Source of the DNA: Myxococcales bacterium
GTDB lineage: Bacteria; Myxococcota; UBA727; VGSZ01
Direction: 5' to 3'
DNA length: 64,000 nucleotides
Assembly: GCA_023248635.1 (NCBI GenBank)
Contig: JAHFED010000001.1
Coordinates: 310,001 to 374,000, forward strand
Shown one piece after another: positions 1 through 64,000 of this stretch (the stretch's first letter is position 1; each line of letters opens with the position of its first letter). The translations under genes and the position numbers were made by a program. Under the pieces are notes generated by a model that worked only from the letters and a program-made list of their open reading frames with translations, did no database searches and was not told the origin of the DNA.

Positions 1-3000
1 ACGGCGTTGTCGTTGCCGGGGTATTCCTGACCGTCGCCAAACGCCGAGGGTCCCCGAGGAGCATCGGCGAAGGCGGCACCTGGCACGCCCGGGTTTGCGG
101 TGCCGAAGGCTGTGGTGAAGGAGGCGAAGGCCTTCCACGACAGCGTGCTGCCGAGGGGAACGTCGGCGATGCGCAGGCTGAAGATCCGGTCGCCGGCGGT
201 GCGATCGCCGCCGGTGCCGTCGTCTTTGAGCTCGGGCTCGAGCCCGGCGAGGGGTGCGCCCTCGTCGGGGAAGCCGGAAAGAGCCACGGTAAAGGGATGG
301 CTCGCCAGCTCCGTGACGCCGTCGCTCGAGAGCGCGGTGCCAAGCGCGAACACGCCTTCGCGTTGCTGAGAGAGAGTCGCCGCCGAGAGGGCGCGGGCGG
401 GCGGTGCTGCCGCGCCCCCGGCGCCGACGCCGACGACGGCCGCCGAGTCAGAGACGAGATAGGTCAAGAGCACATCCACTGTGGGCGGCGCGGCGACGGC
501 TGTGAAGTCGACGACGACCTCACTTTCATTGCCTGATAAATCGGCAACGCCATCGACGGCCAAAGTGTAGGTCCCCCCCCCCGTCATCGGCGTCGTCGTG
601 AGGATCACGATGTCGGAGCTCAGCGGCGCGAAGTTCGCATTGAAGGCGGCGCCGTGGAGCTCATCTGAGGCGCCGAAGGTCACAGCGGTGATGTCGACTT
701 CAGTGAGCACATAGCTGGTGATGCGCGAGGCCGAATCGGCGGTCACCGGCTCGTTCCACAGCACCGCCACCGAGGTGGGCGAGAACGGAAACACCCTTTC
801 GATCTCGGGTGGATCGAACTCGCCGAAGCCGGGAAAGGGCAAAGAGGCCGAGACCAAGGTGTTGCCGGCGACGTCGTCGACGCCAGCGACGGTCAGGGTG
901 TAGGCGGCCTGCCGCGTCTGCAGCGTCGTCGTCAAAAGCGCCCGGGACCCACCACCCAACACGCGCACGGCGCTGATGGTCGGCGGTGCGTCGGCGGCGG
1001 CGATGCTGAAGTCGGTGATGGACACCGAGGCCTCGGCGAGACGCTCGGAAAAGACCACCTCGATTTCGGTGGGCGACGTCGGGCGCACCGTGCCGAGCGC
1101 GGGCGGAACGTCATCGACCAGGGGTTGGAAAGGCTGAAAAAAGGCCGGGCTGGTGAAGCCGGCGGTCAGCGGCCCGGGCAGCGCGTTGCCGAAAGCGTCG
1201 GCGAGCCCCGAGATGACGACGGCGTAGGCTTGGTCGTTCTGCATGGGCCCCGTGCGCACGACGACTTGGGTGGCAAGCGGTTGCCCGACGACGCTCTCGA
1301 CCACGGGCAGCGCGGCACCGCTGTCATCGGCGACGCCAACGTTCAAGCTGCCTTCGACGACGACGGCTTCGTCGAAGCTCAGCAGCGCGCTCTCGCTGTC
1401 GCGGGCACGGGCGGCCAGCAGACGAGGAGCGTCGTCGTCGACCGCGCCAGAGACGAAGGCCGGCAGCTCGATGAGACCGTCATCGTAGTCGGTGCCGCGT
1501 CCAAAGGGCGTGTCGCGCCACGTTCCGACGATCTCTGGTTCGAGCGCGCGATCGGTCTCGCCGACGATGACGACGCTGTCGGGGTTCTCGCGTTTGAAGA
1601 TCACGCCCGGCCCCGGAAGGTCGGCGCCGTTGGTCGAGAGCCGCGCGCCCAAGTACGAGGTGCCGTCGCGGCCGCTGAGGGTGACGGGGTCGACGGCGAC
1701 GCCGCCCAGATCGTTGCGGGTGGCGAGCCCCTTGCTCACCGTCTCGAGGGTGATCGGCGGGTCGACGGCGTCTTCGGCGTCGCCATAAGCAAGCTTGAAG
1801 GCGTAGGCGCCGGCCGGCAGGCGCAGCGTCAAGCTGAGCACGTCATCGTCGCCAGTGCGGGCGAAGCGGAAACCCTCACGACCCGCGACATCGGTGCGCG
1901 CAAACACGCGCAGGTCCTGGCCGTCGACACCTCGGGCGTCGCGCAGCGCTGTTCCCGTCAAATAGAGGTCCTTGCCGGGCGGCAGTCCCTTGGTGGCGCC
2001 GTCGATCGACAGCCAGGCGAAGTCCACGATGGCCTGGAAAGTCACCAGCGAGAGCGAAAGGGCACGAGCGTCGACGGTGACCTCCTTCACCACGTTGCCA
2101 GCGACGTCGAAGGCGCCGCGCACATCGAGCGCATAGGTGTGAGCGCGCGTGTGCGCTTCGGTGACGACGAAGACGTCACGTCCGCGTTGAAAGGCCGCAA
2201 AGGTCTGCAGCCCCTCGATGCGGTAGTTCGCGGCGTTTTCGGCGGCGATGCGATCGAGCTCTTCGGAAAAAGTGACGACGAAGACTTCGCCGGTGGCTGG
2301 ATCCGCGGGCCGCGCCGCGGGGTTGACCTCGACGATGGAGCCGCCGCGCACCGAGACGACGACGGGCGGCGTGCGGTCGGGCCCGACGACGATGGACGCG
2401 CCGGGCGCGATGGAGTTCTGCTGCAGCGAGGCATCGGCGACGTTCTTGACGCTGACGCGATGTCCCCGCCGGGGATCGACCCGCTGGTGCGTGAGCACCA
2501 CCTGGCTGCCCACGACCTGCACGGCGACGACGGAGACCGCAGCGTTGGCCTCGTCGACGAGGAGGTAATTCGACGCCAGGCCACCAGACTGCACGTCGAC
2601 GTCTTCGGAAAACACCACCCGCGTTTGGTCGACGCCCAAGAAGGAGGCGGCCACCAGGCGTGGAGACTGGTCGTCGTCGGCCGACACGGTCAGGGGCGCG
2701 GGGCAGAGGCTGCACACGCCGTTTTCGCGCGCTTCGGGGATGCCCGCCGGCGTCAGCGGGGCGTGGTCCCTCACATCTGCGCTCGCCAGTCCCACGTTCG
2801 GCAACAGTGTCCCCTCGGAGGGCAAGGCAAAGACCTCACCGCCCAGATCGTCGTCGTAGCCAAGATCACCACCTCCCAATCTTGCATTGAGATTGACGAA
2901 GTTCTTGTTGCTGCTCTCGTCGCCGAAGCTGTCGCGCCTGATTACCAGGCAATCAGGCTGCCCCGACGGCGACGACGTCAACACGTCTTCGATCTGCAGG

Positions 3001-4049
3001 ATACGCGCATTGCCGGGCCATTCCTCGGTGCCGGTGAATCCCTCATTTGGCGATCCATCAGTATACTTATAAAGTACGCGCATGCCGCGCGGTAAACCCA
3101 ACACCTTCGAAAAGACGCCGTCGCCAGCGACTTCGTCTCCGTTGGTGCCGTCGTCGAGCAGCTCGGTGAGCGGGTCGTTGGGGGTCAGGCGGGGTCGCAA
3201 GGTGCCGGCCGAATCGGGGACGGGCGACGCGGGGTCGAGGGTGATGCCGAGGAAGACCTTGCCCTCCTTGGGAGGCTGACGAAGAAACTGCGCCGCGCCG
3301 TTGCCATCTTTGGCCTGGCCGCTGGCGTCGACGGCGAAGAGCACGTTGACCTGGCTTGGATCGCAGACGATGGGCACCAGGGCGGCGTCGACGGCGGCTT
3401 CGAGCGCGGCGGCGTAGGCAGCGGGCTCGACGCCTGCGGTGCCCAGCGCACCCGCGTCGGCGCCGGCGGAGCTGCGATCGAAGCCGGGATCGCCGGAGGT
3501 GGGATCGAGCACGGCGAAGACATCGCCGACGAGGGCGCGAAAGGCGGCCACGCGTTCCTCGTCGCCGCCGGCGTTGTCGAGCACGGCTTGCAGCGTCACC
3601 GGCGGCGTCGATGCCAGCGACTGGCGCTCGCGCACCGCGTAGCGCTCGACGATCTGGGCCGCGGCGGTGCTCGACACTCCCATGTCATCGCGCGCGGTCT
3701 CGGAGCCAGCGGGTGCTTCGGCGACGAAGTCTTTGGCGACGAACGAACCGCCTTCGACGACGATGCGGACATTGAAGTGGTCGAGTCCCTCTCCCAGGGC
3801 GAGGGTGAAGGTCTCGTCGAGGCGCGCATCGGTCTCGGCGAGCACGGCGCCGTCGACGGAGATCGCCTTGGCTTTGAGGCTGCGGCCCTCGGCGCGGGTG
3901 CGCAGCGCGTCAGGCACGTCGTTGACGCGACCCTCGATGGTCGCTTCGGCCTCTGGTGTGGCCTCGAAGTTCCCAAAGGTCCCGCAGGCCTCGAGGCCGC
4001 ACCCCGACGACGACAACAGCGCCAGGAACAAGATGGTGCATCTGATCAT
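1..4049 (-). CDS. Giant Ig-like-repeat surface lipoprotein (C-terminus beyond window)
   Basis: At least 1349 residues are visible and the C-terminus lies beyond the left edge. The ATG at 4049 overlaps the stop of the upstream lipoprotein gene by 4 bases, so the two are probably translationally coupled. The N-terminus is a lipoprotein signal peptide with lipobox LSSSGC. Several modules look like bacterial Ig-like (SbsA-type) domains, recognisable by recurring phrases such as VVFSEDVD, VTFSEELD and VVFSERLAE. Two copies of an Asp/Gly motif, LLDDGTNGDEVAGDGVFS near residue 295 and LKDDGTGGDRTAGDRIFS near residue 1270, resemble the choice-of-anchor X module and may bind calcium. It is probably a surface adhesin or scaffold. 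Its place behind an amylase and a cohesin-like lipoprotein suggests a shared role on the cell surface. The family call is by motif only. Confidence 0.85.
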   Translation of the reverse strand, partial: MIRCTILFLALLSSSGCGLEACGTFGNFEATPEAEATIEGRVNDVPDALRTRAEGRSLKAKAISVDGAVLAETDARLDETFTLALGEGLDHFNVRIVVEGGSFVAKDFVAEAPAGSETARDDMGVSSTAAAQIVERYAVRERQSLASTPPVTLQAVLDNAGGDEERVAAFRALVGDVFAVLDPTSGDPGFDRSSAGADAGALGTAGVEPAAYAAALEAAVDAALVPIVCDPSQVNVLFAVDASGQAKDGNGAAQFLRQPPKEGKVFLGITLDPASPVPDSAGTLRPRLTPNDPLTELLDDGTNGDEVAGDGVFSKVLGLPRGMRVLYKYTDGSPNEGFTGTEEWPGNARILQIEDVLTSSPSGQPDCLVIRRDSFGDESSNKNFVNLNARLGGGDLGYDDDLGGEVFALPSEGTLLPNVGLASADVRDHAPLTPAGIPEARENGVCSLCPAPLTVSADDDQSPRLVAASFLGVDQTRVVFSEDVDVQSGGLASNYLLVDEANAAVSVVAVQVVGSQVVLTHQRVDPRRGHRVSVKNVADASLQQNSIAPGASIVVGPDRTPPVVVSVRGGSIVEVNPAARPADPATGEVFVVTFSEELDRIAAENAANYRIEGLQTFAAFQRGRDVFVVTEAHTRAHTYALDVRGAFDVAGNVVKEVTVDARALSLSLVTFQAIVDFAWLSIDGATKGLPPGKDLYLTGTALRDARGVDGQDLRVFARTDVAGREGFRFARTGDDDVLSLTLRLPAGAYAFKLAYGDAEDAVDPPITLETVSKGLATRNDLGGVAVDPVTLSGRDGTSYLGARLSTNGADLPGPGVIFKRENPDSVVIVGETDRALEPEIVGTWRDTPFGRGTDYDDGLIELPAFVSGAVDDDAPRLLAARARDSESALLSFDEAVVVEGSLNVGVADDSGAALPVVESVVGQPLATQVVVRTGPMQNDQAYAVVISGLADAFGNALPGPLTAGFTSPAFFQPFQPLVDDVPPALGTVRPTSPTEIEVVFSERLAEASVSITDFSIAAADAPPTISAVRVLGGGSRALLTTTLQTRQAAYTLTVAGVDDVAGNTLVSASLPFPGFGEFDPPEIERVFPFSPTSVAVLWNEPVTADSASRITSYVLTEVDITAVTFGASDELHGAAFNANFAPLSSDIVILTTTPMTGGGTYTLAVDGVADLSGNESEVVVDFTAVAAPPTVDVLLTYLVSDSAAVVGVGAGGAAAPPARALSAATLSQQREGVFALGTALSSDGVTELASHPFTVALSGFPDEGAPLAGLEPELKDDGTGGDRTAGDRIFSLRIADVPLGSTLSWKAFASFTTAFGTANPGVPGAAFADAPRGPSAFGDGQEYPGNDNA

Positions 4050-4480
4050 GGCGCCACCACCGTGAGTGCGCGTTTGACGCCCTGCTGATCAACGCCGGCC
4101 GCGCCGCTGAGCACCGGGGTCGCGCCCTCGTCGATGCTCAAGACGACGAGAGGACCGTCTTGCAGCGGCAGGCGCCGCGTATCGCCGACGACGACGGTGA
4201 AGTGGGCCTTGCCCCCCTGGTCGCCCCCCAGTCCCGCCTCGACCACGTCGTGATCGGCGATGGGCGTCACGGCGCTGGCGTTGCCTTCATCGACGTCGAT
4301 ATCGACCTCGAAGGCGCGCAGGGGCTGTTCGAGGCCAACGAGCACGAGGGTCGCGCTGGACCCACTGACGTCGACACGCACGCTGCCCACCGGCTGCACC
4401 GGGGGTGGATCGATCACCGGAACATCGCAGGCACACGCAGCCAGCGTCGTCAGCGCACCAGCCCAAAGGAGCGCGCGCAT
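4046..4480 (-). CDS. Small lipoprotein with cohesin-like domain
   Basis: This 144-residue protein has a signal peptide and lipobox LAAC near residue 15, so it should be lipid-anchored. The start is fixed by a strong AAGGAGG located inside the end of the amylase gene, with only one base between that gene's stop and this ATG. The body is a beta-rich domain of about 120 residues. The segments LRAFEVDIDV and GPLVVLSIDEG sit where cohesins carry their GFSF.L.YD and G.LATI.F strands. Cohesins bind dockerins, and the amylase encoded just upstream ends in a dockerin-like loop. The cohesin reading is inference from strand pattern, length and context, not a proven match. A generic Ig-like domain remains possible. 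Confidence 0.8.
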   Translation of the reverse strand: MRALLWAGALTTLAACACDVPVIDPPPVQPVGSVRVDVSGSSATLVLVGLEQPLRAFEVDIDVDEGNASAVTPIADHDVVEAGLGGDQGGKAHFTVVVGDTRRLPLQDGPLVVLSIDEGATPVLSGAAGVDQQGVKRALTVVAP

Positions 4481-4481
4481 C

Positions 4482-7400
4482 TCAGTCCTCCTTCTCGATG
4501 GCGGCGCCGATGGCCTGATCCAGGTCGACGACGTCGACCCGGCCGTTGTTGTCGACGTCGACGTCGGCGTCGGGTGGGCTGTCGGTGGCGATGGCCACGG
4601 CGATGCGCAAGACGCGGGCGCGCTCGTCGGCCGACAGCGCTGGGCAGCCGTTCCCCGCGGATCCAGCGACGTCCGGACAGCGATCGCAAACGTCACCAAC
4701 GGCGTCTTCGTCGAAGTCCAACTGCAAGGGATCGCCTGCGCTGGGACAGAGATCGTCGCCGTTGGCCACGCCGTCGCCGTCGTCGTCGGCGGCTGGGTCA
4801 CCTTCTCCTTCTCCTTCGCCTTCTCCTTCCCCTTCTCCTTCCCCTTCTCCCCCTTCGTCGCCTTCCCCTTCGCCCTCACCCTCACCCTCGCCTTCTCCTT
4901 CCGCGGGTTCACCGGGCGAACGCAGCCGCACGAAGCCGTCGACGAAACGCTCCGTGGAGCCCTGCAGGGGCGGGCCAGGCAGCAGGTCTTCGTCGTCGAG
5001 GCGGGCCGCGATCAGCGTCGGGGCCAGAGCCAGGGCCGTGTGCACGCGGAGGTCGAAAGCGGCGCCGTCGACGATGACCAGATCAACCACCGCGCGGGCC
5101 ACGGCCGCGTTGTCGGGCAGCGCGCGGGCTGGGGCGGTCTCGATGCTGCGACGCAACGCAATCGCACCATCGACCACGATCTCCACCAGGCCGCGGTCGA
5201 TGACGTCGTCGGGGGAGGCAGCGGCTCCTGCGGCCACGCTCCCGCACTCCGACAGGCCGCCCGCCCCAGGCACACACAAGGGCACCACCACTTCATCGTG
5301 GGCCTCGGCAGCGCCCGCCACCGCTCTCACGAAGCGCAGATGCAATGCGTGCACGCCCGCTGCGAGGGTGGCCAGCGGGATGGCAGCGATCTCCAAAACG
5401 ACGTCGTCAGCGGCACCCGTCGGGTCGTCGAAGGCCGGCGGCGCCAGAATGACGAAGGAGCGCGCGGGCACACCGACGAAGACGACCCCGTGCCCCGTGG
5501 GAGGCTGCAGGCCGTCGTTGACGAGGGCGAAGCGATTGCGGGCCTCTTGCACTTCGGGCTGCTCGGCGGCGGCAAGCAGGGCCGGATCGAGCACGGTCTG
5601 CGTCGCTCCAAAGGTGGCGTGTCCGGTGAGGTCGCGCAGCTCGGTGCCGGGCGGAAAGCGGGTGGCGATGAAGGCGCCCTGGTTGGCGTCGTTGCCGAAG
5701 CCCACGTCGCCGCCTTCGCCGTCGTTGAGCACCACGATGCCAGCGGCGTCGCCGTCGACGTCGCGTTCGTAGGCCCAGGCGTTGTCGCCGACCAAGAGGT
5801 TCTCCATGCTGCCGCGCGCCATCCGTCGAGCAGCCCGCACCGTCGAGACCAGCGAGGTCTGGGGACCACCCGAGAAGGAATCGCCCAAGGCGTCGGCTCG
5901 ACCCGAGCGCACGAAGGAAAGTGAGCTCCAGTGGTTGCCGTCGTAAAAGACCGCGGCGTCGGCGTCGCGGGTCAAGATGAAGGCATGGCTGAGATCCGTG
6001 GCACCGCTGCGATACACGCCGCCGTCTTCGCAGCGCGAGAAGCGTGCATCGGCGTTGCTCGTCGTGAAGGCGGTGCCCGGCGCCCCGCATTCATCGTGCG
6101 ATTGGACGAACGCGATGCCGCTGCCCCGGTTCAATCCACCAAAGGCACCGATGTCCTCGCAGCCGGGCGTGCGCTTCACCGACAGCTGACCAATGTCGCC
6201 GCTGTGTATGCCTGCACGTCCGCCAATGTTGAAGAAGAGCGGAAAGTCAAGCACCCGCTGTCCGCCGACGATATAAGGACGCAAAGCGTCACAAGATCCA
6301 GTAAAGTCCTCACCAAAAATCGCGGCATCATCGACGAGGTCGACGTCGTTGGCGTCGTTAAAACCATGCAGTTCATCGTAGGTGTCTTGGATGACCTTGT
6401 TGAAAGCGATCGGGTCATCGGGGAAATCTTCACCGTAGAAATTGGGCCAGACATGCTTGATGGCATCGAGCCGAAAGCCATCGGCGCCGGTGTCGAGCAT
6501 CAGCCAGCGGATCCAGCGCAGCAGCCACGCGCGCGGGTCCTCGGGATGGGGCGTCGTCGGCGTCGAAAAGCGGTAGGTCGCCCGGTCGGCGTCGTCGCGA
6601 TCGTTGCGCACGAAGGTGGGCAAAGGCGTGCCCAAAATGGAATTGCGGCCATCGATGCCCCGCGCGCCATCACCGGTGGCGTACTGCTCGGTGGCGAGGT
6701 CGTTCAGCCCGAGCAGCGACCAATTGGAGACCTCGAAGCCGAAGTCGTCGAAGTTGGTCATGCGTGGGGCCCGCACCACGTGCGTGTAGCCGTCGAAGAA
6801 GGCAGGCAACGGCGACGGGGCGCCGGGATCGAGCAGGGCCTCGGCGAGGGTCATGCTCGCCACGCGCACCTCAGTGCTGTCCTGTCGCACGCACACCTCG
6901 GCGCCGGCACCCAAAGAGACGCCTTGTTCGTCGACAACACGCCACTGGTTGCCGCCAAAGGCATCGCCGTCGACGGTGGCTGCGGGTTGGCGGGCGCAGA
7001 AGGGGCAGCCCGTGCCGCCGTCGTCGCACTGCCCGTTGTTGGGGATGCGCGCCGGCAGGACGTGAAAGTCCCAGACGCTGGTGCCCGGGAAGCCGTCGTC
7101 GCCCCCGAGCTCGACAAAACCTCCGATGTCATCGGCAGCGACCCCGGCGTTCTCGATGGTGTTGGGATTGCCCTGGTGGTTCATGACGACGTCGAAGTAG
7201 ACGCGAACGCCGAAGCGATGGGCGGCAGCGACCAGGGACTGCAATTCGGCGTGGGTGCCGTAGCGAGTGGCCACGGTCCCGCGCTGCGAGCGATCGCCGA
7301 GGTCGAAGCGGTCGTACACAGCGAAGCCGACATCGCGCACGCCCTCGGTCCCCTTGGTGGGCGGCGGCAGCCACAGTGCGTCGTAGCCCGCGTTTTTCAC

Positions 7401-7529
7401 CTCGGGCAGGCGGGCTTCGATCTCCGCCCAGGGGGTCTCGAAATACTGGAGGATGAGCTCAGCTCGCGCCGGGAGGGCCATCGCCGTGACGACGACGAAA
7501 ACACACCCAGCGGTCGGTGAGCGAAGCAT
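4482..7529 (-). CDS. Secreted GH13 alpha-amylase with GE linker, TSP3 repeats and dockerin-like end
   Basis: A secreted alpha-glucan hydrolase of 1015 residues. The four GH13 regions are present: DVVMNH (113-118), GFRLDAIKH with nucleophile D355, IFGEDF with acid/base E407, and FVQSHD with transition-state stabiliser D479. A signal peptide ends near ARA (residues 21-23). This favours the ATG at 7529 over the in-frame ATG at 7577. After the beta-sandwich region comes a Gly-Glu repeat linker, then thrombospondin-type-3-like Asp-rich repeats (DGDGVANGDDLCP, DEDAVGDVCDRCP). The C-terminus carries one near-perfect dockerin calcium loop, DVDNNGRVDVVD. It is first in an operon with the cohesin-like lipoprotein and the giant lipoprotein. 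The codon use of nucleotides 6170-6480, which encode the catalytic core, is less GC-biased than the rest. Confidence 0.93.
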   Translation of the reverse strand: MLRSPTAGCVFVVVTAMALPARAELILQYFETPWAEIEARLPEVKNAGYDALWLPPPTKGTEGVRDVGFAVYDRFDLGDRSQRGTVATRYGTHAELQSLVAAAHRFGVRVYFDVVMNHQGNPNTIENAGVAADDIGGFVELGGDDGFPGTSVWDFHVLPARIPNNGQCDDGGTGCPFCARQPAATVDGDAFGGNQWRVVDEQGVSLGAGAEVCVRQDSTEVRVASMTLAEALLDPGAPSPLPAFFDGYTHVVRAPRMTNFDDFGFEVSNWSLLGLNDLATEQYATGDGARGIDGRNSILGTPLPTFVRNDRDDADRATYRFSTPTTPHPEDPRAWLLRWIRWLMLDTGADGFRLDAIKHVWPNFYGEDFPDDPIAFNKVIQDTYDELHGFNDANDVDLVDDAAIFGEDFTGSCDALRPYIVGGQRVLDFPLFFNIGGRAGIHSGDIGQLSVKRTPGCEDIGAFGGLNRGSGIAFVQSHDECGAPGTAFTTSNADARFSRCEDGGVYRSGATDLSHAFILTRDADAAVFYDGNHWSSLSFVRSGRADALGDSFSGGPQTSLVSTVRAARRMARGSMENLLVGDNAWAYERDVDGDAAGIVVLNDGEGGDVGFGNDANQGAFIATRFPPGTELRDLTGHATFGATQTVLDPALLAAAEQPEVQEARNRFALVNDGLQPPTGHGVVFVGVPARSFVILAPPAFDDPTGAADDVVLEIAAIPLATLAAGVHALHLRFVRAVAGAAEAHDEVVVPLCVPGAGGLSECGSVAAGAAASPDDVIDRGLVEIVVDGAIALRRSIETAPARALPDNAAVARAVVDLVIVDGAAFDLRVHTALALAPTLIAARLDDEDLLPGPPLQGSTERFVDGFVRLRSPGEPAEGEGEGEGEGEGEGDEGGEGEGEGEGEGEGEGEGDPAADDDGDGVANGDDLCPSAGDPLQLDFDEDAVGDVCDRCPDVAGSAGNGCPALSADERARVLRIAVAIATDSPPDADVDVDNNGRVDVVDLDQAIGAAIEKED

Positions 7530-7620
7530 CGGACATTTCCCTACCAGGGCTGACCATCGGCGAAACGGGGGATCCACCGATCCCTGCCTCCTCCGTCGTT
7601 GGGACGATGCAGTCGCCGGT

Positions 7621-7780
7621 CTGATCCCCGATCTCGCTGAACTTCGACCGCGGACCGGTCTCGGTCACCTCCGTCGGGGATGCTCTTCTGGGAGGTCTGG
7701 TGCAGACCTCCCCCCGCGCCGGCCGAGCCGGACGCGGGCCCCCCCACCAACTCCGCGTTCCGCGGGCGCGCTTCACGCGC
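7621..7780 (-). repeat. Mosaic repeat R4, copy 1
   Basis: This is the main content of the 434-base gene-free stretch 7530-7963. Read on the minus strand it matches the tandem units at 26224-26561 block by block. The shared blocks are GCGGAGTTGG, CGTCCGGCT, GCCGGCG, a GGTCTGCA-CAGACC hairpin, CATCCCCGAC and CGAGATCGGGGAT. It is more diverged than the two later copies. I see no promoter or gene in the rest of this stretch. Confidence 0.75.
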
Positions 7781-7963
7781 ATCATCCCGCGTCTTTCCCA
7801 TCTCGGAACGCGGTCGAACATCAAGCGGACGCGGGATGAGGGCGGAGAGTTCATTGGCGCTGCGGCCTTTGGCCCCAAGCCGCATCCTCCGGCCTGCGCG
7901 CCAATTTGGGACGCGCCGCGAGCGCACTGATTTCCCTGCGCCCTCGGCACGTAACCTGGTCCC

Positions 7964-8881
7964 ATGTTCAAGCGCCTCGCCCCCTTGGCTTTGACCCTCA
8001 CCCTCGGCCTGTCCTGCACCACGGCCCTCGATGCCCCCGGCGAAGGCGAAGGCGAAGGCAAAAGCGAAGGCGAAGGCGAAGGCGAAGACAGCGGGGACGC
8101 CGACGACGACGGCGTCGCGGATGCGTTCGACGCCGACACGACTGATCCCTGCGTGCCCAACGACGCAGCCAGGGCCTGCATCGCTGGGGGCAACGACGAC
8201 GACGACGACGACGGCGTGGAAAACGGCCTCGACACCGATCCCTCGGATCCCTGCCAGCCGAGCACCGACGCCCCCAGCTGCTTCGTCGGTGACTCCGACG
8301 GTGACGGCGTCGTCAATCTTGCGGATCCTGCCGCTCTCGATCCGTGCGTGCCCGATGCCGACACGCAGGCCTGCCTCGAGGCCAACGACCCGGGGGAGGG
8401 CGAAGGCGAAGGCGAAGGCGAGGGCGAAGGCGAAGGCGAGGGCGAAGGCGAGGGCGAGGGCGAGGGCTCAGGCGGCGATGATGGGGATGCCGTCGTCAAC
8501 GCGCCCATCGGCGAGGGCGAGGGCGAAGGCGAAGGCGAGGGCGACGGCGGCGGAGGTGGCGGCGGCGGTGGCGGCGACAGCGGGCTGGGGGGCTGCGCTT
8601 TTCTGTACGATGGCGTCGATCACCCGGTGTCGCTCCCAGGAGCGAATTGCCACAACCTGGTCGGCGGTGTCGTGCTGGATGGAACGAGCGCCAGCGATCG
8701 GGAAGATTGCTATACGAAAATCAGCTTTGGGAGCTGCAACTGCGCAATCTACGGGGTCAAGGGCTATTTCCCCGTTCAGGGTCAGAGCTACTTCCTCGAT
8801 CAGCGCTTCGGCAACAGCGACACCGTCAGCAGCGAGTTCTGCCAGAGCAACGGTCCAAACGTGGCCGCGACCCAACTGTAG
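7964..8881 (+). CDS. GE-repeat lipoprotein with TSP3-like Asp-rich repeats
   Basis: A 305-residue lipoprotein with lipobox GLSC at about residue 18. It has three Gly-Glu tracts, at about residues 26-43, 145-167 and 185-193. Between the first two are three repeats of the form DDDGV...DP.DPC.P....C, which resemble the calcium-binding thrombospondin type 3 repeats of deltaproteobacterial surface proteins. A glycine run leads into a cysteine-containing globular C-terminal domain of about 100 residues (from LGGCAFLYDG) that I do not recognise. The GE tracts are built from GGCGAA/GAGGGC hexanucleotides, so copy-number changes would keep frame. It is monocistronic and convergent with the following gene. 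Function is unknown beyond probable surface display. Confidence 0.85.
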   Translation: MFKRLAPLALTLTLGLSCTTALDAPGEGEGEGKSEGEGEGEDSGDADDDGVADAFDADTTDPCVPNDAARACIAGGNDDDDDDGVENGLDTDPSDPCQPSTDAPSCFVGDSDGDGVVNLADPAALDPCVPDADTQACLEANDPGEGEGEGEGEGEGEGEGEGEGEGEGSGGDDGDAVVNAPIGEGEGEGEGEGDGGGGGGGGGGDSGLGGCAFLYDGVDHPVSLPGANCHNLVGGVVLDGTSASDREDCYTKISFGSCNCAIYGVKGYFPVQGQSYFLDQRFGNSDTVSSEFCQSNGPNVAATQL

Positions 8882-8911
8882 GCGCCCATCCTCGTCGAAC
8901 GTCGTCGAGGA

Positions 8912-10399
8912 TCAGAAGCTGCCGCTGATCATCGCGATGGGTGTGGCCTCGCGCCGGGGCCCGCCCGGCGGCAGCAGCGCGAGCGTCGGCGGGTTCAGCT
9001 TCAGGGTGCCCGCGAGCAGGGGATCAAGCTCGCGGGGCAGCGCCCAGCCCGCAGCGCCGCCGAGGGCCGTGCCCACAGCAAAGCCAGAGAGGATGACCCA
9101 ACCCGTCGCCTCCGTCGCCGACGTCCCTTCGACGCCGTACATCAAGAGGGCCGAACCGCCGCCGAGGGCGAGCCCGCCCAGACCGCTGAGTGCCACGGGA
9201 AAGAGGCCGATGTCCTGCCGGGAAAGCAGGGCGGTGGCAGCCCCACCCGCGACCCCTCCGGTGACCAGCATGACGCCGAGGGATTGATCGAAGGGGTAGC
9301 CGTAGCTCGACGCCAGGGTCGCCGCCGACGCGCCCACGAGGATCGAAGCGCTCATGCCCGCCGACAAGGCGCCCAGGGTCGGCGGGTCAAGCTCCACGAA
9401 AGCGATGCCGACGCCGGTGCCGACCAGGGTGCCCACCAGCGAAAGATTCGCCGACGCCACCGCCGATGTGGGTGCGAAGCCGACAAGCTGGCCGCCGCCG
9501 TAGCCCGCCATCGCCCCGAGGGTGCCAAACTGCACAACGGTGTGGGCCAGAGGCAGCGAGTCCGCGCGGGCGAAGCCGTAGCCCGAGAGCGAGGCCGCCC
9601 CCAGCGCCGCCAACCCCAGGGCGGCCAGGGATCCTGCGTTGGCCCCCGCCTCTCCACCGTGGGCAGCGAGCAGCAGCGGTCCGTGGAACCAGCCCGCCAT
9701 CGCCCCATAGACGCCGAGCCAGCCCGTCGATGCCGCGACGTCGATCCCCCGAGCAGGGAAGGTGAGGGCGACGCCGGGGGGAACGGCGGTGGGCTGGTCC
9801 GACGTCGACGCCGGCGCGGGCTCGGAGGTCTTGAGCGCGTCGCTGAGCCCGAGCCGATCCCGCATGCGTTCGGCGTAGCCGCGAAAGAGGCGCGCCACCC
9901 GCGGGTCGGGATGAGACACCAAGGCAACGACCTCGTGCACGCTGCCGGCGTCGCCGACGCTGGCCAGGGCCCACCCCGCCATGGTGATGACGTCGAGAGA
10001 GGGATCCTGCAGCGATCCCGCGAGGGCTGCAGTGTGAGGCGACGCCAAACGCGCGCCCACCCGTCCCAGACACTCCGCGCCCGAGCGACGCACCAGGGCA
10101 TCGTCATCGAGGCGCAGGGCACGAGCGCAGATGCGAGCCGTCGCCGTCGACGCATCCGCCGTCGCCAGCAGGCGCAGGGCCAAGGCGCGGGTGGCGGGCA
10201 AGGGCGCGGTGCGAGCGGCGCGGCGCAGGGGAGCCCGCGCGGCGCCGATGTCCTTGTCTGCCAGGGCGCGCAATTCGTCGTCGCTGGGCAGGGCGGGCGG
10301 CTCGCCGTTGACGACGACGGGCGCGGAGGCCGCGGCGGCGGGGTCAGGTGTCGCCGATGCTGCCAACGCCGACAGACACAGGAGCAGGGGCAAGGACAT
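8912..10399 (-). CDS. HEAT-repeat protein with glycine-rich multi-pass C-terminal region
   Basis: A 495-residue protein. The ATG at 10399 is preceded by AGGTGAG and begins a signal peptide (SLPLLLCLSALAASA). An in-frame ATG at 10462 overlaps the stop of the cytochrome gene but has no ribosome site. Residues about 60-190 are alpha-helical HEAT-like repeats (ALRLLA..., LVRRSGAECLGRVGA). From about residue 225 a long Gly/Ala-rich segment with regularly spaced hydrophobic stretches (LGAMAGYGGGQLVGF, GGLALGGGSALLMYG) suggests many membrane passes of small-residue helices. The same architecture recurs in the two genes at 52679-55029, so these form a family within the window. Function is unknown. 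It probably shares a transcript with the cytochrome gene upstream. Confidence 0.85.
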   Translation of the reverse strand: MSLPLLLCLSALAASATPDPAAAASAPVVVNGEPPALPSDDELRALADKDIGAARAPLRRAARTAPLPATRALALRLLATADASTATARICARALRLDDDALVRRSGAECLGRVGARLASPHTAALAGSLQDPSLDVITMAGWALASVGDAGSVHEVVALVSHPDPRVARLFRGYAERMRDRLGLSDALKTSEPAPASTSDQPTAVPPGVALTFPARGIDVAASTGWLGVYGAMAGWFHGPLLLAAHGGEAGANAGSLAALGLAALGAASLSGYGFARADSLPLAHTVVQFGTLGAMAGYGGGQLVGFAPTSAVASANLSLVGTLVGTGVGIAFVELDPPTLGALSAGMSASILVGASAATLASSYGYPFDQSLGVMLVTGGVAGGAATALLSRQDIGLFPVALSGLGGLALGGGSALLMYGVEGTSATEATGWVILSGFAVGTALGGAAGWALPRELDPLLAGTLKLNPPTLALLPPGGPRREATPIAMISGSF

Positions 10400-10458
10400 G
10401 GCGCTCACCTTACCCTGTCTCTTTGGTCGCTCCCGGTGCGTTCTCGCTGACCCACCCG

Positions 10459-11130
10459 TCATTTGCAGGGCAGGGTCACGTCCTTGTCTGCGACGACGTT
10501 GAGGGTGCAGCCAATCTTGCCCTGGGCATCGATGAGCACGGTGATCACCGCCGGCCCCTTTTTGACGTCGGCAAACACCAGCTTGGCGCTGCCCGTGGCG
10601 TCGGCGTCGGCGTGCACCGCCACCGACGATTTGTCGGCCAGGGCCATCGACCCGACGACGCTGCCGTGCTTGGCGCGCAGCGAGCGCACGTAGGCGACCA
10701 AGGCTTTGACCTCGTTGGGTTTGGTCTTGAGATCGGGATTGGCGGGCATCATGGGGCTCCGGCTCACAGCGGCGCCGCCGTCGACGATGGCCCGGGCGAT
10801 TTCGTCGTCGGTGGCGTTGGCTTGCCAGATGACGTCATTGAGGCGCTGGGGCTCGGGGTGGATGCGCCGGGCGCCGACGCCGTCAGCCCGGCCGCTGTCG
10901 CCGTGGCAGAGCACACAGCGCTGGCGGTAGAGCTTCAAGCCGAGCTCGAGCGCCTGGGGAGCGGGCGCGGGCACCGACGCCGGCACCGGGACCTTGTCGA
11001 CGACGACGGTGATGGTGGGGCCGAAGGTCGCGGGTTTCTGGGCAGCGCTGCCCAGGTTCTTGCCAAAGTCGGGCGGCAGCGAGAAGGGTGTTTGGGCAAG
11101 CAGGAGCAACGAGACAGCAGCGACGAGCAT
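10459..11130 (-). CDS. Mono-haem c-type cytochrome
   Basis: A 223-residue exported protein with a hydrophobic N-terminal signal. It has one haem-attachment motif, CVLCH (residues 72-76), and the probable distal methionine ligand in SRSPMMPA (M127 or M128). The fold is a single cytochrome c domain over roughly residues 62-160. A C-terminal domain of about 65 residues ends with a cysteine pair (GCTLNVV...LPCK) that could form a disulfide. It likely carries electrons in the periplasm. Its redox partner cannot be told from the neighbours. It lies 51 bases after the chorismate mutase gene on the same strand. Confidence 0.88.
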   Translation of the reverse strand: MLVAAVSLLLLAQTPFSLPPDFGKNLGSAAQKPATFGPTITVVVDKVPVPASVPAPAPQALELGLKLYRQRCVLCHGDSGRADGVGARRIHPEPQRLNDVIWQANATDDEIARAIVDGGAAVSRSPMMPANPDLKTKPNEVKALVAYVRSLRAKHGSVVGSMALADKSSVAVHADADATGSAKLVFADVKKGPAVITVLIDAQGKIGCTLNVVADKDVTLPCK

Positions 11131-11181
11131 GCTGCGTTGTAGACCAGCCGCCCGCCGGGAAAAACCGCGTCCCCGCTGGTG

Positions 11182-11442
11182 TCAGCCTTGGGCCTTGCGA
11201 GAAGCGTCCATGAGGACGGCGAAGATGGCTTCCACGACGTCGACTTCGACGCCGGCGGCGGCACACCAGCTGGTGCGCTCCCGTTGCCGGGCCTGTTCGC
11301 GCTCCGGGTCTTTCACCGCGAGCCCCAGGGATCGCTTGATGAGACCGGCCTCGCGGGCCAGCAGCTGACGGCGCTGCACCAGGGCCAGCAAGGCGGCGTC
11401 GACGTCGTCGAAGTCGGCCCGCACTTGGGCCAGGGACCTCAC
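11182..11442 (-). CDS. AroQ-type chorismate mutase
   Basis: A short 86-residue protein read from a GTG at 11442 that overlaps the U32 gene's stop by 4 bases (GTGA), with GAGGG upstream. The pattern DFDDVDAALLALVQRRQLL, then KRSLGLAVKDPEREQ, matches the AroQ (type II) chorismate mutase helices. It has the conserved Arg, Lys and RE residues that hold chorismate. The product would be prephenate for Phe and Tyr synthesis. Because it is cytoplasmic and stand-alone, feedback control would have to lie elsewhere. The longer upstream extension in this frame is antisense-like and has no gene character, so I take the short form. Confidence 0.82.
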   Translation of the reverse strand: MRSLAQVRADFDDVDAALLALVQRRQLLAREAGLIKRSLGLAVKDPEREQARQRERTSWCAAAGVEVDVVEAIFAVLMDASRKAQG

Positions 11443-13901
11443 GCGTTGCCCTCGTTGGCGAGCACGCGCAGCGATCCCCTCACGACCCCGGACACACCGT
11501 AGCCGCCGCCGGTGCGCAGCGCGCGCAGCGCCTCTTTGGCCGTCGAGGTCCCAGCCATCAGGGAACGGTAGGCGCTGACGACGTCGCCGACGGCGGCGGC
11601 GTTCTCTCGCACGAGCTCGAGCCGGAAGCGGCGCACGCCCGCGCGCTGGGCCTGGCTCAGCATCGACGCCGCGCTCTGGGGCAAAGCGTGAAACACCGTG
11701 TTGCGACAGCCCACGTCGGCTTCGACGGGGTGGGCGACGCCGGCGCGATCGCGCAACGCAATGACGTGGCTTTCGCAGGGGCGCCCGCAGCTGCGGTGGT
11801 CGCGACCCTCCGACAGCAACGCCGCGAACACGCAGTGCTCGGTGTGGAACAGGGCCATTGGATGGTGCACCACCAGCTCGCACAGGGGCGCGAGATCCGG
11901 CTCCAACAAGCCCAAGAGCTGGGCTTCGTCGAGGTCGAACGAGGGTGTGAAAGCCGAGAGCCCTCGCTGCAGCACCGCCGCCGCCGTGAGGCGGTTGGTG
12001 ACGTTCAAGGAAAAATCGCCGACAAAAAGCGACGACGACGACGACGAGGCGAGCTCGTGCAGGGCGCCGAGGCCGCGCACCAAGAAGCCATCTGGGTGTA
12101 GGGACGCGAGGAAGCGCGTGATCTTCTCTTCGCCCGGCTTGCGAATGCGCGGCGGCGCGAGGCCGAGAAAGCCGCGTCCGCGCAGCTGCTCGACGGCGAT
12201 CGAGAGGCCCTGCATCCCGAGGAAATCCAACCACACCCCGTCGGCGCCGGCGTCAAAGGCTGCGCTGGCTTGTTCTTGGGTGCGGCAGAGCACGAAGAGC
12301 CCAGGGGGGGGCGGAGCAGCGAAGGCGAACGAAGCCCCAGCCAAGAGATCCACCGCCGTCGTCGACGTCGTCGCCCGGGTTTGTTCGGCGCTGCCGCGCA
12401 GCGCGGTTTCGAGGGCGCGGCGGGCGCGCTTCAACGACGAAAGGGGCAAGGTGGCATTGGGGGGCAGGCTCGACGTCAAGGTGCGCAAGACGAAGGGCGT
12501 TTCTCCCAAGGCTCCCAGTTTCGCGCGCAGCAGGCTCTCGTCGAGAGGCCTGGTCAGAGCGACAGCAGGCTCGGCGTCGCCGACGACGACCGCCGTCAGC
12601 CCGTGCTCGGAGCGCGCCCGCAGGGTGAAGGGGCCACCGAAGGATCCGCTGACCTCGACGTCGACGGGCTCACGGGCCGGCTTTTCGTCGATCGCGCGCA
12701 GCACGGCCTTGTCGAGCACGGGATCGTCATTGTGAAAGACGCGACGACCCGCCGGTACATCTTGCAGATCGACGTCGGGGCCCAGCCACAACAGCGAGCC
12801 CTCGTCGTCGTCGACGACGTCCCACACGCGCCCACCCCGCTCGCCACGGCCCGCGCGCCCGCCCTCGATGAGCACGCCGTCGCCGCGCGCGAGGGTCCCG
12901 GTCAGGGCTACCCGTGCCCAAGCCTTGCCGCGCACCCAGGTGACACCGACGACGGTGCCGACGTCGACGCCGCGATGGTCGCAGGTGTGGCCGTCGACGA
13001 GGGCCTGGTGATCGACCCCGCCAAAGAAGCCCGGACCCGATCCGCGTGAGAAGGTGAGCATGGCGGCCCGCCTCAGCTCATCGAGGGGCCCCGCGCTCTT
13101 GTCGAGGCCGTCGACGGCAGCGCGGTACAGGCGGGTGGCGGCGGCGACGTATTCGGGTCCCTTGAGGCGTCCTTCGATCTTCAAACACGACACACCGATG
13201 TCGGCGAGGACCGGCACCAACGCGGCCGCTTCGAGGTCTTGGGGTGAGAGCAAGTAGGCGACGTCGCCGAGGTCGCGCACGACGCCATCAACGACGAGGT
13301 CGTAGGGGAGCCGACACGCTTGGGCACAAGCCCCCCGGTTCGCCGATCGGCCGCCGATGGCTTCGCTGGTGAGGCACTGGCCCGAGTAAGAAACACACAG
13401 CGCGCCATGCACGAAGACCTCGAGCTCCACGGCGCTCTGGCTCTTGATGGTGCGGATGTCGTCGAGGGAGAGCTCGCGGGCCAGCACCACGCGCACAGCT
13501 CCCAGGCGCGCGGCAAAGTCCACCGACGCCGCATCGGTGCAGGTCATCTGTGTCGAGGCGTGCACCTCGAGGCCCGGGGCCACCTCGCGGCACAGGCGCA
13601 CCACACCCAGATCCTGCACGATGACGGCGTCGACGCCGGCGCCAGCGATGGCCCGAATGGCGGCTTCGACGGCGGCGAGTTCGTGGTTGAACGCGAGCGT
13701 GTTGAGGGTGACGTAGCCCTTGACCCCCCAGGCGTGGAGCTCGGCCATGATGCGCGGCAGCTCCGCGGCCTCGAAATTCTGGGCGCGGGCCCGGGCGTTG
13801 TGGCCCTGCAAGCCGAAGTAGACGGCGTCGGCCCCCGCCCGGATCGCGGCCCGCATGGAGTCTTCGTCGCCAGCCGGCGCCAGGATTTCAGGACGGGCCA
13901 T
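11439..13901 (-). CDS. U32-family protein, RlhA-like
   Basis: An 820-residue protein with the U32 'peptidase' barrel at residues 1-290. It starts PEILAPAGDEDSM and carries the signature HGALCVSYSGQC followed by NRGACAQACRLPY. The four cysteines C169, C176, C192 and C196 are those expected to hold an iron-sulfur cluster. The long C-terminal half fits the DUF3656-bearing branch typified by E. coli RlhA, which hydroxylates C2501 of 23S rRNA. E. coli RlhA is about 650 residues, so this one is extended. No protease role is implied by the old family name. It is the first gene of an operon with the chorismate mutase and cytochrome c. The rRNA target is inferred from the family. Confidence 0.87.
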   Translation of the reverse strand: MARPEILAPAGDEDSMRAAIRAGADAVYFGLQGHNARARAQNFEAAELPRIMAELHAWGVKGYVTLNTLAFNHELAAVEAAIRAIAGAGVDAVIVQDLGVVRLCREVAPGLEVHASTQMTCTDAASVDFAARLGAVRVVLARELSLDDIRTIKSQSAVELEVFVHGALCVSYSGQCLTSEAIGGRSANRGACAQACRLPYDLVVDGVVRDLGDVAYLLSPQDLEAAALVPVLADIGVSCLKIEGRLKGPEYVAAATRLYRAAVDGLDKSAGPLDELRRAAMLTFSRGSGPGFFGGVDHQALVDGHTCDHRGVDVGTVVGVTWVRGKAWARVALTGTLARGDGVLIEGGRAGRGERGGRVWDVVDDDEGSLLWLGPDVDLQDVPAGRRVFHNDDPVLDKAVLRAIDEKPAREPVDVEVSGSFGGPFTLRARSEHGLTAVVVGDAEPAVALTRPLDESLLRAKLGALGETPFVLRTLTSSLPPNATLPLSSLKRARRALETALRGSAEQTRATTSTTAVDLLAGASFAFAAPPPPGLFVLCRTQEQASAAFDAGADGVWLDFLGMQGLSIAVEQLRGRGFLGLAPPRIRKPGEEKITRFLASLHPDGFLVRGLGALHELASSSSSSLFVGDFSLNVTNRLTAAAVLQRGLSAFTPSFDLDEAQLLGLLEPDLAPLCELVVHHPMALFHTEHCVFAALLSEGRDHRSCGRPCESHVIALRDRAGVAHPVEADVGCRNTVFHALPQSAASMLSQAQRAGVRRFRLELVRENAAAVGDVVSAYRSLMAGTSTAKEALRALRTGGGYGVSGVVRGSLRVLANEGNA

Positions 13902-14069
13902 GTCGTCGAGCTATCAGAGCGCTGGGGTTCGAAAAGGGCCTCCACTGAAGTCACATCTGGCCGCCCGGCGTGGGACGAAGCACCTGGAAACGCGGCGACG
14001 TCCGCAGACTCGTTGACGCAAGAAGCCCCGCACGGTCGCAGGCACCGGCGGGGACACAGTTGCGGAAAA

Positions 14070-14621
14070 TCAGCCGGGCGGCGGACCCATGGATCCCATG
14101 GCCTTGGCCATCTGCTTGGGCGTGACGTCGGCGATGTGGGTCGCCAAGGCCCAGACGTGGCCAAAGGGATCTTCGACCTGCGCGTAGCGATCACCCCAGA
14201 ACATGTCCGTGGGCGGCATCGCACCCTTGGCGCCGGCGTCGACGGCCTTCTTGAAGCCAGCGTCGACGTCCTTCAGGTAGACCATCAGCCCACCCGTCGT
14301 GGCCCCGGCGTTCTTGGGGGTCTTTCGGGTGGCGGGCTGGCCCGGCATGGGCGGCATCTCGTCGGAGAACATCACGATGGAGTCGCCGATCTTGAGCTCG
14401 GCGTGCATGATCAGGCCGCCCGGCCCCGCCATCACCAGCCCTTTCTTGGCCCCGAAGGCGCGGCCGTAGAAGTCCAGGGCCTCGGCGCAAGGGCTCACGA
14501 TCAAGTGCGGGCTCACCGAGCCGTACCTCGCGGGGACGGCCTCGACCTTCTTCTTCGCTGTCTTCTTCGGGGCCGTCTTTTTCTTCGCCGCTTTTTTCGC
14601 CGGCTTTTTCGGGGTCGCCAT
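14070..14621 (-). CDS. VOC-family (glyoxalase-like) protein with Lys/Ala-rich tail
   Basis: A 183-residue protein. Residues 1-26 are almost entirely Lys, Ala, Pro and Thr (PKKPAKKAAKKK...), like histone H1 or a DNA-binding tail. Residues from about 30 form a vicinal-oxygen-chelate domain close to the PhnB/YdcJ-type glyoxalase family (SPHLIVSPCAEALDFYGRAF, then YAQVEDPFGHVWALATH). Such domains bind a metal and act on small substrates or sequester drugs. The substrate cannot be told here. The basic tail might localise it to the nucleoid or nucleic acid, which is an inference. It stands alone between the U32 operon and sctJ, all on the minus strand. Confidence 0.88.
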   Translation of the reverse strand: MATPKKPAKKAAKKKTAPKKTAKKKVEAVPARYGSVSPHLIVSPCAEALDFYGRAFGAKKGLVMAGPGGLIMHAELKIGDSIVMFSDEMPPMPGQPATRKTPKNAGATTGGLMVYLKDVDAGFKKAVDAGAKGAMPPTDMFWGDRYAQVEDPFGHVWALATHIADVTPKQMAKAMGSMGPPPG

Positions 14622-14721
14622 GGGAGCTCCTGTGATGGATGAGACGTCGCCACCCAGGGGTGGCCGGTTCTGGACGGTGGGCGTGGGTTGTCAGGCAGTC
14701 CCGTCGGCGCGTCAAGGGTCA

Positions 14722-15606
14722 TCAGGCGGGTGCAATGCCCGTCTGCGTCGACCGACCGGCCTTGCGCACCGAGGTCAGCTCGGCCTCGGCCTTGGAGAGC
14801 TTCTTCTTCAGGCTCAGCGCACGGACGATGCCGCCAGCGCCGACGCCGAGGCCCAACACGCCCACCAGCAGGAACATGCCGATGAGGCCCTTGACCTTGG
14901 TGGCGGCTTTGTCGTCGGCAACCTTGATGCCCATGACCGACGTCGTGGTGATGGGTGTGCCCGCGGAGGCACCCTCGGCAAAGTTGTCGACGAGCTTGCC
15001 CGGCTCGTTCCTCTTCATGACCACGGCGACGTTTTGGGGCTTCAGGTCCTCGACGGCGGCGGCGACGAGCTTTTGCACGTCGTCTTGGCTGATGAGGCTG
15101 GTGCCGCGCTCGTCGTAGGCGTTGAAGACGATGGCCACCGAGGCGGTGGGCAGGGGCGGCGCAGTGTCGAGGTCGCGGACGATGTCCTTGTCTGGCATGA
15201 CGACGGAGACGTGGGCCGAAGTAATGCCCGGCAGCCGCTGGAGCTTGCGCTCGAGCTCGCCTTGCAGCGCCATCAAGAACTTGGCCTTCTCCTCGGAGCG
15301 GGTGGGGATCAGCCCGCCGCCGCCCTGGGGATAGACCTCGGCGAGGCCCATCGGACGACGACGGGGCAGCCGGTTCGCCACCAGGAAACGCATCGCATCG
15401 CGGGCATCGCTCTCGGGGACGACGACGGTGTAGGCGACGACGCGGCCCTCCTCTTTGATCTTGTCGCCACCGATCTGCTTGGCTTCGAGCACAACGAGGA
15501 TCTCGTTGGCCTCGAATTCGTCGAGGCCGTGAACGATCTCCTTGGGCCCGTCGCAGCCCGCGAGAAAGACGGCCACAGCAGCAGCAAGGACGGTGACAAC
15601 GCGCAC
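14722..15606 (-). CDS. sctJ: SctJ/YscJ-family type III secretion inner-ring lipoprotein
   Basis: A 294-residue lipoprotein read from a GTG at 15606 with GGAG upstream. The lipobox is FLAGC (C18). The next residues, EFEANEILVVLEAKQI, are the hallmark of the YscJ/FliF ring-building motif. The body follows the family (ELERKLQRLPGITSAHVSVVMPD, then FNAYDERGTSLISQDDVQKLV). A transmembrane helix (about residues 245-270) comes before a cytoplasmic basic tail. In injectisomes this lipoprotein forms the inner-membrane ring. No other sct gene was found in the window, so it is an orphan or part of a dispersed system. The in-frame sequence upstream of the GTG lacks any signal and is unlikely to be translated. 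Confidence 0.9.
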   Translation of the reverse strand: MRVVTVLAAAVAVFLAGCDGPKEIVHGLDEFEANEILVVLEAKQIGGDKIKEEGRVVAYTVVVPESDARDAMRFLVANRLPRRRPMGLAEVYPQGGGGLIPTRSEEKAKFLMALQGELERKLQRLPGITSAHVSVVMPDKDIVRDLDTAPPLPTASVAIVFNAYDERGTSLISQDDVQKLVAAAVEDLKPQNVAVVMKRNEPGKLVDNFAEGASAGTPITTTSVMGIKVADDKAATKVKGLIGMFLLVGVLGLGVGAGGIVRALSLKKKLSKAEAELTSVRKAGRSTQTGIAPA

Positions 15607-15861
15607 AGCAGGCTCCGGGGACGAAGACCGGCGGAGTCTGCTGCAAATCGCCAAGCAATTGGAACGACCCGCCCCGAGCTCCTTGGGCAAAGCGCCGCCA
15701 GCGACGTGCGGTGCAGCGTCTCCAGCGACTGCAGGAGCCGGCGTCAGCGCCGTCCCGATCCGCCGGCCGCGGATCTCGGCGCAGACCGCGGGCGCTTTGC
15801 ACTCGTTGAGAGACACTCGCTACAGTGTGGTGTGCCGGTGGTCAGAAAACGCGAGGTGGAC

Positions 15862-16722
15862 ATGGGCTGCGGACTCTCTTCTTCTGCCAACGCTCCCGGG
15901 GGCTCGGAGCGCTGCCTCTTTTCCTCGGTGCTCGCTTTGGGCGCCCTCTTTGGATTGATGGCCTCGCCTTGCGCGCGGGTTCCGTTCGTCAGCGCCTTCG
16001 TCATCGTCGGCGTTCCCTTGCTCACCTTGCTGGTGGCTGCGCCCTCGCGCCTGGGCTTGTTCGCTGAGCTCTCCCTCTTTTTCCGCGACGTGCAGGCGAG
16101 CCTGCTTTCGGCCTTGTGCGTCGCCGTCGGCCGCAAGCGAGAAGCGCGCCTGGTCATCGACAGCCACCGCGCCACGGTGGAGCGCGTCTACGGCCGCAGC
16201 CCCCGTTTGAGCAGCCTGGTGCAAGGCGATCCGCTGCGCCTGCACCACGCACGACGCACCGGCGTGATGGCGGCCTTCCTCGCCGTCGTTGCCGGCGTGG
16301 GCCTGCCTTTCGTCGCGGGTGAGACCTACACCTTTGGAGACTTCCCCTACGCCCCCTTCGTGTTCCTCACCGACGTCGTCGTCATCGGCCTTGCGTCACG
16401 GGTCGTGTCCGAACGCATGGCGCTGCGGCTCTTTGAGGCGAGCGCCGCACTGGCCGGCGGCTGCTCTTTTGTGGCTCGACTGCGCGTCGTCCCTCTCACG
16501 ACCCTGCTCGGGGCTGCCCTGGGTGCCGTGGGTGGCTTGGTCGTCCTCTCGGCCGCCGCCGGCGCCTCCGCCGTCGAAAGCGTGGTGGTCTTCGACGCCG
16601 ACTTCGGCCGCTCGGCCTTCTGGTTCCTGCGCTCGACGGCGCCCATGGCCCTGCCCCTCGGTGTCGGCATCGGAGCCATCCTCGGCGCTGGCCTGGGACT
16701 CTCGCAGCCCGAGCGACGCTGA
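15862..16722 (+). CDS. Predicted multi-pass membrane protein
   Basis: A 286-residue protein starting at the ATG at 15862, which has GAGGTG five bases upstream. An earlier open stretch in this frame is antisense to sctJ and was not used. Five or six hydrophobic helices are visible (for example ALGALFGLMAS, FVIVGVPLLTLLVA, TGVMAAFLAVVAGVGLPFV, VPLTTLLGAALGAVGGLVVLS). A hydrophilic segment lies between the second and third (residues about 95-135, with KREARLVIDSHRATVERVYG). I do not recognise the family. It is divergent from sctJ across a 255-base intergenic region that could hold both promoters, though none is clear. Confidence 0.78.
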   Translation: MGCGLSSSANAPGGSERCLFSSVLALGALFGLMASPCARVPFVSAFVIVGVPLLTLLVAAPSRLGLFAELSLFFRDVQASLLSALCVAVGRKREARLVIDSHRATVERVYGRSPRLSSLVQGDPLRLHHARRTGVMAAFLAVVAGVGLPFVAGETYTFGDFPYAPFVFLTDVVVIGLASRVVSERMALRLFEASAALAGGCSFVARLRVVPLTTLLGAALGAVGGLVVLSAAAGASAVESVVVFDADFGRSAFWFLRSTAPMALPLGVGIGAILGAGLGLSQPERR

Positions 16723-16742
16723 GCGCTTGCTCAGCCGTCGGT

Positions 16743-16780
16743 GAAGTTCTGATGGTTCAAGACGCTGGCGCGTCTTGAAG
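16743..16780 (+). repeat. Palindromic repeat R2, copy 1
   Basis: A 38-base unit: GAAGTTCTGATGG followed by a hairpin built on TTCAAGACGC/GCGTCTTGAA. It overlaps the next copy by a few bases. R2 also appears at 16777, 17797, 17884, 36703 and 62244. Confidence 0.85.
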
Positions 16781-17835
16781 TTCTGATGGTTCAAGACGCT
16801 AGCGCGTCTTGAAGTTTGGATGTTTATCCCCAATGACCATTGATGTTCATTGCATCCGGCCACCACGGAAACCGTGTGCAGCCGCGGATGTGCTTCGGCA
16901 TCGCTGTGAGCTTCTGACATCGGTTGACGAGGAGCGCCTCGAGCTCGTCGAGCGACCGGAGGAGCCGATTTGCTGGAGCCTCGCGCAGGAACAATGGGTG
17001 GACGCCGACAGGCCAATCGACGGCGCCGCTCTTGTGCCAGCCAGCTCCGTCGAGGACGATGCGCTTCGTCTCGCTCGCCCCCACCGCCTTGGCGAAGTGC
17101 GCGAGAGCGATGTTGAAGGTGATCGTGTTCACCGATGGCAGCAGCAACCATTCGACGTCGCCGGTCGTTGGTCGCACGAAGCCGTAGAGGTAGAGCCACT
17201 CGTAACCAGGGGCTGGACGGCGACAGGGCGCTTTCCTCGGGGAGCCCACACGCGACGCGTCGTCGGCTTCACCCGATGCGCGCCTCGTCTTGCGCCCAGA
17301 CGTCGACCGTTGCTTCGGGGACGACGGCCTTGATGTCCTCGATGAGCGGGCCGATCTTTTTTTGAAGGCCTCCTGTTTGTCGACGTCGGCGTCCGCATGG
17401 CGGGTCTGCGGGCGCTGCAACGTGAATCCGCATCGGCGCAGGTACCGCCATCCGATCCGCTTCCCGACTTCGTCACCGAGGCGCTCGGCAATCCAGCGTC
17501 GGACCTTGTTGCCGTTCCAGAGCCCGCCGTCCGGCGACGGGCCCTCCAACGCGGCGATGGAGGCCTCGTCGAGCTTCAAGGCGGCGCCGATCGGCGAGAC
17601 CGTCGAGCGCCTCTCCGTCGAAGCGCTTCACGTAGTCGCGAACCCAACCACGCGGGTGACCCAAAGCGTCGCCGGCTTCGGCGCACGTCCAGCCCATGCT
17701 CACGAGTCGAATGGCCTCGATTCGGGTGCGGAGCTCGGCGTCCGTCGTCATCCGGGCGGCTTCGGTGAGCTCTTTGGTCGTCAGGTGCGGGACCAGTTCA
17801 AGACGCGCTAGCGTCTTGAACCATCAGAACTTCAA
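16777..17835 (-). mobile_element. Decayed IS630-type insertion sequence with perfect inverted ends
   Basis: The element is about 1.06 kb, a normal IS630-family size. The left end (16777-16814) and right end (17797-17835) are perfect inverted copies of a 38-base sequence that itself contains a hairpin (repeat R2). Between them lies only the frameshifted transposase. The expected TA target duplication was not clearly seen. The contrast between perfect ends and a broken enzyme suggests that the ends were conserved by gene conversion, moved in trans, or are recognised for another reason. Confidence 0.72.
16824..17751 (-). pseudogene. IS630-family transposase, frameshifted
   Basis: The transposase can be followed across three reading frames on the minus strand. 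An N-terminal helix-turn-helix (RIEAIRLVSMGWTCAEAG...WVRDYVKRF) starts at 17751. The next segment (GNKVRRWIAERLGDEVGKRIG) is in a second frame. The first catalytic motif, DVWAQDEARIG, is in a third frame after a run of seven T at about 17356. KPTTRRVWAPRGKRPVA returns to the first frame. APGYEWLYLYGFV through the second catalytic motif IVLDGAGWHKS is in the second frame again. At least four frameshifts mean no active enzyme. DDE transposases of this family cut and paste at TA sites. Confidence 0.85.
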
Positions 17836-18380
17836 ATTGCGCGCATGCCGGCGAGGTGATCAGTCATCAAGGGGATCCGGGATCAGACGCTGGCGCGCCT
17901 TGAAGTTTGGCTCGTCCAGACGCTGGCGTGCTTTGCCGGCCCTGGAGAAGGGCGCCCAAACGACAACGCGCGCCTCCCGGCGCGCGCATCGATTTCATTC
18001 TATTTTTCGATTGCAGGGCCCTCGCGGGCGACATTCCATGCAAGACGCGGAAGGAGAAGCAGGGTCCGGGCCAGAACACCCGAATTTTGAAAAAACAGGC
18101 ACTTGCAAACACCAGACGTCGCCGTCGTCGTCGAATTCGCGACAGGAATGTCAGGCCCTGGGCCAACGCTTTGCGTTACGGCTCATGGTGATGCGCCTGC
18201 GGGGCCTGACAAGGCTGTCACGCCTGGTGCCGAACCCTGCTTGCGGTTGAGCTCTGCCGGAGATCTCAACGCACCCCCGGCCTCCGCAACTTGTCCGATC
18301 GGCCCCCGATATACTTGCTGTCCCAATCAGCGGGTTGGGTTTCAAAACCACGCGGCACTGCCGCACACAGGGAGACGCAC
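17836..18380. other. Gene-free stretch with R2 fragments and hairpins
   Basis: Of these 545 bases no part looks coding. It holds two truncated R2 fragments (17884-17908 and 17926-17943) and a GC-rich perfect hairpin CGCGCGCC-TCCC-GGCGCGCG at 17967-17986. A T-rich tract to 18008 follows, which could make a weak terminator. An AT-richer patch with A and T runs lies near 18088-18115. No convincing promoter for the gene at 18381 was found. Confidence 0.5.
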
Positions 18381-19280
18381 ATGGACCTTCTTCGCAACAT
18401 CGGCGGCGCACTGGGCATCTCGCACGGCAACCTCCTCAAGGAAGCGCTGAAGTTCGTCGGTCTCCCTGATGGACTTGCCGCTGGTATCGGCGCCGTCGTC
18501 GACCTCAAGAATGGCAACTTCGGTTCACTGCTCTTCAAGACTGGCCCCGAAGCTCTGAAGGCTCTGTTTGGCGGGGGAGTTGGTGCGCCGAACAGCTGCG
18601 AACGCCCGTCGAGCTGCTGCGGTAGCGCTGCCAAGGTTGCAGGCTTCTGCGCTGCCGGTGGAGCGGTTGCGCTCGCTGCCAGCGCCGTCTCTGGGCCCGG
18701 GGGCATCACGACCGCGCTCGGTGGGCTCGGGGCGATGATGAAGGGCATCCTCGGCATCGCTGGCGGCCTCGGCATGGGAGCCTTGGCCGTCGGAGCCGGC
18801 TCGATGGCCTTTGGTGCCCTGACCGGGTTCCGGGACCAGGAGGTGCGCAAGGAGTTTGGTCAGAGCCGCACGCAACAGGGCATCGGCTCGGGCTCCATGG
18901 TCGCCGCGCTGAAGCCCCCGGTCACCTTCGAAGACCTCATCTCCGCCTTCATGATCGATTTCGTGAAGGACAAGCAGAAGGAGATCGAAGGCAAGCTCGA
19001 CAAGCTGCGCAAGACGGCCGAGAACGCGGAAGGCAGCGGGGCCGAAGGCGGCGTCCGTGGCTTCTTCGGCGGCTTGCTGCGCAACATCCCCCTCGTTGGT
19101 GGCCTCATCGGCGGCAAGCAGGATTCCGACAAGAGCAAGGGTTCGGAATCGCGCAACATCGAATTCGAAATGCTGAAGAACGAGATGCAGAAGCTGTCCC
19201 AAATGCAGCAGGCGATGTCGAACGTGTTGAACGAAATCCACACGCTCGCCATGTCGGCCATCCGCAGCATCAAGGGCTGA
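18381..19280 (+). CDS. Unknown protein with hydrophobic hairpin core and C-terminal coiled coil
   Basis: A 299-residue protein beginning at the ATG at 18381, preceded by GGGAG. Residues about 75-95 contain a cysteine cluster (SCERPSSCCG...GFC). Residues about 90-155 are Gly/Ala-rich and hydrophobic, enough for two or more membrane helices. Then comes PPVTFEDLISAFMIDFVKDK followed by a charged helical stretch. The last 45 residues are a heptad-like coiled coil (LKNEMQKLSQMQQAMSNVL). There is no signal peptide. A hydrophobic hairpin flanked by coiled coils is the general plan of type III secretion translocators, and an orphan sctJ lies 3 kb away. That link is speculative. A strong terminator follows directly. 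Confidence 0.82.
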   Translation: MDLLRNIGGALGISHGNLLKEALKFVGLPDGLAAGIGAVVDLKNGNFGSLLFKTGPEALKALFGGGVGAPNSCERPSSCCGSAAKVAGFCAAGGAVALAASAVSGPGGITTALGGLGAMMKGILGIAGGLGMGALAVGAGSMAFGALTGFRDQEVRKEFGQSRTQQGIGSGSMVAALKPPVTFEDLISAFMIDFVKDKQKEIEGKLDKLRKTAENAEGSGAEGGVRGFFGGLLRNIPLVGGLIGGKQDSDKSKGSESRNIEFEMLKNEMQKLSQMQQAMSNVLNEIHTLAMSAIRSIKG

Positions 19281-19295
19281 GACGGCAGAAGATCG

Positions 19296-19334
19296 GAAAG
19301 AAAAAGGCGCCCGCGATGGGCGCCTTTTTCTTTC
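19296..19334. terminator. Bidirectional rho-independent terminator
   Basis: A perfect 17-base-pair stem (GAAAGAAAAAGGCGCCC with its complement) and a GCGAT loop, with A-tract and T-tract on opposite sides. It therefore works in both directions for the two convergent genes ending at 19280 and 19344. Confidence 0.93.
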
Positions 19335-19343
19335 CGCTCAACG

Positions 19344-19940
19344 TCAGAGCTTGGCTGCGTTGTCCTTGAGGAACGATGCAACTCCCTTTGGATCGGCCTT
19401 CATCGCCGTCTTGCCCTTGTTCCAACCAGCCGGACACACTTCACCGTGCTCCTCGGTGTGCTGGAGAGCGTCGACGAGGCGCAGGGTCTCCTCGATGGAC
19501 CGCCCGAGCGGCAGATCGTTGACCGTCTCTTGGCGAACAACGCCTTGGCGATCGATGAGAAAAGTCCCGCGCAGCGCCATGCCCCCCTCGAGGAGGACTC
19601 CGTAGGAGCGCGCGATGTCCTTGTTAACGTCGGCGATGAGGGGATAGGCGATGCTGCCGATACCGCCGTCGGCCACCTTGGTGTTGCGCCATGCGCGGTG
19701 AACGTGGGTCGAGTCGATGGAGACGCCAAGCACCTCGACCTTGCGTTTCTTGAACTCGTCAATGTGATTGGAGAACGCCAGGATCTCGGTGGGACAGACA
19801 AACGTGAAATCAAAGGGATAGAAAAAGAGGACGACGTAGTTCTCGCCTTTGAACTGGGAGAGCTTGACCGTCTTTTCCTCGCCGTTGGGCATGACCGCGT
19901 CGGCTGTGAAGTCGGGGGCGGGCTTTTGAACGAGAGACAT
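19344..19940 (-). CDS. Typical 2-Cys peroxiredoxin (AhpC/Prx1 type)
   Basis: A 198-residue thiol peroxidase that reduces hydrogen peroxide and organic peroxides in the cytoplasm. The peroxidatic cysteine is C49 in DFTFVCPTE. The resolving cysteine is C169 in EVCPAGW, so it is a typical 2-Cys dimeric enzyme. The conserved Arg side of the active site ([12 protein letters not shown]) is present, and length is normal for the family. The start ATG at 19940 has GGAGG-like sequence (CGGAGGATCCCC) just upstream. It is monocistronic, ending at the shared terminator. No ahpF or thioredoxin reductase gene is nearby, so the reductant is encoded elsewhere. Confidence 0.96.
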
Positions 19941-20078
19941 GGGGATCCTCCGTCGAGCTGGGGGGCCGGGTCGGATGACCTCGGAGATGCTCGGTGTGCG
20001 TCGTCGTCTAGCTTGAGCCCGGGTCTGTCGCCAGTGATCAAGCCGCCCGAAGGCGCCGACGACCGGGCTTTGTGTCCC

Positions 20079-22274
20079 TCAGGGCGCGAGCCACAGGCAT
20101 CCCGCCGCACCCGTCGGCGAGGGATGCACGCGAACGCTCAGGCTGCTGCACGGCGGATCGAGCTCGATCACGCGGCTCGAGCTCATGAAGTCGTCGTCGA
20201 CGGCGATGGTTGTGCTCTCGCTTTCGGGCTGGGCCGGCGTTTCGGCAATGTCGATGGTGATGGGTCCGTGGTGGGCCGCTCGGCTCTGATCCAAGACGCC
20301 GACGCCGACGCTGCGGGCCGGGGGGTTGAGATGGGGAAAGTGCAACACGGTATCTGTGGTCGTCGACGTCGTGAGGGGAACGCAGCGCCGCACCATGTTG
20401 AACACGCGCTCGTCGCTGAGCTCGAGGCCGGCGTCGTCGGCGGCGCGCTTTAGCCAGGGGGCTTCTTCCTTGAGGGGCAGTGCGCGCAGACGGCGTGGCT
20501 GATCGGCGAGAAAGGAGAGGGCCTGCGTTCGCAGCTGGGTGGCGACATCGGGGCGTTGGAGGGCGAGGTTCTGCAGCTCGTGGGGATCGGCGAGCAGGTC
20601 GTAGAGCTCGTCCGAGGCGCTGTGCTCGTCGTGCACCAGCTTGAAATGCGGTGTCCGCACGCCCACTTTGAGCGTCGGCACCGCCGTGAACAGCGGCACC
20701 AAGCGTGGCACGTAGGACGACGACACCAGGGATTGACCCTGGCTGTGAAACGGCGGCGGCAGGCCAAGCAAATCGAGGATCGTCGGGAGGATGTCGGCGT
20801 GACTGGAGGGCCGCGCGGAGGTTTGGGCGCTTGGGAAGAGCCGCGTCGAAATCAGGACCAAGGGCGCCCGCACGTTTTCTTCGTACAAAAACGAGCCGTG
20901 CAGACGGTTGCGCGGGTGCTCGTCGAAGGCTTCGCCGTGGTCGCCGACGAAGACGAAGAGGGTGTCGTCGAAGACGCCGCGGGCGCGGTACCCGCTGACC
21001 AATTGGCCGAAGACGTCGTCGGCGAAGTGGAGGCCGTTTTTGTAGCGGTCCATGAGGTTGCGGTCGCCGAAGGGGCGAGGAGCGTCTGGCGGGAGGAAGT
21101 ACTCGTGGTGTGGGATGAGGGGGACGACGACGAGGAACGAGGGTGCGGCGGGATCTGGACGGGCGTCGAACCAGCTCAAGGCAGCGTCGACCACGGCGCG
21201 ATCGTCGACGCCCCAGCCGTTGTGCCATTGCTCCTCCCTTTGCGGCAGGCTCTCGCCGTCGACCAAGCGCTGAAAACCGCGCTCGGAGAGGAAGGCCAGC
21301 TTGTCGGTGAAGGCGAAGTAGCCGCCGTGAAAAAGGGCCGCGTCGAAGCCCTTGGCCGTCAACACCTCCGGCAATGAGTCGCAGCCAATGCGTGGCAGCG
21401 ACGTCGTCTCCAGCGCCGGCGTTGGATCTGGGTGCAGACCGCACAGCAGCGAGAAGATCGCCTTGATGCTGATGGGGCTCTGCGCCGTGTGCTCGGAGAA
21501 CGTGAGCGAATGCTCGCTCTTCAGCGCGGTGAGTTGAGGCATGGTCTGGGCGTCGACGAAGCGTGTGGCCGTGGACTCCGACAGGAACACGACCACATGA
21601 TTCGGGGCCCGGGTGACTGCGACGTCGACGGCCGCGGACCACGCGGGATCGGGATCCGCGATGTGCGCATCGAAGGCGATGGTCTCTGCCGGCGGGGGCG
21701 GCGAGCTCGGGCGTTGGACCAGTGAGAGGGTGGGCGACGCATCGAGTCCCATGTTGCGCCGCTGTTCGTCGTCGTCGATCAGCCAGCCCAGGGCGCCGAC
21801 CAGCACCAACAGGACGGCGATGGTGCCGATGAGATGGGGCTCGGCTGGTCGGCGACGGGCAGCGATGAGCAAGACGAAGGCGACCGCGACGACGGTGGCG
21901 ATGGCAGGCCAGCCCGCCTGGGTGAGCGAGACGCTGGAGGTCCAGGCCAACTGAGAGGGCGTGAGCGGTGCGCCCAGGCGGAGGGCGAAGAAGACGTCGA
22001 CGGCGCCGAGGATGCCCATCAGCGTTCCCGCCGCGAACGCCATGCGCGGCAGCCATACGCCGACGATCAACAAAGCGAAGAGCAAGAGCCCGTCGACGGC
22101 GAAGCCTCCCGCGCTTCGTGAGCACACCGCGAGAAGGGATGCGCCGCCGGCGGCAAGTCCCGCAGCCGTGGCCAGCTTGAAAAAGACCGAGCCGACCAGC
22201 GCGGCAAGAGCGCCCGCGGGGGCCGCGGCCTGCCTCCCCGTCGTCGGGGGATCAGCGGGCGCGGAAGATGACAC
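20079..22274 (-). CDS. Membrane sulfatase / LTA-synthase-like phosphotransferase
   Basis: A 731-residue protein. The first 175 residues contain about five transmembrane helices. The rest is an extracytoplasmic alkaline-phosphatase-superfamily domain like LtaS, phosphoethanolamine transferases and arylsulfatases. Visible motifs are [14 protein letters not shown] (metal-site Glu), [16 protein letters not shown] (likely Ser/Thr nucleophile), [12 protein letters not shown] (metal-binding DHGE) and [17 protein letters not shown]. It probably transfers or removes a phospho- or sulfo-group on an envelope polymer. The substrate is unknown. The ATG at 22274 overlaps the end of infA by 23 bases and has AAGGG upstream, so coupling to infA is likely. 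A C-terminal beta-rich tail of about 100 residues is extra to the family. Confidence 0.88.
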
Positions 22275-22470
22275 GGCCCTTGGTCAGGTCGTAGGGCGAG
22301 AGTGCGACCTTCACCTTGTCGCCGAGCACGATGCGGATGGTGTACTTGCGCATTTTTCCCGAAGTGTAGGCGAGCACCTCGTGGCCGTTCTCGAGTTGCA
22401 CGCGGAACATGCCGCCCTGCAGGACTTCTTTCACGGTGCCGTCGACTTCAATCTGGTCTTCGCGAGACAT
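22252..22470 (-). CDS. infA: Translation initiation factor IF-1
   Basis: A 72-residue S1/OB-fold protein that binds the ribosomal A site during initiation. The sequence is canonical from start to end ([17 protein letters not shown], then [35 protein letters not shown] and GRVIFR). The start at 22470 has GGATCC about five bases upstream. The gene lies apart from any ribosomal protein operon and is followed by an overlapping membrane sulfatase gene. Many proteobacteria carry infA alone, and a second copy elsewhere in the genome is possible. Confidence 0.98.
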
Positions 22471-22621
22471 CCAGGATCCGGGTTCAGGAGCAAACAAATC
22501 GCAGGTCGTGGCGACCAACGCGGCGCACTGTACCCATGTCCCCGGCCCCGTCAACGCGAGTGCCGACGACGGTCGACGGCGCGTCATCACCCGAGAAGGG
22601 CATCGAGGCTCAGGCGCGGCT

Positions 22622-22690
22622 GAATTCATCGCCGCCAGGTGATGAACCTGTAGACAATTCACCGACACGCGAAGCGCTGTCGGTGAATTC
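22622..22690 (-). repeat. Palindromic repeat R1, copy 1
   Basis: A 69-base element with two hairpins. The first is GAATTCACCGACAG...TGTCGGTGAATT. The second is TTCATC.CC..G..GGCGATGAA, joined to the first by TGTCTACAGG. It differs from copy 2 (36637-36704) at only two or three positions. It sits in the 488-base gene-free region 22471-22958 between infA and the PP2C gene. Confidence 0.9.
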
Positions 22691-22804
22691 TGAGCCTTCA
22701 ACCAGGCCGGCCATTGAGTTCGACGTCGCCCTGTCGCCGCCCAGCTGGTGGAGGCAGAGAATTCCTTCGGTGTCGCGCAGCCACAGCGTGGTGGACCTTC
22801 CTGG

Positions 22805-22896
22805 TTTGCGCCGTGCCAACGGCGCAAAACAGGAAGCACTTTTGTGCTGCCAACGGCGCAAACCAGAAGGCCCTTTGAGCCGTGCCACGGCTCAAA
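22805..22896. repeat. Palindromic repeat R3 cluster
   Basis: Three hairpins in a row: TTTGCGCCG-TGCCAA-CGGCGCAAA (22805-22828), an imperfect version at about 22840-22862, and TTTGAGCCG-TGCCA-CGGCTCAAA (22874-22896). They are joined by ACAGGAAGCACT. The same hairpin and joint occur at 36503-36538. The stems of the versions differ by compensating changes, which argues for selection on the folded form. The rest of 22471-22958 holds nothing I can name. Confidence 0.85.
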
Positions 22897-22958
22897 CCAT
22901 CCGCACTTCCCGTCGGCGAAGTCGGGCCTTGAGGGCGATTCAACAGGGTTTGAATCCC

Positions 22959-23741
22959 TTAGGGGATGACCTTAATAATCACACAGGTCACATTGTCAGT
23001 GCCGCCATTTTTGTTGGCGACATTGATCAAATTGTTGCACAGACCGTCGATATCTTCGCAGCGCGCCGGATCGCCCTGCCAGCCCTGGACGAGGGTCTGC
23101 ATCTCGTCGTCCTTGATCATTCCTGAGAGGCCGTCGGAGCAGAGGATGTAGAGGTCATTGGGCAGCGGCTCGAGCCGCGAGACGTCGACCTGAACCGTGT
23201 CTTTCATCCCCAGGGCGCGAACAATTACGTTTTTGTGAGGAAATGCTTCGATTTCTTCGGGAGTAAGTCGATGATTCTTCAGATAATCATTCAGGAGTGA
23301 ATGATCCTCGGTGATCAGCTCGAGCTTCATGCCGCGGAAGCGGTAGCCGCGGGAGTCGCCGCAGTGGCCGACGTAGGCGCCGTTGTCGGTGAAGAGCATG
23401 CCGACGATGGTCGTGCCCATGCCGCGCTTGCGAACGTCAGCCTGGGCTGTCTCGAAGATGCGCCGGTTGGCCAGCTTGATGCCGGCGACGAGGCGGTTCT
23501 CCTCGTATTTGAGCCCCTTCTCCTCTTTGTAGGGCCACGTTTGTTCTTCGTCGGCGGCCGTCATCTTGAAGAAATCGGCGACGGAGGTGACAGCGATTTC
23601 CGAGGCCACCTCGCCAGAGGCGTGACCACCCATGCCGTCGGCGACGACGAAGAGGTTCTGGTCGGGTACGAGGATGTGGTTGTCCTCGTTGTGCGCGCGC
23701 TTCATGCCGACGTTGGTGACGCCAGCGGCAAAGAGCTTCAC
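22959..23741 (-). CDS. PP2C-family serine/threonine phosphatase
   Basis: A 260-residue stand-alone PPM/PP2C phosphatase, read from a GTG at 23741 with GGAG six bases upstream. Metal-binding motifs are intact: HNEDN (17-21), [10 protein letters not shown] (35-44), [10 protein letters not shown] (around 125), SDGLSGMI (around 197) and [10 protein letters not shown] (246-255). It would dephosphorylate Ser/Thr kinase substrates in the cytoplasm. No Hanks-type kinase gene is in the window. Longer in-frame sequence upstream is Arg-rich and antisense-like, so I use the short form. The 3' part (22960-23300) has a more relaxed codon use than usual here. It is divergent from the zinc-ribbon/TPR gene. 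Confidence 0.93.
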
Positions 23742-23987
23742 AAGAGACTCCGCACGGCGTCGCGCGGGCAAGGCGACGGCCCGACGTGAGTCCAAAGAAA
23801 CGTGCGGCGAACCATGAGCACCCTGCCTCGACAAACATTGGCACGTCCGGCCCGGCGCGTGCGGGCACGTCAACCGTCGAGGTAGCGCACCCCGCGCGTT
23901 CGTCGCAAGTCGACAGCAGCGTCGACCAGAAAAAGCGCCATCACGCCGGCTGCGAACGCTCCCAGCCTCTTCTGCTAGGTTGCAACG

Positions 23988-25409
23988 GTGCTCGCCCGCT
24001 TCGAGTGTCCCCGCTGCCAAACCGTTTTCCCCCACGAACAGGGCGACGACGATGCGTTCGTCGAATGCCCCTCCTGCGGCGCGCTCGCGATGTCCATCGG
24101 CGAAGCCACCAACGTCGACAGCAATGCTCTGGCCCGGGCCCTCTCCTCCAGCCACGAAGCCCCCACCGACCTCAGAAACACTGCCCTCGGATCGACCCAG
24201 GATCCGTCGGCGGAGTCCGCTGAGCCTTCCGGTCCGCAGCGCGCCGATCCTTTCGCACCCGCGGGCGCCGGCGTCTTTGCCGGCCTCATGGGGAGCCCGG
24301 GTGAGGCGGACCCCACTGGTCCACCGCCGCTCAGCGATCGGCCCGCGCGCGTGAGCGTGCCCCACGACGGCATCGACCTAGGCCTCGACGACGCCCTCGG
24401 GGATTTCTCTCTGCCGACCTCGCCCGGCTCCGCCTCCTCGCCGCTGAAGCCGGCGCCGGCGAAAACCGCTCGCCCTCCTCCGCGCGGGCCCGCGGTCGAA
24501 CAACCGGCCGGGTTGCCGAGCTTGGGTGACTCCCTGAGCGACGACGCCTTCGGGGGCCTCGAGGCTGCCTTCGACATCATGGCCGCCAAACCCACGGGGA
24601 ACCGCCGCGGCAAAGACGGCCTCTCCGAGGACGATCGGCGTTTCCTGCGCGGTGAGCCGACGGCGCAGGCTCCGGCGAAATCTGGCGCGACCCGCGCCCC
24701 GCCCCAGCGCCCCCCCGCTCGTCCCGCCCAGCGTCCGCCGCCCCGGACCGCCGCCCAGCGCCCGCGGGAGCGATCGCGCGGCATCGTCTTGTCCCTCGAG
24801 GCCCGGCAGGCCGCCTTTTTGCCCCTGCGTGTGGCCAGCGGCCCCATCAAGGCCCAGGGACCCAGCGAGGACCCAGCGCCGCCATCGGGGGAGCACACCC
24901 TCCCGCTGCTGCAACTCCCTCGATCCGCTGCCAAGCCCGTCGAGGCCACCACCATCGTGCCAAAGACGCCCCGCCGCGTCGTGCACGAGAAACCTTCGAT
25001 CCTCGGCGGCCTGCCCGCCCTCGCCCTCGGCATCGCTGTCGTCGTCGGTCTCTTTGGGGGTGCGGCGGCGGGAGCGCTGACGGCGCCGACATCAGTGAAA
25101 CGCAACGACGCGCGCGGACGGGCCGAGCTGCAGCTTGCGGAAGGCAACCGGTTTTACAACGACGGCCGCTTCGACGACGCCCTCGGCAAGTACAAGGGCG
25201 CCATCAACATCGATCGCACCTTCGCGCTCGCCCACCGCGCCAAAGGTGCTGCGCTCGCCAAGCAACAGCACTGGGATGAAGCCGCCACCGCCTACCGCGA
25301 GTACCTGGGCCTCGAGAGCTCCGCCATCGATGCCAGCGACGTCAAAGAGGCGTTGGCGCGCCGGGGCATCCTCCCCGAACGCGCCCACGATCAGGCTGCC
25401 AGCCCGTGA
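23988..25409 (+). CDS. Zinc-ribbon, TM and TPR protein
   Basis: A 473-residue protein read from a GTG at 23988. Residues 7-32 form a zinc ribbon of the MJ0042/PilZ-associated type (CPRCQTVF...CPSCGAL). A long Pro/Ala-rich disordered region follows (about 50-335), with Arg-Pro-rich runs around 225-260. One transmembrane helix (GLPALALGIAVVVGLFGGAA, about 345-365) leads to about 100 residues with TPR helices (AELQLAEGNRFYNDGRFDDA, then AHRAKGAALAKQQHW). Proteins with this plan are common in myxobacteria and probably act as membrane scaffolds. The next gene overlaps by GTGA and also has a TM helix and TPR-like end. Confidence 0.88.
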   Translation: MLARFECPRCQTVFPHEQGDDDAFVECPSCGALAMSIGEATNVDSNALARALSSSHEAPTDLRNTALGSTQDPSAESAEPSGPQRADPFAPAGAGVFAGLMGSPGEADPTGPPPLSDRPARVSVPHDGIDLGLDDALGDFSLPTSPGSASSPLKPAPAKTARPPPRGPAVEQPAGLPSLGDSLSDDAFGGLEAAFDIMAAKPTGNRRGKDGLSEDDRRFLRGEPTAQAPAKSGATRAPPQRPPARPAQRPPPRTAAQRPRERSRGIVLSLEARQAAFLPLRVASGPIKAQGPSEDPAPPSGEHTLPLLQLPRSAAKPVEATTIVPKTPRRVVHEKPSILGGLPALALGIAVVVGLFGGAAAGALTAPTSVKRNDARGRAELQLAEGNRFYNDGRFDDALGKYKGAINIDRTFALAHRAKGAALAKQQHWDEAATAYREYLGLESSAIDASDVKEALARRGILPERAHDQAASP

Positions 25410-26059
25410 GCCCGGTCGAGACAGCGGCGACCCGGGGGCCGTCGTCGACAGCATGGCCGCCCCCTGCCTCCATTCCTCCGTCGTGGGCCCGACCCGCTGA
25501 AGAGGTGGCCGGCGACAAGAGCCGAGGCGCAGGCCGCGCCCCGTGGCTCCTTCTGGTGGCGCTGTTGGGCCTCTTTGTCCTCGTCGCCGCCCCCCAGCTC
25601 ACGGCGCTCAGGACGGGCCCGTCGCCCCGGTCCCTTTTGCCCACGCCGGCGCCGGTGCCGTTGGCCGAGGTTCCGCCTCCTGCCCCTGTCGAAACGATAA
25701 TTGCCGCAGCAGCGCCGCCGCCCATCGCCAGCGCCCCCGAGCCCGTGCTGCAACGCACGGCAGCGCTTGCACCCGAAGACGACGACGCTGTGCCTGGGGA
25801 TCCGGTTGCGGTGAAGCCAAACACCGGGCCGCCCAGAGACGAAGCCGCCCACCGGCGGGCAGGCGTGCTCCTGCGAGCGGCCCAGCGCGCGGCGAAGGCC
25901 GGCGACTCCGAAAAAGCGCGCGCCTTCGCCGAGGATGCCGTCGACAAGGATCCGCGCTGCGGCGAGTGCTGGGGAACCGTGGCCTTCCTTCGTCGCCAGT
26001 CAGGCGACCTTGAGGGCTCGCGCGCTGCCCGCCGACAAGCCCGCCTGCTCGCACCCTGA
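25406..26059 (+). CDS. Membrane-anchored TPR-like protein
   Basis: A 217-residue protein with a GTG start at 25406 that overlaps the preceding stop by 4 bases. There is a Pro-rich cytoplasmic N-terminus, one transmembrane helix (WLLLVALLGLFVLVAAPQL, about 48-66), a Pro/Ala-rich linker, then a C-terminal pair of TPR-like helices. These carry a CGEC motif (AHRRAGVLLRAAQRAAKAGD, then KDPRCGECWGTVAFLRRQSG). The architecture mirrors the end of the gene before it, so the two may form a membrane pair. Function is not recognised. Confidence 0.82.
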   Translation: MSPVETAATRGPSSTAWPPPASIPPSWARPAEEVAGDKSRGAGRAPWLLLVALLGLFVLVAAPQLTALRTGPSPRSLLPTPAPVPLAEVPPPAPVETIIAAAAPPPIASAPEPVLQRTAALAPEDDDAVPGDPVAVKPNTGPPRDEAAHRRAGVLLRAAQRAAKAGDSEKARAFAEDAVDKDPRCGECWGTVAFLRRQSGDLEGSRAARRQARLLAP

Positions 26060-26223
26060 GGCGCCGGAGCGGCGAAGAACCCACCCACCTCGGGCCGGGC
26101 CACAAAGTTCACCTCGACGATTCGGCGTGGCAGCGTCGTCGTCGCAGCACTGAGCGAACGTGTGGTGATGCGGGTCCCGATGGAGCATGCGTCGATCATG
26201 TGTAAGGTTGGATCAACATGGTG

Positions 26224-26391
26224 ATCCCAAGTCCAGTTGAAGTTCGCTCAGGCGCGGGGAGCGCGCGCAAAGCGGAGTTGGGTGGGGGCCCCACCGTCCG
26301 GCTCCGCCGGCGTGGGGGAGGGTCTGCAGCAGACCCTCCAGGAAGAACATCCCCGACCTCGGTGAACGAAGTTCAACGAGATCGGGGATGA
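26224..26391 (+). repeat. Mosaic repeat R4, copy 2
   Basis: First unit of a tandem pair that fills most of the 566-base gene-free stretch 26060-26625. It contains blocks that can fold: CGCGGGGAGCGCGCG, GGGGGCCCCACC...GGTGGG-like, CCGGCTCCGCCGG, and GAGGGTCTGCAGCAGACCCTC. It ends with a CGAGATCGGGGAT block that pairs with an upstream CCCCGACCTCG. It has no coding character. Confidence 0.88.
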
Positions 26392-26394
26392 GTA

Positions 26395-26561
26395 ATCCCA
26401 AGTCCAGTTGAAGTTCGCTCAGGCGCGGGGAGCGCGCGCGAAGCGGAGTTGGGTGGGGCCCCACCGTCCGGCTTCGCCGGCGTGGGGAGGGTCTGCATCA
26501 GACCCTCCAGGAAGAACATCTCCGACCTCGGTGAACGAAGTTCAGCGAGATCGGGGATAAG
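26395..26561 (+). repeat. Mosaic repeat R4, copy 3
   Basis: Second unit of the tandem pair, about 95% like copy 2, with a period of 171 bases. It ends 64 bases before the GspE-like gene. A more diverged inverted copy lies at 7621-7780. Confidence 0.88.
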
Positions 26562-26625
26562 GTTGCTGCTGTAAATTGATGAAGCATTGCTATTTGTTCT
26601 TTAGTGGAAAACTCCCAGGCTGGCG

Positions 26626-28686
26626 ATGCATCAGCCCACCGCCCCCGAGAAAGCAGCGATGAGCGACCGAACCAAAGCGCCGCCTCCGGTCCTTCCCCGC
26701 CGCCCGGCCAGCCCTGGCGCCGAAGCGACGGCGACGCCATTGGACAACCTCTCGCTGTTTCGCCCGCTGACTGCCCAAGTCAGGGCCGATCTTGCTGCCG
26801 GGATGAAAAAGCGCGTGTGCGCTCCGGGCGAGGTGATCTTTGTCGAAGGGGATCCCGGCGATGCAATGTATCTCATTGAAGAGGGGTATGTCTCGATCTA
26901 TGTGACACATCATGCCATGGGCGTCGACGTCGACGTCTCGTCGCTGGGCAAGGGCGAGGCCTTCGGGGAAATGGCGTTGGTGACCGGTGAGGGACGCAAG
27001 GCCAGCGCACGGGCGTTGGAGCAGACGACGCTGTGGGTGCTGCACCGCGAGCTCTTCTTCCGCATCGCTCACGCTGGGCCCCAGGCCGGCAACAACGTGG
27101 CCGCGACCCTGGCCCGGCGCCTGGATCAAGTGAACCGCACGCAAAAGGTCGTCTTCGGCACCCTCCAAGGTGCGTCGATGACCCCGGAGCTCGTTGATGC
27201 GGTGCCGCTGGTTCTCTGTCTGCGTCACAAGATGGTGCCCGTGCAGACGGCGGCCGGGGTGCTGACCGTGGCCTGTGTCGATCCGCAGAATCGGGTCGGG
27301 CTCGACGAAATCCTGGGCCTGCTGCGTGGCATGGACCTCAAGGTCATGGCGGTCGCCGAAGAAGACTTCACCCGCTTCATGTCGGCCCAGGACCTCGCTG
27401 CGCGCGTTCGGCAGATGGAATCAGAGACGGTGAACTACGCCGCTCTGGCCCGGGGCTCCATCAGCTACCTCGAGACCGACGACGACAAGATCAAGCAGAT
27501 CGAGCAGGCCGCCGACGTCGGAGAGCTGCTCGACCAAGTGCTCTTCGAGGGCATCGACCGGGGCGCGTCCGACATTCACCTCGAGCCCGAGCGCAGCACT
27601 TTGGCCGTGCGCTACCGCGTCGATGGACGGCTCATGGTGAGGGCCGGGCACATCCCGATCAACGCGCACCCCGCATTCGTGTCGCGCTTGAAGGTGCTCG
27701 CCGGCATCGACATCGGCGAACGGCGTCTGCCGCAGGACGGGCGCATCAGTCTGAAGATCCACGACAAGAGCTACGACCTGCGCGTCGCCACTGTGAACAC
27801 GAAGTACGGCGAAAAGCTCGTGATGCGCATCCTCGATCCCTCGTCGTTGCAGGCGGATCTGGCTTCGCTGATTCTCGCTGACAAGGTCTTCGTCGCCGTA
27901 AGAGATCTCTTTTATCACCCAAATGGATTGGTGCTTGTTACCGGCCCTACAGGATCTGGGAAATCAACTACACTGTACGCCTCTCTGGTGGAGCGACGCT
28001 CTCCTGAGGTTTCCATTGTTACCATCGAAGATCCGATTGAATACACGATGGAGGGCATTACCCAGGTACAGGTAAACGAAGCCATCGGGCTGGGTTTTCC
28101 CGACGTCATGCGCACCTTCATGCGGCAGGATCCCAATGTAATCTTGGTTGGTGAAACCCGAGATGCCGCTACCGCCAAGTTGGCCTGCAGTGCAGCGCTC
28201 ACTGGACATCTTGTGATTTCTTCATTTCACACAAACGACGCCATATCTGCAATTGAGCGAATGCGTGCAATGGGGCTCGATAACTACCTCATTGCCGACT
28301 CATTGCGAGGAGTCATCAACCAGCGCCTCGTGCGGCGCAATTGCATCGCTTGCCGCGTCGAAACCGATTTTGGCGAGGTTGTCGGTCAGAACCTCATGCG
28401 TGCCGGCATCAGCGCCACTGCACACACCAAGTACTTCAAGGGCACGGGCTGCGGCGTTTGTCGCGGCGAAGGCTTCAAGGGTCGCGCGGGCATCTACGAG
28501 CTCTTGGTCGTGACGCCGGGGGTGAAGGACGCCATTGCGCGCGGCGCGGCCGCCCACGACATCCGCGCCATGGCCACCAAGGAAGGGAGCTACGTCAACC
28601 TTGCCCGCTACGCCGGCTTCGTCTTGGGCGAAGGCCTGACCATTCCTTCGGAGGTGATGCGCATTCTTCCCAAGGTCGACGGATGA
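26626..28686 (+). CDS. GspE/PilB-type secretion ATPase fused to cyclic-nucleotide-binding domain
   Basis: A 686-residue protein. Residues about 42-150 are a cNMP-binding domain (VCAPGEVIFVEGDPGD, then GEAFGEMALVTGEGRKAS, the phosphate-binding cassette). Residues about 175-260 resemble the N1 domain of type II secretion ATPases. The hexameric ATPase follows: DRGASDIHLEPE, Walker A GPTGSGKST (440-448), Asp box and Walker B DPNVILVGETRD (502-513). A zinc finger C573-C576/C609-C612 is present as in GspE and PilB. It should power a type IV pilus or type II secretion machine, with the N-terminal domain suggesting control by a cyclic nucleotide. Either the ATG at 26626 or that at 26659 may start it. 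Bases 27880-28270 have unusually low GC. Confidence 0.94.
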   Translation: MHQPTAPEKAAMSDRTKAPPPVLPRRPASPGAEATATPLDNLSLFRPLTAQVRADLAAGMKKRVCAPGEVIFVEGDPGDAMYLIEEGYVSIYVTHHAMGVDVDVSSLGKGEAFGEMALVTGEGRKASARALEQTTLWVLHRELFFRIAHAGPQAGNNVAATLARRLDQVNRTQKVVFGTLQGASMTPELVDAVPLVLCLRHKMVPVQTAAGVLTVACVDPQNRVGLDEILGLLRGMDLKVMAVAEEDFTRFMSAQDLAARVRQMESETVNYAALARGSISYLETDDDKIKQIEQAADVGELLDQVLFEGIDRGASDIHLEPERSTLAVRYRVDGRLMVRAGHIPINAHPAFVSRLKVLAGIDIGERRLPQDGRISLKIHDKSYDLRVATVNTKYGEKLVMRILDPSSLQADLASLILADKVFVAVRDLFYHPNGLVLVTGPTGSGKSTTLYASLVERRSPEVSIVTIEDPIEYTMEGITQVQVNEAIGLGFPDVMRTFMRQDPNVILVGETRDAATAKLACSAALTGHLVISSFHTNDAISAIERMRAMGLDNYLIADSLRGVINQRLVRRNCIACRVETDFGEVVGQNLMRAGISATAHTKYFKGTGCGVCRGEGFKGRAGIYELLVVTPGVKDAIARGAAAHDIRAMATKEGSYVNLARYAGFVLGEGLTIPSEVMRILPKVDG

Positions 28687-29309
28687 TCACCCTCTTCGGC
28701 ACCATCACATCGCCCTTCGTGCGTCGCGTCCGCGTGGTCTGTCTCGAGAAGGGCCTGCCCTTCGCCCTCGTCGACGTCCTCGCCGCCGCCGGCCAGGAGC
28801 AGCTCGCTGCCCTCTCACCCATCGCCAAGGTGCCCGTGGTCCGCTTCGACGACGGCCGCGTCGTCTTTGATTCGCGCGTGATCATCGACGAGCTGTGCCA
28901 TGCAGATCGTGGGGGGGCGGCTCCCTTGCGCGCGCCCGCGATCGATGTGCGGGGGCGCGTCGACGAAGAAAACGCCGTCAATCTCGTCGACGAAGGCTTG
29001 CTGTCTTTGATCAGGCTCTTTTACTTGAAGCGCGACGGCGCGGATCTGCAGGTTGCCTACCTGAGAAAAGAGCAGGCCAGGGCTCACAATGTCTTTCAGT
29101 ATTTGAACGACAATCTATCGGGTCAATATTTGACCACGAAAAATGCCGCAGACGGCGGCTTCGGGCGACCGGAGCTGGCCTTGGTCACCGCCCTCGACTG
29201 GATGCGTTTTCGCAAGACCTTCGATCTGGCGACGACGCCCCGATTGCAGGCTTTTCTCGAGCATTGGACGACGCGGGCATCGCTGCAGCAGACGCCGCCG
29301 GATCCTTGA
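28683..29309 (+). CDS. Glutathione S-transferase family protein
   Basis: A 208-residue protein whose ATG overlaps the stop of the GspE-like gene by 4 bases. Residues 1-80 are a thioredoxin-fold domain (LFGTITSPFVRRVRVVCLEK, then LSPIAKVPVVRFDDG with the cis-proline, and FDSRVIIDEL). The rest is the all-helical C-terminal GST domain. A serine-proline replaces the catalytic cysteine seen in glutaredoxin-like members, so a serine-type or non-catalytic GST is likely. Its coupling to a secretion ATPase is odd and has no obvious functional reason. Codon use relaxes locally at 29080-29150. Confidence 0.92.
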   Translation: MITLFGTITSPFVRRVRVVCLEKGLPFALVDVLAAAGQEQLAALSPIAKVPVVRFDDGRVVFDSRVIIDELCHADRGGAAPLRAPAIDVRGRVDEENAVNLVDEGLLSLIRLFYLKRDGADLQVAYLRKEQARAHNVFQYLNDNLSGQYLTTKNAADGGFGRPELALVTALDWMRFRKTFDLATTPRLQAFLEHWTTRASLQQTPPDP

Positions 29310-29322
29310 GCTTTGCTCTGGT

Positions 29323-30504
29323 TCAGCTGTGTTCGAAGTCTTTCTTCGTATAGGTGCGACCGCGCCATTCGACGGTTCCTTTGACGCCAAAGACCACCGC
29401 AGCATGCAACGCGCTGGTGGCGATGACCAAAGCCCCGACCGGAAAGAGCAGGGCGGCCAAGGGCTCGAAGCGCAACAGTGATCGCGCTTTCAGCAGGCAA
29501 ATGAGGGGGAAAAGCACGGCGAGCGCGGCGGGGGCCACGACCCACGGCGCGTGGCCCGTGAGCCACAACGGCAGGCCTGCGACGACGAGAACGGGAGGTG
29601 CCGTCGCGGCGACGACGAGGGTCGCCGCCGCCGCCACCGCCACCGACGCCGAATTGCCGAACTGGGCGAGGACGCTCTTGCGCACGCCGAAGTAGAGTTC
29701 CTTCATGGAGCGGTAGGGCCGCAGTCGCACTTGGCCAAAGGCCCGCATGACCGATCCGCGCCCGCCTTCGTCGCGCATCATGAGGCCCAGGGCGTTGTCG
29801 TCGAGGACACTGCCGCGGATGCGTGCGTGGGTGCCCCGCAGCCGGTAGGCGTCGGCGCGCACCAGGTTGAAGGCGCCAATGCCGGTGCCGTGGGGCGATT
29901 CGGGATCGGAGGCCCGCGGGTCGACGAAGCGCAGCTGGTACAGGAGCACGAAGAGGGGCAGCACCAGGGCTTCGACGAGGGAGCCCGCTTCGAGCCGGGG
30001 AAAGACCGCGAGGTGGTCGAGGCGCTCGCGCTCCATGACGGCGACGGCGTTGGCCACAGCCCGGGGCCCGTGCAGGACGTCGGCGTCGGTGAACAAGAGC
30101 CAGTCTCCGCGTGCCCGCCCCTGCCCGAGCTCGAGCGCATAATTCTTCGCCACCCAACCCGGCGGGAGCTTCTTCTGCGCGATGACGAGCATGCGGCCGG
30201 CGGCGTCCTGCTCGACGCGCTGGATGATGGCGAGGCTGTCGTCAGCGCTGTCGTCGTCGATGACGATGAGCTCCAGATCGATGCTCTCCTGGGCCAGCAG
30301 CGAACGCAGCGCGGGCTCGATGCCGGCGGCCTCGTTGCGGGCGGCGACGACGACGGAGACCTTGGGGGGCACGGCCCCAGCGGAGGTGCTGGGCAGGCGT
30401 CGAAACGCGGCCGTGGTCTTCCACACCCGCAAGAGCACGAGGCCCCAGCCGACGCACAGCGCCGTGGCCAGCAACATCGACAGTTGGGCAAAGAGGTCAA
30501 TCAT
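29323..30504 (-). CDS. Family 2 glycosyltransferase with C-terminal membrane helices
   Basis: A 393-residue protein starting at the ATG at 30504. A first TM helix (LLATALCVGWGLVLLRVW) comes before a GT-A domain. The motifs are VSVVVAARNEAAGIEPALRS, LIVIDDDSADDS (nucleotide-sugar Asp), LLFTDADVLH (DxD metal site) and SVLDDNALGLMMRDEG (catalytic ED-like pair). The KKLPPGWVAKNYA segment is typical of the hopanoid-associated HpnB and carotenoid-glycosylating branch. Three or more C-terminal helices anchor it. It would transfer a sugar to a lipid-like acceptor at the inner membrane, the acceptor being unknown. It is downstream of a lipoprotein and an MFS gene on the same strand. Confidence 0.9.
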   Translation of the reverse strand: MIDLFAQLSMLLATALCVGWGLVLLRVWKTTAAFRRLPSTSAGAVPPKVSVVVAARNEAAGIEPALRSLLAQESIDLELIVIDDDSADDSLAIIQRVEQDAAGRMLVIAQKKLPPGWVAKNYALELGQGRARGDWLLFTDADVLHGPRAVANAVAVMERERLDHLAVFPRLEAGSLVEALVLPLFVLLYQLRFVDPRASDPESPHGTGIGAFNLVRADAYRLRGTHARIRGSVLDDNALGLMMRDEGGRGSVMRAFGQVRLRPYRSMKELYFGVRKSVLAQFGNSASVAVAAAATLVVAATAPPVLVVAGLPLWLTGHAPWVVAPAALAVLFPLICLLKARSLLRFEPLAALLFPVGALVIATSALHAAVVFGVKGTVEWRGRTYTKKDFEHS

Positions 30505-30577
30505 CTTTGGCTGCGAGGCAGGATGCGGAGACGTAGACGTCGAGGAGCGCGCTTCTGGGCGAAGCGAGATGCGCAGG

Positions 30578-31693
30578 TCAATTGGACCCGACGTAGTTGA
30601 AGATGAAAGCGACTGCGCGCTCGGTGCACTGCGCGTCTTGGGCGTAGACCACACCGAGCGCCGGTTCGCCAAAGCCGAAAAGATCCTCGCTGCCGTAGAC
30701 GATGACGTCGCCGTCGGCGCTGCCGGTGCCGGTGTTCACCTCCATTTCGGCGCGGGTGGAGCCGATGCCCAAAGCGCCGTCCTTTCCGACGAAGGGGGGC
30801 GACACCACGATGGAAGTGATGCCGGTGGCGTCGCCGCAGCTCTCGCCACAGAGCCCGACCACCCGAACGCCGGCCGCCGCCCAGATGCGCACGAAGACGT
30901 CGCCGACGCCGTTGACCGCCACCACGCCCTCGGCGTCGAAATTGGTGCCGAGCAACGCTGAGGCGGTGGCAAAGGTGTCGTCGCGATCCAGCGTCGACAG
31001 GGACTGCTCGTCGGCAGCGAGGGTGAGGGGCAGGGTCCAGATGTCGCTCGTCTGCGGCCGGAACGCTCCGATCTGCACGACGTCGCCAGCGTCGTCGATC
31101 AGCAGCTGTCGGCCCGCCGCCCCAAAGAAGCGGATCTCACCTCCGCCCACCGCTGCGCTCGCCGTCGCCGCGCCCGCTGGTGCCGGTGCACCGATGGCGG
31201 ATCCGTCGCTCGACGTCGCGGTCGATCCAGCCAGCGTGATCACGCGGGCGACGCGATCGCCGTTGGCCGCCGCCGGTGTGGTCGAGAGGGTGCCGTCGGC
31301 GTCGACGAACTGCACCAGCACGCCGGCGGCGCAGTAGAGGACCCGAAAAGCGTTGTCGTCGTCGACGCCGGCGCCCAAGGCCGCGCTGACTTGCGCGCGG
31401 GTGGTGGTGCCGACCGTGATGGCGAGAGCGTCAACGGTGACGACGTCGCCATCGAAGTTCACGGTGCCCGTTACCGGCGTTCCGGCGCAGAGATCGATGA
31501 GGGGGCAGGGGTCTCCTTCGCCCTCGCCTTCACCCTCACCTTCCCCCTCACCTTCCCCTTCTTCACCCTCACCTTCGCCCTCCTCGCCTTCGCCCTCTTC
31601 GCCTTCGCCCTCGCCCTCGGTGACCAAAAGCACGGGACAAGCCGCTAGGATCAGAGCGGGCACGACGACAAACGCCAGAGAGAACCGCATCAT
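30578..31693 (-). CDS. GE-tethered lipoprotein, unknown domain
   Basis: A 371-residue lipoprotein starting at the first of two adjacent ATG codons (31693 and 31690). The lipobox LAAC is followed at once by a Gly-Glu tract of about 35 residues, a likely flexible tether. The mature domain of about 310 residues is rich in short beta strands. Two near-repeats each begin with a threshold-like phrase (VDALAITVGTTTRAQVSAAL and GALGIGSTRAEMEVNTG), suggesting an internal duplication of about 170 residues. Five cysteines are spread over it. I do not recognise the fold. It lies between an MFS permease gene and a glycosyltransferase gene. Confidence 0.85.
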   Translation of the reverse strand: MMRFSLAFVVVPALILAACPVLLVTEGEGEGEEGEGEEGEGEGEEGEGEGEGEGEGEGEGDPCPLIDLCAGTPVTGTVNFDGDVVTVDALAITVGTTTRAQVSAALGAGVDDDNAFRVLYCAAGVLVQFVDADGTLSTTPAAANGDRVARVITLAGSTATSSDGSAIGAPAPAGAATASAAVGGGEIRFFGAAGRQLLIDDAGDVVQIGAFRPQTSDIWTLPLTLAADEQSLSTLDRDDTFATASALLGTNFDAEGVVAVNGVGDVFVRIWAAAGVRVVGLCGESCGDATGITSIVVSPPFVGKDGALGIGSTRAEMEVNTGTGSADGDVIVYGSEDLFGFGEPALGVVYAQDAQCTERAVAFIFNYVGSN

Positions 31694-31734
31694 GGAGCTG
31701 CGGGTAGCATGGCGTCGTCGATGGCAAAAGTCCG

Positions 31735-32934
31735 TCAGGTCGGTCGATCGTCGTCGTCGCCCTCCTCCTGCAGGCGGACGGCGAGCCCGGCCAGGGGCAC
31801 GATGAACACCACCAGCGCGACCACCAGGAGCAGGGCAGCGACGTCGAAGGCCCCGATCAACGAGGCCTCGCGGCTGGCTCCGAGCGCCGCCAACCCGCGA
31901 GCGATGGCAAAAGCCCCGCCGGAGCCCGCCAACATCCCCCAGGCGCCCAGGGCATTGAGAGCCCGCAGGACGGCCGCGAGTTCGCCGGGCTTCCCCACTT
32001 GGCCGGCGAGGCCCAAGGCCGGGGCGTAGACCAGGGCGGCACCGCTGCCCCCCGCCAGAAGCACCAGCGACGCCAAGGCCACACCCTCGACGCGGCCGAC
32101 AGCGACCAGGGAGCCGGCGCAGCAGACGACGCCGGCGATGGTGGCGGTGGCCGCTGGCAGGGCCGTCTTGGGGACCAGCACAGTGACCACGGCAAAGGGG
32201 ACGAGAAAGGCGGCAAAGAGGCGGCCGGTGACGTCGTCGCCGAGCCCGCGCGTGTGGCAGAGCAGGGCAAAAGGAACGATGAAGAGCCCGACAGCGGCGC
32301 GCTGGGCAAAGACGAAGGCCCCCGGCAACAACACCAGGCGCAGGCTGCCGACGAAGGATCCGCGCTTTTTCTCCGCCCCCGGCTGCAGGGCAGCGACGGC
32401 GACGGCGACGACGAGGGGCAGCATGGCTCCTACCTGCAGGGGCCAGGCGGCATCGGCGCCGAGCAAGAGGGTTCCCAGGGGCGCCCCGGCGGCGACGGCG
32501 GCGACGGTGGCCCCGCCAGCGATTCCAAGCCCGCGCTCCGAGGTCAGGCCCATCAACACCGAGCACGAGCCGGCGTTGGCCCCGCCCTGCAAGGCGCGCA
32601 GGCCGAGCATGAGCGGCAAAGGCAGGCCCAAAGAGCAGAGAAAAAGCAGGGCTCCGTCGACGACGGCAGCCAGCATCAGCACCAGGCTCCTTCGGCCGGT
32701 GGCGTCGCCGACGAAGGCCAAGAGCGGCCCGCCGACGACGGCCCCGATCAGGTTCACGCTCATGAACAGAAAGAGGCCGCCTTCGTGCTCGGGGTAGGCG
32801 GCGGCGAAAAAGGGCCGCGCCGTGGCAACGAGGAGCGTCGAGCTCAACACCGTCAAGAACACCAGGAGCGCCGCCATGGCCGGCCGCAGGGGAGCGCCTT
32901 GCGTTTCACGACGTCGACGGCGCCACCGGGACAT
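31735..32934 (-). CDS. MFS permease
   Basis: A 399-residue protein with about 12 hydrophobic helices and the major facilitator loop motif between helices 2 and 3 (GPLLAFVGDATGRRSLVL). Arg-rich residues precede helix 1, in line with a cytoplasmic N-terminus. The C-terminus is acidic (EEGDDDD). A second in-frame ATG at residue 20 is an alternative start. The substrate is not predictable. Sugar- or drug-efflux members look alike at this level. The lipoprotein gene starts 41 bases after its stop, so a shared transcript is likely. Confidence 0.9.
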   Translation of the reverse strand: MSRWRRRRRETQGAPLRPAMAALLVFLTVLSSTLLVATARPFFAAAYPEHEGGLFLFMSVNLIGAVVGGPLLAFVGDATGRRSLVLMLAAVVDGALLFLCSLGLPLPLMLGLRALQGGANAGSCSVLMGLTSERGLGIAGGATVAAVAAGAPLGTLLLGADAAWPLQVGAMLPLVVAVAVAALQPGAEKKRGSFVGSLRLVLLPGAFVFAQRAAVGLFIVPFALLCHTRGLGDDVTGRLFAAFLVPFAVVTVLVPKTALPAATATIAGVVCCAGSLVAVGRVEGVALASLVLLAGGSGAALVYAPALGLAGQVGKPGELAAVLRALNALGAWGMLAGSGGAFAIARGLAALGASREASLIGAFDVAALLLVVALVVFIVPLAGLAVRLQEEGDDDDRPT

Positions 32935-32983
32935 GGCCCAGTCCTAGGGACTCCCACGCCAAAGAAAAACCGCCCAAAAGAAA

Positions 32984-33003
32984 GGGCCCGCCGAAGCGGG
33001 CCC
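32984..33003 (-). terminator. Rho-independent terminator after the gene at 33029
   Basis: On the minus strand an 8-base-pair stem (GCGGGCCC pairs) with a TTCG tetraloop is followed by TTTCTTTT. It lies 26 bases past the stop of the secreted GE protein gene. Confidence 0.88.
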
Positions 33004-33028
33004 CTTCCATGAACAGGTGAAAATCAGG

Positions 33029-33610
33029 CTACTCGGGCGTCGCGACGCAAGCGGCGTTGGAGACACTGTTGTCCGCGTCGCTCACCTGCACGGCAGCCTC
33101 ACCCACTTCCGTGCCACTGGTGCAGATCGGGCAGAGGATAACGAAAAAGCCACCCGACTCGGCGACCGAGGGGGAGTTCGAACAATCGCTGGGCGCTGCG
33201 CCGGCGAGGGAGACTTTCACATCGCTGTTGCCGATCTCATCGTTCCCGGCGCCCCAGCTTCCGTCTTGGGTGACGATCACAATGTCGATCTCGTTGGTGC
33301 GGTCGCCGAAGATGGCCGTGTCGCAGGTCTCGCCCGTTCCGCCGGAGTCCGTGAGGACGTCGAATTCGGCATCGATCGCGATGTCGCCGTCGCCTGCCTC
33401 GTCGGCGAACGCGCTGGTATCACAGACTTCGCCTTCGCCTTCGCCTTCGCCTTCGCCTTCGCCGCCATCGCCTTCGCCTTCGCCTTCTTCGCCTTCGCCT
33501 TCGCCTTCGCCTTCGGCGAGGCCGTCGGACGCAAGGCAGTCAGCGGCCATGAGGGGGATGCTGAGGGCCGAAGCGGCGACCGTCAGAAGAAACTTGGTGG
33601 AAACCTTCAC
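33029..33610 (-). CDS. Small secreted GE-repeat protein
   Basis: A 193-residue exported protein read from a GTG at 33610, fixed by a strong AAAGGAG six bases upstream. The signal peptide ends near PLMAADC. The cysteine may be a poor lipobox, so it could be either secreted or lipid-anchored. Residues about 33-62 are a Gly-Glu/Asp tract of hexanucleotide origin. The remaining 130 residues are acidic, contain six cysteines (for example GETCDTAIF, FVILCPICTSG) and look beta-rich. No family is recognised. It is a single-gene unit closed by its own terminator and divergent from the ferredoxin operon. Confidence 0.87.
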   Translation of the reverse strand: MKVSTKFLLTVAASALSIPLMAADCLASDGLAEGEGEGEGEEGEGEGDGGEGEGEGEGEGEVCDTSAFADEAGDGDIAIDAEFDVLTDSGGTGETCDTAIFGDRTNEIDIVIVTQDGSWGAGNDEIGNSDVKVSLAGAAPSDCSNSPSVAESGGFFVILCPICTSGTEVGEAAVQVSDADNSVSNAACVATPE

Positions 33611-33866
33611 GGGAGACTCCTTTGAATGCGCCCGCGTCAGACGGGCGAAGCGCGGCGGACCCTGTCATGAACCACCGACCCGGCGCAACGCCGTGCGTGC
33701 GCACTTGTTCATTCCGCGTGCCGTGGCACCCCTTGCGCTGGGCCGCCCCCGCAACCGCCGCCCAGCCGCGAGACCACGACACGGCTGTCAGGGGTCCACA
33801 GTGTTCCGTCGCGCCGACGTGCAGGGACGCCCTTGCGCGCGCTTGGCAACGGGCTAGCGGAGGCCC

Positions 33867-34454
33867 GTGGCTCTGGACAGCAAATGGCTGCATGCGCAGC
33901 TCAACCTCGCTTGGAAAGTCGTCGTTCACTACGTACGGGCGTTGTGGCCGTGGGCCCCGCGCTTTGGCTTGGTGCGCTTTCAGGAAAACTACGTCGTCGA
34001 AGGCTTGCCGCCGGCCACCCCTGCCTTTCGCGCCCTGGCCCACCAGCCGGGTCGCTGCACGGTGTGCGGCCTCTGCGACGCTGCTTGCCCCATCCTGCAC
34101 ACCGACCATGGGGCGAAGGCGGACTTCCTGGGACCCATGGGCTTCGTCGTCGGCGGCGCGCGAGCGGCCCCCTATCTCGACGACGTCGGCGATGCGCTGG
34201 CACTGCTCTGCAGCCCGACCTGCACTGAGTGCCGGGCCTGTGAGCTGGCTTGTCCCGAGGCCATCCCGATCCTGGGCCTGGCGGCGGCACTGCAGGCCCA
34301 ACGCGACGTCGTCAGCCTGGCAAAAAAGGGCAAGGTCCCCATTCTGCCCGCCGACATCAAAAAGCCGGTGTCGACGTCGCCGCGGCGGGCGAGCATGCCT
34401 GCTGGGGCCAGGGAGCTGCCGGCGGCGGCTCCGGGTGCCGATGGTGGGGCCTGA
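33867..34454 (+). CDS. 2[4Fe-4S] ferredoxin-like protein
   Basis: A 195-residue protein read from a GTG at 33867 with GGAGG just upstream. Two classical four-cysteine motifs, CTVCGLCDAACP (residues 64-75) and CTECRACELACP (about 118-129), should each bind a [4Fe-4S] cluster. An amphipathic N-terminal segment with Trp and Arg may contact the membrane, as in NuoI and HdrC-like subunits. The C-terminus is a Pro/Ala-rich tail. It likely carries electrons for an unidentified partner. It heads a three-gene operon in which each stop overlaps the next start (TGATG). The partners look RdgC-like, which is an unexpected pairing. Confidence 0.9.
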   Translation: MALDSKWLHAQLNLAWKVVVHYVRALWPWAPRFGLVRFQENYVVEGLPPATPAFRALAHQPGRCTVCGLCDAACPILHTDHGAKADFLGPMGFVVGGARAAPYLDDVGDALALLCSPTCTECRACELACPEAIPILGLAAALQAQRDVVSLAKKGKVPILPADIKKPVSTSPRRASMPAGARELPAAAPGADGGA

Positions 34455-35185
34455 TGGGAGCGCTGAACGGATCGCTCTCCTACTTGCGCTTCCTCGTCGA
34501 CGGCGACCTCGCCGACAACCCCGGGTCAGCCTACGAGAAGTCCATCCAGAGCCGGCGCTTCGTGCCCTTGTTGGCCCACCAAGACGGCGCTGACTCCGCG
34601 GGCTGGGTGCCGACCGAAGCTCCCTTCGACGACGAACGCAAGATGACGCGCGATCTCTTCTTGTTCGGCGATTTGATCGCTGTGACCTACCGCGAGGACA
34701 AGTGGTCCATCCCGCGGCCCTTGTTGAAGCGCGAAACCACCAAGAGGCTGGAGAAGATCATCGCCGAGCAGAAGAAGGATCCCGAAGAGATCGGCAGGGC
34801 CTTCATCAAGGCCGTCGAGCAGGCGGTGCTCATCGAGATCAAGCAGCGCACGATCCCGCGCACCAAGCTCGTCGACGTCATCTGGGATCCGGCGCGCAAG
34901 GAAGCTCGGGTCTTTGGCCGTGGCGCGGTGGCGACCGAGAGAGTGGCCAGTCTGTTCGAACGCACGTTCCACGTCCGCGTCGACGTCGGATCCTATGCCG
35001 CCCGCGCCTTCGCCCTCGATTTGGGATCGCGCGCCCTTGGGGTGCTCGATCGTTTGTCGCCGGGGTGGCTCTTTCCCGATGCCGTGCAGCAAGAGCACGA
35101 ACAGCTGCGCGAGAAGCTGGCCGACGACGACGACGCTGCCCCCGCTGCAACGGCTGATGAGAGCCTGCCCTGGAAGGTGGGCTGA
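34454..35185 (+). CDS. RdgC-like protein
   Basis: A 243-residue protein starting at the ATG of a TGATG overlap. The order of features follows the N-terminal part of RdgC, the ring-shaped DNA-binding protein that limits RecA in proteobacteria: RRFVPLLAHQD...GWVPTEAPFD, then LFLFGDLIAVTYREDKWSIP, a charged helical stretch (KRLEKIIAEQKKDPEEIGR), IKQRTIPRTKLVDVIWD, and VASLFERTFHVRVDVG. E. coli RdgC is 303 residues, and this one lacks the usual C-terminal part. The next gene may supply it. It is cytoplasmic, and a role in recombination is inferred from this resemblance only. Confidence 0.82.
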   Translation: MGALNGSLSYLRFLVDGDLADNPGSAYEKSIQSRRFVPLLAHQDGADSAGWVPTEAPFDDERKMTRDLFLFGDLIAVTYREDKWSIPRPLLKRETTKRLEKIIAEQKKDPEEIGRAFIKAVEQAVLIEIKQRTIPRTKLVDVIWDPARKEARVFGRGAVATERVASLFERTFHVRVDVGSYAARAFALDLGSRALGVLDRLSPGWLFPDAVQQEHEQLREKLADDDDAAPAATADESLPWKVG

Positions 35186-35856
35186 TGCGGGCCGACGACC
35201 AAGACAAATCGGCTCCTGCGCCGGCGGCGGTGAAGAAGATCGCCGACAAGCTCTTCTTGGGGCCCGAGTTTTTGACCTGGCTCTATTTCACCTTGCTCGA
35301 AGAGGAGATGGTCCTCGATTTGTCAGACACCTTGCCCACCGAGGAGGACGGCAGCGCCGAAGTGCAGTTCGCCATCGGCAAGCGCGCGGTGCTCAAGACC
35401 ATCGACGCCGGCGGCGCGCGGGTCACGCTCTCGGGGGCCGGCCTCGACGACAACGGCGAAATCCTGCAGGCGATCCGCCGCGGGGCCTACGTCGACGTCC
35501 TCTCTTTGGAGATGAGCCTCGGCCACCGGGTCTACGCGTTCACCCTCAACGCCAACGACGGCGGATTGTCGGGGGTCAAGCTGCCCGATCTCTTCAGCGA
35601 GCCCGAGGATCAAGACGCGGCCGCGCTCGATCCGACGGGCTTGTTCGCGCCGGTGCAGAAACAGAAACGCCGGCCCAAGCTGCCCCTCGAGGACATCCTC
35701 GCGTTGCGCATGCAGTGCCTCGATGAGCTCGAGTCCGTGCTGAACGCCCTCTTCGCCCGCTTCGTCACCCGCCGCCTCGCCCGCGCCTGGCACACCGAAG
35801 ACGTCGCCTCGATCAGGCGGGCGGTGGCGAAGGGTCTGAAGGCCCGGCTGGTGTAG
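35185..35856 (+). CDS. Probable partner of the RdgC-like protein
   Basis: A 223-residue protein starting in a TGATG overlap with the RdgC-like gene. It contains LFLGPEFLTWLYFTLLEEEM near the N-terminus, a phrase I associate with C-terminal regions of deltaproteobacterial RdgC-type proteins. A beta-rich middle (VQFAIGKRAVLKTIDAGGARVTLSG) and a long helical end (LDELESVLNALFARFVTRRLA) follow. With the preceding gene it could be a split version of one RdgC-like protein. This is inference. Its last 44 bases overlap the convergent TVP38-type gene. Confidence 0.8.
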   Translation: MRADDQDKSAPAPAAVKKIADKLFLGPEFLTWLYFTLLEEEMVLDLSDTLPTEEDGSAEVQFAIGKRAVLKTIDAGGARVTLSGAGLDDNGEILQAIRRGAYVDVLSLEMSLGHRVYAFTLNANDGGLSGVKLPDLFSEPEDQDAAALDPTGLFAPVQKQKRRPKLPLEDILALRMQCLDELESVLNALFARFVTRRLARAWHTEDVASIRRAVAKGLKARLV

Positions 35857-36559
35857 GGCCCGCGCGGCGGTTGCCCCGACGTCGCAGCAAGGTCGCCGCC
35901 CCAACCAGCAGGCCGACGACGCCGACGAGCACCCCCACCGACGTCGGCGTTGGATCCTTGAGCACCGCCAGCAGCCGTTCGCCGAGGACGGAGATCCCAA
36001 GGATGCCCGGGGCCATGCCGATGGCGGTGCCGCCCATGAAGACGCTCGGGCGTACCCCGAAGGCGCCGCAGCAGAGGTTCACCGTTGTGAAGGGCAAGAT
36101 CGGCAGCACGCGCACCGCGATGATCGACTCGAGCCCAGCGCCGCTGACGGCTCGCTGCACGCGCGCGGGGGCAAAGCGGGTGACGACGTCTTGGCCCAGC
36201 AGGCGCCCGAGGCCGAAGAACAAACCCGACGACAAGAGCGCTCCGGCCATGGACAGCGGAAAGGCGGCAACGGGGGGAAAGACCAGCGAGGTCTGGAAAA
36301 TCACCAACCAAACCGAGAGGTGCAGCGCTCCAGCGACGACGAAGGCCGCCAAGGTGTACAGGGGAAGCAGGGGGCTGTGGAGGACCGGGGCGATGAGCTT
36401 CTGCAGCTCTTCCGGGGTCGCCAGCGATCGCACGGGCGTCAAGAGCCAGACGGCGGCGAGAGCGCCCACAGCGACGACGACGGCAGCGACCTTCAGACCC
36501 ACTTTGAGCCGTGCCAACGGCTCAAAGCAGGAAGCACTGGCGCCAAACCGCTGGTTCAA
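35813..36559 (-). CDS. TVP38/TMEM64 (DedA-like VTT) membrane protein
   Basis: A 248-residue protein with a typical VTT domain: a first helix (LKVAAVVVAVGALAAVWLL), then re-entrant and TM helices with FGLGRLLG and the signature VRVLPILPFTTVNLCCGAFG. The family handles lipid scrambling or small-molecule passage at the inner membrane. The best start is a TTG at 36559 with AGGAG five bases upstream. This makes the first 19 residues (SASCFEPLARLK) a translation of palindromic repeat R3. The other choice is a GTG at 36502, directly after the hairpin and without a ribosome site. It is convergent with the RdgC operon. Confidence 0.85.
   Translation of the reverse strand: MNQRFGASASCFEPLARLKVGLKVAAVVVAVGALAAVWLLTPVRSLATPEELQKLIAPVLHSPLLPLYTLAAFVVAGALHLSVWLVIFQTSLVFPPVAAFPLSMAGALLSSGLFFGLGRLLGQDVVTRFAPARVQRAVSGAGLESIIAVRVLPILPFTTVNLCCGAFGVRPSVFMGGTAIGMAPGILGISVLGERLLAVLKDPTPTSVGVLVGVVGLLVGAATLLRRRGNRRAGPTPAGPSDPSPPPA
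36503..36538. repeat. Palindromic repeat R3, coding copy
   Basis: The hairpin TTTGAGCCG-TGCCAA-CGGCTCAAA (36503-36526) plus GCAGGAAGCACT, as in the 22805-22896 cluster. It lies inside the 5' end of the TVP38-type reading frame. Confidence 0.85.
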
Positions 36560-36636
36560 CCTTGCTCCTGCCCACTGCGCAACGACGGAGGCGAGGCGCC
36601 GCCCCTAAGCTTGCCACCGGCACCCCGGACAATGAA

Positions 36637-36704
36637 GAATTCACCGACAGCGCTTCGCGTGTCGGTGAATTGTCTACAGGTTCATCGCCTAGCGGCGATG
36701 AATT
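36637..36704 (+). repeat. Palindromic repeat R1, copy 2
   Basis: A full-length R1 unit, nearly identical to the inverted copy at 22622-22690. It is the main content of the 335-base gene-free stretch 36560-36894 and runs into an R2 fragment (GAAGTTCTGATGG) at 36705-36721. I see nothing clear in the rest of the stretch. Confidence 0.9.
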
Positions 36705-36894
36705 GAAGTTCTGATGGTTCGAGCCGCAGCCGCGTCTGGCCGTCTTGATGTACACGCCGCGGGGCCGGGCGGCGACGACGGCGTTCGGTGATTGGTTTGA
36801 CCGTGAGAGCTTCGAGCCTTCGAGACCTGGGTGCGCTGCGTCCTCGCCGTCGCCGGACTGCGTTTGATGAACGGCATCTTTTGACGGAGCCGGC

Positions 36895-38694
36895 ATGAGT
36901 GATTTGTCCGAGGCTGCGGCGCGCTTGATGAGCCCCAGCCCCCAAGAGCGGGAAGCGGGGGAAGCGGCCCTCCTGGCGGCTCGCGGTGAAGCCGTCGCGC
37001 CGCTGATGTCCCTGCTCATCGCTCCCATTCCGCCGGGTGGCGTGTCGCCCGTCGCGCGGGCGGCGCTCTTGTTGGGTGCGCTCAAGGCCCGCGACGCGGT
37101 ACGCCCCCTCAGCGCCCTCGTCGAAGCCGGTCGCGCCAGTGCCATCGAGCTGCCCTTCGTGGCCCGCGCCCTCGCCGAATTGGTCGACGGTCGCGACGCC
37201 TTCGACGACGACGTCCGCGCCGCCCTCGAGACGCTGGCGGCTTCGACGGACTCCTACGCGCGGGCCTTCGCCGCTGAGGCCTTTGGGTCGTTGGGCGATC
37301 AACGCAGCAAGTCCCGCGTCGTTGCCCTCGCGCAGGACAAGGAGCCCTGGGTGCGTGAGAAGGCCGGTGCCGTCCTCGTGCGCCTCGCCGAGCAGGAAAA
37401 GCAAGCGGCCGTCGACGTCGCCCGCGGCGCAGACGTGTCTGTCGCCGACTTCGCAGCGCTGGTGCAACAGGCCGAGAGCGAAGGGGGCGCCCTCAAGCCG
37501 TGGCTCGACGATCTCTCCGACACCCGCCGGGCCGTGCGGGACAACGCCGTCGCCGAGCTCGTGCGCGCCGGCAAGCCCGCGGTGCCGTGGTTGATCGACA
37601 AGCTCAACCAACCTCGGGTGCGGGCCCGCATCGGCGCGGCGACGGCGTTGGCGCGCTTGCAGCCCCCCGAAGCCGCTGGTCCGCTGTTGATCGCGGCCAC
37701 CCACCCAGCGTCGACGGCGGAGGAGCAGGAGCTGAGGCCCATTGCACTGCGCGCCCTCGCCAATTGTCTGACCGGCGTCGAAGAAGGGTTGGCGGCCTCG
37801 ATTCTGCCGCTCACGCGCGATCCCGATCGCTTCGTGCGGGCGGCGTCGCTGCTGTGTTTGGGGCGCTTGGCCGATCGCAAGGGCATGAAGGCCGTCGTCG
37901 CCGCCATCCTCGAAGACGATCCCTTCGTTACCGAGAGCGCGGCGGTGGCTCTGTCCGAAGGGGTGCGCGAAGAAGACGCCGACCTGGTGCCGCCGCTGCT
38001 CGTGGCCTTGTCCCGGCGTCCTGAGCCTGGTGGCGCCGTCAAAGAGGCCCTTCTGATCGCCCTGTCGCGCATCCAGATCGACGCGCCAGCGCTGCGGGTG
38101 CGGGTGCGCCATCGCGTGCGCGCCGATGTGCTCGGGGCAACGGCGAGCACGCGCAAGGCCGCCATCGTCTTGTTGGAGCGCCTCTTTCACAGCAGCCCCG
38201 ACGACGCCAACGACCCGCCGCCGATCACCGTCATCGACGACGTGCTGTCGCGGCTGAACGATGAGCACCCAGAGGTCCGCGTCGTCGGCGCGAGCTTCTT
38301 GTCCCGCCACCTCGAGCCCGGCTTGACCGGTGCGGTCGACAAGCTCGTGAGCGCCCTGGCCCGCGCAGAGCGCACCGTCTCGCTGCTGTGTCTCGAAGCC
38401 TTGCGTCGACACGACACGGCGTTGGCGAAGTCTGCATTGGAGGCGGCCGCCAAGAGCAGCGATGACGTCGTCGCTGGCCGCGCCCGGGAGCTGCTGGTCG
38501 ATTGGATCCCGCAGACCGCCGCCTGGGTCTTTGTGCCCAAGCCGGTCGCCGCGCCGACTCCTCTGGGCCTCGGCGAGAGCCAGCGGCCACGCCGCGTGCG
38601 CGGGGTCACTGGGTCCGAGGCGGTGCCCCCCGCCGACGGGGAATCCACGCGGCCCACCGTGCAAGCCCGTTTCGATCCCGAGAAGCCGGCCTGA
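36895..38694 (+). CDS. HEAT-repeat protein
   Basis: A 599-residue soluble protein made almost wholly of short helical pairs of the HEAT type (for example VARAALLLGALKARDAVRPL, VRDNAVAELVRAGKPAVPWL, RAASLLCLGRLADRKGMKAV). No signal peptide or TM helix is present. The last 60 residues are Pro/Arg-rich and disordered. It is expected to be a protein-protein interaction scaffold. No catalytic residues are seen. It is followed after 69 bases by the DHH-like gene on the same strand. Confidence 0.9.
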   Translation: MSDLSEAAARLMSPSPQEREAGEAALLAARGEAVAPLMSLLIAPIPPGGVSPVARAALLLGALKARDAVRPLSALVEAGRASAIELPFVARALAELVDGRDAFDDDVRAALETLAASTDSYARAFAAEAFGSLGDQRSKSRVVALAQDKEPWVREKAGAVLVRLAEQEKQAAVDVARGADVSVADFAALVQQAESEGGALKPWLDDLSDTRRAVRDNAVAELVRAGKPAVPWLIDKLNQPRVRARIGAATALARLQPPEAAGPLLIAATHPASTAEEQELRPIALRALANCLTGVEEGLAASILPLTRDPDRFVRAASLLCLGRLADRKGMKAVVAAILEDDPFVTESAAVALSEGVREEDADLVPPLLVALSRRPEPGGAVKEALLIALSRIQIDAPALRVRVRHRVRADVLGATASTRKAAIVLLERLFHSSPDDANDPPPITVIDDVLSRLNDEHPEVRVVGASFLSRHLEPGLTGAVDKLVSALARAERTVSLLCLEALRRHDTALAKSALEAAAKSSDDVVAGRARELLVDWIPQTAAWVFVPKPVAAPTPLGLGESQRPRRVRGVTGSEAVPPADGESTRPTVQARFDPEKPA

Positions 38695-38763
38695 GCGCCG
38701 GGCCGCCCAACGACCGATGCAAAAGCGCGCTCGGCCTTTGGACCAGGCGGTCGTCGTCGTCGT

Positions 38764-40251
38764 ATGTTGAGCAGGATGAAGCTCGCCCCTGATCACTTGT
38801 TGAGCACCCGCCTCACCCGCCTCGCCGAGCAGCAGCCGGCGACCCTGAAAGACGAGCTCAAGACCCTGCGCCAAGACGCCGTCAAGCTCGGCGTTGTCGT
38901 CGCCTTCGATCGGCAGGCGCGCGAGCTCTTTGGCGATCGCTTCCAGACCGAGCCCCAGCCCAAGACGCAGACAGCGACGTCGTCGTTTGCGGCCACCCAC
39001 CAGGGTCGCGCCGTCGGCGGCACCGTGGGCCTGCTGCGCCCCTCTTTTCAGCAGATCGGCGTCGCCGCGTTCCGGCCCATGGACGACGTCGTGGCCCTGG
39101 CAAAGACGGGCAAGCCACCGCCGACGGGGCTCTTGATCCTCGACACCAACCTCGGTGAGCTCGAAAAGACCGCCGATCCCGGCTGGTCGAAGATCACCCT
39201 TGATCACCACGGCCCCGTGCACGGCAAGGGCAAAGGGCGCGGGACCAATTCCACCAGCTTGTTGGTCGATCGCTTTGACGACGCCCTGAAGGCCGACGTC
39301 GCCGGCGCGAAGCGAAACCCGGCCTTCACCGGGGCGCTGCTGGCGATCGAAAAGGCCAGCAAGCAGCACGGGTTGTCGTCGACGACGGCCCAGAAGGAGC
39401 AGGCCGCCGCTGGCCTGTTGCAGCTGAATCTCAAGGAGATCAGCTCCGACAACGTCGGCGATGGCCTGGGCTGGCCGGTGTGGATGGCCAAGAACCAGGC
39501 GCGGGTGCTGCTCGATGGCGATCTGCGGACGACCATCCGCGAGGCCACCCTGCACGAGGACTTCGCCGTCTTCGGCGGCAACTATTTGAACGGCAAGAAC
39601 GACGTCGCCGACCTCTCGCCGGCCATCAAGCTGCAGAGCGCGATCTTCCTCGCCTACGACGACGCCCTGAGGTCCGCGGGCGTGAGCGGCAGCGATCGCG
39701 TGCCTTCTGACGCCGCCGAAGCTGCCGCGACCTCGGTGGGCAAGGCCATCGATGCGCTGCTCAAGGATCCCGCCGCCGTCGAACGGGGCTGCCACGATTT
39801 CTTTTTCCAGGTCGGTATGGCCCTCACCACCGTCGAGGAGCACGCCCTGATCAAGGGCGCCTCCATCGCCGACGGCAAGGGGGGCTATGCTTTGCCGGTC
39901 TTCGACGTCTCGAAGCTGCCGCCGGAGCTCGGCACCTTTGCGCGCTGGGCCGTGCCGCCCCTCTTTGGCGCCCACGAGCTGCAGATGACGATCTCGCCCG
40001 CGCAGCAGGCCGGTCGGAGCACGGTGATCCTCGCCATCCCCGACGAACGCACGCTGCCTTCGGGTAAAGGCTTGCTCTCGATCCTCGAACGCTTGAACGC
40101 GCTGGAGCGGTCAAAGACCCCAGCGGGTGAAAAGACGGCGTCGTGGTTCGGCCGCGATGTCGTCCTTTTGCCTTCGGCGCCAGGCTCGGTGTTGCGGCCC
40201 GAAGACGTGCGCCGCGTCGTCGAAGAAGCGCGGCTGTTGCAGAAGGCCTGA
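38764..40251 (+). CDS. DHH-like phosphoesterase-family protein
   Basis: A 495-residue soluble protein. The centre contains LLILDTNLGELEK followed by SKITLDHHGPVHGKGKG and TNSTSLLVDRF. This is the DHH motif with its downstream NST, as in RecJ/NrnA/GdpP-type phosphoesterases that cleave small nucleotides or single-stranded DNA. An upstream Asp (VVVAFDRQARELFGD) may supply another metal ligand. The GGGHxxAAG DHHA1 signature is not evident, so substrate is open. The ATG at 38764 was taken. Another in-frame ATG lies at 38776. It is convergent with the GNAT gene, with three bases between them. Confidence 0.8.
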   Translation: MLSRMKLAPDHLLSTRLTRLAEQQPATLKDELKTLRQDAVKLGVVVAFDRQARELFGDRFQTEPQPKTQTATSSFAATHQGRAVGGTVGLLRPSFQQIGVAAFRPMDDVVALAKTGKPPPTGLLILDTNLGELEKTADPGWSKITLDHHGPVHGKGKGRGTNSTSLLVDRFDDALKADVAGAKRNPAFTGALLAIEKASKQHGLSSTTAQKEQAAAGLLQLNLKEISSDNVGDGLGWPVWMAKNQARVLLDGDLRTTIREATLHEDFAVFGGNYLNGKNDVADLSPAIKLQSAIFLAYDDALRSAGVSGSDRVPSDAAEAAATSVGKAIDALLKDPAAVERGCHDFFFQVGMALTTVEEHALIKGASIADGKGGYALPVFDVSKLPPELGTFARWAVPPLFGAHELQMTISPAQQAGRSTVILAIPDERTLPSGKGLLSILERLNALERSKTPAGEKTASWFGRDVVLLPSAPGSVLRPEDVRRVVEEARLLQKA

Positions 40252-40254
40252 GGT

Positions 40255-41082
40255 CTAGGAGCCGCCGCCGCGCAGCTTCCAGATGGCCTTGTGGTAGGCG
40301 AGCTTGAGCCCCATCCGGTCGTAGTTGCGGGCGGTGGGTGAGGTCGCGTCGCAGGTGCCGAAGATGATCGCGCAACCGAGTTCCTTGGCGCGGCGGATGG
40401 CGTGGTGCAGGAGCATCTTTTCGCAGCCGCGCCCGCGAAAGTCGGGGAGGGTGGCGGCGACGGCCATGTAGGCGACTTCCTCGGTGATGAACATGATGCC
40501 GATGCCGCGGGCGACGCCGTCGAGGCACGCGAGGTAGAGGTGCCAGCCCGGTAGGTCCTTCCAATAGCGCATGGTTTTCTGGAAGGTCGGCAACGTCGCC
40601 GCTTCCATGTCCCACCCGCCGTGAAAGAGCTCGAGGAAGAGGTCGAGGTCGGCGTCGGAGTCGACGTTCTGGATGCTGACCCCTGGGGGCGGCGGGATGT
40701 CACCGATCTCGGGCAGCCCATAGAACCCAGCTTGAAAATCGACGTGGCGCAGACCGAAGGACGTCAGGCTGTCGGCGACGGTTTCATCGATTTCGTTGGG
40801 CAGCAGATCGACGCGCAAGGTCGGCGCCGCCTTCGCCATCACGTAGCTCGCGATCAGCGGCAGCATCTCGGTGTCCGGAGCGCCGAAGCCAAGGAGCTTG
40901 TTGTAGTAGGTGTCGTTGATCACCGGCGACGTGAACGCCGTCGCTCGGCCGAACTTCTGAATCTCGATGCGGAAGGGGTTGCCCTCGAGCCGGGCCAGGC
41001 CTCCCAGTCGATCGAGATCGAAGAGGGTGTGGACGTTGTCGAGCTTCCACACCAGCTCGGGGCTCAAGAGGGGGAGTTTCAT
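40255..41082 (-). CDS. GNAT-family acetyltransferase
   Basis: A 275-residue protein with an N-terminal domain of about 130 residues and a C-terminal GNAT fold. The acetyl-CoA loop is in TLPDFRGRGCEKMLLHHAIRR (the R/Q-x-x-G-x-G/A-type P-loop). It is preceded by beta4 YMAVAAT and followed by ELGCAIIFGTCDATSPTARNYDRMG. The start at 41082 has AGGA seven bases upstream. The N-terminal half resembles a second, degenerate GNAT lobe (TSPVINDTYYNKLLGFG). The substrate is unknown. Downstream of its start lies the R5 repeat pair. Confidence 0.9.
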   Translation of the reverse strand: MKLPLLSPELVWKLDNVHTLFDLDRLGGLARLEGNPFRIEIQKFGRATAFTSPVINDTYYNKLLGFGAPDTEMLPLIASYVMAKAAPTLRVDLLPNEIDETVADSLTSFGLRHVDFQAGFYGLPEIGDIPPPPGVSIQNVDSDADLDLFLELFHGGWDMEAATLPTFQKTMRYWKDLPGWHLYLACLDGVARGIGIMFITEEVAYMAVAATLPDFRGRGCEKMLLHHAIRRAKELGCAIIFGTCDATSPTARNYDRMGLKLAYHKAIWKLRGGGS

Positions 41083-41092
41083 GGGGCCATCC

Positions 41093-41248
41093 TAATCCCT
41101 GAGTTCAGTTGAGTTTGCACTCAACCGAACCCACGGATTGTGTTTCAGGGGGCTGCGCCCCCTCCCGTCGTCGAGCAAGTCGCCGACGGGGCCCTCCCAT
41201 CCGTGGTCGCTCCGCTCCCGAGATGCAGATTCAACTGATCTCTGGGAT
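41093..41248. repeat. Mosaic repeat R5, copy 1
   Basis: First of two tandem units of about 156 bases filling the 336-base gene-free stretch 41083-41418. Hairpins seen: TTGAGTTTGCACTCAA, GGGGGCTGCGCCCCC, CCGTCG...CGACGG and CGGAT...ATCCG. It has no coding character. Confidence 0.9.
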
Positions 41249-41408
41249 TAATCCCTGAGTTCAGTTGAGTTTGCACTCAACCGAACCCACGGATTGTGTT
41301 TCAGGGGCTGCGCCCCCCTCCCGTCGTCGAGCAAGTCGCCGACGGGGCCCTCCCCATCCGTGGTCGCTCCGCTCCCGAGATGCAGATTCAACTGATCTCT
41401 GGGATTAG
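41249..41408. repeat. Mosaic repeat R5, copy 2
   Basis: Second tandem unit, almost identical to copy 1 with two small indels. It ends 11 bases before the stop codon of the TRAP large permease. R5 is unlike R4 in sequence but has the same build: a unit of about 160-170 bases, tandem, with several nested hairpins and ATCCC/GGGAT borders. Confidence 0.9.
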
Positions 41409-41418
41409 ATCAGGAGGA

Positions 41419-42969
41419 TCAGGGCGATCCGGCGTCACTCAAGCTCTTGTTCGCCGCCTCCATCATCTCTTGCATGGTCATCGGCTTCTTGGGCACCAGC
41501 ACGCCAGCGTCGACGGCGTTGTTGGTGGCATCGGCGGCCTTCATCATCTCTTCCATGGTGAGGGCCTTCTTCGGACCAGCGTTTACCGGCGCCGAAGGGA
41601 CGTCGACGACGACGGCAGCGGCCTTTCCTTGCCAGGGGAAGGGCTGCCAGATGGCGACGCCGTCGCGGGCGTTCAGCACGCCTTTCGAGAGGGTCGGCAC
41701 CACGATGAGCACGCCGAGGGCAACGCACACGATGGCCAGGGTGGGCAACACCGCGCGGGCGACCTCGCCGAAGGGCCGCCGAAAGATCGCCGCACCGACG
41801 AAGAGGTTGGTGGCGACCGGCGGCATCAGGTAGCCGATCTCCATGTTGACGACGAAGACGACGCCGAAGTGGATGGGGTCGATGCCGTAGACGTCGATGG
41901 CGATGGGCGCGAGCAGGGGCGCAAAGACCAAGGTGGCGCTAACGCTGTCCATCAGCGCACCGATGAAGATCAGGGCGACGTTGACGACGAGGAAGAACAT
42001 TAACGGCGACAAACCGGCGGAGCGCAGCCACGTGCCCATGCGATCGGCGGCCTCCATTTCGGCCAGGAAATCGTTGAGGCCGAAGGCCAGCACCACGATC
42101 AGAATGAGGCTGCCAACGAGCACAGCGGTTTCGACGGCGGCGTCGTAGAGGCCGTGCAGGTCGAGCTCGCGGTGGATGAGCGTGCAGACGATGACCGAGT
42201 AGCCCAAGGCCACCGCCCCGGCTTCGGTGGGCGTGAACTGTCCGGTGTAGATGCCGCCGACGACGACGACAGGCAGGGCGAAGGCGAAGCCGGCGCGCCG
42301 CAAGGTGGCCCCGAATTCGCCGGGGGGCAGCTTGTCTTTGACCTGCGACTCCGGGTGTTTGAGCCCGATGTAGAAGGCGTAGATCGCCAAGAGGCCAGCG
42401 ATGGCGAGCGCGGGGATGCCGCCGGCGATGAAGAGGTCCGAGGGATCCACCGCACCGCTGCCCGACACCGAGATGGCGTAGATGAGCATGGCGATCGAGG
42501 GCGGCAAGAGACAGCCCAGCGAACCCGCCGTCATCAACAGGCCCATGGCTTCGCCGCGTGGGTACTGTGTGCGCACCAGCGCGGGGTAGAGGATGGTGCC
42601 GACCGCGACGAGGGTGACGGGCGAGCTGCCGCTGATGGCCGCGAAGAACATGCTCGAGACAACGGCGGCGATGGCCAGTCCGCCGGGCACGCGGCCGACG
42701 ATGCAGCGGACGACGTCGACGAGGCGGGCCGCCATTCCTCCGCGCGTCATGACCGTGCCAGCAGCGACGAAGAGCGGGATCGAAAGGAAGACGTTCTTCG
42801 TCGTCAACCCCTCCATCTTGTTGACGATGCGCACCAGCTTGCCGGGATCGAGGCCCTCGCCGACGATGAGCACGAAGCTCAAGAGGGTTGCGACGCCGAC
42901 GACGACGAAGAGGCGCGCGCCGAGCAACATCAGCAGCAACACCACGGCCAAGACGACGACGACGCTCAT
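41419..42969 (-). CDS. dctM: TRAP transporter large permease (DctM) with C-terminal extension
   Basis: A 516-residue membrane protein with 12-13 helices and DctM signatures (NVFLSIPLFVAAGTVMTRGG, AAISGSSPVTLVAVG, GSLGCLLPPSIAMLIYA, EIGYLMPPVATNLFV). It is the main transport subunit of a sodium-driven uptake system for an organic acid. The usual protein ends near 430-440 residues. Here about 75 more follow, with two copies of a helical motif (TMEEMMKAADATN and TMQEMMEAANKSL). Its ATG overlaps the dctQ stop by 4 bases. The start at 42969 matches the first helix. Longer upstream frames are Arg-rich shadows. Confidence 0.95.
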   Translation of the reverse strand: MSVVVVLAVVLLLMLLGARLFVVVGVATLLSFVLIVGEGLDPGKLVRIVNKMEGLTTKNVFLSIPLFVAAGTVMTRGGMAARLVDVVRCIVGRVPGGLAIAAVVSSMFFAAISGSSPVTLVAVGTILYPALVRTQYPRGEAMGLLMTAGSLGCLLPPSIAMLIYAISVSGSGAVDPSDLFIAGGIPALAIAGLLAIYAFYIGLKHPESQVKDKLPPGEFGATLRRAGFAFALPVVVVGGIYTGQFTPTEAGAVALGYSVIVCTLIHRELDLHGLYDAAVETAVLVGSLILIVVLAFGLNDFLAEMEAADRMGTWLRSAGLSPLMFFLVVNVALIFIGALMDSVSATLVFAPLLAPIAIDVYGIDPIHFGVVFVVNMEIGYLMPPVATNLFVGAAIFRRPFGEVARAVLPTLAIVCVALGVLIVVPTLSKGVLNARDGVAIWQPFPWQGKAAAVVVDVPSAPVNAGPKKALTMEEMMKAADATNNAVDAGVLVPKKPMTMQEMMEAANKSLSDAGSP

Positions 42970-43820
42970 GGCTGCTGCTCGGGCGCGATGACGGCGACGG
43001 GTGCTCCGCCATCGTGGGATGCCGAAGGGGTGACGCCGAGGAGCTTGAGCGGATCGTCGTCTTCGACCACACCGCGGAGCAGCCCATCGCGGGCTTGAGC
43101 CAAGAAGCGCAGGGCCATGATCACGAAGGCGACGGGGATGACGGAGAAGGCGGCCCACTTGGGGATTGGCAGCGCGACGAAAGTGCCTCCAGCCCCGTCA
43201 GTGTCGGTGAAGTCCTTGAAGTGGTCTGAGAGGCTGCGGACCGCCAGGAAGGCAAAGACCAGGCAAAAGAGAGCCGTGACGACGTTGCCGACGGCTTGGA
43301 CTGCGGGCAGGTGCTTCTTTGGCCACAGCTTGCTGCCCAGATCGAGGGCGAGGTGGCGGTGCTCGTGGGCGGCGAGGCTGGCGCCCAGAAGGCCGACCCA
43401 GAGCATGAGCACCAATCCGAGGGTTTGGCTCCAGACCAAGCCGTTGGGCAACAGGAAGACGAACAGGCGCAGCCCGCCATAGATGGCGCCGGCGACGACG
43501 AGGGAGCGGATGCGCGTGCGCAAGCTCGGCCGTTCACCACGCGTGCGCAAGGCCGCGTAGACGACGCCCACCAGCACCACACACCCAAGCACGGTGCCCG
43601 CGGGATTGGCCCACGTCGCGTCTTCGCCGAAGAGACGCATGAGCAGACCCCGATCGCGCGAAGCAATGCGGTGGATGACGTCGAAGAAGACGGCCACGCC
43701 CATGATGCCCATGCCCGCGGCCACGATGCCTTTCTCCACCCGCACTGCGGCAGCAGAAAGACGAGCCATCGGAGTGGGTGCCGGCGAAGCGCTCGGCGTC
43801 GGCGTCGCTGGAGTGGTCAT
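42966..43820 (-). CDS. dctQ: TRAP transporter small permease (DctQ), enlarged
   Basis: A 284-residue small subunit, larger than the usual 160-200. After a Pro/Thr-rich N-terminus the four DctQ helices can be placed (VEKGIVAAGMGIMGVAVFFDVIHR, QTLGLVLMLWVGLLGASLAAH, VGNVVTALFCLVFAFLAVRS, IPKWAAFSVIPVAFVIMAL). An insertion of about 80 residues between helix 1 and the next conserved helix adds further hydrophobic stretches (TVLGCVVLVGVVYAALRT, VAGAIYGGLRLFVFLLP). The HEHRHLALDL phrase is conserved. Both ends overlap neighbours by 4 bases (ATGA), which binds dctP, dctQ and dctM into one unit. Confidence 0.92.
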   Translation of the reverse strand: MTTPATPTPSASPAPTPMARLSAAAVRVEKGIVAAGMGIMGVAVFFDVIHRIASRDRGLLMRLFGEDATWANPAGTVLGCVVLVGVVYAALRTRGERPSLRTRIRSLVVAGAIYGGLRLFVFLLPNGLVWSQTLGLVLMLWVGLLGASLAAHEHRHLALDLGSKLWPKKHLPAVQAVGNVVTALFCLVFAFLAVRSLSDHFKDFTDTDGAGGTFVALPIPKWAAFSVIPVAFVIMALRFLAQARDGLLRGVVEDDDPLKLLGVTPSASHDGGAPVAVIAPEQQP

Positions 43821-44821
43821 TTGGTCTTGCGGTAGGCGGCCAGGCCCGCCTCGATTTTTTTCGCCAAGTCCTTTTCGCCCTTGCTGGCGGTCTTCAGATA
43901 GTCGGCGCGCGTCTTGACGGCGATGGTCGAAAACGCGGCCTTCTCGGCGTCGGTGAGCGTGTAGACCTCGACGCCGCCGGTTTGGAGGTTGTCGAGGAGG
44001 ATGGGGGTCATCGCGCGCACCTGTTTCTTGAGGTCGCTTTCGATGGCGGCGGCGGAATCGGTGAGCGCCTTCTTGACGGGGGCGGGCCAGCTGTCCCATG
44101 CGGCCTTGTTGTAGACAATGGCAGCACCCTGGTAGATGTGGTTACTCACCGTGTAGTATTTCGACGCGGTATTCCACGATGCAGCAAAGAGATAGAGGGC
44201 GGCCTGATCGTAGCCGTCTACGACGCCGGTCTGCAGCGAGGTCAGGGCTTCGGTGGTGGGAATGGGCACCGGCGACGCACCCAGGTCACGCCACATGGCG
44301 AGGTGGATCGGGTTCTCCTGCGAGCGCATCTTGCGGCCCTTGAGGTCGGCGGGCGTCTTTACCTGGAAGCGGCCACCGAAGCCACGAAAGCCGTTCTCGC
44401 TCCAGAAGCCGAATTCGAGACCGCGATCCGCACTGTACTTTTGAACGTCAGCCTTAATGACGTTCGCTGCGATGTGATCAACCTCGTCGAAGGACCTGAA
44501 AAGATAAGGCAGCTCGAGCACGTTCAGCTCGGGGATCTGCGAAGCGAGGGCGCCGGTCGAGGCGCCGACCGCCTGGATCTGGCCGCGCTTGGTGGCCAAC
44601 ACCGTCTCGTTTTCATCACCGAGGGCGCCGCCGACGAAGAGCTTGACCCTGAGCTGGCCAGGTGCGGCGGCTTCGGCCTTGGCCTTGAATTCTTGCAGCT
44701 TGATGGCCCAGGGACTGCCGTCGGGGGCGACGGTGGCGAGCTTGACGACCACTTCCCCTTCGCTGCGCGCGGTCGTCGACGATAGGACTGCGATGACTGT
44801 GAGGCAGAAAATGCGCTTCAT
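43817..44821 (-). CDS. dctP: TRAP transporter periplasmic binding protein (DctP)
   Basis: A 334-residue exported solute receptor. The signal peptide MKRIFCLTVIAVLSSTTARS selects the ATG at 44821 over one at 44857. DctP features are clear: KLATVAPDGSPWAIKLQEF, ELNVLELPYLFRSFDEVDH, the conserved Arg region LKGRKMRSQENPIHL that pairs with a substrate carboxylate, and PTTEALTSLQTGVVDGYDQA. The substrate is therefore probably an organic acid. It is the first gene of the dctPQM operon. The middle of the gene (44100-44460) has a relaxed codon use. Confidence 0.95.
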   Translation of the reverse strand: MKRIFCLTVIAVLSSTTARSEGEVVVKLATVAPDGSPWAIKLQEFKAKAEAAAPGQLRVKLFVGGALGDENETVLATKRGQIQAVGASTGALASQIPELNVLELPYLFRSFDEVDHIAANVIKADVQKYSADRGLEFGFWSENGFRGFGGRFQVKTPADLKGRKMRSQENPIHLAMWRDLGASPVPIPTTEALTSLQTGVVDGYDQAALYLFAASWNTASKYYTVSNHIYQGAAIVYNKAAWDSWPAPVKKALTDSAAAIESDLKKQVRAMTPILLDNLQTGGVEVYTLTDAEKAAFSTIAVKTRADYLKTASKGEKDLAKKIEAGLAAYRKTK

Positions 44822-44909
44822 GGGGCGAGGGTCTGACGTCGCCGCCCGCCTCGTCAATGAGTGATTTCAGCCGCCCGGACGCGACGGGGTGGGCCCGGCG
44901 CGCTGCTCG

Positions 44910-47096
44910 CTAGAGCGCGGCCCGCGGCGTCAATGTCAAACGGGCCTGGGTCTCGCCCCATTTCACCTTGGCGTCGGAGTTCGACGTCGACATCTGGGCC
45001 AGGTGTAGGAGCGCGGTCTGGCTGCGGATCGAAGGCACACCCTCGGGAGCTGTAACCCGCAACCAGGTGCCGTCGACTTGCAAGCGCCGGGCTTTGACGT
45101 TGTCAGCGAGGTGGAGGCCGATGATCTCCTCGAGGATGCGTGCCTTTCCCGCCGGATCTTCGATGGGGAACATGGTCTCAATGCGCCGGAGGAAGTTGCG
45201 CGTCATCCAGTCCGACGACGCCAGGTACACCTCGGTCTGCAGACCCTGCCCGAAGACGAAGATGCGGTGGTGCTCCAAGAAGCGGTCGACGATCGACGTC
45301 ACTCGAATCTTGTCGCTGACGCCCACCACCCCCGGACGCAGCGCGCACATGCCCCGCACGATGAGATCGATGTCCACGCCCGCCGACGACGCCGTGTAGA
45401 GAGCCTGGATGATCGAGGGATCCACCAGGGCGTTCATCTTGCCGATGATGCGCGCGGGCTCGCCCTTCTTCGCCTTGTCCGTCTCGCGGTTGATCAAGAA
45501 AATCAAGCGATCCAAGAGCGTCAATGGTGCGACAGCGAGCTTCTTCCACTTGGGAGCATCGGTGAGCCCCGTCAGCATGTTGAACAGAGCGCTGACGTCG
45601 TCGGCGATGTCTGGGCGCGCCGTGAAGTAGCTGAGGTCGGTATATATCTTTGCCGTTGATGGGTTGTAGTTCCCAGTACCCAGATGCATATAGCGACGAA
45701 TGGCGTTGCCCTCGCGCCTGACGACCAGGGCGACCTTGCAGTGGGTCTTCAAACCAATCAGGCCGTAGACGACGTGGACGCCGGCTTCCTCGAGCCTGCG
45801 GGCCCAGGCGATGTTGTTGGCTTCGTCGAAGCGCGCCTTGATCTCGACGAGCACAGCGACCTGTTTGCCGTTTTCGGCGGCCCGCGAAAGAGCGCGCACG
45901 AAGGGGGAGTTCCACGACGTGCGGTACATGGTCATCTTGATGGCCAGCACGTTGGGGTCGTCGGCGGCTTCTTCGACGAAGCGCACCACGGGATCGAAGC
46001 TCTCGTAGGGATGGTGCAAGAGCACGTCGCGCTCCCGCACGACGGCGAGGATGCTGTCCTGATCGCGAAATGCTGGCGCTTGCGTCTGGGCCACCGGCTC
46101 GAGGTGGAGCTCTGGCCGCGGATCGTGCTCACCGATGGACATGAAGTCCTGGATCTGCAGCGGCGCCTGCACGCGATAGCCCTCGTAGGGCTCCACACGC
46201 AGGGCCTTGCAAAGGGTGCGCTCCATCTCGATCGACGCCGTCGCGCTCAGCTCGAGACGCACGGCGGTGCCGCGATCACGACGACGAAGCTCCTCTTGCA
46301 CGGCCATCAGCAGGTCGTCTTTGTCCTCTTCATCGATGGCGATGTCCCAGTTGCGCGTGACCCGAAAGAAGGCCGCTTCGGCGATCTGAAATCCCGGGAA
46401 GAGCTCGGCCGCCTGCGTGGCAATGAGCTCTTCCAAGGGGATCCACGCGCTGGTACCCGACGACGACGGCAGCTTCACCAGCCTCGACATGACCATCGGC
46501 ACCTGCACGATGGCCAGGGAGACGTTGTCGGCGGTGGGCTCGTTCTTGGCTTTGCCGCGACCGCGTCGTGACTTCTCCTGGGCGGCCCCCCGACGACGCA
46601 GGAAGAGGCAGACATTCAGCGATTTGTTGCGCAGGTGGGGAAAGGGATGCCCGGGATCCACCGCCAGCGGCGTCAACGCTGGAAAGGCGTTGTTGGCGAA
46701 CCACTCCTTGGCGGCGACCTGCTGCTCAGGGCTCAGCTCGCCGGGGGAAAGCACGAAGACGCCGGCCTTGTCCCGCATGGCGCGGTTGAGCTCGGCATAG
46801 ACCTTGTCGTGATCGGCGATGAGCACCCGGGCGTGCTCGGCGATCTGCAGCAACTGCTCTTGGGGCGTCTTGCCATCGGCCGATTTCTCGACGACGGAGC
46901 TGATGAACTGCTGCTTCACGCCGGCAACGCGCACCATGAAGTACTCGTCGAGGTTCGAGGCAACGATGCCGAGAAATTTCACCCTCTCGTACAGGGGGAT
47001 CGACGGGTCCTGAGCCTCCTCGAGGACCCGACGTTGGAAGGAGAGCATCGACAGCTCTCGGTTGATGAAGAGGGACGGATCGTCAAAGGCTGGCAC
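44910..47096 (-). CDS. ppk1: Polyphosphate kinase Ppk1
   Basis: A 728-residue enzyme that makes polyphosphate from ATP. The start is a GTG at 47096 with AGGA upstream. N, H, C1 and C2 domains are all present, for example FINRELSMLSFQRRVLEEA, NLDEYFMVRVAGV, IKARFDEANNIAWARRLEEA, and the autophosphorylated histidine H452 in GLKTHCKVALV. The residues YMHLGTGNYNPSTAKIYTD are also as expected. A basic Arg/Lys loop at about residues 167-187 is an extra insertion. The divergent neighbour encodes a CHAD protein, a domain known to bind polyphosphate, which suggests a polyphosphate-granule module. Confidence 0.97.
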   Translation of the reverse strand: MPAFDDPSLFINRELSMLSFQRRVLEEAQDPSIPLYERVKFLGIVASNLDEYFMVRVAGVKQQFISSVVEKSADGKTPQEQLLQIAEHARVLIADHDKVYAELNRAMRDKAGVFVLSPGELSPEQQVAAKEWFANNAFPALTPLAVDPGHPFPHLRNKSLNVCLFLRRRGAAQEKSRRGRGKAKNEPTADNVSLAIVQVPMVMSRLVKLPSSSGTSAWIPLEELIATQAAELFPGFQIAEAAFFRVTRNWDIAIDEEDKDDLLMAVQEELRRRDRGTAVRLELSATASIEMERTLCKALRVEPYEGYRVQAPLQIQDFMSIGEHDPRPELHLEPVAQTQAPAFRDQDSILAVVRERDVLLHHPYESFDPVVRFVEEAADDPNVLAIKMTMYRTSWNSPFVRALSRAAENGKQVAVLVEIKARFDEANNIAWARRLEEAGVHVVYGLIGLKTHCKVALVVRREGNAIRRYMHLGTGNYNPSTAKIYTDLSYFTARPDIADDVSALFNMLTGLTDAPKWKKLAVAPLTLLDRLIFLINRETDKAKKGEPARIIGKMNALVDPSIIQALYTASSAGVDIDLIVRGMCALRPGVVGVSDKIRVTSIVDRFLEHHRIFVFGQGLQTEVYLASSDWMTRNFLRRIETMFPIEDPAGKARILEEIIGLHLADNVKARRLQVDGTWLRVTAPEGVPSIRSQTALLHLAQMSTSNSDAKVKWGETQARLTLTPRAAL

Positions 47097-47216
47097 GACT
47101 TCCTCACTTGCTCGTCGCCCAGGGTAACGATCGGGCCCCTCTCCCGTCGAGAAAACTGCCCGGCGGTCGGCGAAGGCCCTCGTTGATCTCTTCCCTTTGC
47201 GCTAGCCGAAGGCGCG

Positions 47217-48293
47217 ATGAGCTTGCACGACTGGATGATCGAAGCGCAGGCCCTGCACGCCCGTGCGCTGAGCGCAGACCTCGCCGCCGCCGACGACGAG
47301 GTGGTGCACGATCTCCGGGTTGCCTTGCGGCGCTGTCGCTCGCTGGCCCAGGGCCTCGCCGCCGTCGACATCGCCAACGTCGCGTTGTGGAAGGACCTGG
47401 CGCGCCACGCCAAGGGGCTGTTCGACGGTCTGGGGGCCCTGCGTGACGCCCAGGTCATGAGCGAGTGGGCCATCAAGCTCATCCCCTCCCATGCCGGCGT
47501 GCGCGCCCACCTCGATGCACCCCTGCCCGCCCTGGCGCAGGCCGCCCGCGAAGCTGTGCACGCCTTCGACGTCGTCGCCTGGGAAGAGCGCATCTGCACC
47601 ATGCCGCCCCTGGCCGGCCGAGCCCTCTCCCGGCGACCGCTGCTCTTGCATCTGGCTCGCGCCCGCTTCGACGAAGCCCGGGCGCTGCATGTCTTCGCCA
47701 TGCGGCACCGTTCTCCTGAATCCCTGCACGCCACCCGCATCGGCGTGAAGCGACTGCGTTACACCCTCGAGAGCGTGCTCCCCTCGATCCACGACGTCGT
47801 CGCCAAACCGCTGAAGCACATGCAAGAAGAGCTCGGCGATCTGCACGATCTCGATGTGCTGGCAGCCGTGGTCGCCGTCGTCGACGCCGAAGCCCTGCCC
47901 CCGATTCTCGCAGCGCGGGCCGAACGTCTCGCGGCCTACAAGGACATGGCCGTTGGCCGAGGCGGTTGCTGGTTCGTCGTGCTCAGGGCCCTCCCCCACG
48001 ACGACGCTGTCGTTTTTCGCTGCCGCCGCGCCTTCGTGCTCGCTGTGGCCTTGAGCCTGGGGGTCGATGGGCGCAGCGCACGAAGAGCCGAGCGTGCAGC
48101 CCTGGCGCTCACCCGAGACACGCGCACGTTGACGACGGCGGAGCGTTGCGCAGCATTGTTGGCACCCGCCAAGACCAAGGTCGCCCGTCGCGCTGCGCGC
48201 TCATTGCTGGGCTTCGACGACGACGTCAAAAACGAGATCCGCGTGGCATTGCGCAGTCCGCTCATCGAGGCCGTCCGCGCCTTCGTCGGCTGA
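47217..48293 (+). CDS. CHAD-domain protein
   Basis: A 358-residue all-helical protein. The CHAD histidine and basic residues are visible in two mirrored halves: DDEVVHDLRVALRRCRSLAQ near the N-terminus and PESLHATRIGVKRLRYTLES in the middle, with EELGDLHDLDVLAAV. CHAD domains bind polyphosphate through these positive surfaces. The last 100 residues (RAERAALALTRDTRTLTTAE...) form an extra helical domain that may resemble the HD-like end of exopolyphosphatases, though the HD residues are absent. It is divergent from ppk1 across 120 bases, so the two could share control. Confidence 0.9.
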   Translation: MSLHDWMIEAQALHARALSADLAAADDEVVHDLRVALRRCRSLAQGLAAVDIANVALWKDLARHAKGLFDGLGALRDAQVMSEWAIKLIPSHAGVRAHLDAPLPALAQAAREAVHAFDVVAWEERICTMPPLAGRALSRRPLLLHLARARFDEARALHVFAMRHRSPESLHATRIGVKRLRYTLESVLPSIHDVVAKPLKHMQEELGDLHDLDVLAAVVAVVDAEALPPILAARAERLAAYKDMAVGRGGCWFVVLRALPHDDAVVFRCRRAFVLAVALSLGVDGRSARRAERAALALTRDTRTLTTAERCAALLAPAKTKVARRAARSLLGFDDDVKNEIRVALRSPLIEAVRAFVG

Positions 48294-48425
48294 GGCGGGT
48301 TGCTTCGCGACCGTTTTCGCCTTTGGCAAGGTGCCGGAGTCGCTGCCACAGATTGGGTCGGGTTCGTCGCCCGGTCGCTTTCAGCCGGATCGGGTCTTAT
48401 TCTTTTGGCTGGGAGCCCACCAACA

Positions 48426-48725
48426 ATGATGACCACCGGCGGACGCAGACCCAGCGGCATGAACACCTTCACCGGCCAGGTCTTCGAGGTGTTGGAGCGC
48501 TTTGTGGTCTCGCCCTGGAACGTCTTGAAGGTGGAATGCGGCTGGCGCGGCGTCGACCCCCTGCGCCTCGACGAAAAGGCCCTCGAAAATCTTCTGCCCA
48601 AGGTTCGGGCTCACGTTGCGCGCATGACCGACGACGACAACGCCGATGAAGTCGAAGGTGCCCTGCGGCGCCTGTTGCCGTCGACGTCGCCCGCCCAGGG
48701 CCTCACCATCGAATTCGACGTCTGA
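48426..48725 (+). CDS. Small conserved-looking protein of unknown function
   Basis: A 99-residue protein. The start at 48426 (or the adjacent ATG at 48429) has GGGAG about nine bases upstream. After MNTFTGQVFEVLERF and a Trp-containing stretch (SPWNVLKVECGWRGVDPLRL), the rest is a charged helical segment that ends SPAQGLTIEFDV. No signal peptide or membrane helix. I do not recognise it. The open frame upstream to 48300 has no ribosome site. It is convergent with the NAD(P)-binding protein gene, one base apart. Confidence 0.65.
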   Translation: MMTTGGRRPSGMNTFTGQVFEVLERFVVSPWNVLKVECGWRGVDPLRLDEKALENLLPKVRAHVARMTDDDNADEVEGALRRLLPSTSPAQGLTIEFDV

Positions 48726-48726
48726 G

Positions 48727-49368
48727 TCAGGTCGCCGTGATCATGGGGAGTCGCTGGGGGATCGGTCCCTCCACGAAGCCCAGCATGTAGGCGGCGACGT
48801 CGACGCGGGAGATGGCGGCGGTCATCGGAAATCCATCGATGATGCGAACGTTGCTGCTCGGTGGTCCGTCGGTGAGCCGCATCGGGCGCGGGCAGCACCA
48901 CTCGAGGCCGCTGTCGGCATAGATCTGTTCCATCACAGCAAGATCTCGATACCCGTCGCCGACCTTCGACGTCGCCACGAAGAACTTCATGAGCAGGTTC
49001 ATGCGCGGCGCGCTCTCGGCGACGCCGGCGGCGCTCACCGCGATCACGCGTGGGACCTTGTGCTTCTGCATCGCCGCCACCAGGGCGCGCGCCGTGCGCG
49101 AACTAAAATCCGTCGGCGAGACCAGCTTGCTCCAAGGGTTGGCGGGGTTGCTGCGCTTAAGGCCGAGGCAAGACAGGACGACGTCGTGCCCGCCGACGTG
49201 CTGATCGAAACAGCCCTCACGCAAGACGTCGTCGACGATGCCACGGGCTCCCTCGGGGAGGGGCATCGCGGCCCGCGTCAGCGCGGTGACCGTGTGACCT
49301 TTGGCCGCTGCCAGGGGTAGGAGATGTTTGCCGACGCCACCAGAAGCTCCCAGGATCAAGATTCTCAT
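48727..49368 (-). CDS. NAD(P)-binding Rossmann-fold protein (NmrA/SDR-like)
   Basis: A 213-residue atypical short-chain dehydrogenase. The dinucleotide motif is GASGGVGK (residues 7-14). It is followed by GHDVVLSCLGLKR and VPRVIAVSAAGVAESAPR, as in NAD(P)H-binding flavin-reductase/NmrA-like proteins. No Tyr-x-x-x-Lys catalytic pair is present, so it may be a sensor or an isomerase-like enzyme. SGLEWCCPRPMRLTDGP and VDVAAYMLGFVE close the fold as in the family. An R1 repeat fragment lies between its start and the next gene's end. Confidence 0.9.
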   Translation of the reverse strand: MRILILGASGGVGKHLLPLAAAKGHTVTALTRAAMPLPEGARGIVDDVLREGCFDQHVGGHDVVLSCLGLKRSNPANPWSKLVSPTDFSSRTARALVAAMQKHKVPRVIAVSAAGVAESAPRMNLLMKFFVATSKVGDGYRDLAVMEQIYADSGLEWCCPRPMRLTDGPPSSNVRIIDGFPMTAAISRVDVAAYMLGFVEGPIPQRLPMITAT

Positions 49369-49401
49369 GGGCCGGCATTAGCGCACTGGCGGCGTCAACG
49401 A

Positions 49402-49436
49402 AATTGTCTACAGGTTCATCGCCTGGCGGCGATGAA
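49402..49436 (+). repeat. Palindromic repeat R1, copy 3 (truncated), beside the REP-type transposase relative
   Basis: Only the second half of R1 is present: AATTGTCTACAGG followed by the hairpin TTCATCGCC-TGG-CGGCGATGAA. It begins 33 bases upstream of the NAD(P)-binding protein gene and ends 16 bases past the stop of the transposase-like gene. Confidence 0.9.
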
Positions 49437-49452
49437 CTCTCTGCTGCCTGGC

Positions 49453-50406
49453 TCATTCTTCGGTGGCGGTCTCTCTGGGTGCTCGGCCCTTGAGGGCTTC
49501 AAGCAGCGAGGCGAAGGCCTCGTGCTTCACCTGCGACATGCCTTGCTGCACCAGGCGACTGACCTGGGCCTTGTCTCGACCCAGAAAGCCAGCAACCTCG
49601 GTGACGCTGCGATCCGCGTTGCGCACCGCGCTGGTGGCGAAGAGGCGGCGCGCCATCACCAACTCTTGGTGGCGCTGCTTGCTGGTGAGATCGTCGACGG
49701 AGACGTTCATCAAGAGCGAGACGCGCCGGGCCAAGGTGGCCAAGGCTGGTCGACGACGTCCCCGCCACTCGACGCCAGCTTCGGCCAAGACGCCTTCGGC
49801 GAAGCGCTGATCGCCGCCGACGCCGCCGATCACCTCCTTCACCGGCAGCTCATCTTTTTCCAAAGCCGCGGCCTCGACGAAGCGGGCGAAGGCGCGCTGG
49901 GCCACGGGCAAGGTCGGGCCCCAGGTGCCGATCACCGACATCGTTTCGACGAGGTCACCCCACTCGTCGGAGCGCACGTAGGCGCGGTGGCTCGACCACG
50001 GATAGGTATCGGGCCGCCGCACTCTGCCGCTGCGCACGGGCCACAGGTGCACCCAGCGCACGGCCTCAGCGACGCGCTCATCGGGAATGAGCAGGGAGCG
50101 AAAGCGCCCCTCGAAGAGATGACCCGTGCGCTTGGTGCGGGCGTTCACCCGCCTCACGTGGCTGGTGTGCAGACGCTGGACGATCTGGGCCAGCGGCAAG
50201 CGCAGGGGCGTGGCGACGAGGCGAACCTCGCTCTTCATCAGGCACCAGGCGAGGAGGCGAACATGTCCTTCCCGCACGAGCTCGCGCAAGGCGCCCAGGT
50301 AGCCCTCGAAGTCGCTGTCGTCGAAGAAGACCCGCCCGCCATTGTTGCCGCGGGCGACGACGACGTGGGGTCGTCCGACGAGCGCGATGCGACGGGTACG
50401 GGGCAT
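49453..50406 (-). CDS. REP-associated tyrosine transposase relative lacking catalytic residues
   Basis: A 317-residue protein with the layout of RAYT / Y1-transposase proteins: HVVVARGNNGGRVFFDD (14-30), LLAWCLMKSEVRLV (51-64), GHLFEGRFRSLLI (95-107), VRWVHLWPVRSGRV (116-129) and TYPWSSHRAYV. In active members the second block reads MPNHVHLL (the HUH metal site) and the fourth RYIxLNPVRAG with the catalytic Tyr. Here the histidines are E60 and R62 and the tyrosine is W118, so DNA cleavage should be lost. Residues about 235-290 resemble the DnaA C-terminal DNA-binding domain (VSVDDLTSKQRHQELVMARR, AQVSRLVQQG). The frame is intact. An R1 repeat lies just downstream, and the TauE gene ends 3 bases upstream. 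Confidence 0.9.
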   Translation of the reverse strand: MPRTRRIALVGRPHVVVARGNNGGRVFFDDSDFEGYLGALRELVREGHVRLLAWCLMKSEVRLVATPLRLPLAQIVQRLHTSHVRRVNARTKRTGHLFEGRFRSLLIPDERVAEAVRWVHLWPVRSGRVRRPDTYPWSSHRAYVRSDEWGDLVETMSVIGTWGPTLPVAQRAFARFVEAAALEKDELPVKEVIGGVGGDQRFAEGVLAEAGVEWRGRRRPALATLARRVSLLMNVSVDDLTSKQRHQELVMARRLFATSAVRNADRSVTEVAGFLGRDKAQVSRLVQQGMSQVKHEAFASLLEALKGRAPRETATEE

Positions 50407-50409
50407 GGG

Positions 50410-51165
50410 TCAGCCTACGCCAAGAGAGTGGGGAGCGGCGCGCACGACGAGCGCCACGCCAGCGACGACGAGCAGCACGCACACCGCCAAGCGAAAGGCA
50501 CGCTGCGGCACATGCAGGTGCAGGAGGTTGCCGACGACAAAGCCCAGCACCAGCGGCACGCCCAGCAGAGCACTCTGCTGCAGCTGGGGCAGGCGCAGGC
50601 TGCCGTCGACGACGTAGCCGCCCACCAAGACGATGGAGAGCAGGAGCCACAACAACGCCAGGGTGGCGCGAAATTCAGCCTTGTCGGGGAGAGTGCGCGT
50701 GGCCACCCAGACCACCGGCGGACCGCTGGTGCCAAACAGGCCATGGACGACGCCAGCGAGGAGCAAGACCGTGCTGCGCACCGGCCCCGGCAAGGGCACG
50801 GTGTCCTGTCCCCGGAGGGTGCGCTGCAGCTCGAAGGACGCGAGCACGGCGATCGCCACACCCACACCCAGCAGCAGCGCCTCCGGACGGCCGAGGCGAA
50901 AGAGGGCCATGCCGACGACGACGCCGGGGAACATCGCGGGCAGCACCTCTCGGAAGAGAAAACGGAAGTTGATGTGCGCCCGACCGCGCACCACCAAGGT
51001 GAGCGACAGGATCAAAGAGAGGGGCTGAAAGACGGGGAAGAGGCGGTCGAGGGGCATGAGGTGCCCGCCCAAAGACACCGTCACCAGGGCACTGCCGAAA
51101 CCCACCGCGCTCTCGACGAGAAAGGCGAGAAAGAGCACGAGGCCGAAGCTCGCTGGGACATCCAC
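50410..51165 (-). CDS. TauE/SafE-family permease
   Basis: A protein of about 251 residues with eight hydrophobic helices and the family's duplicated signature ([21 protein letters not shown] and [21 protein letters not shown]). Members export or import sulfonates, sulfite or other anions. The substrate is unknown. The start is uncertain. The GTG at 51165 is taken because the earlier ATG at 51198 would overlap the start codon of the divergent regulator gene. The palindrome TACCATGGTA (51176-51185) lies in the short space between the two genes and could be an operator. The transposase-like gene follows 3 bases after the stop. Confidence 0.85.
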
Positions 51166-51196
51166 ACTGTCGACGTACCATGGTAAACGCTGCACC

Positions 51197-52660
51197 ATGG
51201 CCACTGTCCTCATCGTCGACGACAACGAAACCCTGCGCGAGGGTGCCGCTTCGGTGGTCAGAAAGATGGGCCACCAGACCCTCCTCGCCGACAAGGCCAA
51301 GGAGGGCGTGGCGCTCTTCGAGAAGCACCAACCCGACATGGTGCTGAGCGATCTCAAGATGGAGGGCGACGACGGTCTGGCCCTGCTGCGGCACATCCGT
51401 GACGTCGATCGCGACGCCATCGTGATGATCATGACCGGCTTCGGCACCGTCGACACCGCCGTCGAAGCCATGAAATGCGGCGCCTTCGACTTCATCGAGA
51501 AGCCCTTCTCGCCCGACGTGCTGCGGGGAAAAGTCGGCAGCGGCCTCGCCATGCGCGACGAGAGGCGCAAGGTCGAGCGGGCGCTGGGCCTCGCCGACGC
51601 CGCCTCCGCCGACGCCGCCGAACGCTTCACCGAGCTCTCGCAGCACAGCCCCTCGGCAGCGACGACGTCGTCGACGCTGAAGTCCGTGCCGGTGCGCCGG
51701 GTCAAGGGCCTCATCGGCAAGAGCGCAGCCATCCAGGCGGTCTTCAAAGCCATCGAAAAGGTCGCGGCCACCGAGGCCACCATCTTTGTGCGCGGCGAAA
51801 GTGGCACCGGCAAAGAGCTGGTGGCCCGCGCCATTCACGAGCTCTCCTCCCGTCGCGACCAGCCCTTCGTCGGCGTCAACTGCGCCGCCATTCCCTCGAC
51901 CCTGTTGGAAAGCGAGCTCTTTGGCCACGAGAAGGGGGCATTCACCGGCGCGGTCAAACGCAAGCTCGGACGTTTCGAGCTGGCCCACCTCGGCACCCTC
52001 TTTCTCGACGAGATCGGCGACGTTCCTCTCGACATGCAGGCCAAGCTGCTGCGCTCGCTGCAAGAGAAGCAGATCGAGCGCGTCGGCGGCGAAGCCCCCG
52101 TCAACGTCGATGTCCGCATCATCTCCGCTACGCACCGCGATATTACGAAGATGGTGAAAGAAGGCACTTTTCGCGAAGATCTTTTGTATCGCCTGCACAT
52201 CATCCCCATCGAGCTGCCGGCGCTGCGCGAGCGACCCGACGACATCCCCCTGCTGGTCGATCACTTCCTGCAGAAGCTCGGCCCCCGCACCAATCCCGCC
52301 ATCAAAGACGTCGAACCCGGCTGCCTGGCCGCCCTCAAGAGTTATCGCTGGCCCGGGAACGTCCGCGAGCTCGAGAACGTCATCGAGCAGTCACTGGTCT
52401 TCGCCGAAGGAGACGTCTTGCGCGCGGACGATCTTCCGGCCCTGCTCGGCGCCCTGCGACCGTCCTCGGCGGCCCCTCTTGAGCAACTGCCACCCGACGG
52501 CGATCCCCGCACGCTCGACGAGATCCTCGAGGGTCTAGAGAAGGCGTTGATCCTGCGGGCCTACCAGGCGGCTGGCGGCACCAAGACCGAAACGGCGCGC
52601 AAGCTGGGCATCAAGACCAGCGCTCTTTACTATAAACTACAAAAATACAAGATCGAGTAG
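51197..52660 (+). CDS. NtrC-family sigma-54-dependent response regulator
   Basis: A 487-residue regulator. There is an N-terminal receiver domain with acidic pocket VDDN and phospho-acceptor D52 in SDLK, plus T80 and K102. A linker of about 65 residues precedes the AAA+ domain. That domain has Walker A GESGTGKE (200-207), the sigma-54 contact loop GAFTGA (247-252), Walker B LFLDEIGD and the arginine finger region FREDLLYRL. The C-terminal Fis-type helix-turn-helix is [22 protein letters not shown]. When phosphorylated it would activate sigma-54 promoters. No partner kinase is adjacent. It stands alone on the plus strand, divergent from the TauE permease. Confidence 0.96.
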
Positions 52661-52678
52661 AATTACAACTCTAGCACT

Positions 52679-53806
52679 TCAGGGCAGGGCCACCAGGACC
52701 CCAAGACCCGGAACCAGCGAACGATCGCCGCCGACGACGGTGGGCACCACCTGCACCGCCGCCAACCAGGCCCCGGCCTGGGGAACCAAGACGGCTCCGA
52801 CGACGCCCACGGCTGCTCCGAGCACGGTGGCCGTGGCGATGGTCCCGTAACCGAGCAGGGGGTTCGGCGCGTTGAGCCCGAAGGCCAGCGCGCTGCCTCC
52901 CAACAGACCCACGAGGCCGCCGCCGTCGATGAGGAGCATCGCTGGTCGCGACAAACCCAACGCCGGCGCCGCTGCCAGACCAGTGACCAGCCCAGCGTGC
53001 ACCCCCAGCGACGTCGCCAACATCGGCAGCTGGGAGGCCTGCTGCGCGGACAACCCCCGCGGATCGACGGCCTTCACGATGAGGAAACCCAGCACCCCGC
53101 CGACCCAACCAAAGCTCAGGCCCAGGGAGGGCGCCGAGGGATCGACGTCGAAAAACGCCGCCGCCACCGCGACACCCCCAACGCTGAGGCCCAAGGCCAC
53201 CAGCCCCGCGCTGGGCACGACCAACCGCGCCGACGGCGGCGACGACGACGACAGCGTCGCGGCCAGGAGAGCAGCGCTCGTCCCCTCGTAGACGGCGACG
53301 ACGAGCCCCCCTCTGATCAGGTGCACGTCCCCCTCGCTGAGCCTCCCATCGAGGGTGAGAAGCGCGCTGAGTCCAGCGCCGAAGCCAACGACCCCACCCA
53401 AGAGGGGGAGACCGAGGCCAACGACGACGGCCCCAGCGTTGTTGGGTATCGACGAGGTCGCGATGCCGGCCAACGCGATGCCGACGCCGATGCCGTCGAG
53501 GAAAGAGAGACCGACGACCTCCGCGCGTCCCGAGAGGGCAAACTGCGTCAAATCGACGGCCGAAAGCGACGTCGACGGCGGCCTGTGCGTTGGCTGCGCA
53601 AACGCAGGCTGCCGGAGTCTCACCCGCGCCAGCACCTCGGCCAGAGCCAGCGCCAAGGCAGCGTCGTCGTCGACGGCGGCAGCGTGGCGGTAGCAATCCT
53701 CGGCCACACCCAGCGCACCTTTGTCGACGAGGGCTCGACATTCGTCGTGGTCCGTCGGCGCAGGCTGTGCGCTCTGCCCTGCGAGCAGCGCCACGATGAC
53801 GATCAC
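52679..53806 (-). CDS. Glycine-rich multi-pass membrane protein, paralogue A
   Basis: A 375-residue protein from a GTG at 53806 that overlaps the upstream stop by 4 bases (GTGA), with AGGTGG upstream. The hydrophobic N-terminus (VIVIVALLAGQSAQ) is a probable signal peptide. A short helical region with a cysteine pair follows (DECRALVDKG, EDCYRHAAAVDDDAALALAL). From about residue 80 the sequence is a long series of Gly/Ala-rich hydrophobic segments, about one per 35-40 residues (GLPLLGGVVGFGAGLSALL, GLVGLLGGSALAFGLNAP). It closely matches the build of the next gene and of the gene at 8912-10399. Role unknown, probably a membrane channel or envelope protein. Confidence 0.83.
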   Translation of the reverse strand: MIVIVALLAGQSAQPAPTDHDECRALVDKGALGVAEDCYRHAAAVDDDAALALALAEVLARVRLRQPAFAQPTHRPPSTSLSAVDLTQFALSGRAEVVGLSFLDGIGVGIALAGIATSSIPNNAGAVVVGLGLPLLGGVVGFGAGLSALLTLDGRLSEGDVHLIRGGLVVAVYEGTSAALLAATLSSSSPPSARLVVPSAGLVALGLSVGGVAVAAAFFDVDPSAPSLGLSFGWVGGVLGFLIVKAVDPRGLSAQQASQLPMLATSLGVHAGLVTGLAAAPALGLSRPAMLLIDGGGLVGLLGGSALAFGLNAPNPLLGYGTIATATVLGAAVGVVGAVLVPQAGAWLAAVQVVPTVVGGDRSLVPGLGVLVALP

Positions 53807-55029
53807 CACAAGGCCACCTGCAGCACCACGCCCGGAGCCTGGCCCCTGGGCGTCAAAAACACCGCGGGCGCAATCGCGAGCGGGGGCGGCGGATCGAAGG
53901 CCCGATGCGCGGTGTCGTCGACGACGACGGCGCCCACCGCACCCAGCCCGACCCCCACCGCGGTGCCGAGGGTCCAGGTCGCAAAAAACGCGCTTCCCCC
54001 GCCGACGAGGCCGACGATGCTGCCGAGGACCGCGCCCCCCAACAGGCCCACGACGCCGCCGACGTCGACCAGCCAGGTGGACAAGCGGTGCAGACGCAAG
54101 AAGGGATGCAGTGCCACCAAGCCGCCCCAGGCCAGGAGCCCGCCTGCGCCGACAACCAGCGTCGTAGCGCCGAAGTCCAGCCCGACTCCTTGCACGCTGG
54201 CCAGGGCCAAGGCGCTCAGCGCCGAGCCCCACAACAAGCCGCTGTTGGCGAGGGCGGCGTCGCCGGCTTCGACGTCGAGAAAGGGCGACAGACCAACACC
54301 GAGACCCAATCCGACCAAGCCGCCGCCCAGCGTGGTGAAGAAGCGCAGCGGGGCCGCTTGCACATCGCGGCTCTCCGCGAAAACGGCCAGTTGCAACGTG
54401 AGTCCAAGGGCGGTGCCGGCCCAAGCCGATGAAGACACGAAGGCGACGTCGTCGGCGTCAGCCCCGAGTCCTTCGACGGCGGCGACCCCGCCGCCGGCTC
54501 CGATGGCGACGCCGAGGGCGGGGGCGGCCAGCAACCAGGGGAAGGCCTCGGTCTCGCTGGTGCGCAAAGCCGAGAGCACGCCAGCGGCCCCGGTGAAGCC
54601 CACGAGCCCGCCGAACAGGGCGCCGTTGATCCCTGCTTCCAGCGGTCCGCCGCCGACGAACACGGGGCGAATGTCGATGCTCTGTGGATGGGGAGTCCGC
54701 GCGGCCGCTGGCTCCGGCACGTGACGTTGCAGCCGGCCCAAGACGAGCTCGGCGGAAGCGGCGTCGCGGCGATCGCTCCCGTCGACGTGTGCGTCGTCGA
54801 CGATGGATCTCAGACACGAGCGCGCGGCGTCGATGTCGTCGCCGGACTGGTCCAGACATCCTTGCAGCCGGGGCAAGAGCGGGCGCGTCGTCGTCGTCGG
54901 AACAGCGAGTTCCGGAGCATTGCTAGGGGCGGCGGCCGGCGCGCCTTCGTCGATCCCACCAGTGGACGGCGACGGGTCGGTCGGCAGATCGAGCTGGGCA
55001 GCCAGGGCCCACGCACAGCAGAGCAGCAT
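53803..55029 (-). CDS. Glycine-rich multi-pass membrane protein, paralogue B
   Basis: A 408-residue protein. A GTG at 55032 and an ATG at 55029 both overlap the upstream stop. I use the ATG. The signal peptide is MLLCCAWALAAQ. Residues 40-95 contain a cysteine pair and a helical segment like paralogue A (LQGCLDQSGDDIDAARSCLR). The rest is a chain of Gly-rich hydrophobic segments (GINGALFGGLVGFTGAAGVL, GGGLVGLGLGVGLSPFLD, GVVGLLGGAVLGSIVGLVGG). It is translationally coupled to the beta-propeller gene before and paralogue A after. Function unknown. The tandem arrangement suggests a hetero-oligomer. Confidence 0.85.
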   Translation of the reverse strand: MLLCCAWALAAQLDLPTDPSPSTGGIDEGAPAAAPSNAPELAVPTTTTRPLLPRLQGCLDQSGDDIDAARSCLRSIVDDAHVDGSDRRDAASAELVLGRLQRHVPEPAAARTPHPQSIDIRPVFVGGGPLEAGINGALFGGLVGFTGAAGVLSALRTSETEAFPWLLAAPALGVAIGAGGGVAAVEGLGADADDVAFVSSSAWAGTALGLTLQLAVFAESRDVQAAPLRFFTTLGGGLVGLGLGVGLSPFLDVEAGDAALANSGLLWGSALSALALASVQGVGLDFGATTLVVGAGGLLAWGGLVALHPFLRLHRLSTWLVDVGGVVGLLGGAVLGSIVGLVGGGSAFFATWTLGTAVGVGLGAVGAVVVDDTAHRAFDPPPPLAIAPAVFLTPRGQAPGVVLQVALW

Positions 55030-57017
55030 CACAAGGGCGTGCCGGAGAAGTCACAAATCTCAGCGCTGCGAAAGGCCACCCGGGCGACGAGGTCGACGCC
55101 ATCGTTGAGGGGCGCCACCGTGATGCCGGCGGTGGAGACGGCGTAGACGAAGGCGCCGAGCTCGGGGTCGTTGATGATCACGCTGCGCCGCACGGCCCCG
55201 CACAGAGCATCGTCGGCGCTGAAGCTGCTCAGGTCACTGACGTACAGCGGCAGCTGATCCATCGCGCCCGCCAAGGTGAAGCCTCGGTCGACGTCGACGT
55301 CAAAGACCAGCAGCGCGCTCTCGCCGACCACTTCTTCTTCGAGCCGCTGAAAGGGCAGGGCCAGGGTCTTTCGCTCGTCGAAGTAGGTGAAGGCGTGCCG
55401 TTCGACCAAGGCCTCGGTGCCGCTGTTTTGATCGCCGAACAAGAAGCGTTGGGTGAGGGTCGGAGCATCGAGGTCGCTCACATCGAAGATCGAGAGCTGC
55501 AGGCCGTCGAAGGCGCCGCCGTCGTCGACGCGCACGCCGACGGTGAGCAGGTGATCGGCGTCGATGGGGTGGATGTAGGCCGAGTAGCCATCGACCTCGA
55601 CGGCGCCCCGCAGGTGCGGGTCGCGCGGATCCGCGAGGTCGACGACGAAGAGGGGATCGAGGAAGGCGACGCGAGGAAAGCCGTTGTTGTCGAAGGCGGG
55701 GCCCTCGGCGGCTGGAAAGGTGGCGACGTAGGCGCGGTCGCCGACGAAGCGCACGCTCTCGATCTCTTCGCCATGGCCGATGTCGTTGACCCGCGCGATC
55801 TCGTGCAGCTGCAGATCATCGCCTTCGTCGAGCACCACCAGCGCGCTTTGGTTGGCGCGAGGATCGCCGTTGCCGTCGTCGTTGAGCGTCAAGACCACCC
55901 GCAAGGTGCCGCTGCCGACGTCTTCGTCGACGGAGAGCTCGTTTTTCACCCGGCCTTCGAGCACCGCGCCACCGAGGTAGGGAGCGCGTCCAGCGGCGGC
56001 CGCCCCCAGCTTGTGAATGCGGGTGACGCTGAAGTTCGGCGTGAAATGGCCGCCGTCGTAGGTCTCGGTCCCGATCAAGTACAGGTTCGACGTCGACGCA
56101 TAGACCGCGCCCGGCGTGCCCACGATGGCGGTGCTGTGCACTGTTGCCCCAGGGTCCACGATCGAGATCGAGTGGGCGATCAGCAACGCGGTGCTCGGGG
56201 TGTGTTGGGGCGCGTAGGCGTCGCCGCAGGCGAAGGCTGGACCTACGCTTTCGTCGACGGAACCGTCAGCAGCGATCCGCCGATCGCTGACCCGCGGCAG
56301 CAGTCCGTCGACGCCGATTTGGCGCAGGCGCGCACGGTTTTCATCCTCGCTGAACGCCTCGGTCCGCAGCTCGAAATCGGCGGCGACATCAGATCGGGTG
56401 ACGAGCAGGACGTCGTTGCCGATGCGCCGAGCGTCGACGAAGCGAGCATCGATGCTCAGCTCGCGCGCGAGCGCTGGGGCGGCGCGATCGCTGACGTCGA
56501 AGAGCGACACCAGCGTCGTCGACGGAAAGGTGTCGTTCAGGCGCGAGAACACCATCGCCCGCGTGTCGCCGTCAAAGAACATGGTGAAGGGCACGCCAGG
56601 GATCTCGGTCTCGGAGACGATGTGGGCCTGCTCGGGCGGCCAGGCATCGACGATGATCATGCGCCCGCGACGCAAGACGAAGATGTCGTCGCCGTCGTTC
56701 TTGACGAAGTCGGGTTCGTCGACATCGACCTCTTGCGTGTTGGTGGTGGTGAAGGTGCGCTGACGCTCGCCCTCACCCTCACCCTCACCCTCGATCGAGG
56801 GCGCCGCCCCGTCGCTTGAGCAGCCGACGACCGAGAACCCGGGGCTCTGGGTCTGTTGGGGATGGAGGATCCGATCCTCGAGGAACACCTGCAGCTCGGT
56901 GCAGGTCTCGAAACGCACCAGGGGATCTGCTGCCGTCGGCGACGAGCACTGCACACAGACCGGACCCAGCAGCAGGGCCGCCACGCTCAAGCGCGAAAGC
57001 TGGGTTCGACGAGACAT
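55029..57017 (-). CDS. Secreted beta-propeller protein
   Basis: A 662-residue exported protein. The start MSRRTQLSRLSVAALLLGP at 57017 gives a signal peptide and a possible lipobox (VQCSS). A short GEGEGE tether (about 80-87) precedes the phrase TNTQEVDVDEPDFVKNDGDD. This is diagnostic of the beta-propeller family (PF09826) annotated as secreted proteins distantly related to WD40. Repeated blade strands follow (DIFVLRRGRMIIVDAWP, RAYVATFPAAEG, HLLTVGVRVDD). It may bind protein or sugar partners at the surface. It shares overlaps with paralogue B downstream and lies 128 bases after the Cys-rich protein gene. Confidence 0.9.
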   Translation of the reverse strand: MSRRTQLSRLSVAALLLGPVCVQCSSPTAADPLVRFETCTELQVFLEDRILHPQQTQSPGFSVVGCSSDGAAPSIEGEGEGEGERQRTFTTTNTQEVDVDEPDFVKNDGDDIFVLRRGRMIIVDAWPPEQAHIVSETEIPGVPFTMFFDGDTRAMVFSRLNDTFPSTTLVSLFDVSDRAAPALARELSIDARFVDARRIGNDVLLVTRSDVAADFELRTEAFSEDENRARLRQIGVDGLLPRVSDRRIAADGSVDESVGPAFACGDAYAPQHTPSTALLIAHSISIVDPGATVHSTAIVGTPGAVYASTSNLYLIGTETYDGGHFTPNFSVTRIHKLGAAAAGRAPYLGGAVLEGRVKNELSVDEDVGSGTLRVVLTLNDDGNGDPRANQSALVVLDEGDDLQLHEIARVNDIGHGEEIESVRFVGDRAYVATFPAAEGPAFDNNGFPRVAFLDPLFVVDLADPRDPHLRGAVEVDGYSAYIHPIDADHLLTVGVRVDDGGAFDGLQLSIFDVSDLDAPTLTQRFLFGDQNSGTEALVERHAFTYFDERKTLALPFQRLEEEVVGESALLVFDVDVDRGFTLAGAMDQLPLYVSDLSSFSADDALCGAVRRSVIINDPELGAFVYAVSTAGITVAPLNDGVDLVARVAFRSAEICDFSGTPL

Positions 57018-57145
57018 CCAGCGGAGCTTTGCACGCCGTGATCCAGCCACCCAGAGCGTTGGGACGCGGCTCGCGGGGACACGGCCTCTCAGAATTCCGG
57101 GGTCCGCGGCGCTCGAAGATCAGGGTGCGGCTGTGACGTGGACTG

Positions 57146-57772
57146 CTACTCGAAGCAGCCGACCTCAGGCACGGGCACACACAAGCCTCCAGGAACGGCG
57201 TCGTCGTCGCAGGCGGTGGTGGGCGGGCAGCCAAAATCGCAGGGACGCGAGCAGATGGCCAAGGTGCACAGCCCTCCGTCGCAGTCGGCGCCGTCGTCGC
57301 AGGGGTCGAGGGTGCCCGCTGGTCCCGCCGCCCCGTCGACGCAGACCCCGTCGACGCAGCCTTCGCCACCGCCGCAGTCGAAGTTGCCGCGCTCGGGCAG
57401 GCACGCATCAGGCGCGGGTTCGCCGACGCATTCGCCTTCGACGCAGCTGGCGCCCCCACGACAGCGCGCGAAGCAATCGCCGCAATGGGTGCTCGACGTC
57501 AGCAGCTGCTCCTCGGGCACGCACAGGCCCGAGCGATCGAGCCCCGGCACCACGCACAGCAGCTGTCCGTCTTCGCAGGCCACGTCGGCCGATCGACAAA
57601 AGCCCCGGCTGTCGGGGGAGGTAGGATCGACCAGGACGCAGGCGAGGTTGCGTCCGCAGGGGTCGCCTGCGGAGCAGTCGAAGGCCGGATCGGGTGCGTA
57701 GCTACAGGGTCCCGGAACGACGGCGCCGCACACCGCGATGACGACGACCAGGGGCCACGACGGCAAGATCAT
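57146..57772 (-). CDS. Secreted cysteine-rich protein
   Basis: A 208-residue exported protein. The signal MILPSWPLVVVIAVCGAVV precedes a possible lipobox (PGPC). About 26 cysteines follow in EGF/disulfide-knot-like spacing (GECVGEPAPDACLPERG, CVDGVCVDGAAG, ICSRPCDFGCPPTTACDDD). The ATG at 57772 overlaps the preceding stop by 4 bases. The cysteine repeats resemble the N-terminal half of the Kelch lipoprotein encoded two genes upstream, so the two probably share an origin. Likely periplasmic or surface-exposed. Function unknown. Confidence 0.85.
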   Translation of the reverse strand: MILPSWPLVVVIAVCGAVVPGPCSYAPDPAFDCSAGDPCGRNLACVLVDPTSPDSRGFCRSADVACEDGQLLCVVPGLDRSGLCVPEEQLLTSSTHCGDCFARCRGGASCVEGECVGEPAPDACLPERGNFDCGGGEGCVDGVCVDGAAGPAGTLDPCDDGADCDGGLCTLAICSRPCDFGCPPTTACDDDAVPGGLCVPVPEVGCFE

Positions 57773-58539
57773 CGCGCGGGCTCCTCCGTGGCCGGCAGAA
57801 AGAACAAGAGGCCACCGACGACGACGCTGCCGGCGGCCAGGTAGAGGGAGAGGTTGGCACCCCCGGCCAGCCAGGGGCCCACGGCGTCGACGCCGTCGAC
57901 GTCGCGGGCAGGCGTGCCGCGTGTGCTCTTCATCGATGTCGACAGAGCCGCCAAGCCCAAGGAGCCGCCGCCCAACGCGAGGCTCAGCGCCGACAGTGCC
58001 GTGCCGACGCCGACGCCAGTCCAGGCCAAGCTGCGCCACACAGATGCTGGCGCGTCAGCAGGCGGGGGTTCGGGGGGGCGAGCGCCGGCTCTGTCGCCGA
58101 GCAGGAGACGGCGCGCCGTATAGCGGCTGAGGGCCACGGCATCTCCGCGAGAGCTCTCGCTGGCCCGCGCGTCGACCCGGGCGGCGCTCAAATCGACCAG
58201 ACGCAACCCCAACACCAGCGTGTCGTCGACGACGGCAACGGTCCCCATCACGGCCCGATCCACGCCGAGGGCCGCGCCAATCTCGGCCAGACACGAGGCC
58301 TCTTTGTCGTCGCAGCCGCCCAGCTGGCGCTCGGTCTCCACTGACACCATGGCCCGCAGCTCGGCCCGCGCGAGCACATGACAGTCGGGGGCGGCGTCGG
58401 CGATGGCGGCGGTCACCACTTCCCCCAGGGCCCGGGCGCGTTCGACCGTGACGCCTTCGCCGGCGTCGAGGTCAAAGACTGCGAGCTGGCAGCTTGGAGC
58501 AGCTGCAATGCTCCACAACAGGAGAGGCAGAGTTATCAA
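57769..58539 (-). CDS. Exported CsgG/TolB-N-like protein with C-terminal TM helices
   Basis: A 256-residue protein. The best start is a TTG at 58539 whose last two bases begin the stop of the Kelch lipoprotein gene (4-base overlap). It opens a signal peptide (LITLPLLLWSIAAAPS). The next 130 residues follow the common deltaproteobacterial pattern AVFDLDAGEG...LGEVVTAAIAD, SCLAEIGAALGVDRAVMGTV, LVLGLRLVDLSAARVDAR. This resembles the CsgG/TolB N-terminal fold. Two hydrophobic helices follow (LAWTGVGVGTALSALSLALG and LYLAAGSVVVGGLLFFLPA). The TTG start has no clear ribosome site, in line with translational coupling. Confidence 0.82.
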   Translation of the reverse strand: MITLPLLLWSIAAAPSCQLAVFDLDAGEGVTVERARALGEVVTAAIADAAPDCHVLARAELRAMVSVETERQLGGCDDKEASCLAEIGAALGVDRAVMGTVAVVDDTLVLGLRLVDLSAARVDARASESSRGDAVALSRYTARRLLLGDRAGARPPEPPPADAPASVWRSLAWTGVGVGTALSALSLALGGGSLGLAALSTSMKSTRGTPARDVDGVDAVGPWLAGGANLSLYLAAGSVVVGGLLFFLPATEEPAR

Positions 58540-61500
58540 TTCCAATTGCCGATGATGGGGCCGCAGATGTGACTGTTGACGCTGCCGACGGCGTAGGCGC
58601 CGGTGCAGCTGCCGTCGTCGATGTGCCAGGTCGGTTCGAGGTTGCACTGGCAGGGGGCGGCGTGGCTGACGCCCTGGCAGCCGCCCGGGTTCCCTGGGCA
58701 CACCTCCCGACAGTCGTTGCCGCCGAAGTGGGCGTTGCAGGCGCGCAGGGCAGCGGTGAGGGAAGTGGTGCTGGTCGGGAAACTGTCGATGAAGGTCTCG
58801 CCCATGCCTGTGCTGTGCACGAAGCCCTGATCTGCGCAGCCATCGCCGCCGTCGCCGGGGACATCGACGCTCGCGCTCTCGCCAGGATCGAGCACGCCAT
58901 TCACGCAGGAAAGCCGCGTCTCGACGACGGTGGCGACGCCGGCTGGTGTGGCGGCGTCGTCGTTGCCGCCGATCAGCAGCAATTTGCCGAGCACCTTGAC
59001 GCCGGCCCGCTTGTCGAGCGCCGGCACCAGCTCGTGACCGGCGTTGGGCCGCGCCCGTACGCGCTGGGCGACGAGGTCGTAGTAAAAGGGTGAACCGTCG
59101 AGCTCACCGCTGCTGCGCCCCGGAAACACCACGAGCTGATCGCGCTCGATCACCGCGGTGCCGCGTTCGACGGGGATGCTGCCCGGCAACTCCGTCCAAC
59201 CCGTGATGACGCCTTGGCCGTTCTTCGAGCTGCGCAGGATCGTGGGCACCACCGCAGCGCCGCCATCGACGCCGCCGACGACGATGACGTCGCCATCGCG
59301 CTCGACAGCCATCGCTCCTGCGCGCGGCCCCGGCAGCAGCGGGCCCGAGGACCAACTGTTGGTGAGCGTGTCGTAGATCTCGACGGTCTGGAGCGCGCCG
59401 CCGTTGTCGCCGCCGATGACAACGACCTTGTCGCCGACGACGGCAGCTGCCGGTTCGGCGCGCGCGGAGGTCATCGGCAAGAGCTCGATGAAGCGACGCT
59501 CGGCGGGATCGAAGGCCCGGTTGGTGGGCACCGCGTTGCCGAAGCCGTCGGCGCCGCCGATGGCGTAGACGCGGCCGCCGGCAGCGACGACGGCGAGGCC
59601 GCTTTGGATGCTCTGCAGTGCGGGCAGCTCGCGGCTGTCGCCGGTCTCGGGGTCGAAGGCCCAACCGATGCTCTCCTCGCGAAACGAGCGACCGCCGATG
59701 ACGTAGACGATCTCGTCGACGACGGCGGCACCGTGAAGGAAGCGCGACGCCGGCAGATCGGCCAAGCGTCGTGCCCAATCGCGCGGGCTGCGGAAAGCAC
59801 GCGAAGAGGCGCTGACGTCGGCGCCCACCTGGCCACCGAGCAGCCACACCTCGGACTCGACGTCGTCGAGAGAGCGGGCCGAGGCTCCATCGATGTCGAC
59901 GTCGACGCTGGCAGCGGCGTGCCGGGCCTGATCGAGGGGTGCCCGCTCCACCCAGCGGTCGTCGTCGACGAGGTATTCCTCAACAGTGGCCAGGGCCGCA
60001 CCTCCCAGACCCAAACCGCCAGCGACGACGATGCCGGCTTGTCCGCTGCTCAAGCGCCCGCGATTTTGAACGAGGCCAATGCCCGCCGCGGTGCGCGGCG
60101 TGGGCAGAGGTTGAGCGCTGCTCCACGTGTCGGTGGCGGGCGTGTAGACGTCGACCTCGGCGACGAGGGTCCCGCCCGGTCCTTCGCCGCCGACCAGGAA
60201 CACGCGGGCTCCGACGACGACGGCGCGGCCGCCTGCCCGCGCGCGGGGCAGCTGGGCCACGGCGTTTGACCAGGAGTTGGCGGCGGCGTCGTAGACCTCG
60301 ACGTTGGGCAGCACCACGCCGCCGTTGGTCTTGCCGCCAAAGACATAGATCTTGCCGTTGACGCTGACCCCGCTGAGGGCATGGCGCGTCGACGGCATCG
60401 GCGCCTTGGTGACCCAGGCAGCGCCCTCGAGCACCTCGACGGTGTTCTTGGGGACACCCGCGTTCTCGCCGCCGATCGCGTAGAGCTTGCCGTCGTGCAC
60501 CAAGGCGGTGAGCCCGGAGCGGGCCGCGCTCAACGACGACAGCGTGGTCTGAGCGTTGGTGTCGACGTCGATGGCGGTGACACCGGCCTGGGGCGCCGCA
60601 CCATCGGAGCCTCCCACGATGATCAAGCGCCTTCCGTCGACGACGGCGGCGGCTGCGTTGATGAGGCCTTCGGCGAGCGCCGGAGCTTCGCGCCACGAGG
60701 TGCCGCGACCAGAGACCTCGAAGGCGACGTCGACGATGTCGGCCTCCCAGTTGCCCGCGAAGTCCTGCGCCCGGAAACGTAGCTTCGACGACGTGAAGAT
60801 CCGCATCTGACGCAAGGACACGAAGGAGGCGCTGTTTTCGTCGGGCTCGCGGCCATCCGTGGTGAAATAGACGGTGGCCGGCTCATCAGCGGCGATGGTC
60901 GCTGTTACGCCCACCAGGAATTGGCCGCCGTCGGGCGTGACGCGGGTGTGAGGGGGCGTGATGTCGTAGACCACCCGCAGCTCCCGGGTCGCCGACGACG
61001 TGCCCTGGTCGACGGACTTGACGACGTAGACGTTGTCGCCGGGCACCAGGTTGACGGTGACGTGCCAGGCGGTGTCCGGGCTCTCAGAGATGGCGGTCTG
61101 ATCGTTGATCACCACCGAGGATCCAGCGGGCTTGGTGCCGGTGATGATCAGCGCTCCGACGTTGGTCGGAGAGGTGACGGCGTCGAGCACGGGCGGTTCG
61201 ACGCAGCCGCCGATGAGTGCGCCGACGCATCGGCCGTCGTCGCAGGTGTCGGTGGTGCAGGCGTTGCCGTCGTCGCAGCCGCCAGTGCGGGGCTCGTGGC
61301 TGCAGCGGTTGCGGATGGCATCGAAGGCGTCGACGCTGCAATCGTTCTCGTCGTCACAGAGGGTGGCGCCGTCGATGCCGGTGCAGGTGCCGTCGTCGCA
61401 CAACGACCCGGGCGGACACACGCCCGTCGGATTGTCGAGCGAACAGCCCGCGCCGACGTCGACGCAGTCGCCCGCCACGCACACGCCGCCGTCGTCGCAG

Positions 61501-62120
61501 AGTCCCGCCGGATTTTCGGACGTGCACAAGGCTGCGGGCGCGCGGCACACGCCATCGATGCAAATCTCGGCGCCGACGCAGCCGCATTGGGCCTCCACTG
61601 GTGTGCAGGTCCCGGCGTCGCAGGCAAAGCCCGCCCGGCACAGCCCCGTTGGCGTCGACGGCGAGCAGAGCAGCGACCGATCCTGGCAGCGACCGTCGAC
61701 GCAGGCAGCGTCGGCGGCGCAGAAACCATCGGGTTCGTCGAGGGCGCAGGGATCGTCGGAGGCGCACACGCCATCGCGGCACTCGAGGCCTTCAGCACAA
61801 TCACCGGTCGGGTTGTCCTCGGAGCAGGCGTCGTCGCCCGCCAGGCACGCGCCGTCGACGCAGACTTCGCCGACGGAGGGGCACACGCCGCTGGGGTTGG
61901 TCGCCGAGCAAAAGAGGTCGTCGGCGAGGCAGACGCCATCGCGACAGGTGGCGCCGTCCTCACAGGCGGGGTCGCAGTCGTTCTCGCCCTCGCCGCCCTC
62001 GCCTTCGCCTTCGCCTTCGGTCCTGGGGATGTCGTCGCTCGGCCAAAAGCCCTCTTGGGGGCAGCCAACGAGGCCCCAGGCGACGACGACGACGACGAAG
62101 AGGGGACTGAAGTTGCGCAT
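58536..62120 (-). CDS. Large Kelch-repeat lipoprotein with Cys-rich N-terminal region
   Basis: A 1194-residue lipoprotein with lipobox LVGC near residue 20 and a GEGEGEGGEGE tether. Residues about 50-310 contain roughly ten short disulfide-rich units (DGVCLADDLFCS, VCVDGACLAGDDAC and so on). An Ig-like segment follows (ALIITGTKPAGSSVVINDQT). Next is a chitobiase-C-terminal-like segment (AADEPATVYFTTDGREPDEN). After it come about twelve Kelch blades forming one or two propellers (KLYAIGGENAGVPKNTVEVL, RVYAIGGADGFGNAVPTNRA). A cysteine-rich end closes it. It is the first gene of a six-gene surface-protein run to 52679. A role in adhesion or glycan recognition is inferred. Confidence 0.92.
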   Translation of the reverse strand: MRNFSPLFVVVVVAWGLVGCPQEGFWPSDDIPRTEGEGEGEGGEGENDCDPACEDGATCRDGVCLADDLFCSATNPSGVCPSVGEVCVDGACLAGDDACSEDNPTGDCAEGLECRDGVCASDDPCALDEPDGFCAADAACVDGRCQDRSLLCSPSTPTGLCRAGFACDAGTCTPVEAQCGCVGAEICIDGVCRAPAALCTSENPAGLCDDGGVCVAGDCVDVGAGCSLDNPTGVCPPGSLCDDGTCTGIDGATLCDDENDCSVDAFDAIRNRCSHEPRTGGCDDGNACTTDTCDDGRCVGALIGGCVEPPVLDAVTSPTNVGALIITGTKPAGSSVVINDQTAISESPDTAWHVTVNLVPGDNVYVVKSVDQGTSSATRELRVVYDITPPHTRVTPDGGQFLVGVTATIAADEPATVYFTTDGREPDENSASFVSLRQMRIFTSSKLRFRAQDFAGNWEADIVDVAFEVSGRGTSWREAPALAEGLINAAAAVVDGRRLIIVGGSDGAAPQAGVTAIDVDTNAQTTLSSLSAARSGLTALVHDGKLYAIGGENAGVPKNTVEVLEGAAWVTKAPMPSTRHALSGVSVNGKIYVFGGKTNGGVVLPNVEVYDAAANSWSNAVAQLPRARAGGRAVVVGARVFLVGGEGPGGTLVAEVDVYTPATDTWSSAQPLPTPRTAAGIGLVQNRGRLSSGQAGIVVAGGLGLGGAALATVEEYLVDDDRWVERAPLDQARHAAASVDVDIDGASARSLDDVESEVWLLGGQVGADVSASSRAFRSPRDWARRLADLPASRFLHGAAVVDEIVYVIGGRSFREESIGWAFDPETGDSRELPALQSIQSGLAVVAAGGRVYAIGGADGFGNAVPTNRAFDPAERRFIELLPMTSARAEPAAAVVGDKVVVIGGDNGGALQTVEIYDTLTNSWSSGPLLPGPRAGAMAVERDGDVIVVGGVDGGAAVVPTILRSSKNGQGVITGWTELPGSIPVERGTAVIERDQLVVFPGRSSGELDGSPFYYDLVAQRVRARPNAGHELVPALDKRAGVKVLGKLLLIGGNDDAATPAGVATVVETRLSCVNGVLDPGESASVDVPGDGGDGCADQGFVHSTGMGETFIDSFPTSTTSLTAALRACNAHFGGNDCREVCPGNPGGCQGVSHAAPCQCNLEPTWHIDDGSCTGAYAVGSVNSHICGPIIGNWN

Positions 62121-62243
62121 GGTGGCCTCGGCGAACGACAAGTGCGCGCGAGTGCTTTCACCTTGGGTCAGCCGAGAACACGACGCCTGTCACCCTCTGT
62201 GGGGAGCTGTGAGGAAGATCACCACACGCCGAAGCGGGGGCAC

Positions 62244-62315
62244 TGCAAGACGCGCAAGCGTCTTGAAGTTCTGACGGTTCAAGACGCTGGCGCGTCTTGA
62301 ACATCAAAACTTCAG
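62244..62315 (-). repeat. Palindromic repeat R2, double copy
   Basis: Two R2 hairpins (CAAGACGCGCAAGCGTCTTG and TTCAAGACGCTGGCGCGTCTTGAA, the latter split by a TGG loop) joined by AAGTTCTGACGG. They fill much of the 191-base gap 62121-62311. The repeat reaches into the stop codon (62312-62314) of the histidine kinase gene. Confidence 0.88.
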
Positions 62316-63805
62316 GGCAAGGGGAACAAGACCGTGAAGCGGCTGCCTTTGCCGACGGTGCTCTCGACGAAGATCTCACCTTTGTGAGCGTCGACGAAGC
62401 TCTTGACGATGGAGAGGCCGAGCCCGGTGCCGCCATATTCGCGCGTCGATGAATTGTCGACTTGGAAGAAGCGCTCGAACACGCGTTCCAGCTTGTCGCT
62501 GGCGATGCCGACGCCGGTGTCGTCGACGACGATGCGCAGGAAATTCTCGTCGGGCAGGTCGAAGAGCGACCCAGCACTGCCGACGACGCGGTGCTTGCCC
62601 GGCCGCGGACCCGACCAGGAATCGACGACGAGCTTGATGCTGCCGTTGTTGGGCGTGAACTTCACTGCGTTGCCCAGCAGGTTGACCACCACCTGCCCGA
62701 CCTTCTCGCGATCGCCCTTCAAGAAAGGCAAAGCGCTCGGAACTTCGACGACGAAGGTGATCTGTTTTTTGTGGCACTGGGGCACGATCGACGTCGTCGC
62801 CGCTCGCACCACCGGCAGGGGATCGAAGTCGGTCATCGTGAAGCGCATGTTGCCGGACTCGATGCGCGAGAGGTCGAGGATCTGGGTGATGAGGGCAAGC
62901 AGGCTCTCGCCCTTGTCCATGATCGTCTTCACATAGTCGCGTTGCTCTTCGTTCATTCCCCCCGCGAGCCCCTCGAGCAACATCTCGCTGTAGCCGATCA
63001 CCGACGTCAGCGGCGTGCGCAGCTCGTGGCTGACCGTGGCGAGAAAATTCGACTTGAGCTTGTCGAGCTCTTGCAACCTGTCGTTGGCTTCGTGCAACGT
63101 TCGGTTCTTCTCTTGCAGCTCGTGATAACTCGAGGTCACGCTTTCAATGTGCATCTGAGACGTCAGAATCTGACGGAAGCTCGTATGCAGAATAACCTCG
63201 ACGACCTTCTGCATCTGGGCCAAAATCTTGGAGACGAGGTCGTCGGGGGCACGCCGGACTTCCTCGACCAGGCGATCGACGTTGCGGCGCTCGATGCGGC
63301 TCTCGATCTGATATATTTCTTCCGATGGTCCTGGCATCGAATGGGGCATATAGGGCCCGAAGATCATGCGACCCATGACATCAGATTCATACATGATCGG
63401 GACGACGACGTAGCGCAATCCCGAGAAGCAGTCGACGACCCGGGGGATCTCGACACCGTCGTCGTCGACGTCGAAGGCGTCGTTTTTCAGTCCGGTGACG
63501 ATGCGCGTGCAGGCTTGGCGCGTGCCGCCGAATTCCCAGAGATAACCGCAGAAGGCGGCGTTGCCGACGCGCAGGTCGACCAGCTTGTTGCCGGCGGCAT
63601 CGAAGACTTTGACGCCGACGCGGTAGAGGTCGGCGAAGCTCTGCATCACCTCTTTGAAGCTCTCGAGATCGACCAAGTCGACGAGGGCCACCCTCTTGTC
63701 GAGGATGGAGCCGTCGACGGCGCGCTGTGTGAGGGCGTCGGCGGAGCCAGGGCCCCCGTTCTTGGCGGCCGCAGAGGAGCCGGGTGCGGTGGCGGTCGTG
63801 GTCAT
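62312..63805 (-). CDS. PocR-domain sensor histidine kinase
   Basis: A 497-residue soluble hybrid-free kinase. Residues about 42-155 are a PocR sensory domain (FADLYRVGVKVFDAAGNKL, AAFCGYLWEFGGTRQAC, VPIMYESDVMGRMIFGPYMP) with three conserved cysteines, C86, C99 and C126. PocR domains sense small hydrocarbons or bind redox ligands. A coiled coil (215-250) leads to HisKA with H260 in SHELRTPLTS. The ATPase domain has N-box NLLGNAVKFTPNNG, G1 DDTGVGI, F-box and G2 GGTGLGLSI. No TM helix, so it senses the cytoplasm. It overlaps the upstream gene's stop by 4 bases. The partner regulator is not adjacent. Confidence 0.96.
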   Translation of the reverse strand: MTTTATAPGSSAAAKNGGPGSADALTQRAVDGSILDKRVALVDLVDLESFKEVMQSFADLYRVGVKVFDAAGNKLVDLRVGNAAFCGYLWEFGGTRQACTRIVTGLKNDAFDVDDDGVEIPRVVDCFSGLRYVVVPIMYESDVMGRMIFGPYMPHSMPGPSEEIYQIESRIERRNVDRLVEEVRRAPDDLVSKILAQMQKVVEVILHTSFRQILTSQMHIESVTSSYHELQEKNRTLHEANDRLQELDKLKSNFLATVSHELRTPLTSVIGYSEMLLEGLAGGMNEEQRDYVKTIMDKGESLLALITQILDLSRIESGNMRFTMTDFDPLPVVRAATTSIVPQCHKKQITFVVEVPSALPFLKGDREKVGQVVVNLLGNAVKFTPNNGSIKLVVDSWSGPRPGKHRVVGSAGSLFDLPDENFLRIVVDDTGVGIASDKLERVFERFFQVDNSSTREYGGTGLGLSIVKSFVDAHKGEIFVESTVGKGSRFTVLFPLP

Positions 63806-64000
63806 TGGGATCCGCCGCCTTTCACGAGGTGGCCCTGCACGACGGGGGGCGCCCCGCTTTCGATGCGGGCGAGCAGAGCATTGGCGTGCTCGGGAGCGAC
63901 GCGCTTGAACACCGCGCGCAGAAACTCGGCTTCGGAGAGGCCGAACTTGCCTTCGAAGTCGTAGTGCTTGGTGAGGCTGCGAAAGGTGAGGCGCAGCAGG
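63802..64000 (-). CDS. C-terminal fragment of an unknown protein (N-terminus beyond window)
   Basis: Only the last 65 residues are visible, from the right edge to a TGA that overlaps the kinase ATG by 4 bases. The fragment is helical (SLTKHYDFEGKFGLSEAEF, then LRAVFKRVAPEHANALLARI). It ends with a flexible GGGSQ tail after VVQGHLVKG. I cannot name the family from this part. The 4-base overlap implies that it acts with, or at least is co-expressed with, the PocR kinase. Confidence 0.75.
   Translation of the reverse strand, partial: LLRLTFRSLTKHYDFEGKFGLSEAEFLRAVFKRVAPEHANALLARIESGAPPVVQGHLVKGGGSQ

Follow-up and report, generated by a model that had tools for sequence, protein, structure and literature searches.

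Known domesticated RAYTs (REP-associated tyrosine transposases) have been described as keeping the HUH motif and the catalytic tyrosine (PMC8266576), and their host role is unsolved. The 64-kb window that we analysed, a continuous stretch of DNA from a Myxococcales genome to which all positions refer unless another locus is named, carries a RAYT-related gene in which these residues are replaced. This raises the question of whether the product is a remnant on its way to decay, an enzyme with a rearranged active site or a host protein kept for what it binds. A sequence-only reading of the locus had proposed the last of these, a sequence- or hairpin-binding factor that might serve nucleoid organisation or repeat silencing, and had pointed to the palindromic repeat R1 beside the gene. 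The features of the locus are collected in Table 1.

Table 1. Features of the RAYT-derived gene and its surroundings in the window
Feature	Position	Strand	Remark
RAYT-derived protein, predicted to be catalytically dead	49453..50406	-	317 aa, no internal stop
E-V-R replacing H-u-H (metal site lost)	codons 60-62, 50221..50229	-	29-row alignment
W-V-H-L-W replacing Y-x-x-x-N (nucleophile and third metal ligand lost)	codons 118-122, 50041..50055	-	alignment
DnaA-like domain, recognition helix GRDKAQVSRLVQQ, nearly unchanged across the class	codons 276-288, 49543..49581	-	
TauE/SafE-type permease gene, directly upstream, same direction	50410..51186	-	same order in congener G001
Truncated R1 beside the gene, spacer and hairpin B only	49402..49437	+	judged an incidental neighbour
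R2 copies	16724-16847, 17818-17833, 62246-62301		

A RAYT-type core fused to a DnaA-like domain

The open reading frame encodes a RAYT-type Y1 core (residues ~3-145) fused, through a linker (146-221), to a DnaA-domain-IV-like helix-turn-helix (HTH) domain (222-290). An intact 317-codon frame, a RAYT ancestry and a DnaA-like end had all been claimed from the sequence alone, and the three claims hold. Indeed, the frame is uninterrupted, and the protein matches the NCBIfam model NF047646 (REP-associated tyrosine transposase) with E=1.5e-10 and 41.2 bits, under the curated cut-off of 80. The Pfam Y1_Tnp match (PF01797) is also sub-threshold (E=0.023, 15.2 against 23 bits), and Bac_DnaA_C is matched over residues 226-283 slightly below its cut-off of 31.5 (E=9.1e-7, 29.3 bits). 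The predicted structure contains the Y1 RAYT fold: the top PDB match of the AlphaFold2 model (nine input sequences, mean pLDDT 86, pTM 0.66) is 4ER8, the E. coli RAYT bound to a REP hairpin (E 2.3e-5, TM 0.73 by target), and two DnaA domain IV complexes, 3pvp and 1j1v, reach a target-normalised TM of ~0.8. PHROGs gave no match, and neither did an Rfam search of the 64-kb window. By these membership tests the protein is RAYT-derived, yet judging by its sequence it would not be a functional RAYT.

Loss of the catalytic residues

A 29-row alignment was built from the window protein, 11 orthologs belonging to its class and, from the phylum at large, 17 canonical RAYT/Y1 proteins. In class 2 proteins, the consensus Y-x3-N-P supplies an Asn metal ligand (PMC6006769), and the canonical relatives carry H, H, Y and N at the four catalytic columns without exception (17/17). 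In contrast, none of the four residues is retained in any of the 12 proteins of the clade formed by the window protein and its orthologs, hereafter the dead clade. The substitutions E60-V-R62 at the HUH pair and W118 at the catalytic Tyr, which the sequence-only reading had pointed out, thus fall on columns that hold H, H and Y in every canonical relative; in the window protein, W122 occupies the Asn position of Y-x3-N-P, and the third metal ligand is missing as well. Intact HUH or Tyr residues elsewhere in the protein, an outcome that the same reading had considered, are not seen, and a misalignment masking them finds no support in the 29 rows.

The catalytic positions of the dead clade have changed in more than one way. 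The HUH pair reads ExR, AxR, SxR, QxR or ExY across the 12 proteins, the second His being replaced by R in 11 of them; W, A, S, N, E or F stands in place of the Tyr, and W in place of the Asn in 10/12. Residues that are both lost and variable, together with scores under the Y1_Tnp and NF047646 cut-offs, are also what one would expect of a decaying, functionless RAYT remnant that happens to be uninterrupted so far, a reading to which we return below with the evidence on retention and selection.

Another reading of the alignment is that enzymatic activity was kept through other residues. H80 and H83 are kept in 11-12 of the 12 dead-clade proteins, unlike in the canonical ones, and the same is true of C55. 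A metal site relocated to these newly conserved residues (e.g. H80-x-x-H83), or the use of another nucleophile, is formally possible. However, the model places H80 and H83 in a long helix (residues 72-91), off the HUH strand, and in the 29-row alignment the Tyr helix of the dead clade has no conserved Tyr or Asn substituting for the lost ones. We therefore regard retained catalysis as highly improbable.

A single-copy gene inherited across the class

The gene is present in a single copy in its 6.53-Mb genome. A search for further RAYT genes, suggested by the sequence-only reading, found it to be the sole copy, with no significant Y1_Tnp match anywhere in that genome. A clade-profile search identified intact orthologs in 12 of the 16 class genomes examined, spanning five families; among the good-quality genomes (completeness of 90% or more, contamination of 5% or less) the figure is 10 of 11. 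The class genomes without the gene are two ultra-small ones (0.3 and 0.5 Mb) and two MAGs that are 70-73% complete; reduced class genomes of 1.3-1.8 Mb retain it. The same profile gave no match at E<=1e-35 in 179 other genomes of the phylum, and a scan of 84,980 species genomes returned eight loci, which by identity are the same orthologs.

The dead clade is monophyletic (branch support 100/99), showing a single origin, and its branching matches the rpoB tree except for family f2, whose place is weakly supported. This is most simply read as a single loss of catalysis that preceded the diversification of the class, with vertical inheritance since then.

Canonical RAYTs also occur inside the class. 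G011 carries one with HUH, Tyr and a DnaA_C domain (L042:9111-10055), which coexists with the dead gene and lies between inverted copies of AAGGTGTCAGGCCTTACAAGTTACA (L042:9049-10095, a TIRtron); this sequence occurs eight times within 18 kb. In G015, the canonical RAYT (L112:1008-1950) has a frameshift between its Y1 and DnaA_C parts, the dead gene being intact in the same genome. The repeat-flanked canonical form is patchy and decaying; the dead form persists. Extra Y1-like matches in G004 and G007 were considered as further dead copies, and the two examined are ordinary HUH-bearing proteins.

Purifying selection and a near-invariant recognition helix

A comparison of dN/dS among relatives, likewise proposed beforehand, revealed purifying selection: within the genus, the whole protein gives 0.08-0.17 and its DnaA-like part 0.05-0.14, with dS near saturation in several pairs and probably lowered by GC3 bias in others. 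The inference is confined to these pairs, the deeper ones being saturated or GC-biased.

Conservation is distributed unevenly along the protein. Conservation of the RAYT core is 49% in the dead clade against 44% in the canonical set, whereas that of the DnaA-like domain is 58% against 23%, and the mean pairwise identity of the recognition helix (residues 276-289) reaches 80% against 19%. Some of this contrast stems from divergence, since the canonical proteins sample the phylum more broadly and align less readily in their C-terminal part; the closely similar values for the core argue that the contrast is not due to divergence alone. R277, K279, Q281, S283 and R284 are invariant in 12/12 dead-clade proteins.

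These data weigh against the decay reading. A gene that stays uninterrupted in 12 genomes from five families, including reduced ones of 1.3-1.8 Mb, with dN/dS well below 1 and a near-invariant helix, does not behave as a functionless remnant, and we find that interpretation barely credible.

They also bear on what the domain may recognise. The residues that read the DnaA box are not found in the HTH of the window protein: K279 aligns with the His of the DnaA recognition helix (structure sequence 2z4r), and classical DnaA boxes are thus not the expected target. A role in replication, the DnaA-like domain binding origin-type sites to moderate initiation or mark forks, would fit its predicted DnaA-domain-IV fold and the fork targeting that Quentin et al. 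suggested for the DnaA-like domains of subclass 2.1 (PMC6006769). With this signature residue altered, we consider such a role unlikely.

Palindromic repeats around the gene

R1 is a REPIN-like double hairpin in which a spacer around TTGTCTACAG separates hairpin A from hairpin B; the full form reads ATTCACCGACAGCGCTTCGCGTGTCGGTGAAT - TGTCTACAG - GTTCATCGCCTGGCGGCGATGAA. The sequence-only reading had noted a truncated R1 hairpin 16 bases past the stop codon and two more copies in the window. All three were found again, the hairpin beside the gene at 49414-49437, starting 16 nt beyond the stop, and the others at 22624-22647 and 36680-36703 (none expected by chance). A genome-wide count, also suggested there, gave ~246 hairpin-B copies, often in arrays with a period of 33 or 62-63 bp. 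A second palindrome family, R2 (GTTCAAGACGCTGGCGCGTCTTGAA), forms tandem units of 33-34 bp and has 339 near-exact copies in the genome.

Such abundance, the proximity of an R1 hairpin and the match of the core fold to TnpAREP bound to a REP hairpin are in line with the earlier proposal that the protein binds the hairpins of R1 (and R2) and silences or organises these palindromes. The distribution of the repeats argues otherwise. Searching six other class genomes for hairpin B, we found three diverged copies in one congener and none in the remaining five, which carry the same protein; the spacer search gave 212 copies in the own genome, one in that congener and none in 13 other genomes. R2 is absent from the seven other class genomes searched. 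Orthologs are thus found without R1 or R2 within the same genus, family and order, and we rejected both repeats as partners. R1 expanded in this species only.

The arrangement around the genes points the same way. A search for near palindromes next to the orthologs found no flanking REP-type palindrome, and the gene in the window has one truncated R1, on one side. An R1 cluster is expected next to ~5% of genes, an estimate that takes ~153 clusters (extrapolated from 100 listed places) and ~6,200 genes (assuming one per 1,050 bases), so that the R1 beside the gene is best read as incidental. Moreover, the frozen part of the protein is an HTH of the type that binds double-stranded DNA, and it is common to R1-free genomes. 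The link between R1 and the protein was therefore not borne out, and we judge a palindrome silencer distinctly unlikely.

Some further observations concern the repeats themselves. One R1 copy in congener G001 (L132) shows compensatory stem changes. No canonical RAYT that might mobilise R1 was found in the assembly. Separately, long GAGGGC/GAAGGC-type repeats lie on both strands of the window (8015-8609, 4778-4914, 31518-31637 and 33385-33554) and probably encode (GE)n-like linkers in several genes.

Genomic context

In the genus of the window (G000 and G001), the dead gene directly follows the TauE/SafE permease gene, and genes for a CHAD protein and a polyphosphate kinase are near. In family f5, its stop codon overlaps the start of an alanine racemase gene in three genomes and is separated from it by 8 nt in the fourth; each of the four has a divergent acyltransferase gene upstream, and two have IMPDH downstream. 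In f2 (G004), the gene follows hisS. Such neighbours befit a resident gene. They are conserved only within a genus or family and thus name no regulon or function. A search for operators upstream of the orthologs gave 8-10-mers no better than shuffles, save one marginal 10-mer.

A probable non-cleaving, DNA-binding host protein

Altogether, the gene has the properties of a domesticated host gene: it is single-copy, vertically inherited and under purifying selection. Its class-wide single-copy retention, the four catalytic losses in every member, the purifying selection, the near-invariant helix and the housekeeping neighbours strongly support domestication into a non-cleaving DNA-binding protein, which probably acts as a regulator. 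In this respect the sequence-only reading stood, and its association with R1 palindromes did not.

We propose the following scenario, to which we assign a probability of about 0.68. An HUH protein of the RAYT/TIRYT type, ending in a DnaA-domain-IV-like domain (the subclass 2.1.2 architecture of Quentin et al.), would have lost its chemistry in the ancestor of the class, and its gene would from then on have been passed down vertically, in single copy, as a gene of the host. With the metal His pair, the metal Asn and the Tyr nucleophile all replaced, the protein presumably no longer cleaves. Fold and conservation suggest that the DnaA-like HTH binds DNA, the frozen RDKAQVSRL recognition helix most likely contacting a fixed double-stranded site. 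The RAYT core may have been kept as a platform for dimerisation and/or for hairpin or ssDNA binding, and the protein may act as a transcriptional or chromosomal regulator. Counting against this scenario are the upstream search, in which no k-mer stood clear of shuffled sequence, a context that names no regulon, the newly conserved H80, H83 and C55, the limits on dS, the absence of the gene from four class genomes and the replaced DnaA His.

More tentatively, and at somewhat less than even odds, the dead clade could represent a new regulator family: a class-wide core DNA-binder derived from an HUH transposase that lost catalysis altogether, combining a RAYT core (as a hairpin/ssDNA or dimerisation module) with a DnaA-IV-like reader of fixed specificity. 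If true, such a family would couple DNA structure to gene expression or replication. With no member having the chemistry of cleavage and the protein nonetheless retained, a host function would have to lie in binding; and since the helix is fixed across the class and free in canonical relatives, its target should be findable by SELEX or ChIP.

Comparison with known systems

The dead clade resembles RAYT/TnpAREP proteins (class 2 Y1 HUH, 4ER8) in the fold of the N-terminal core, in the GHLFEGRF-type motif and in the position of the Tyr helix, as well as in its single-copy, vertical behaviour (PMC8266576). It differs from them in that HUH, Tyr and the Asn ligand are lost in every ortholog, no REPs flank the orthologs and the family cut-off is not reached. 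In the literature that we searched, Bertels 2017 being covered through the papers citing it, a catalytically dead, lineage-wide RAYT is not described. Esi of Sorangium (PMC5442856) is described as cupin/jumonji-like and is unrelated.

With DnaA domain IV (1j1v, 3pvp) the protein shares the predicted HTH fold; unlike DnaA, it has no AAA+ part, and K279 takes the place of the DnaA His.

The closest architecture is that of TIRYT/TnpAY1 proteins of subclass 2.1.2 with Bac_DnaA_C, which have the identical two domains (Di Nocera 2013, PMC3733652; Quentin 2018, PMC6006769). Y1 proteins bearing DnaA_C make up this subclass, and most TIRYTs belong to subclass 2.1 (PMC6006769, PMC3733652). A canonical member of this type with repeated TIRs even sits within the class (in G011). 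The dead clade differs from TIRYTs by its fixed recognition helix and by being, from its residues, catalytically dead. Quentin et al. (2018) set proteins without the motifs aside as probably non-functional (PMC6006769); the dead clade indicates that proteins dropped from surveys for missing core motifs can be real conserved families.
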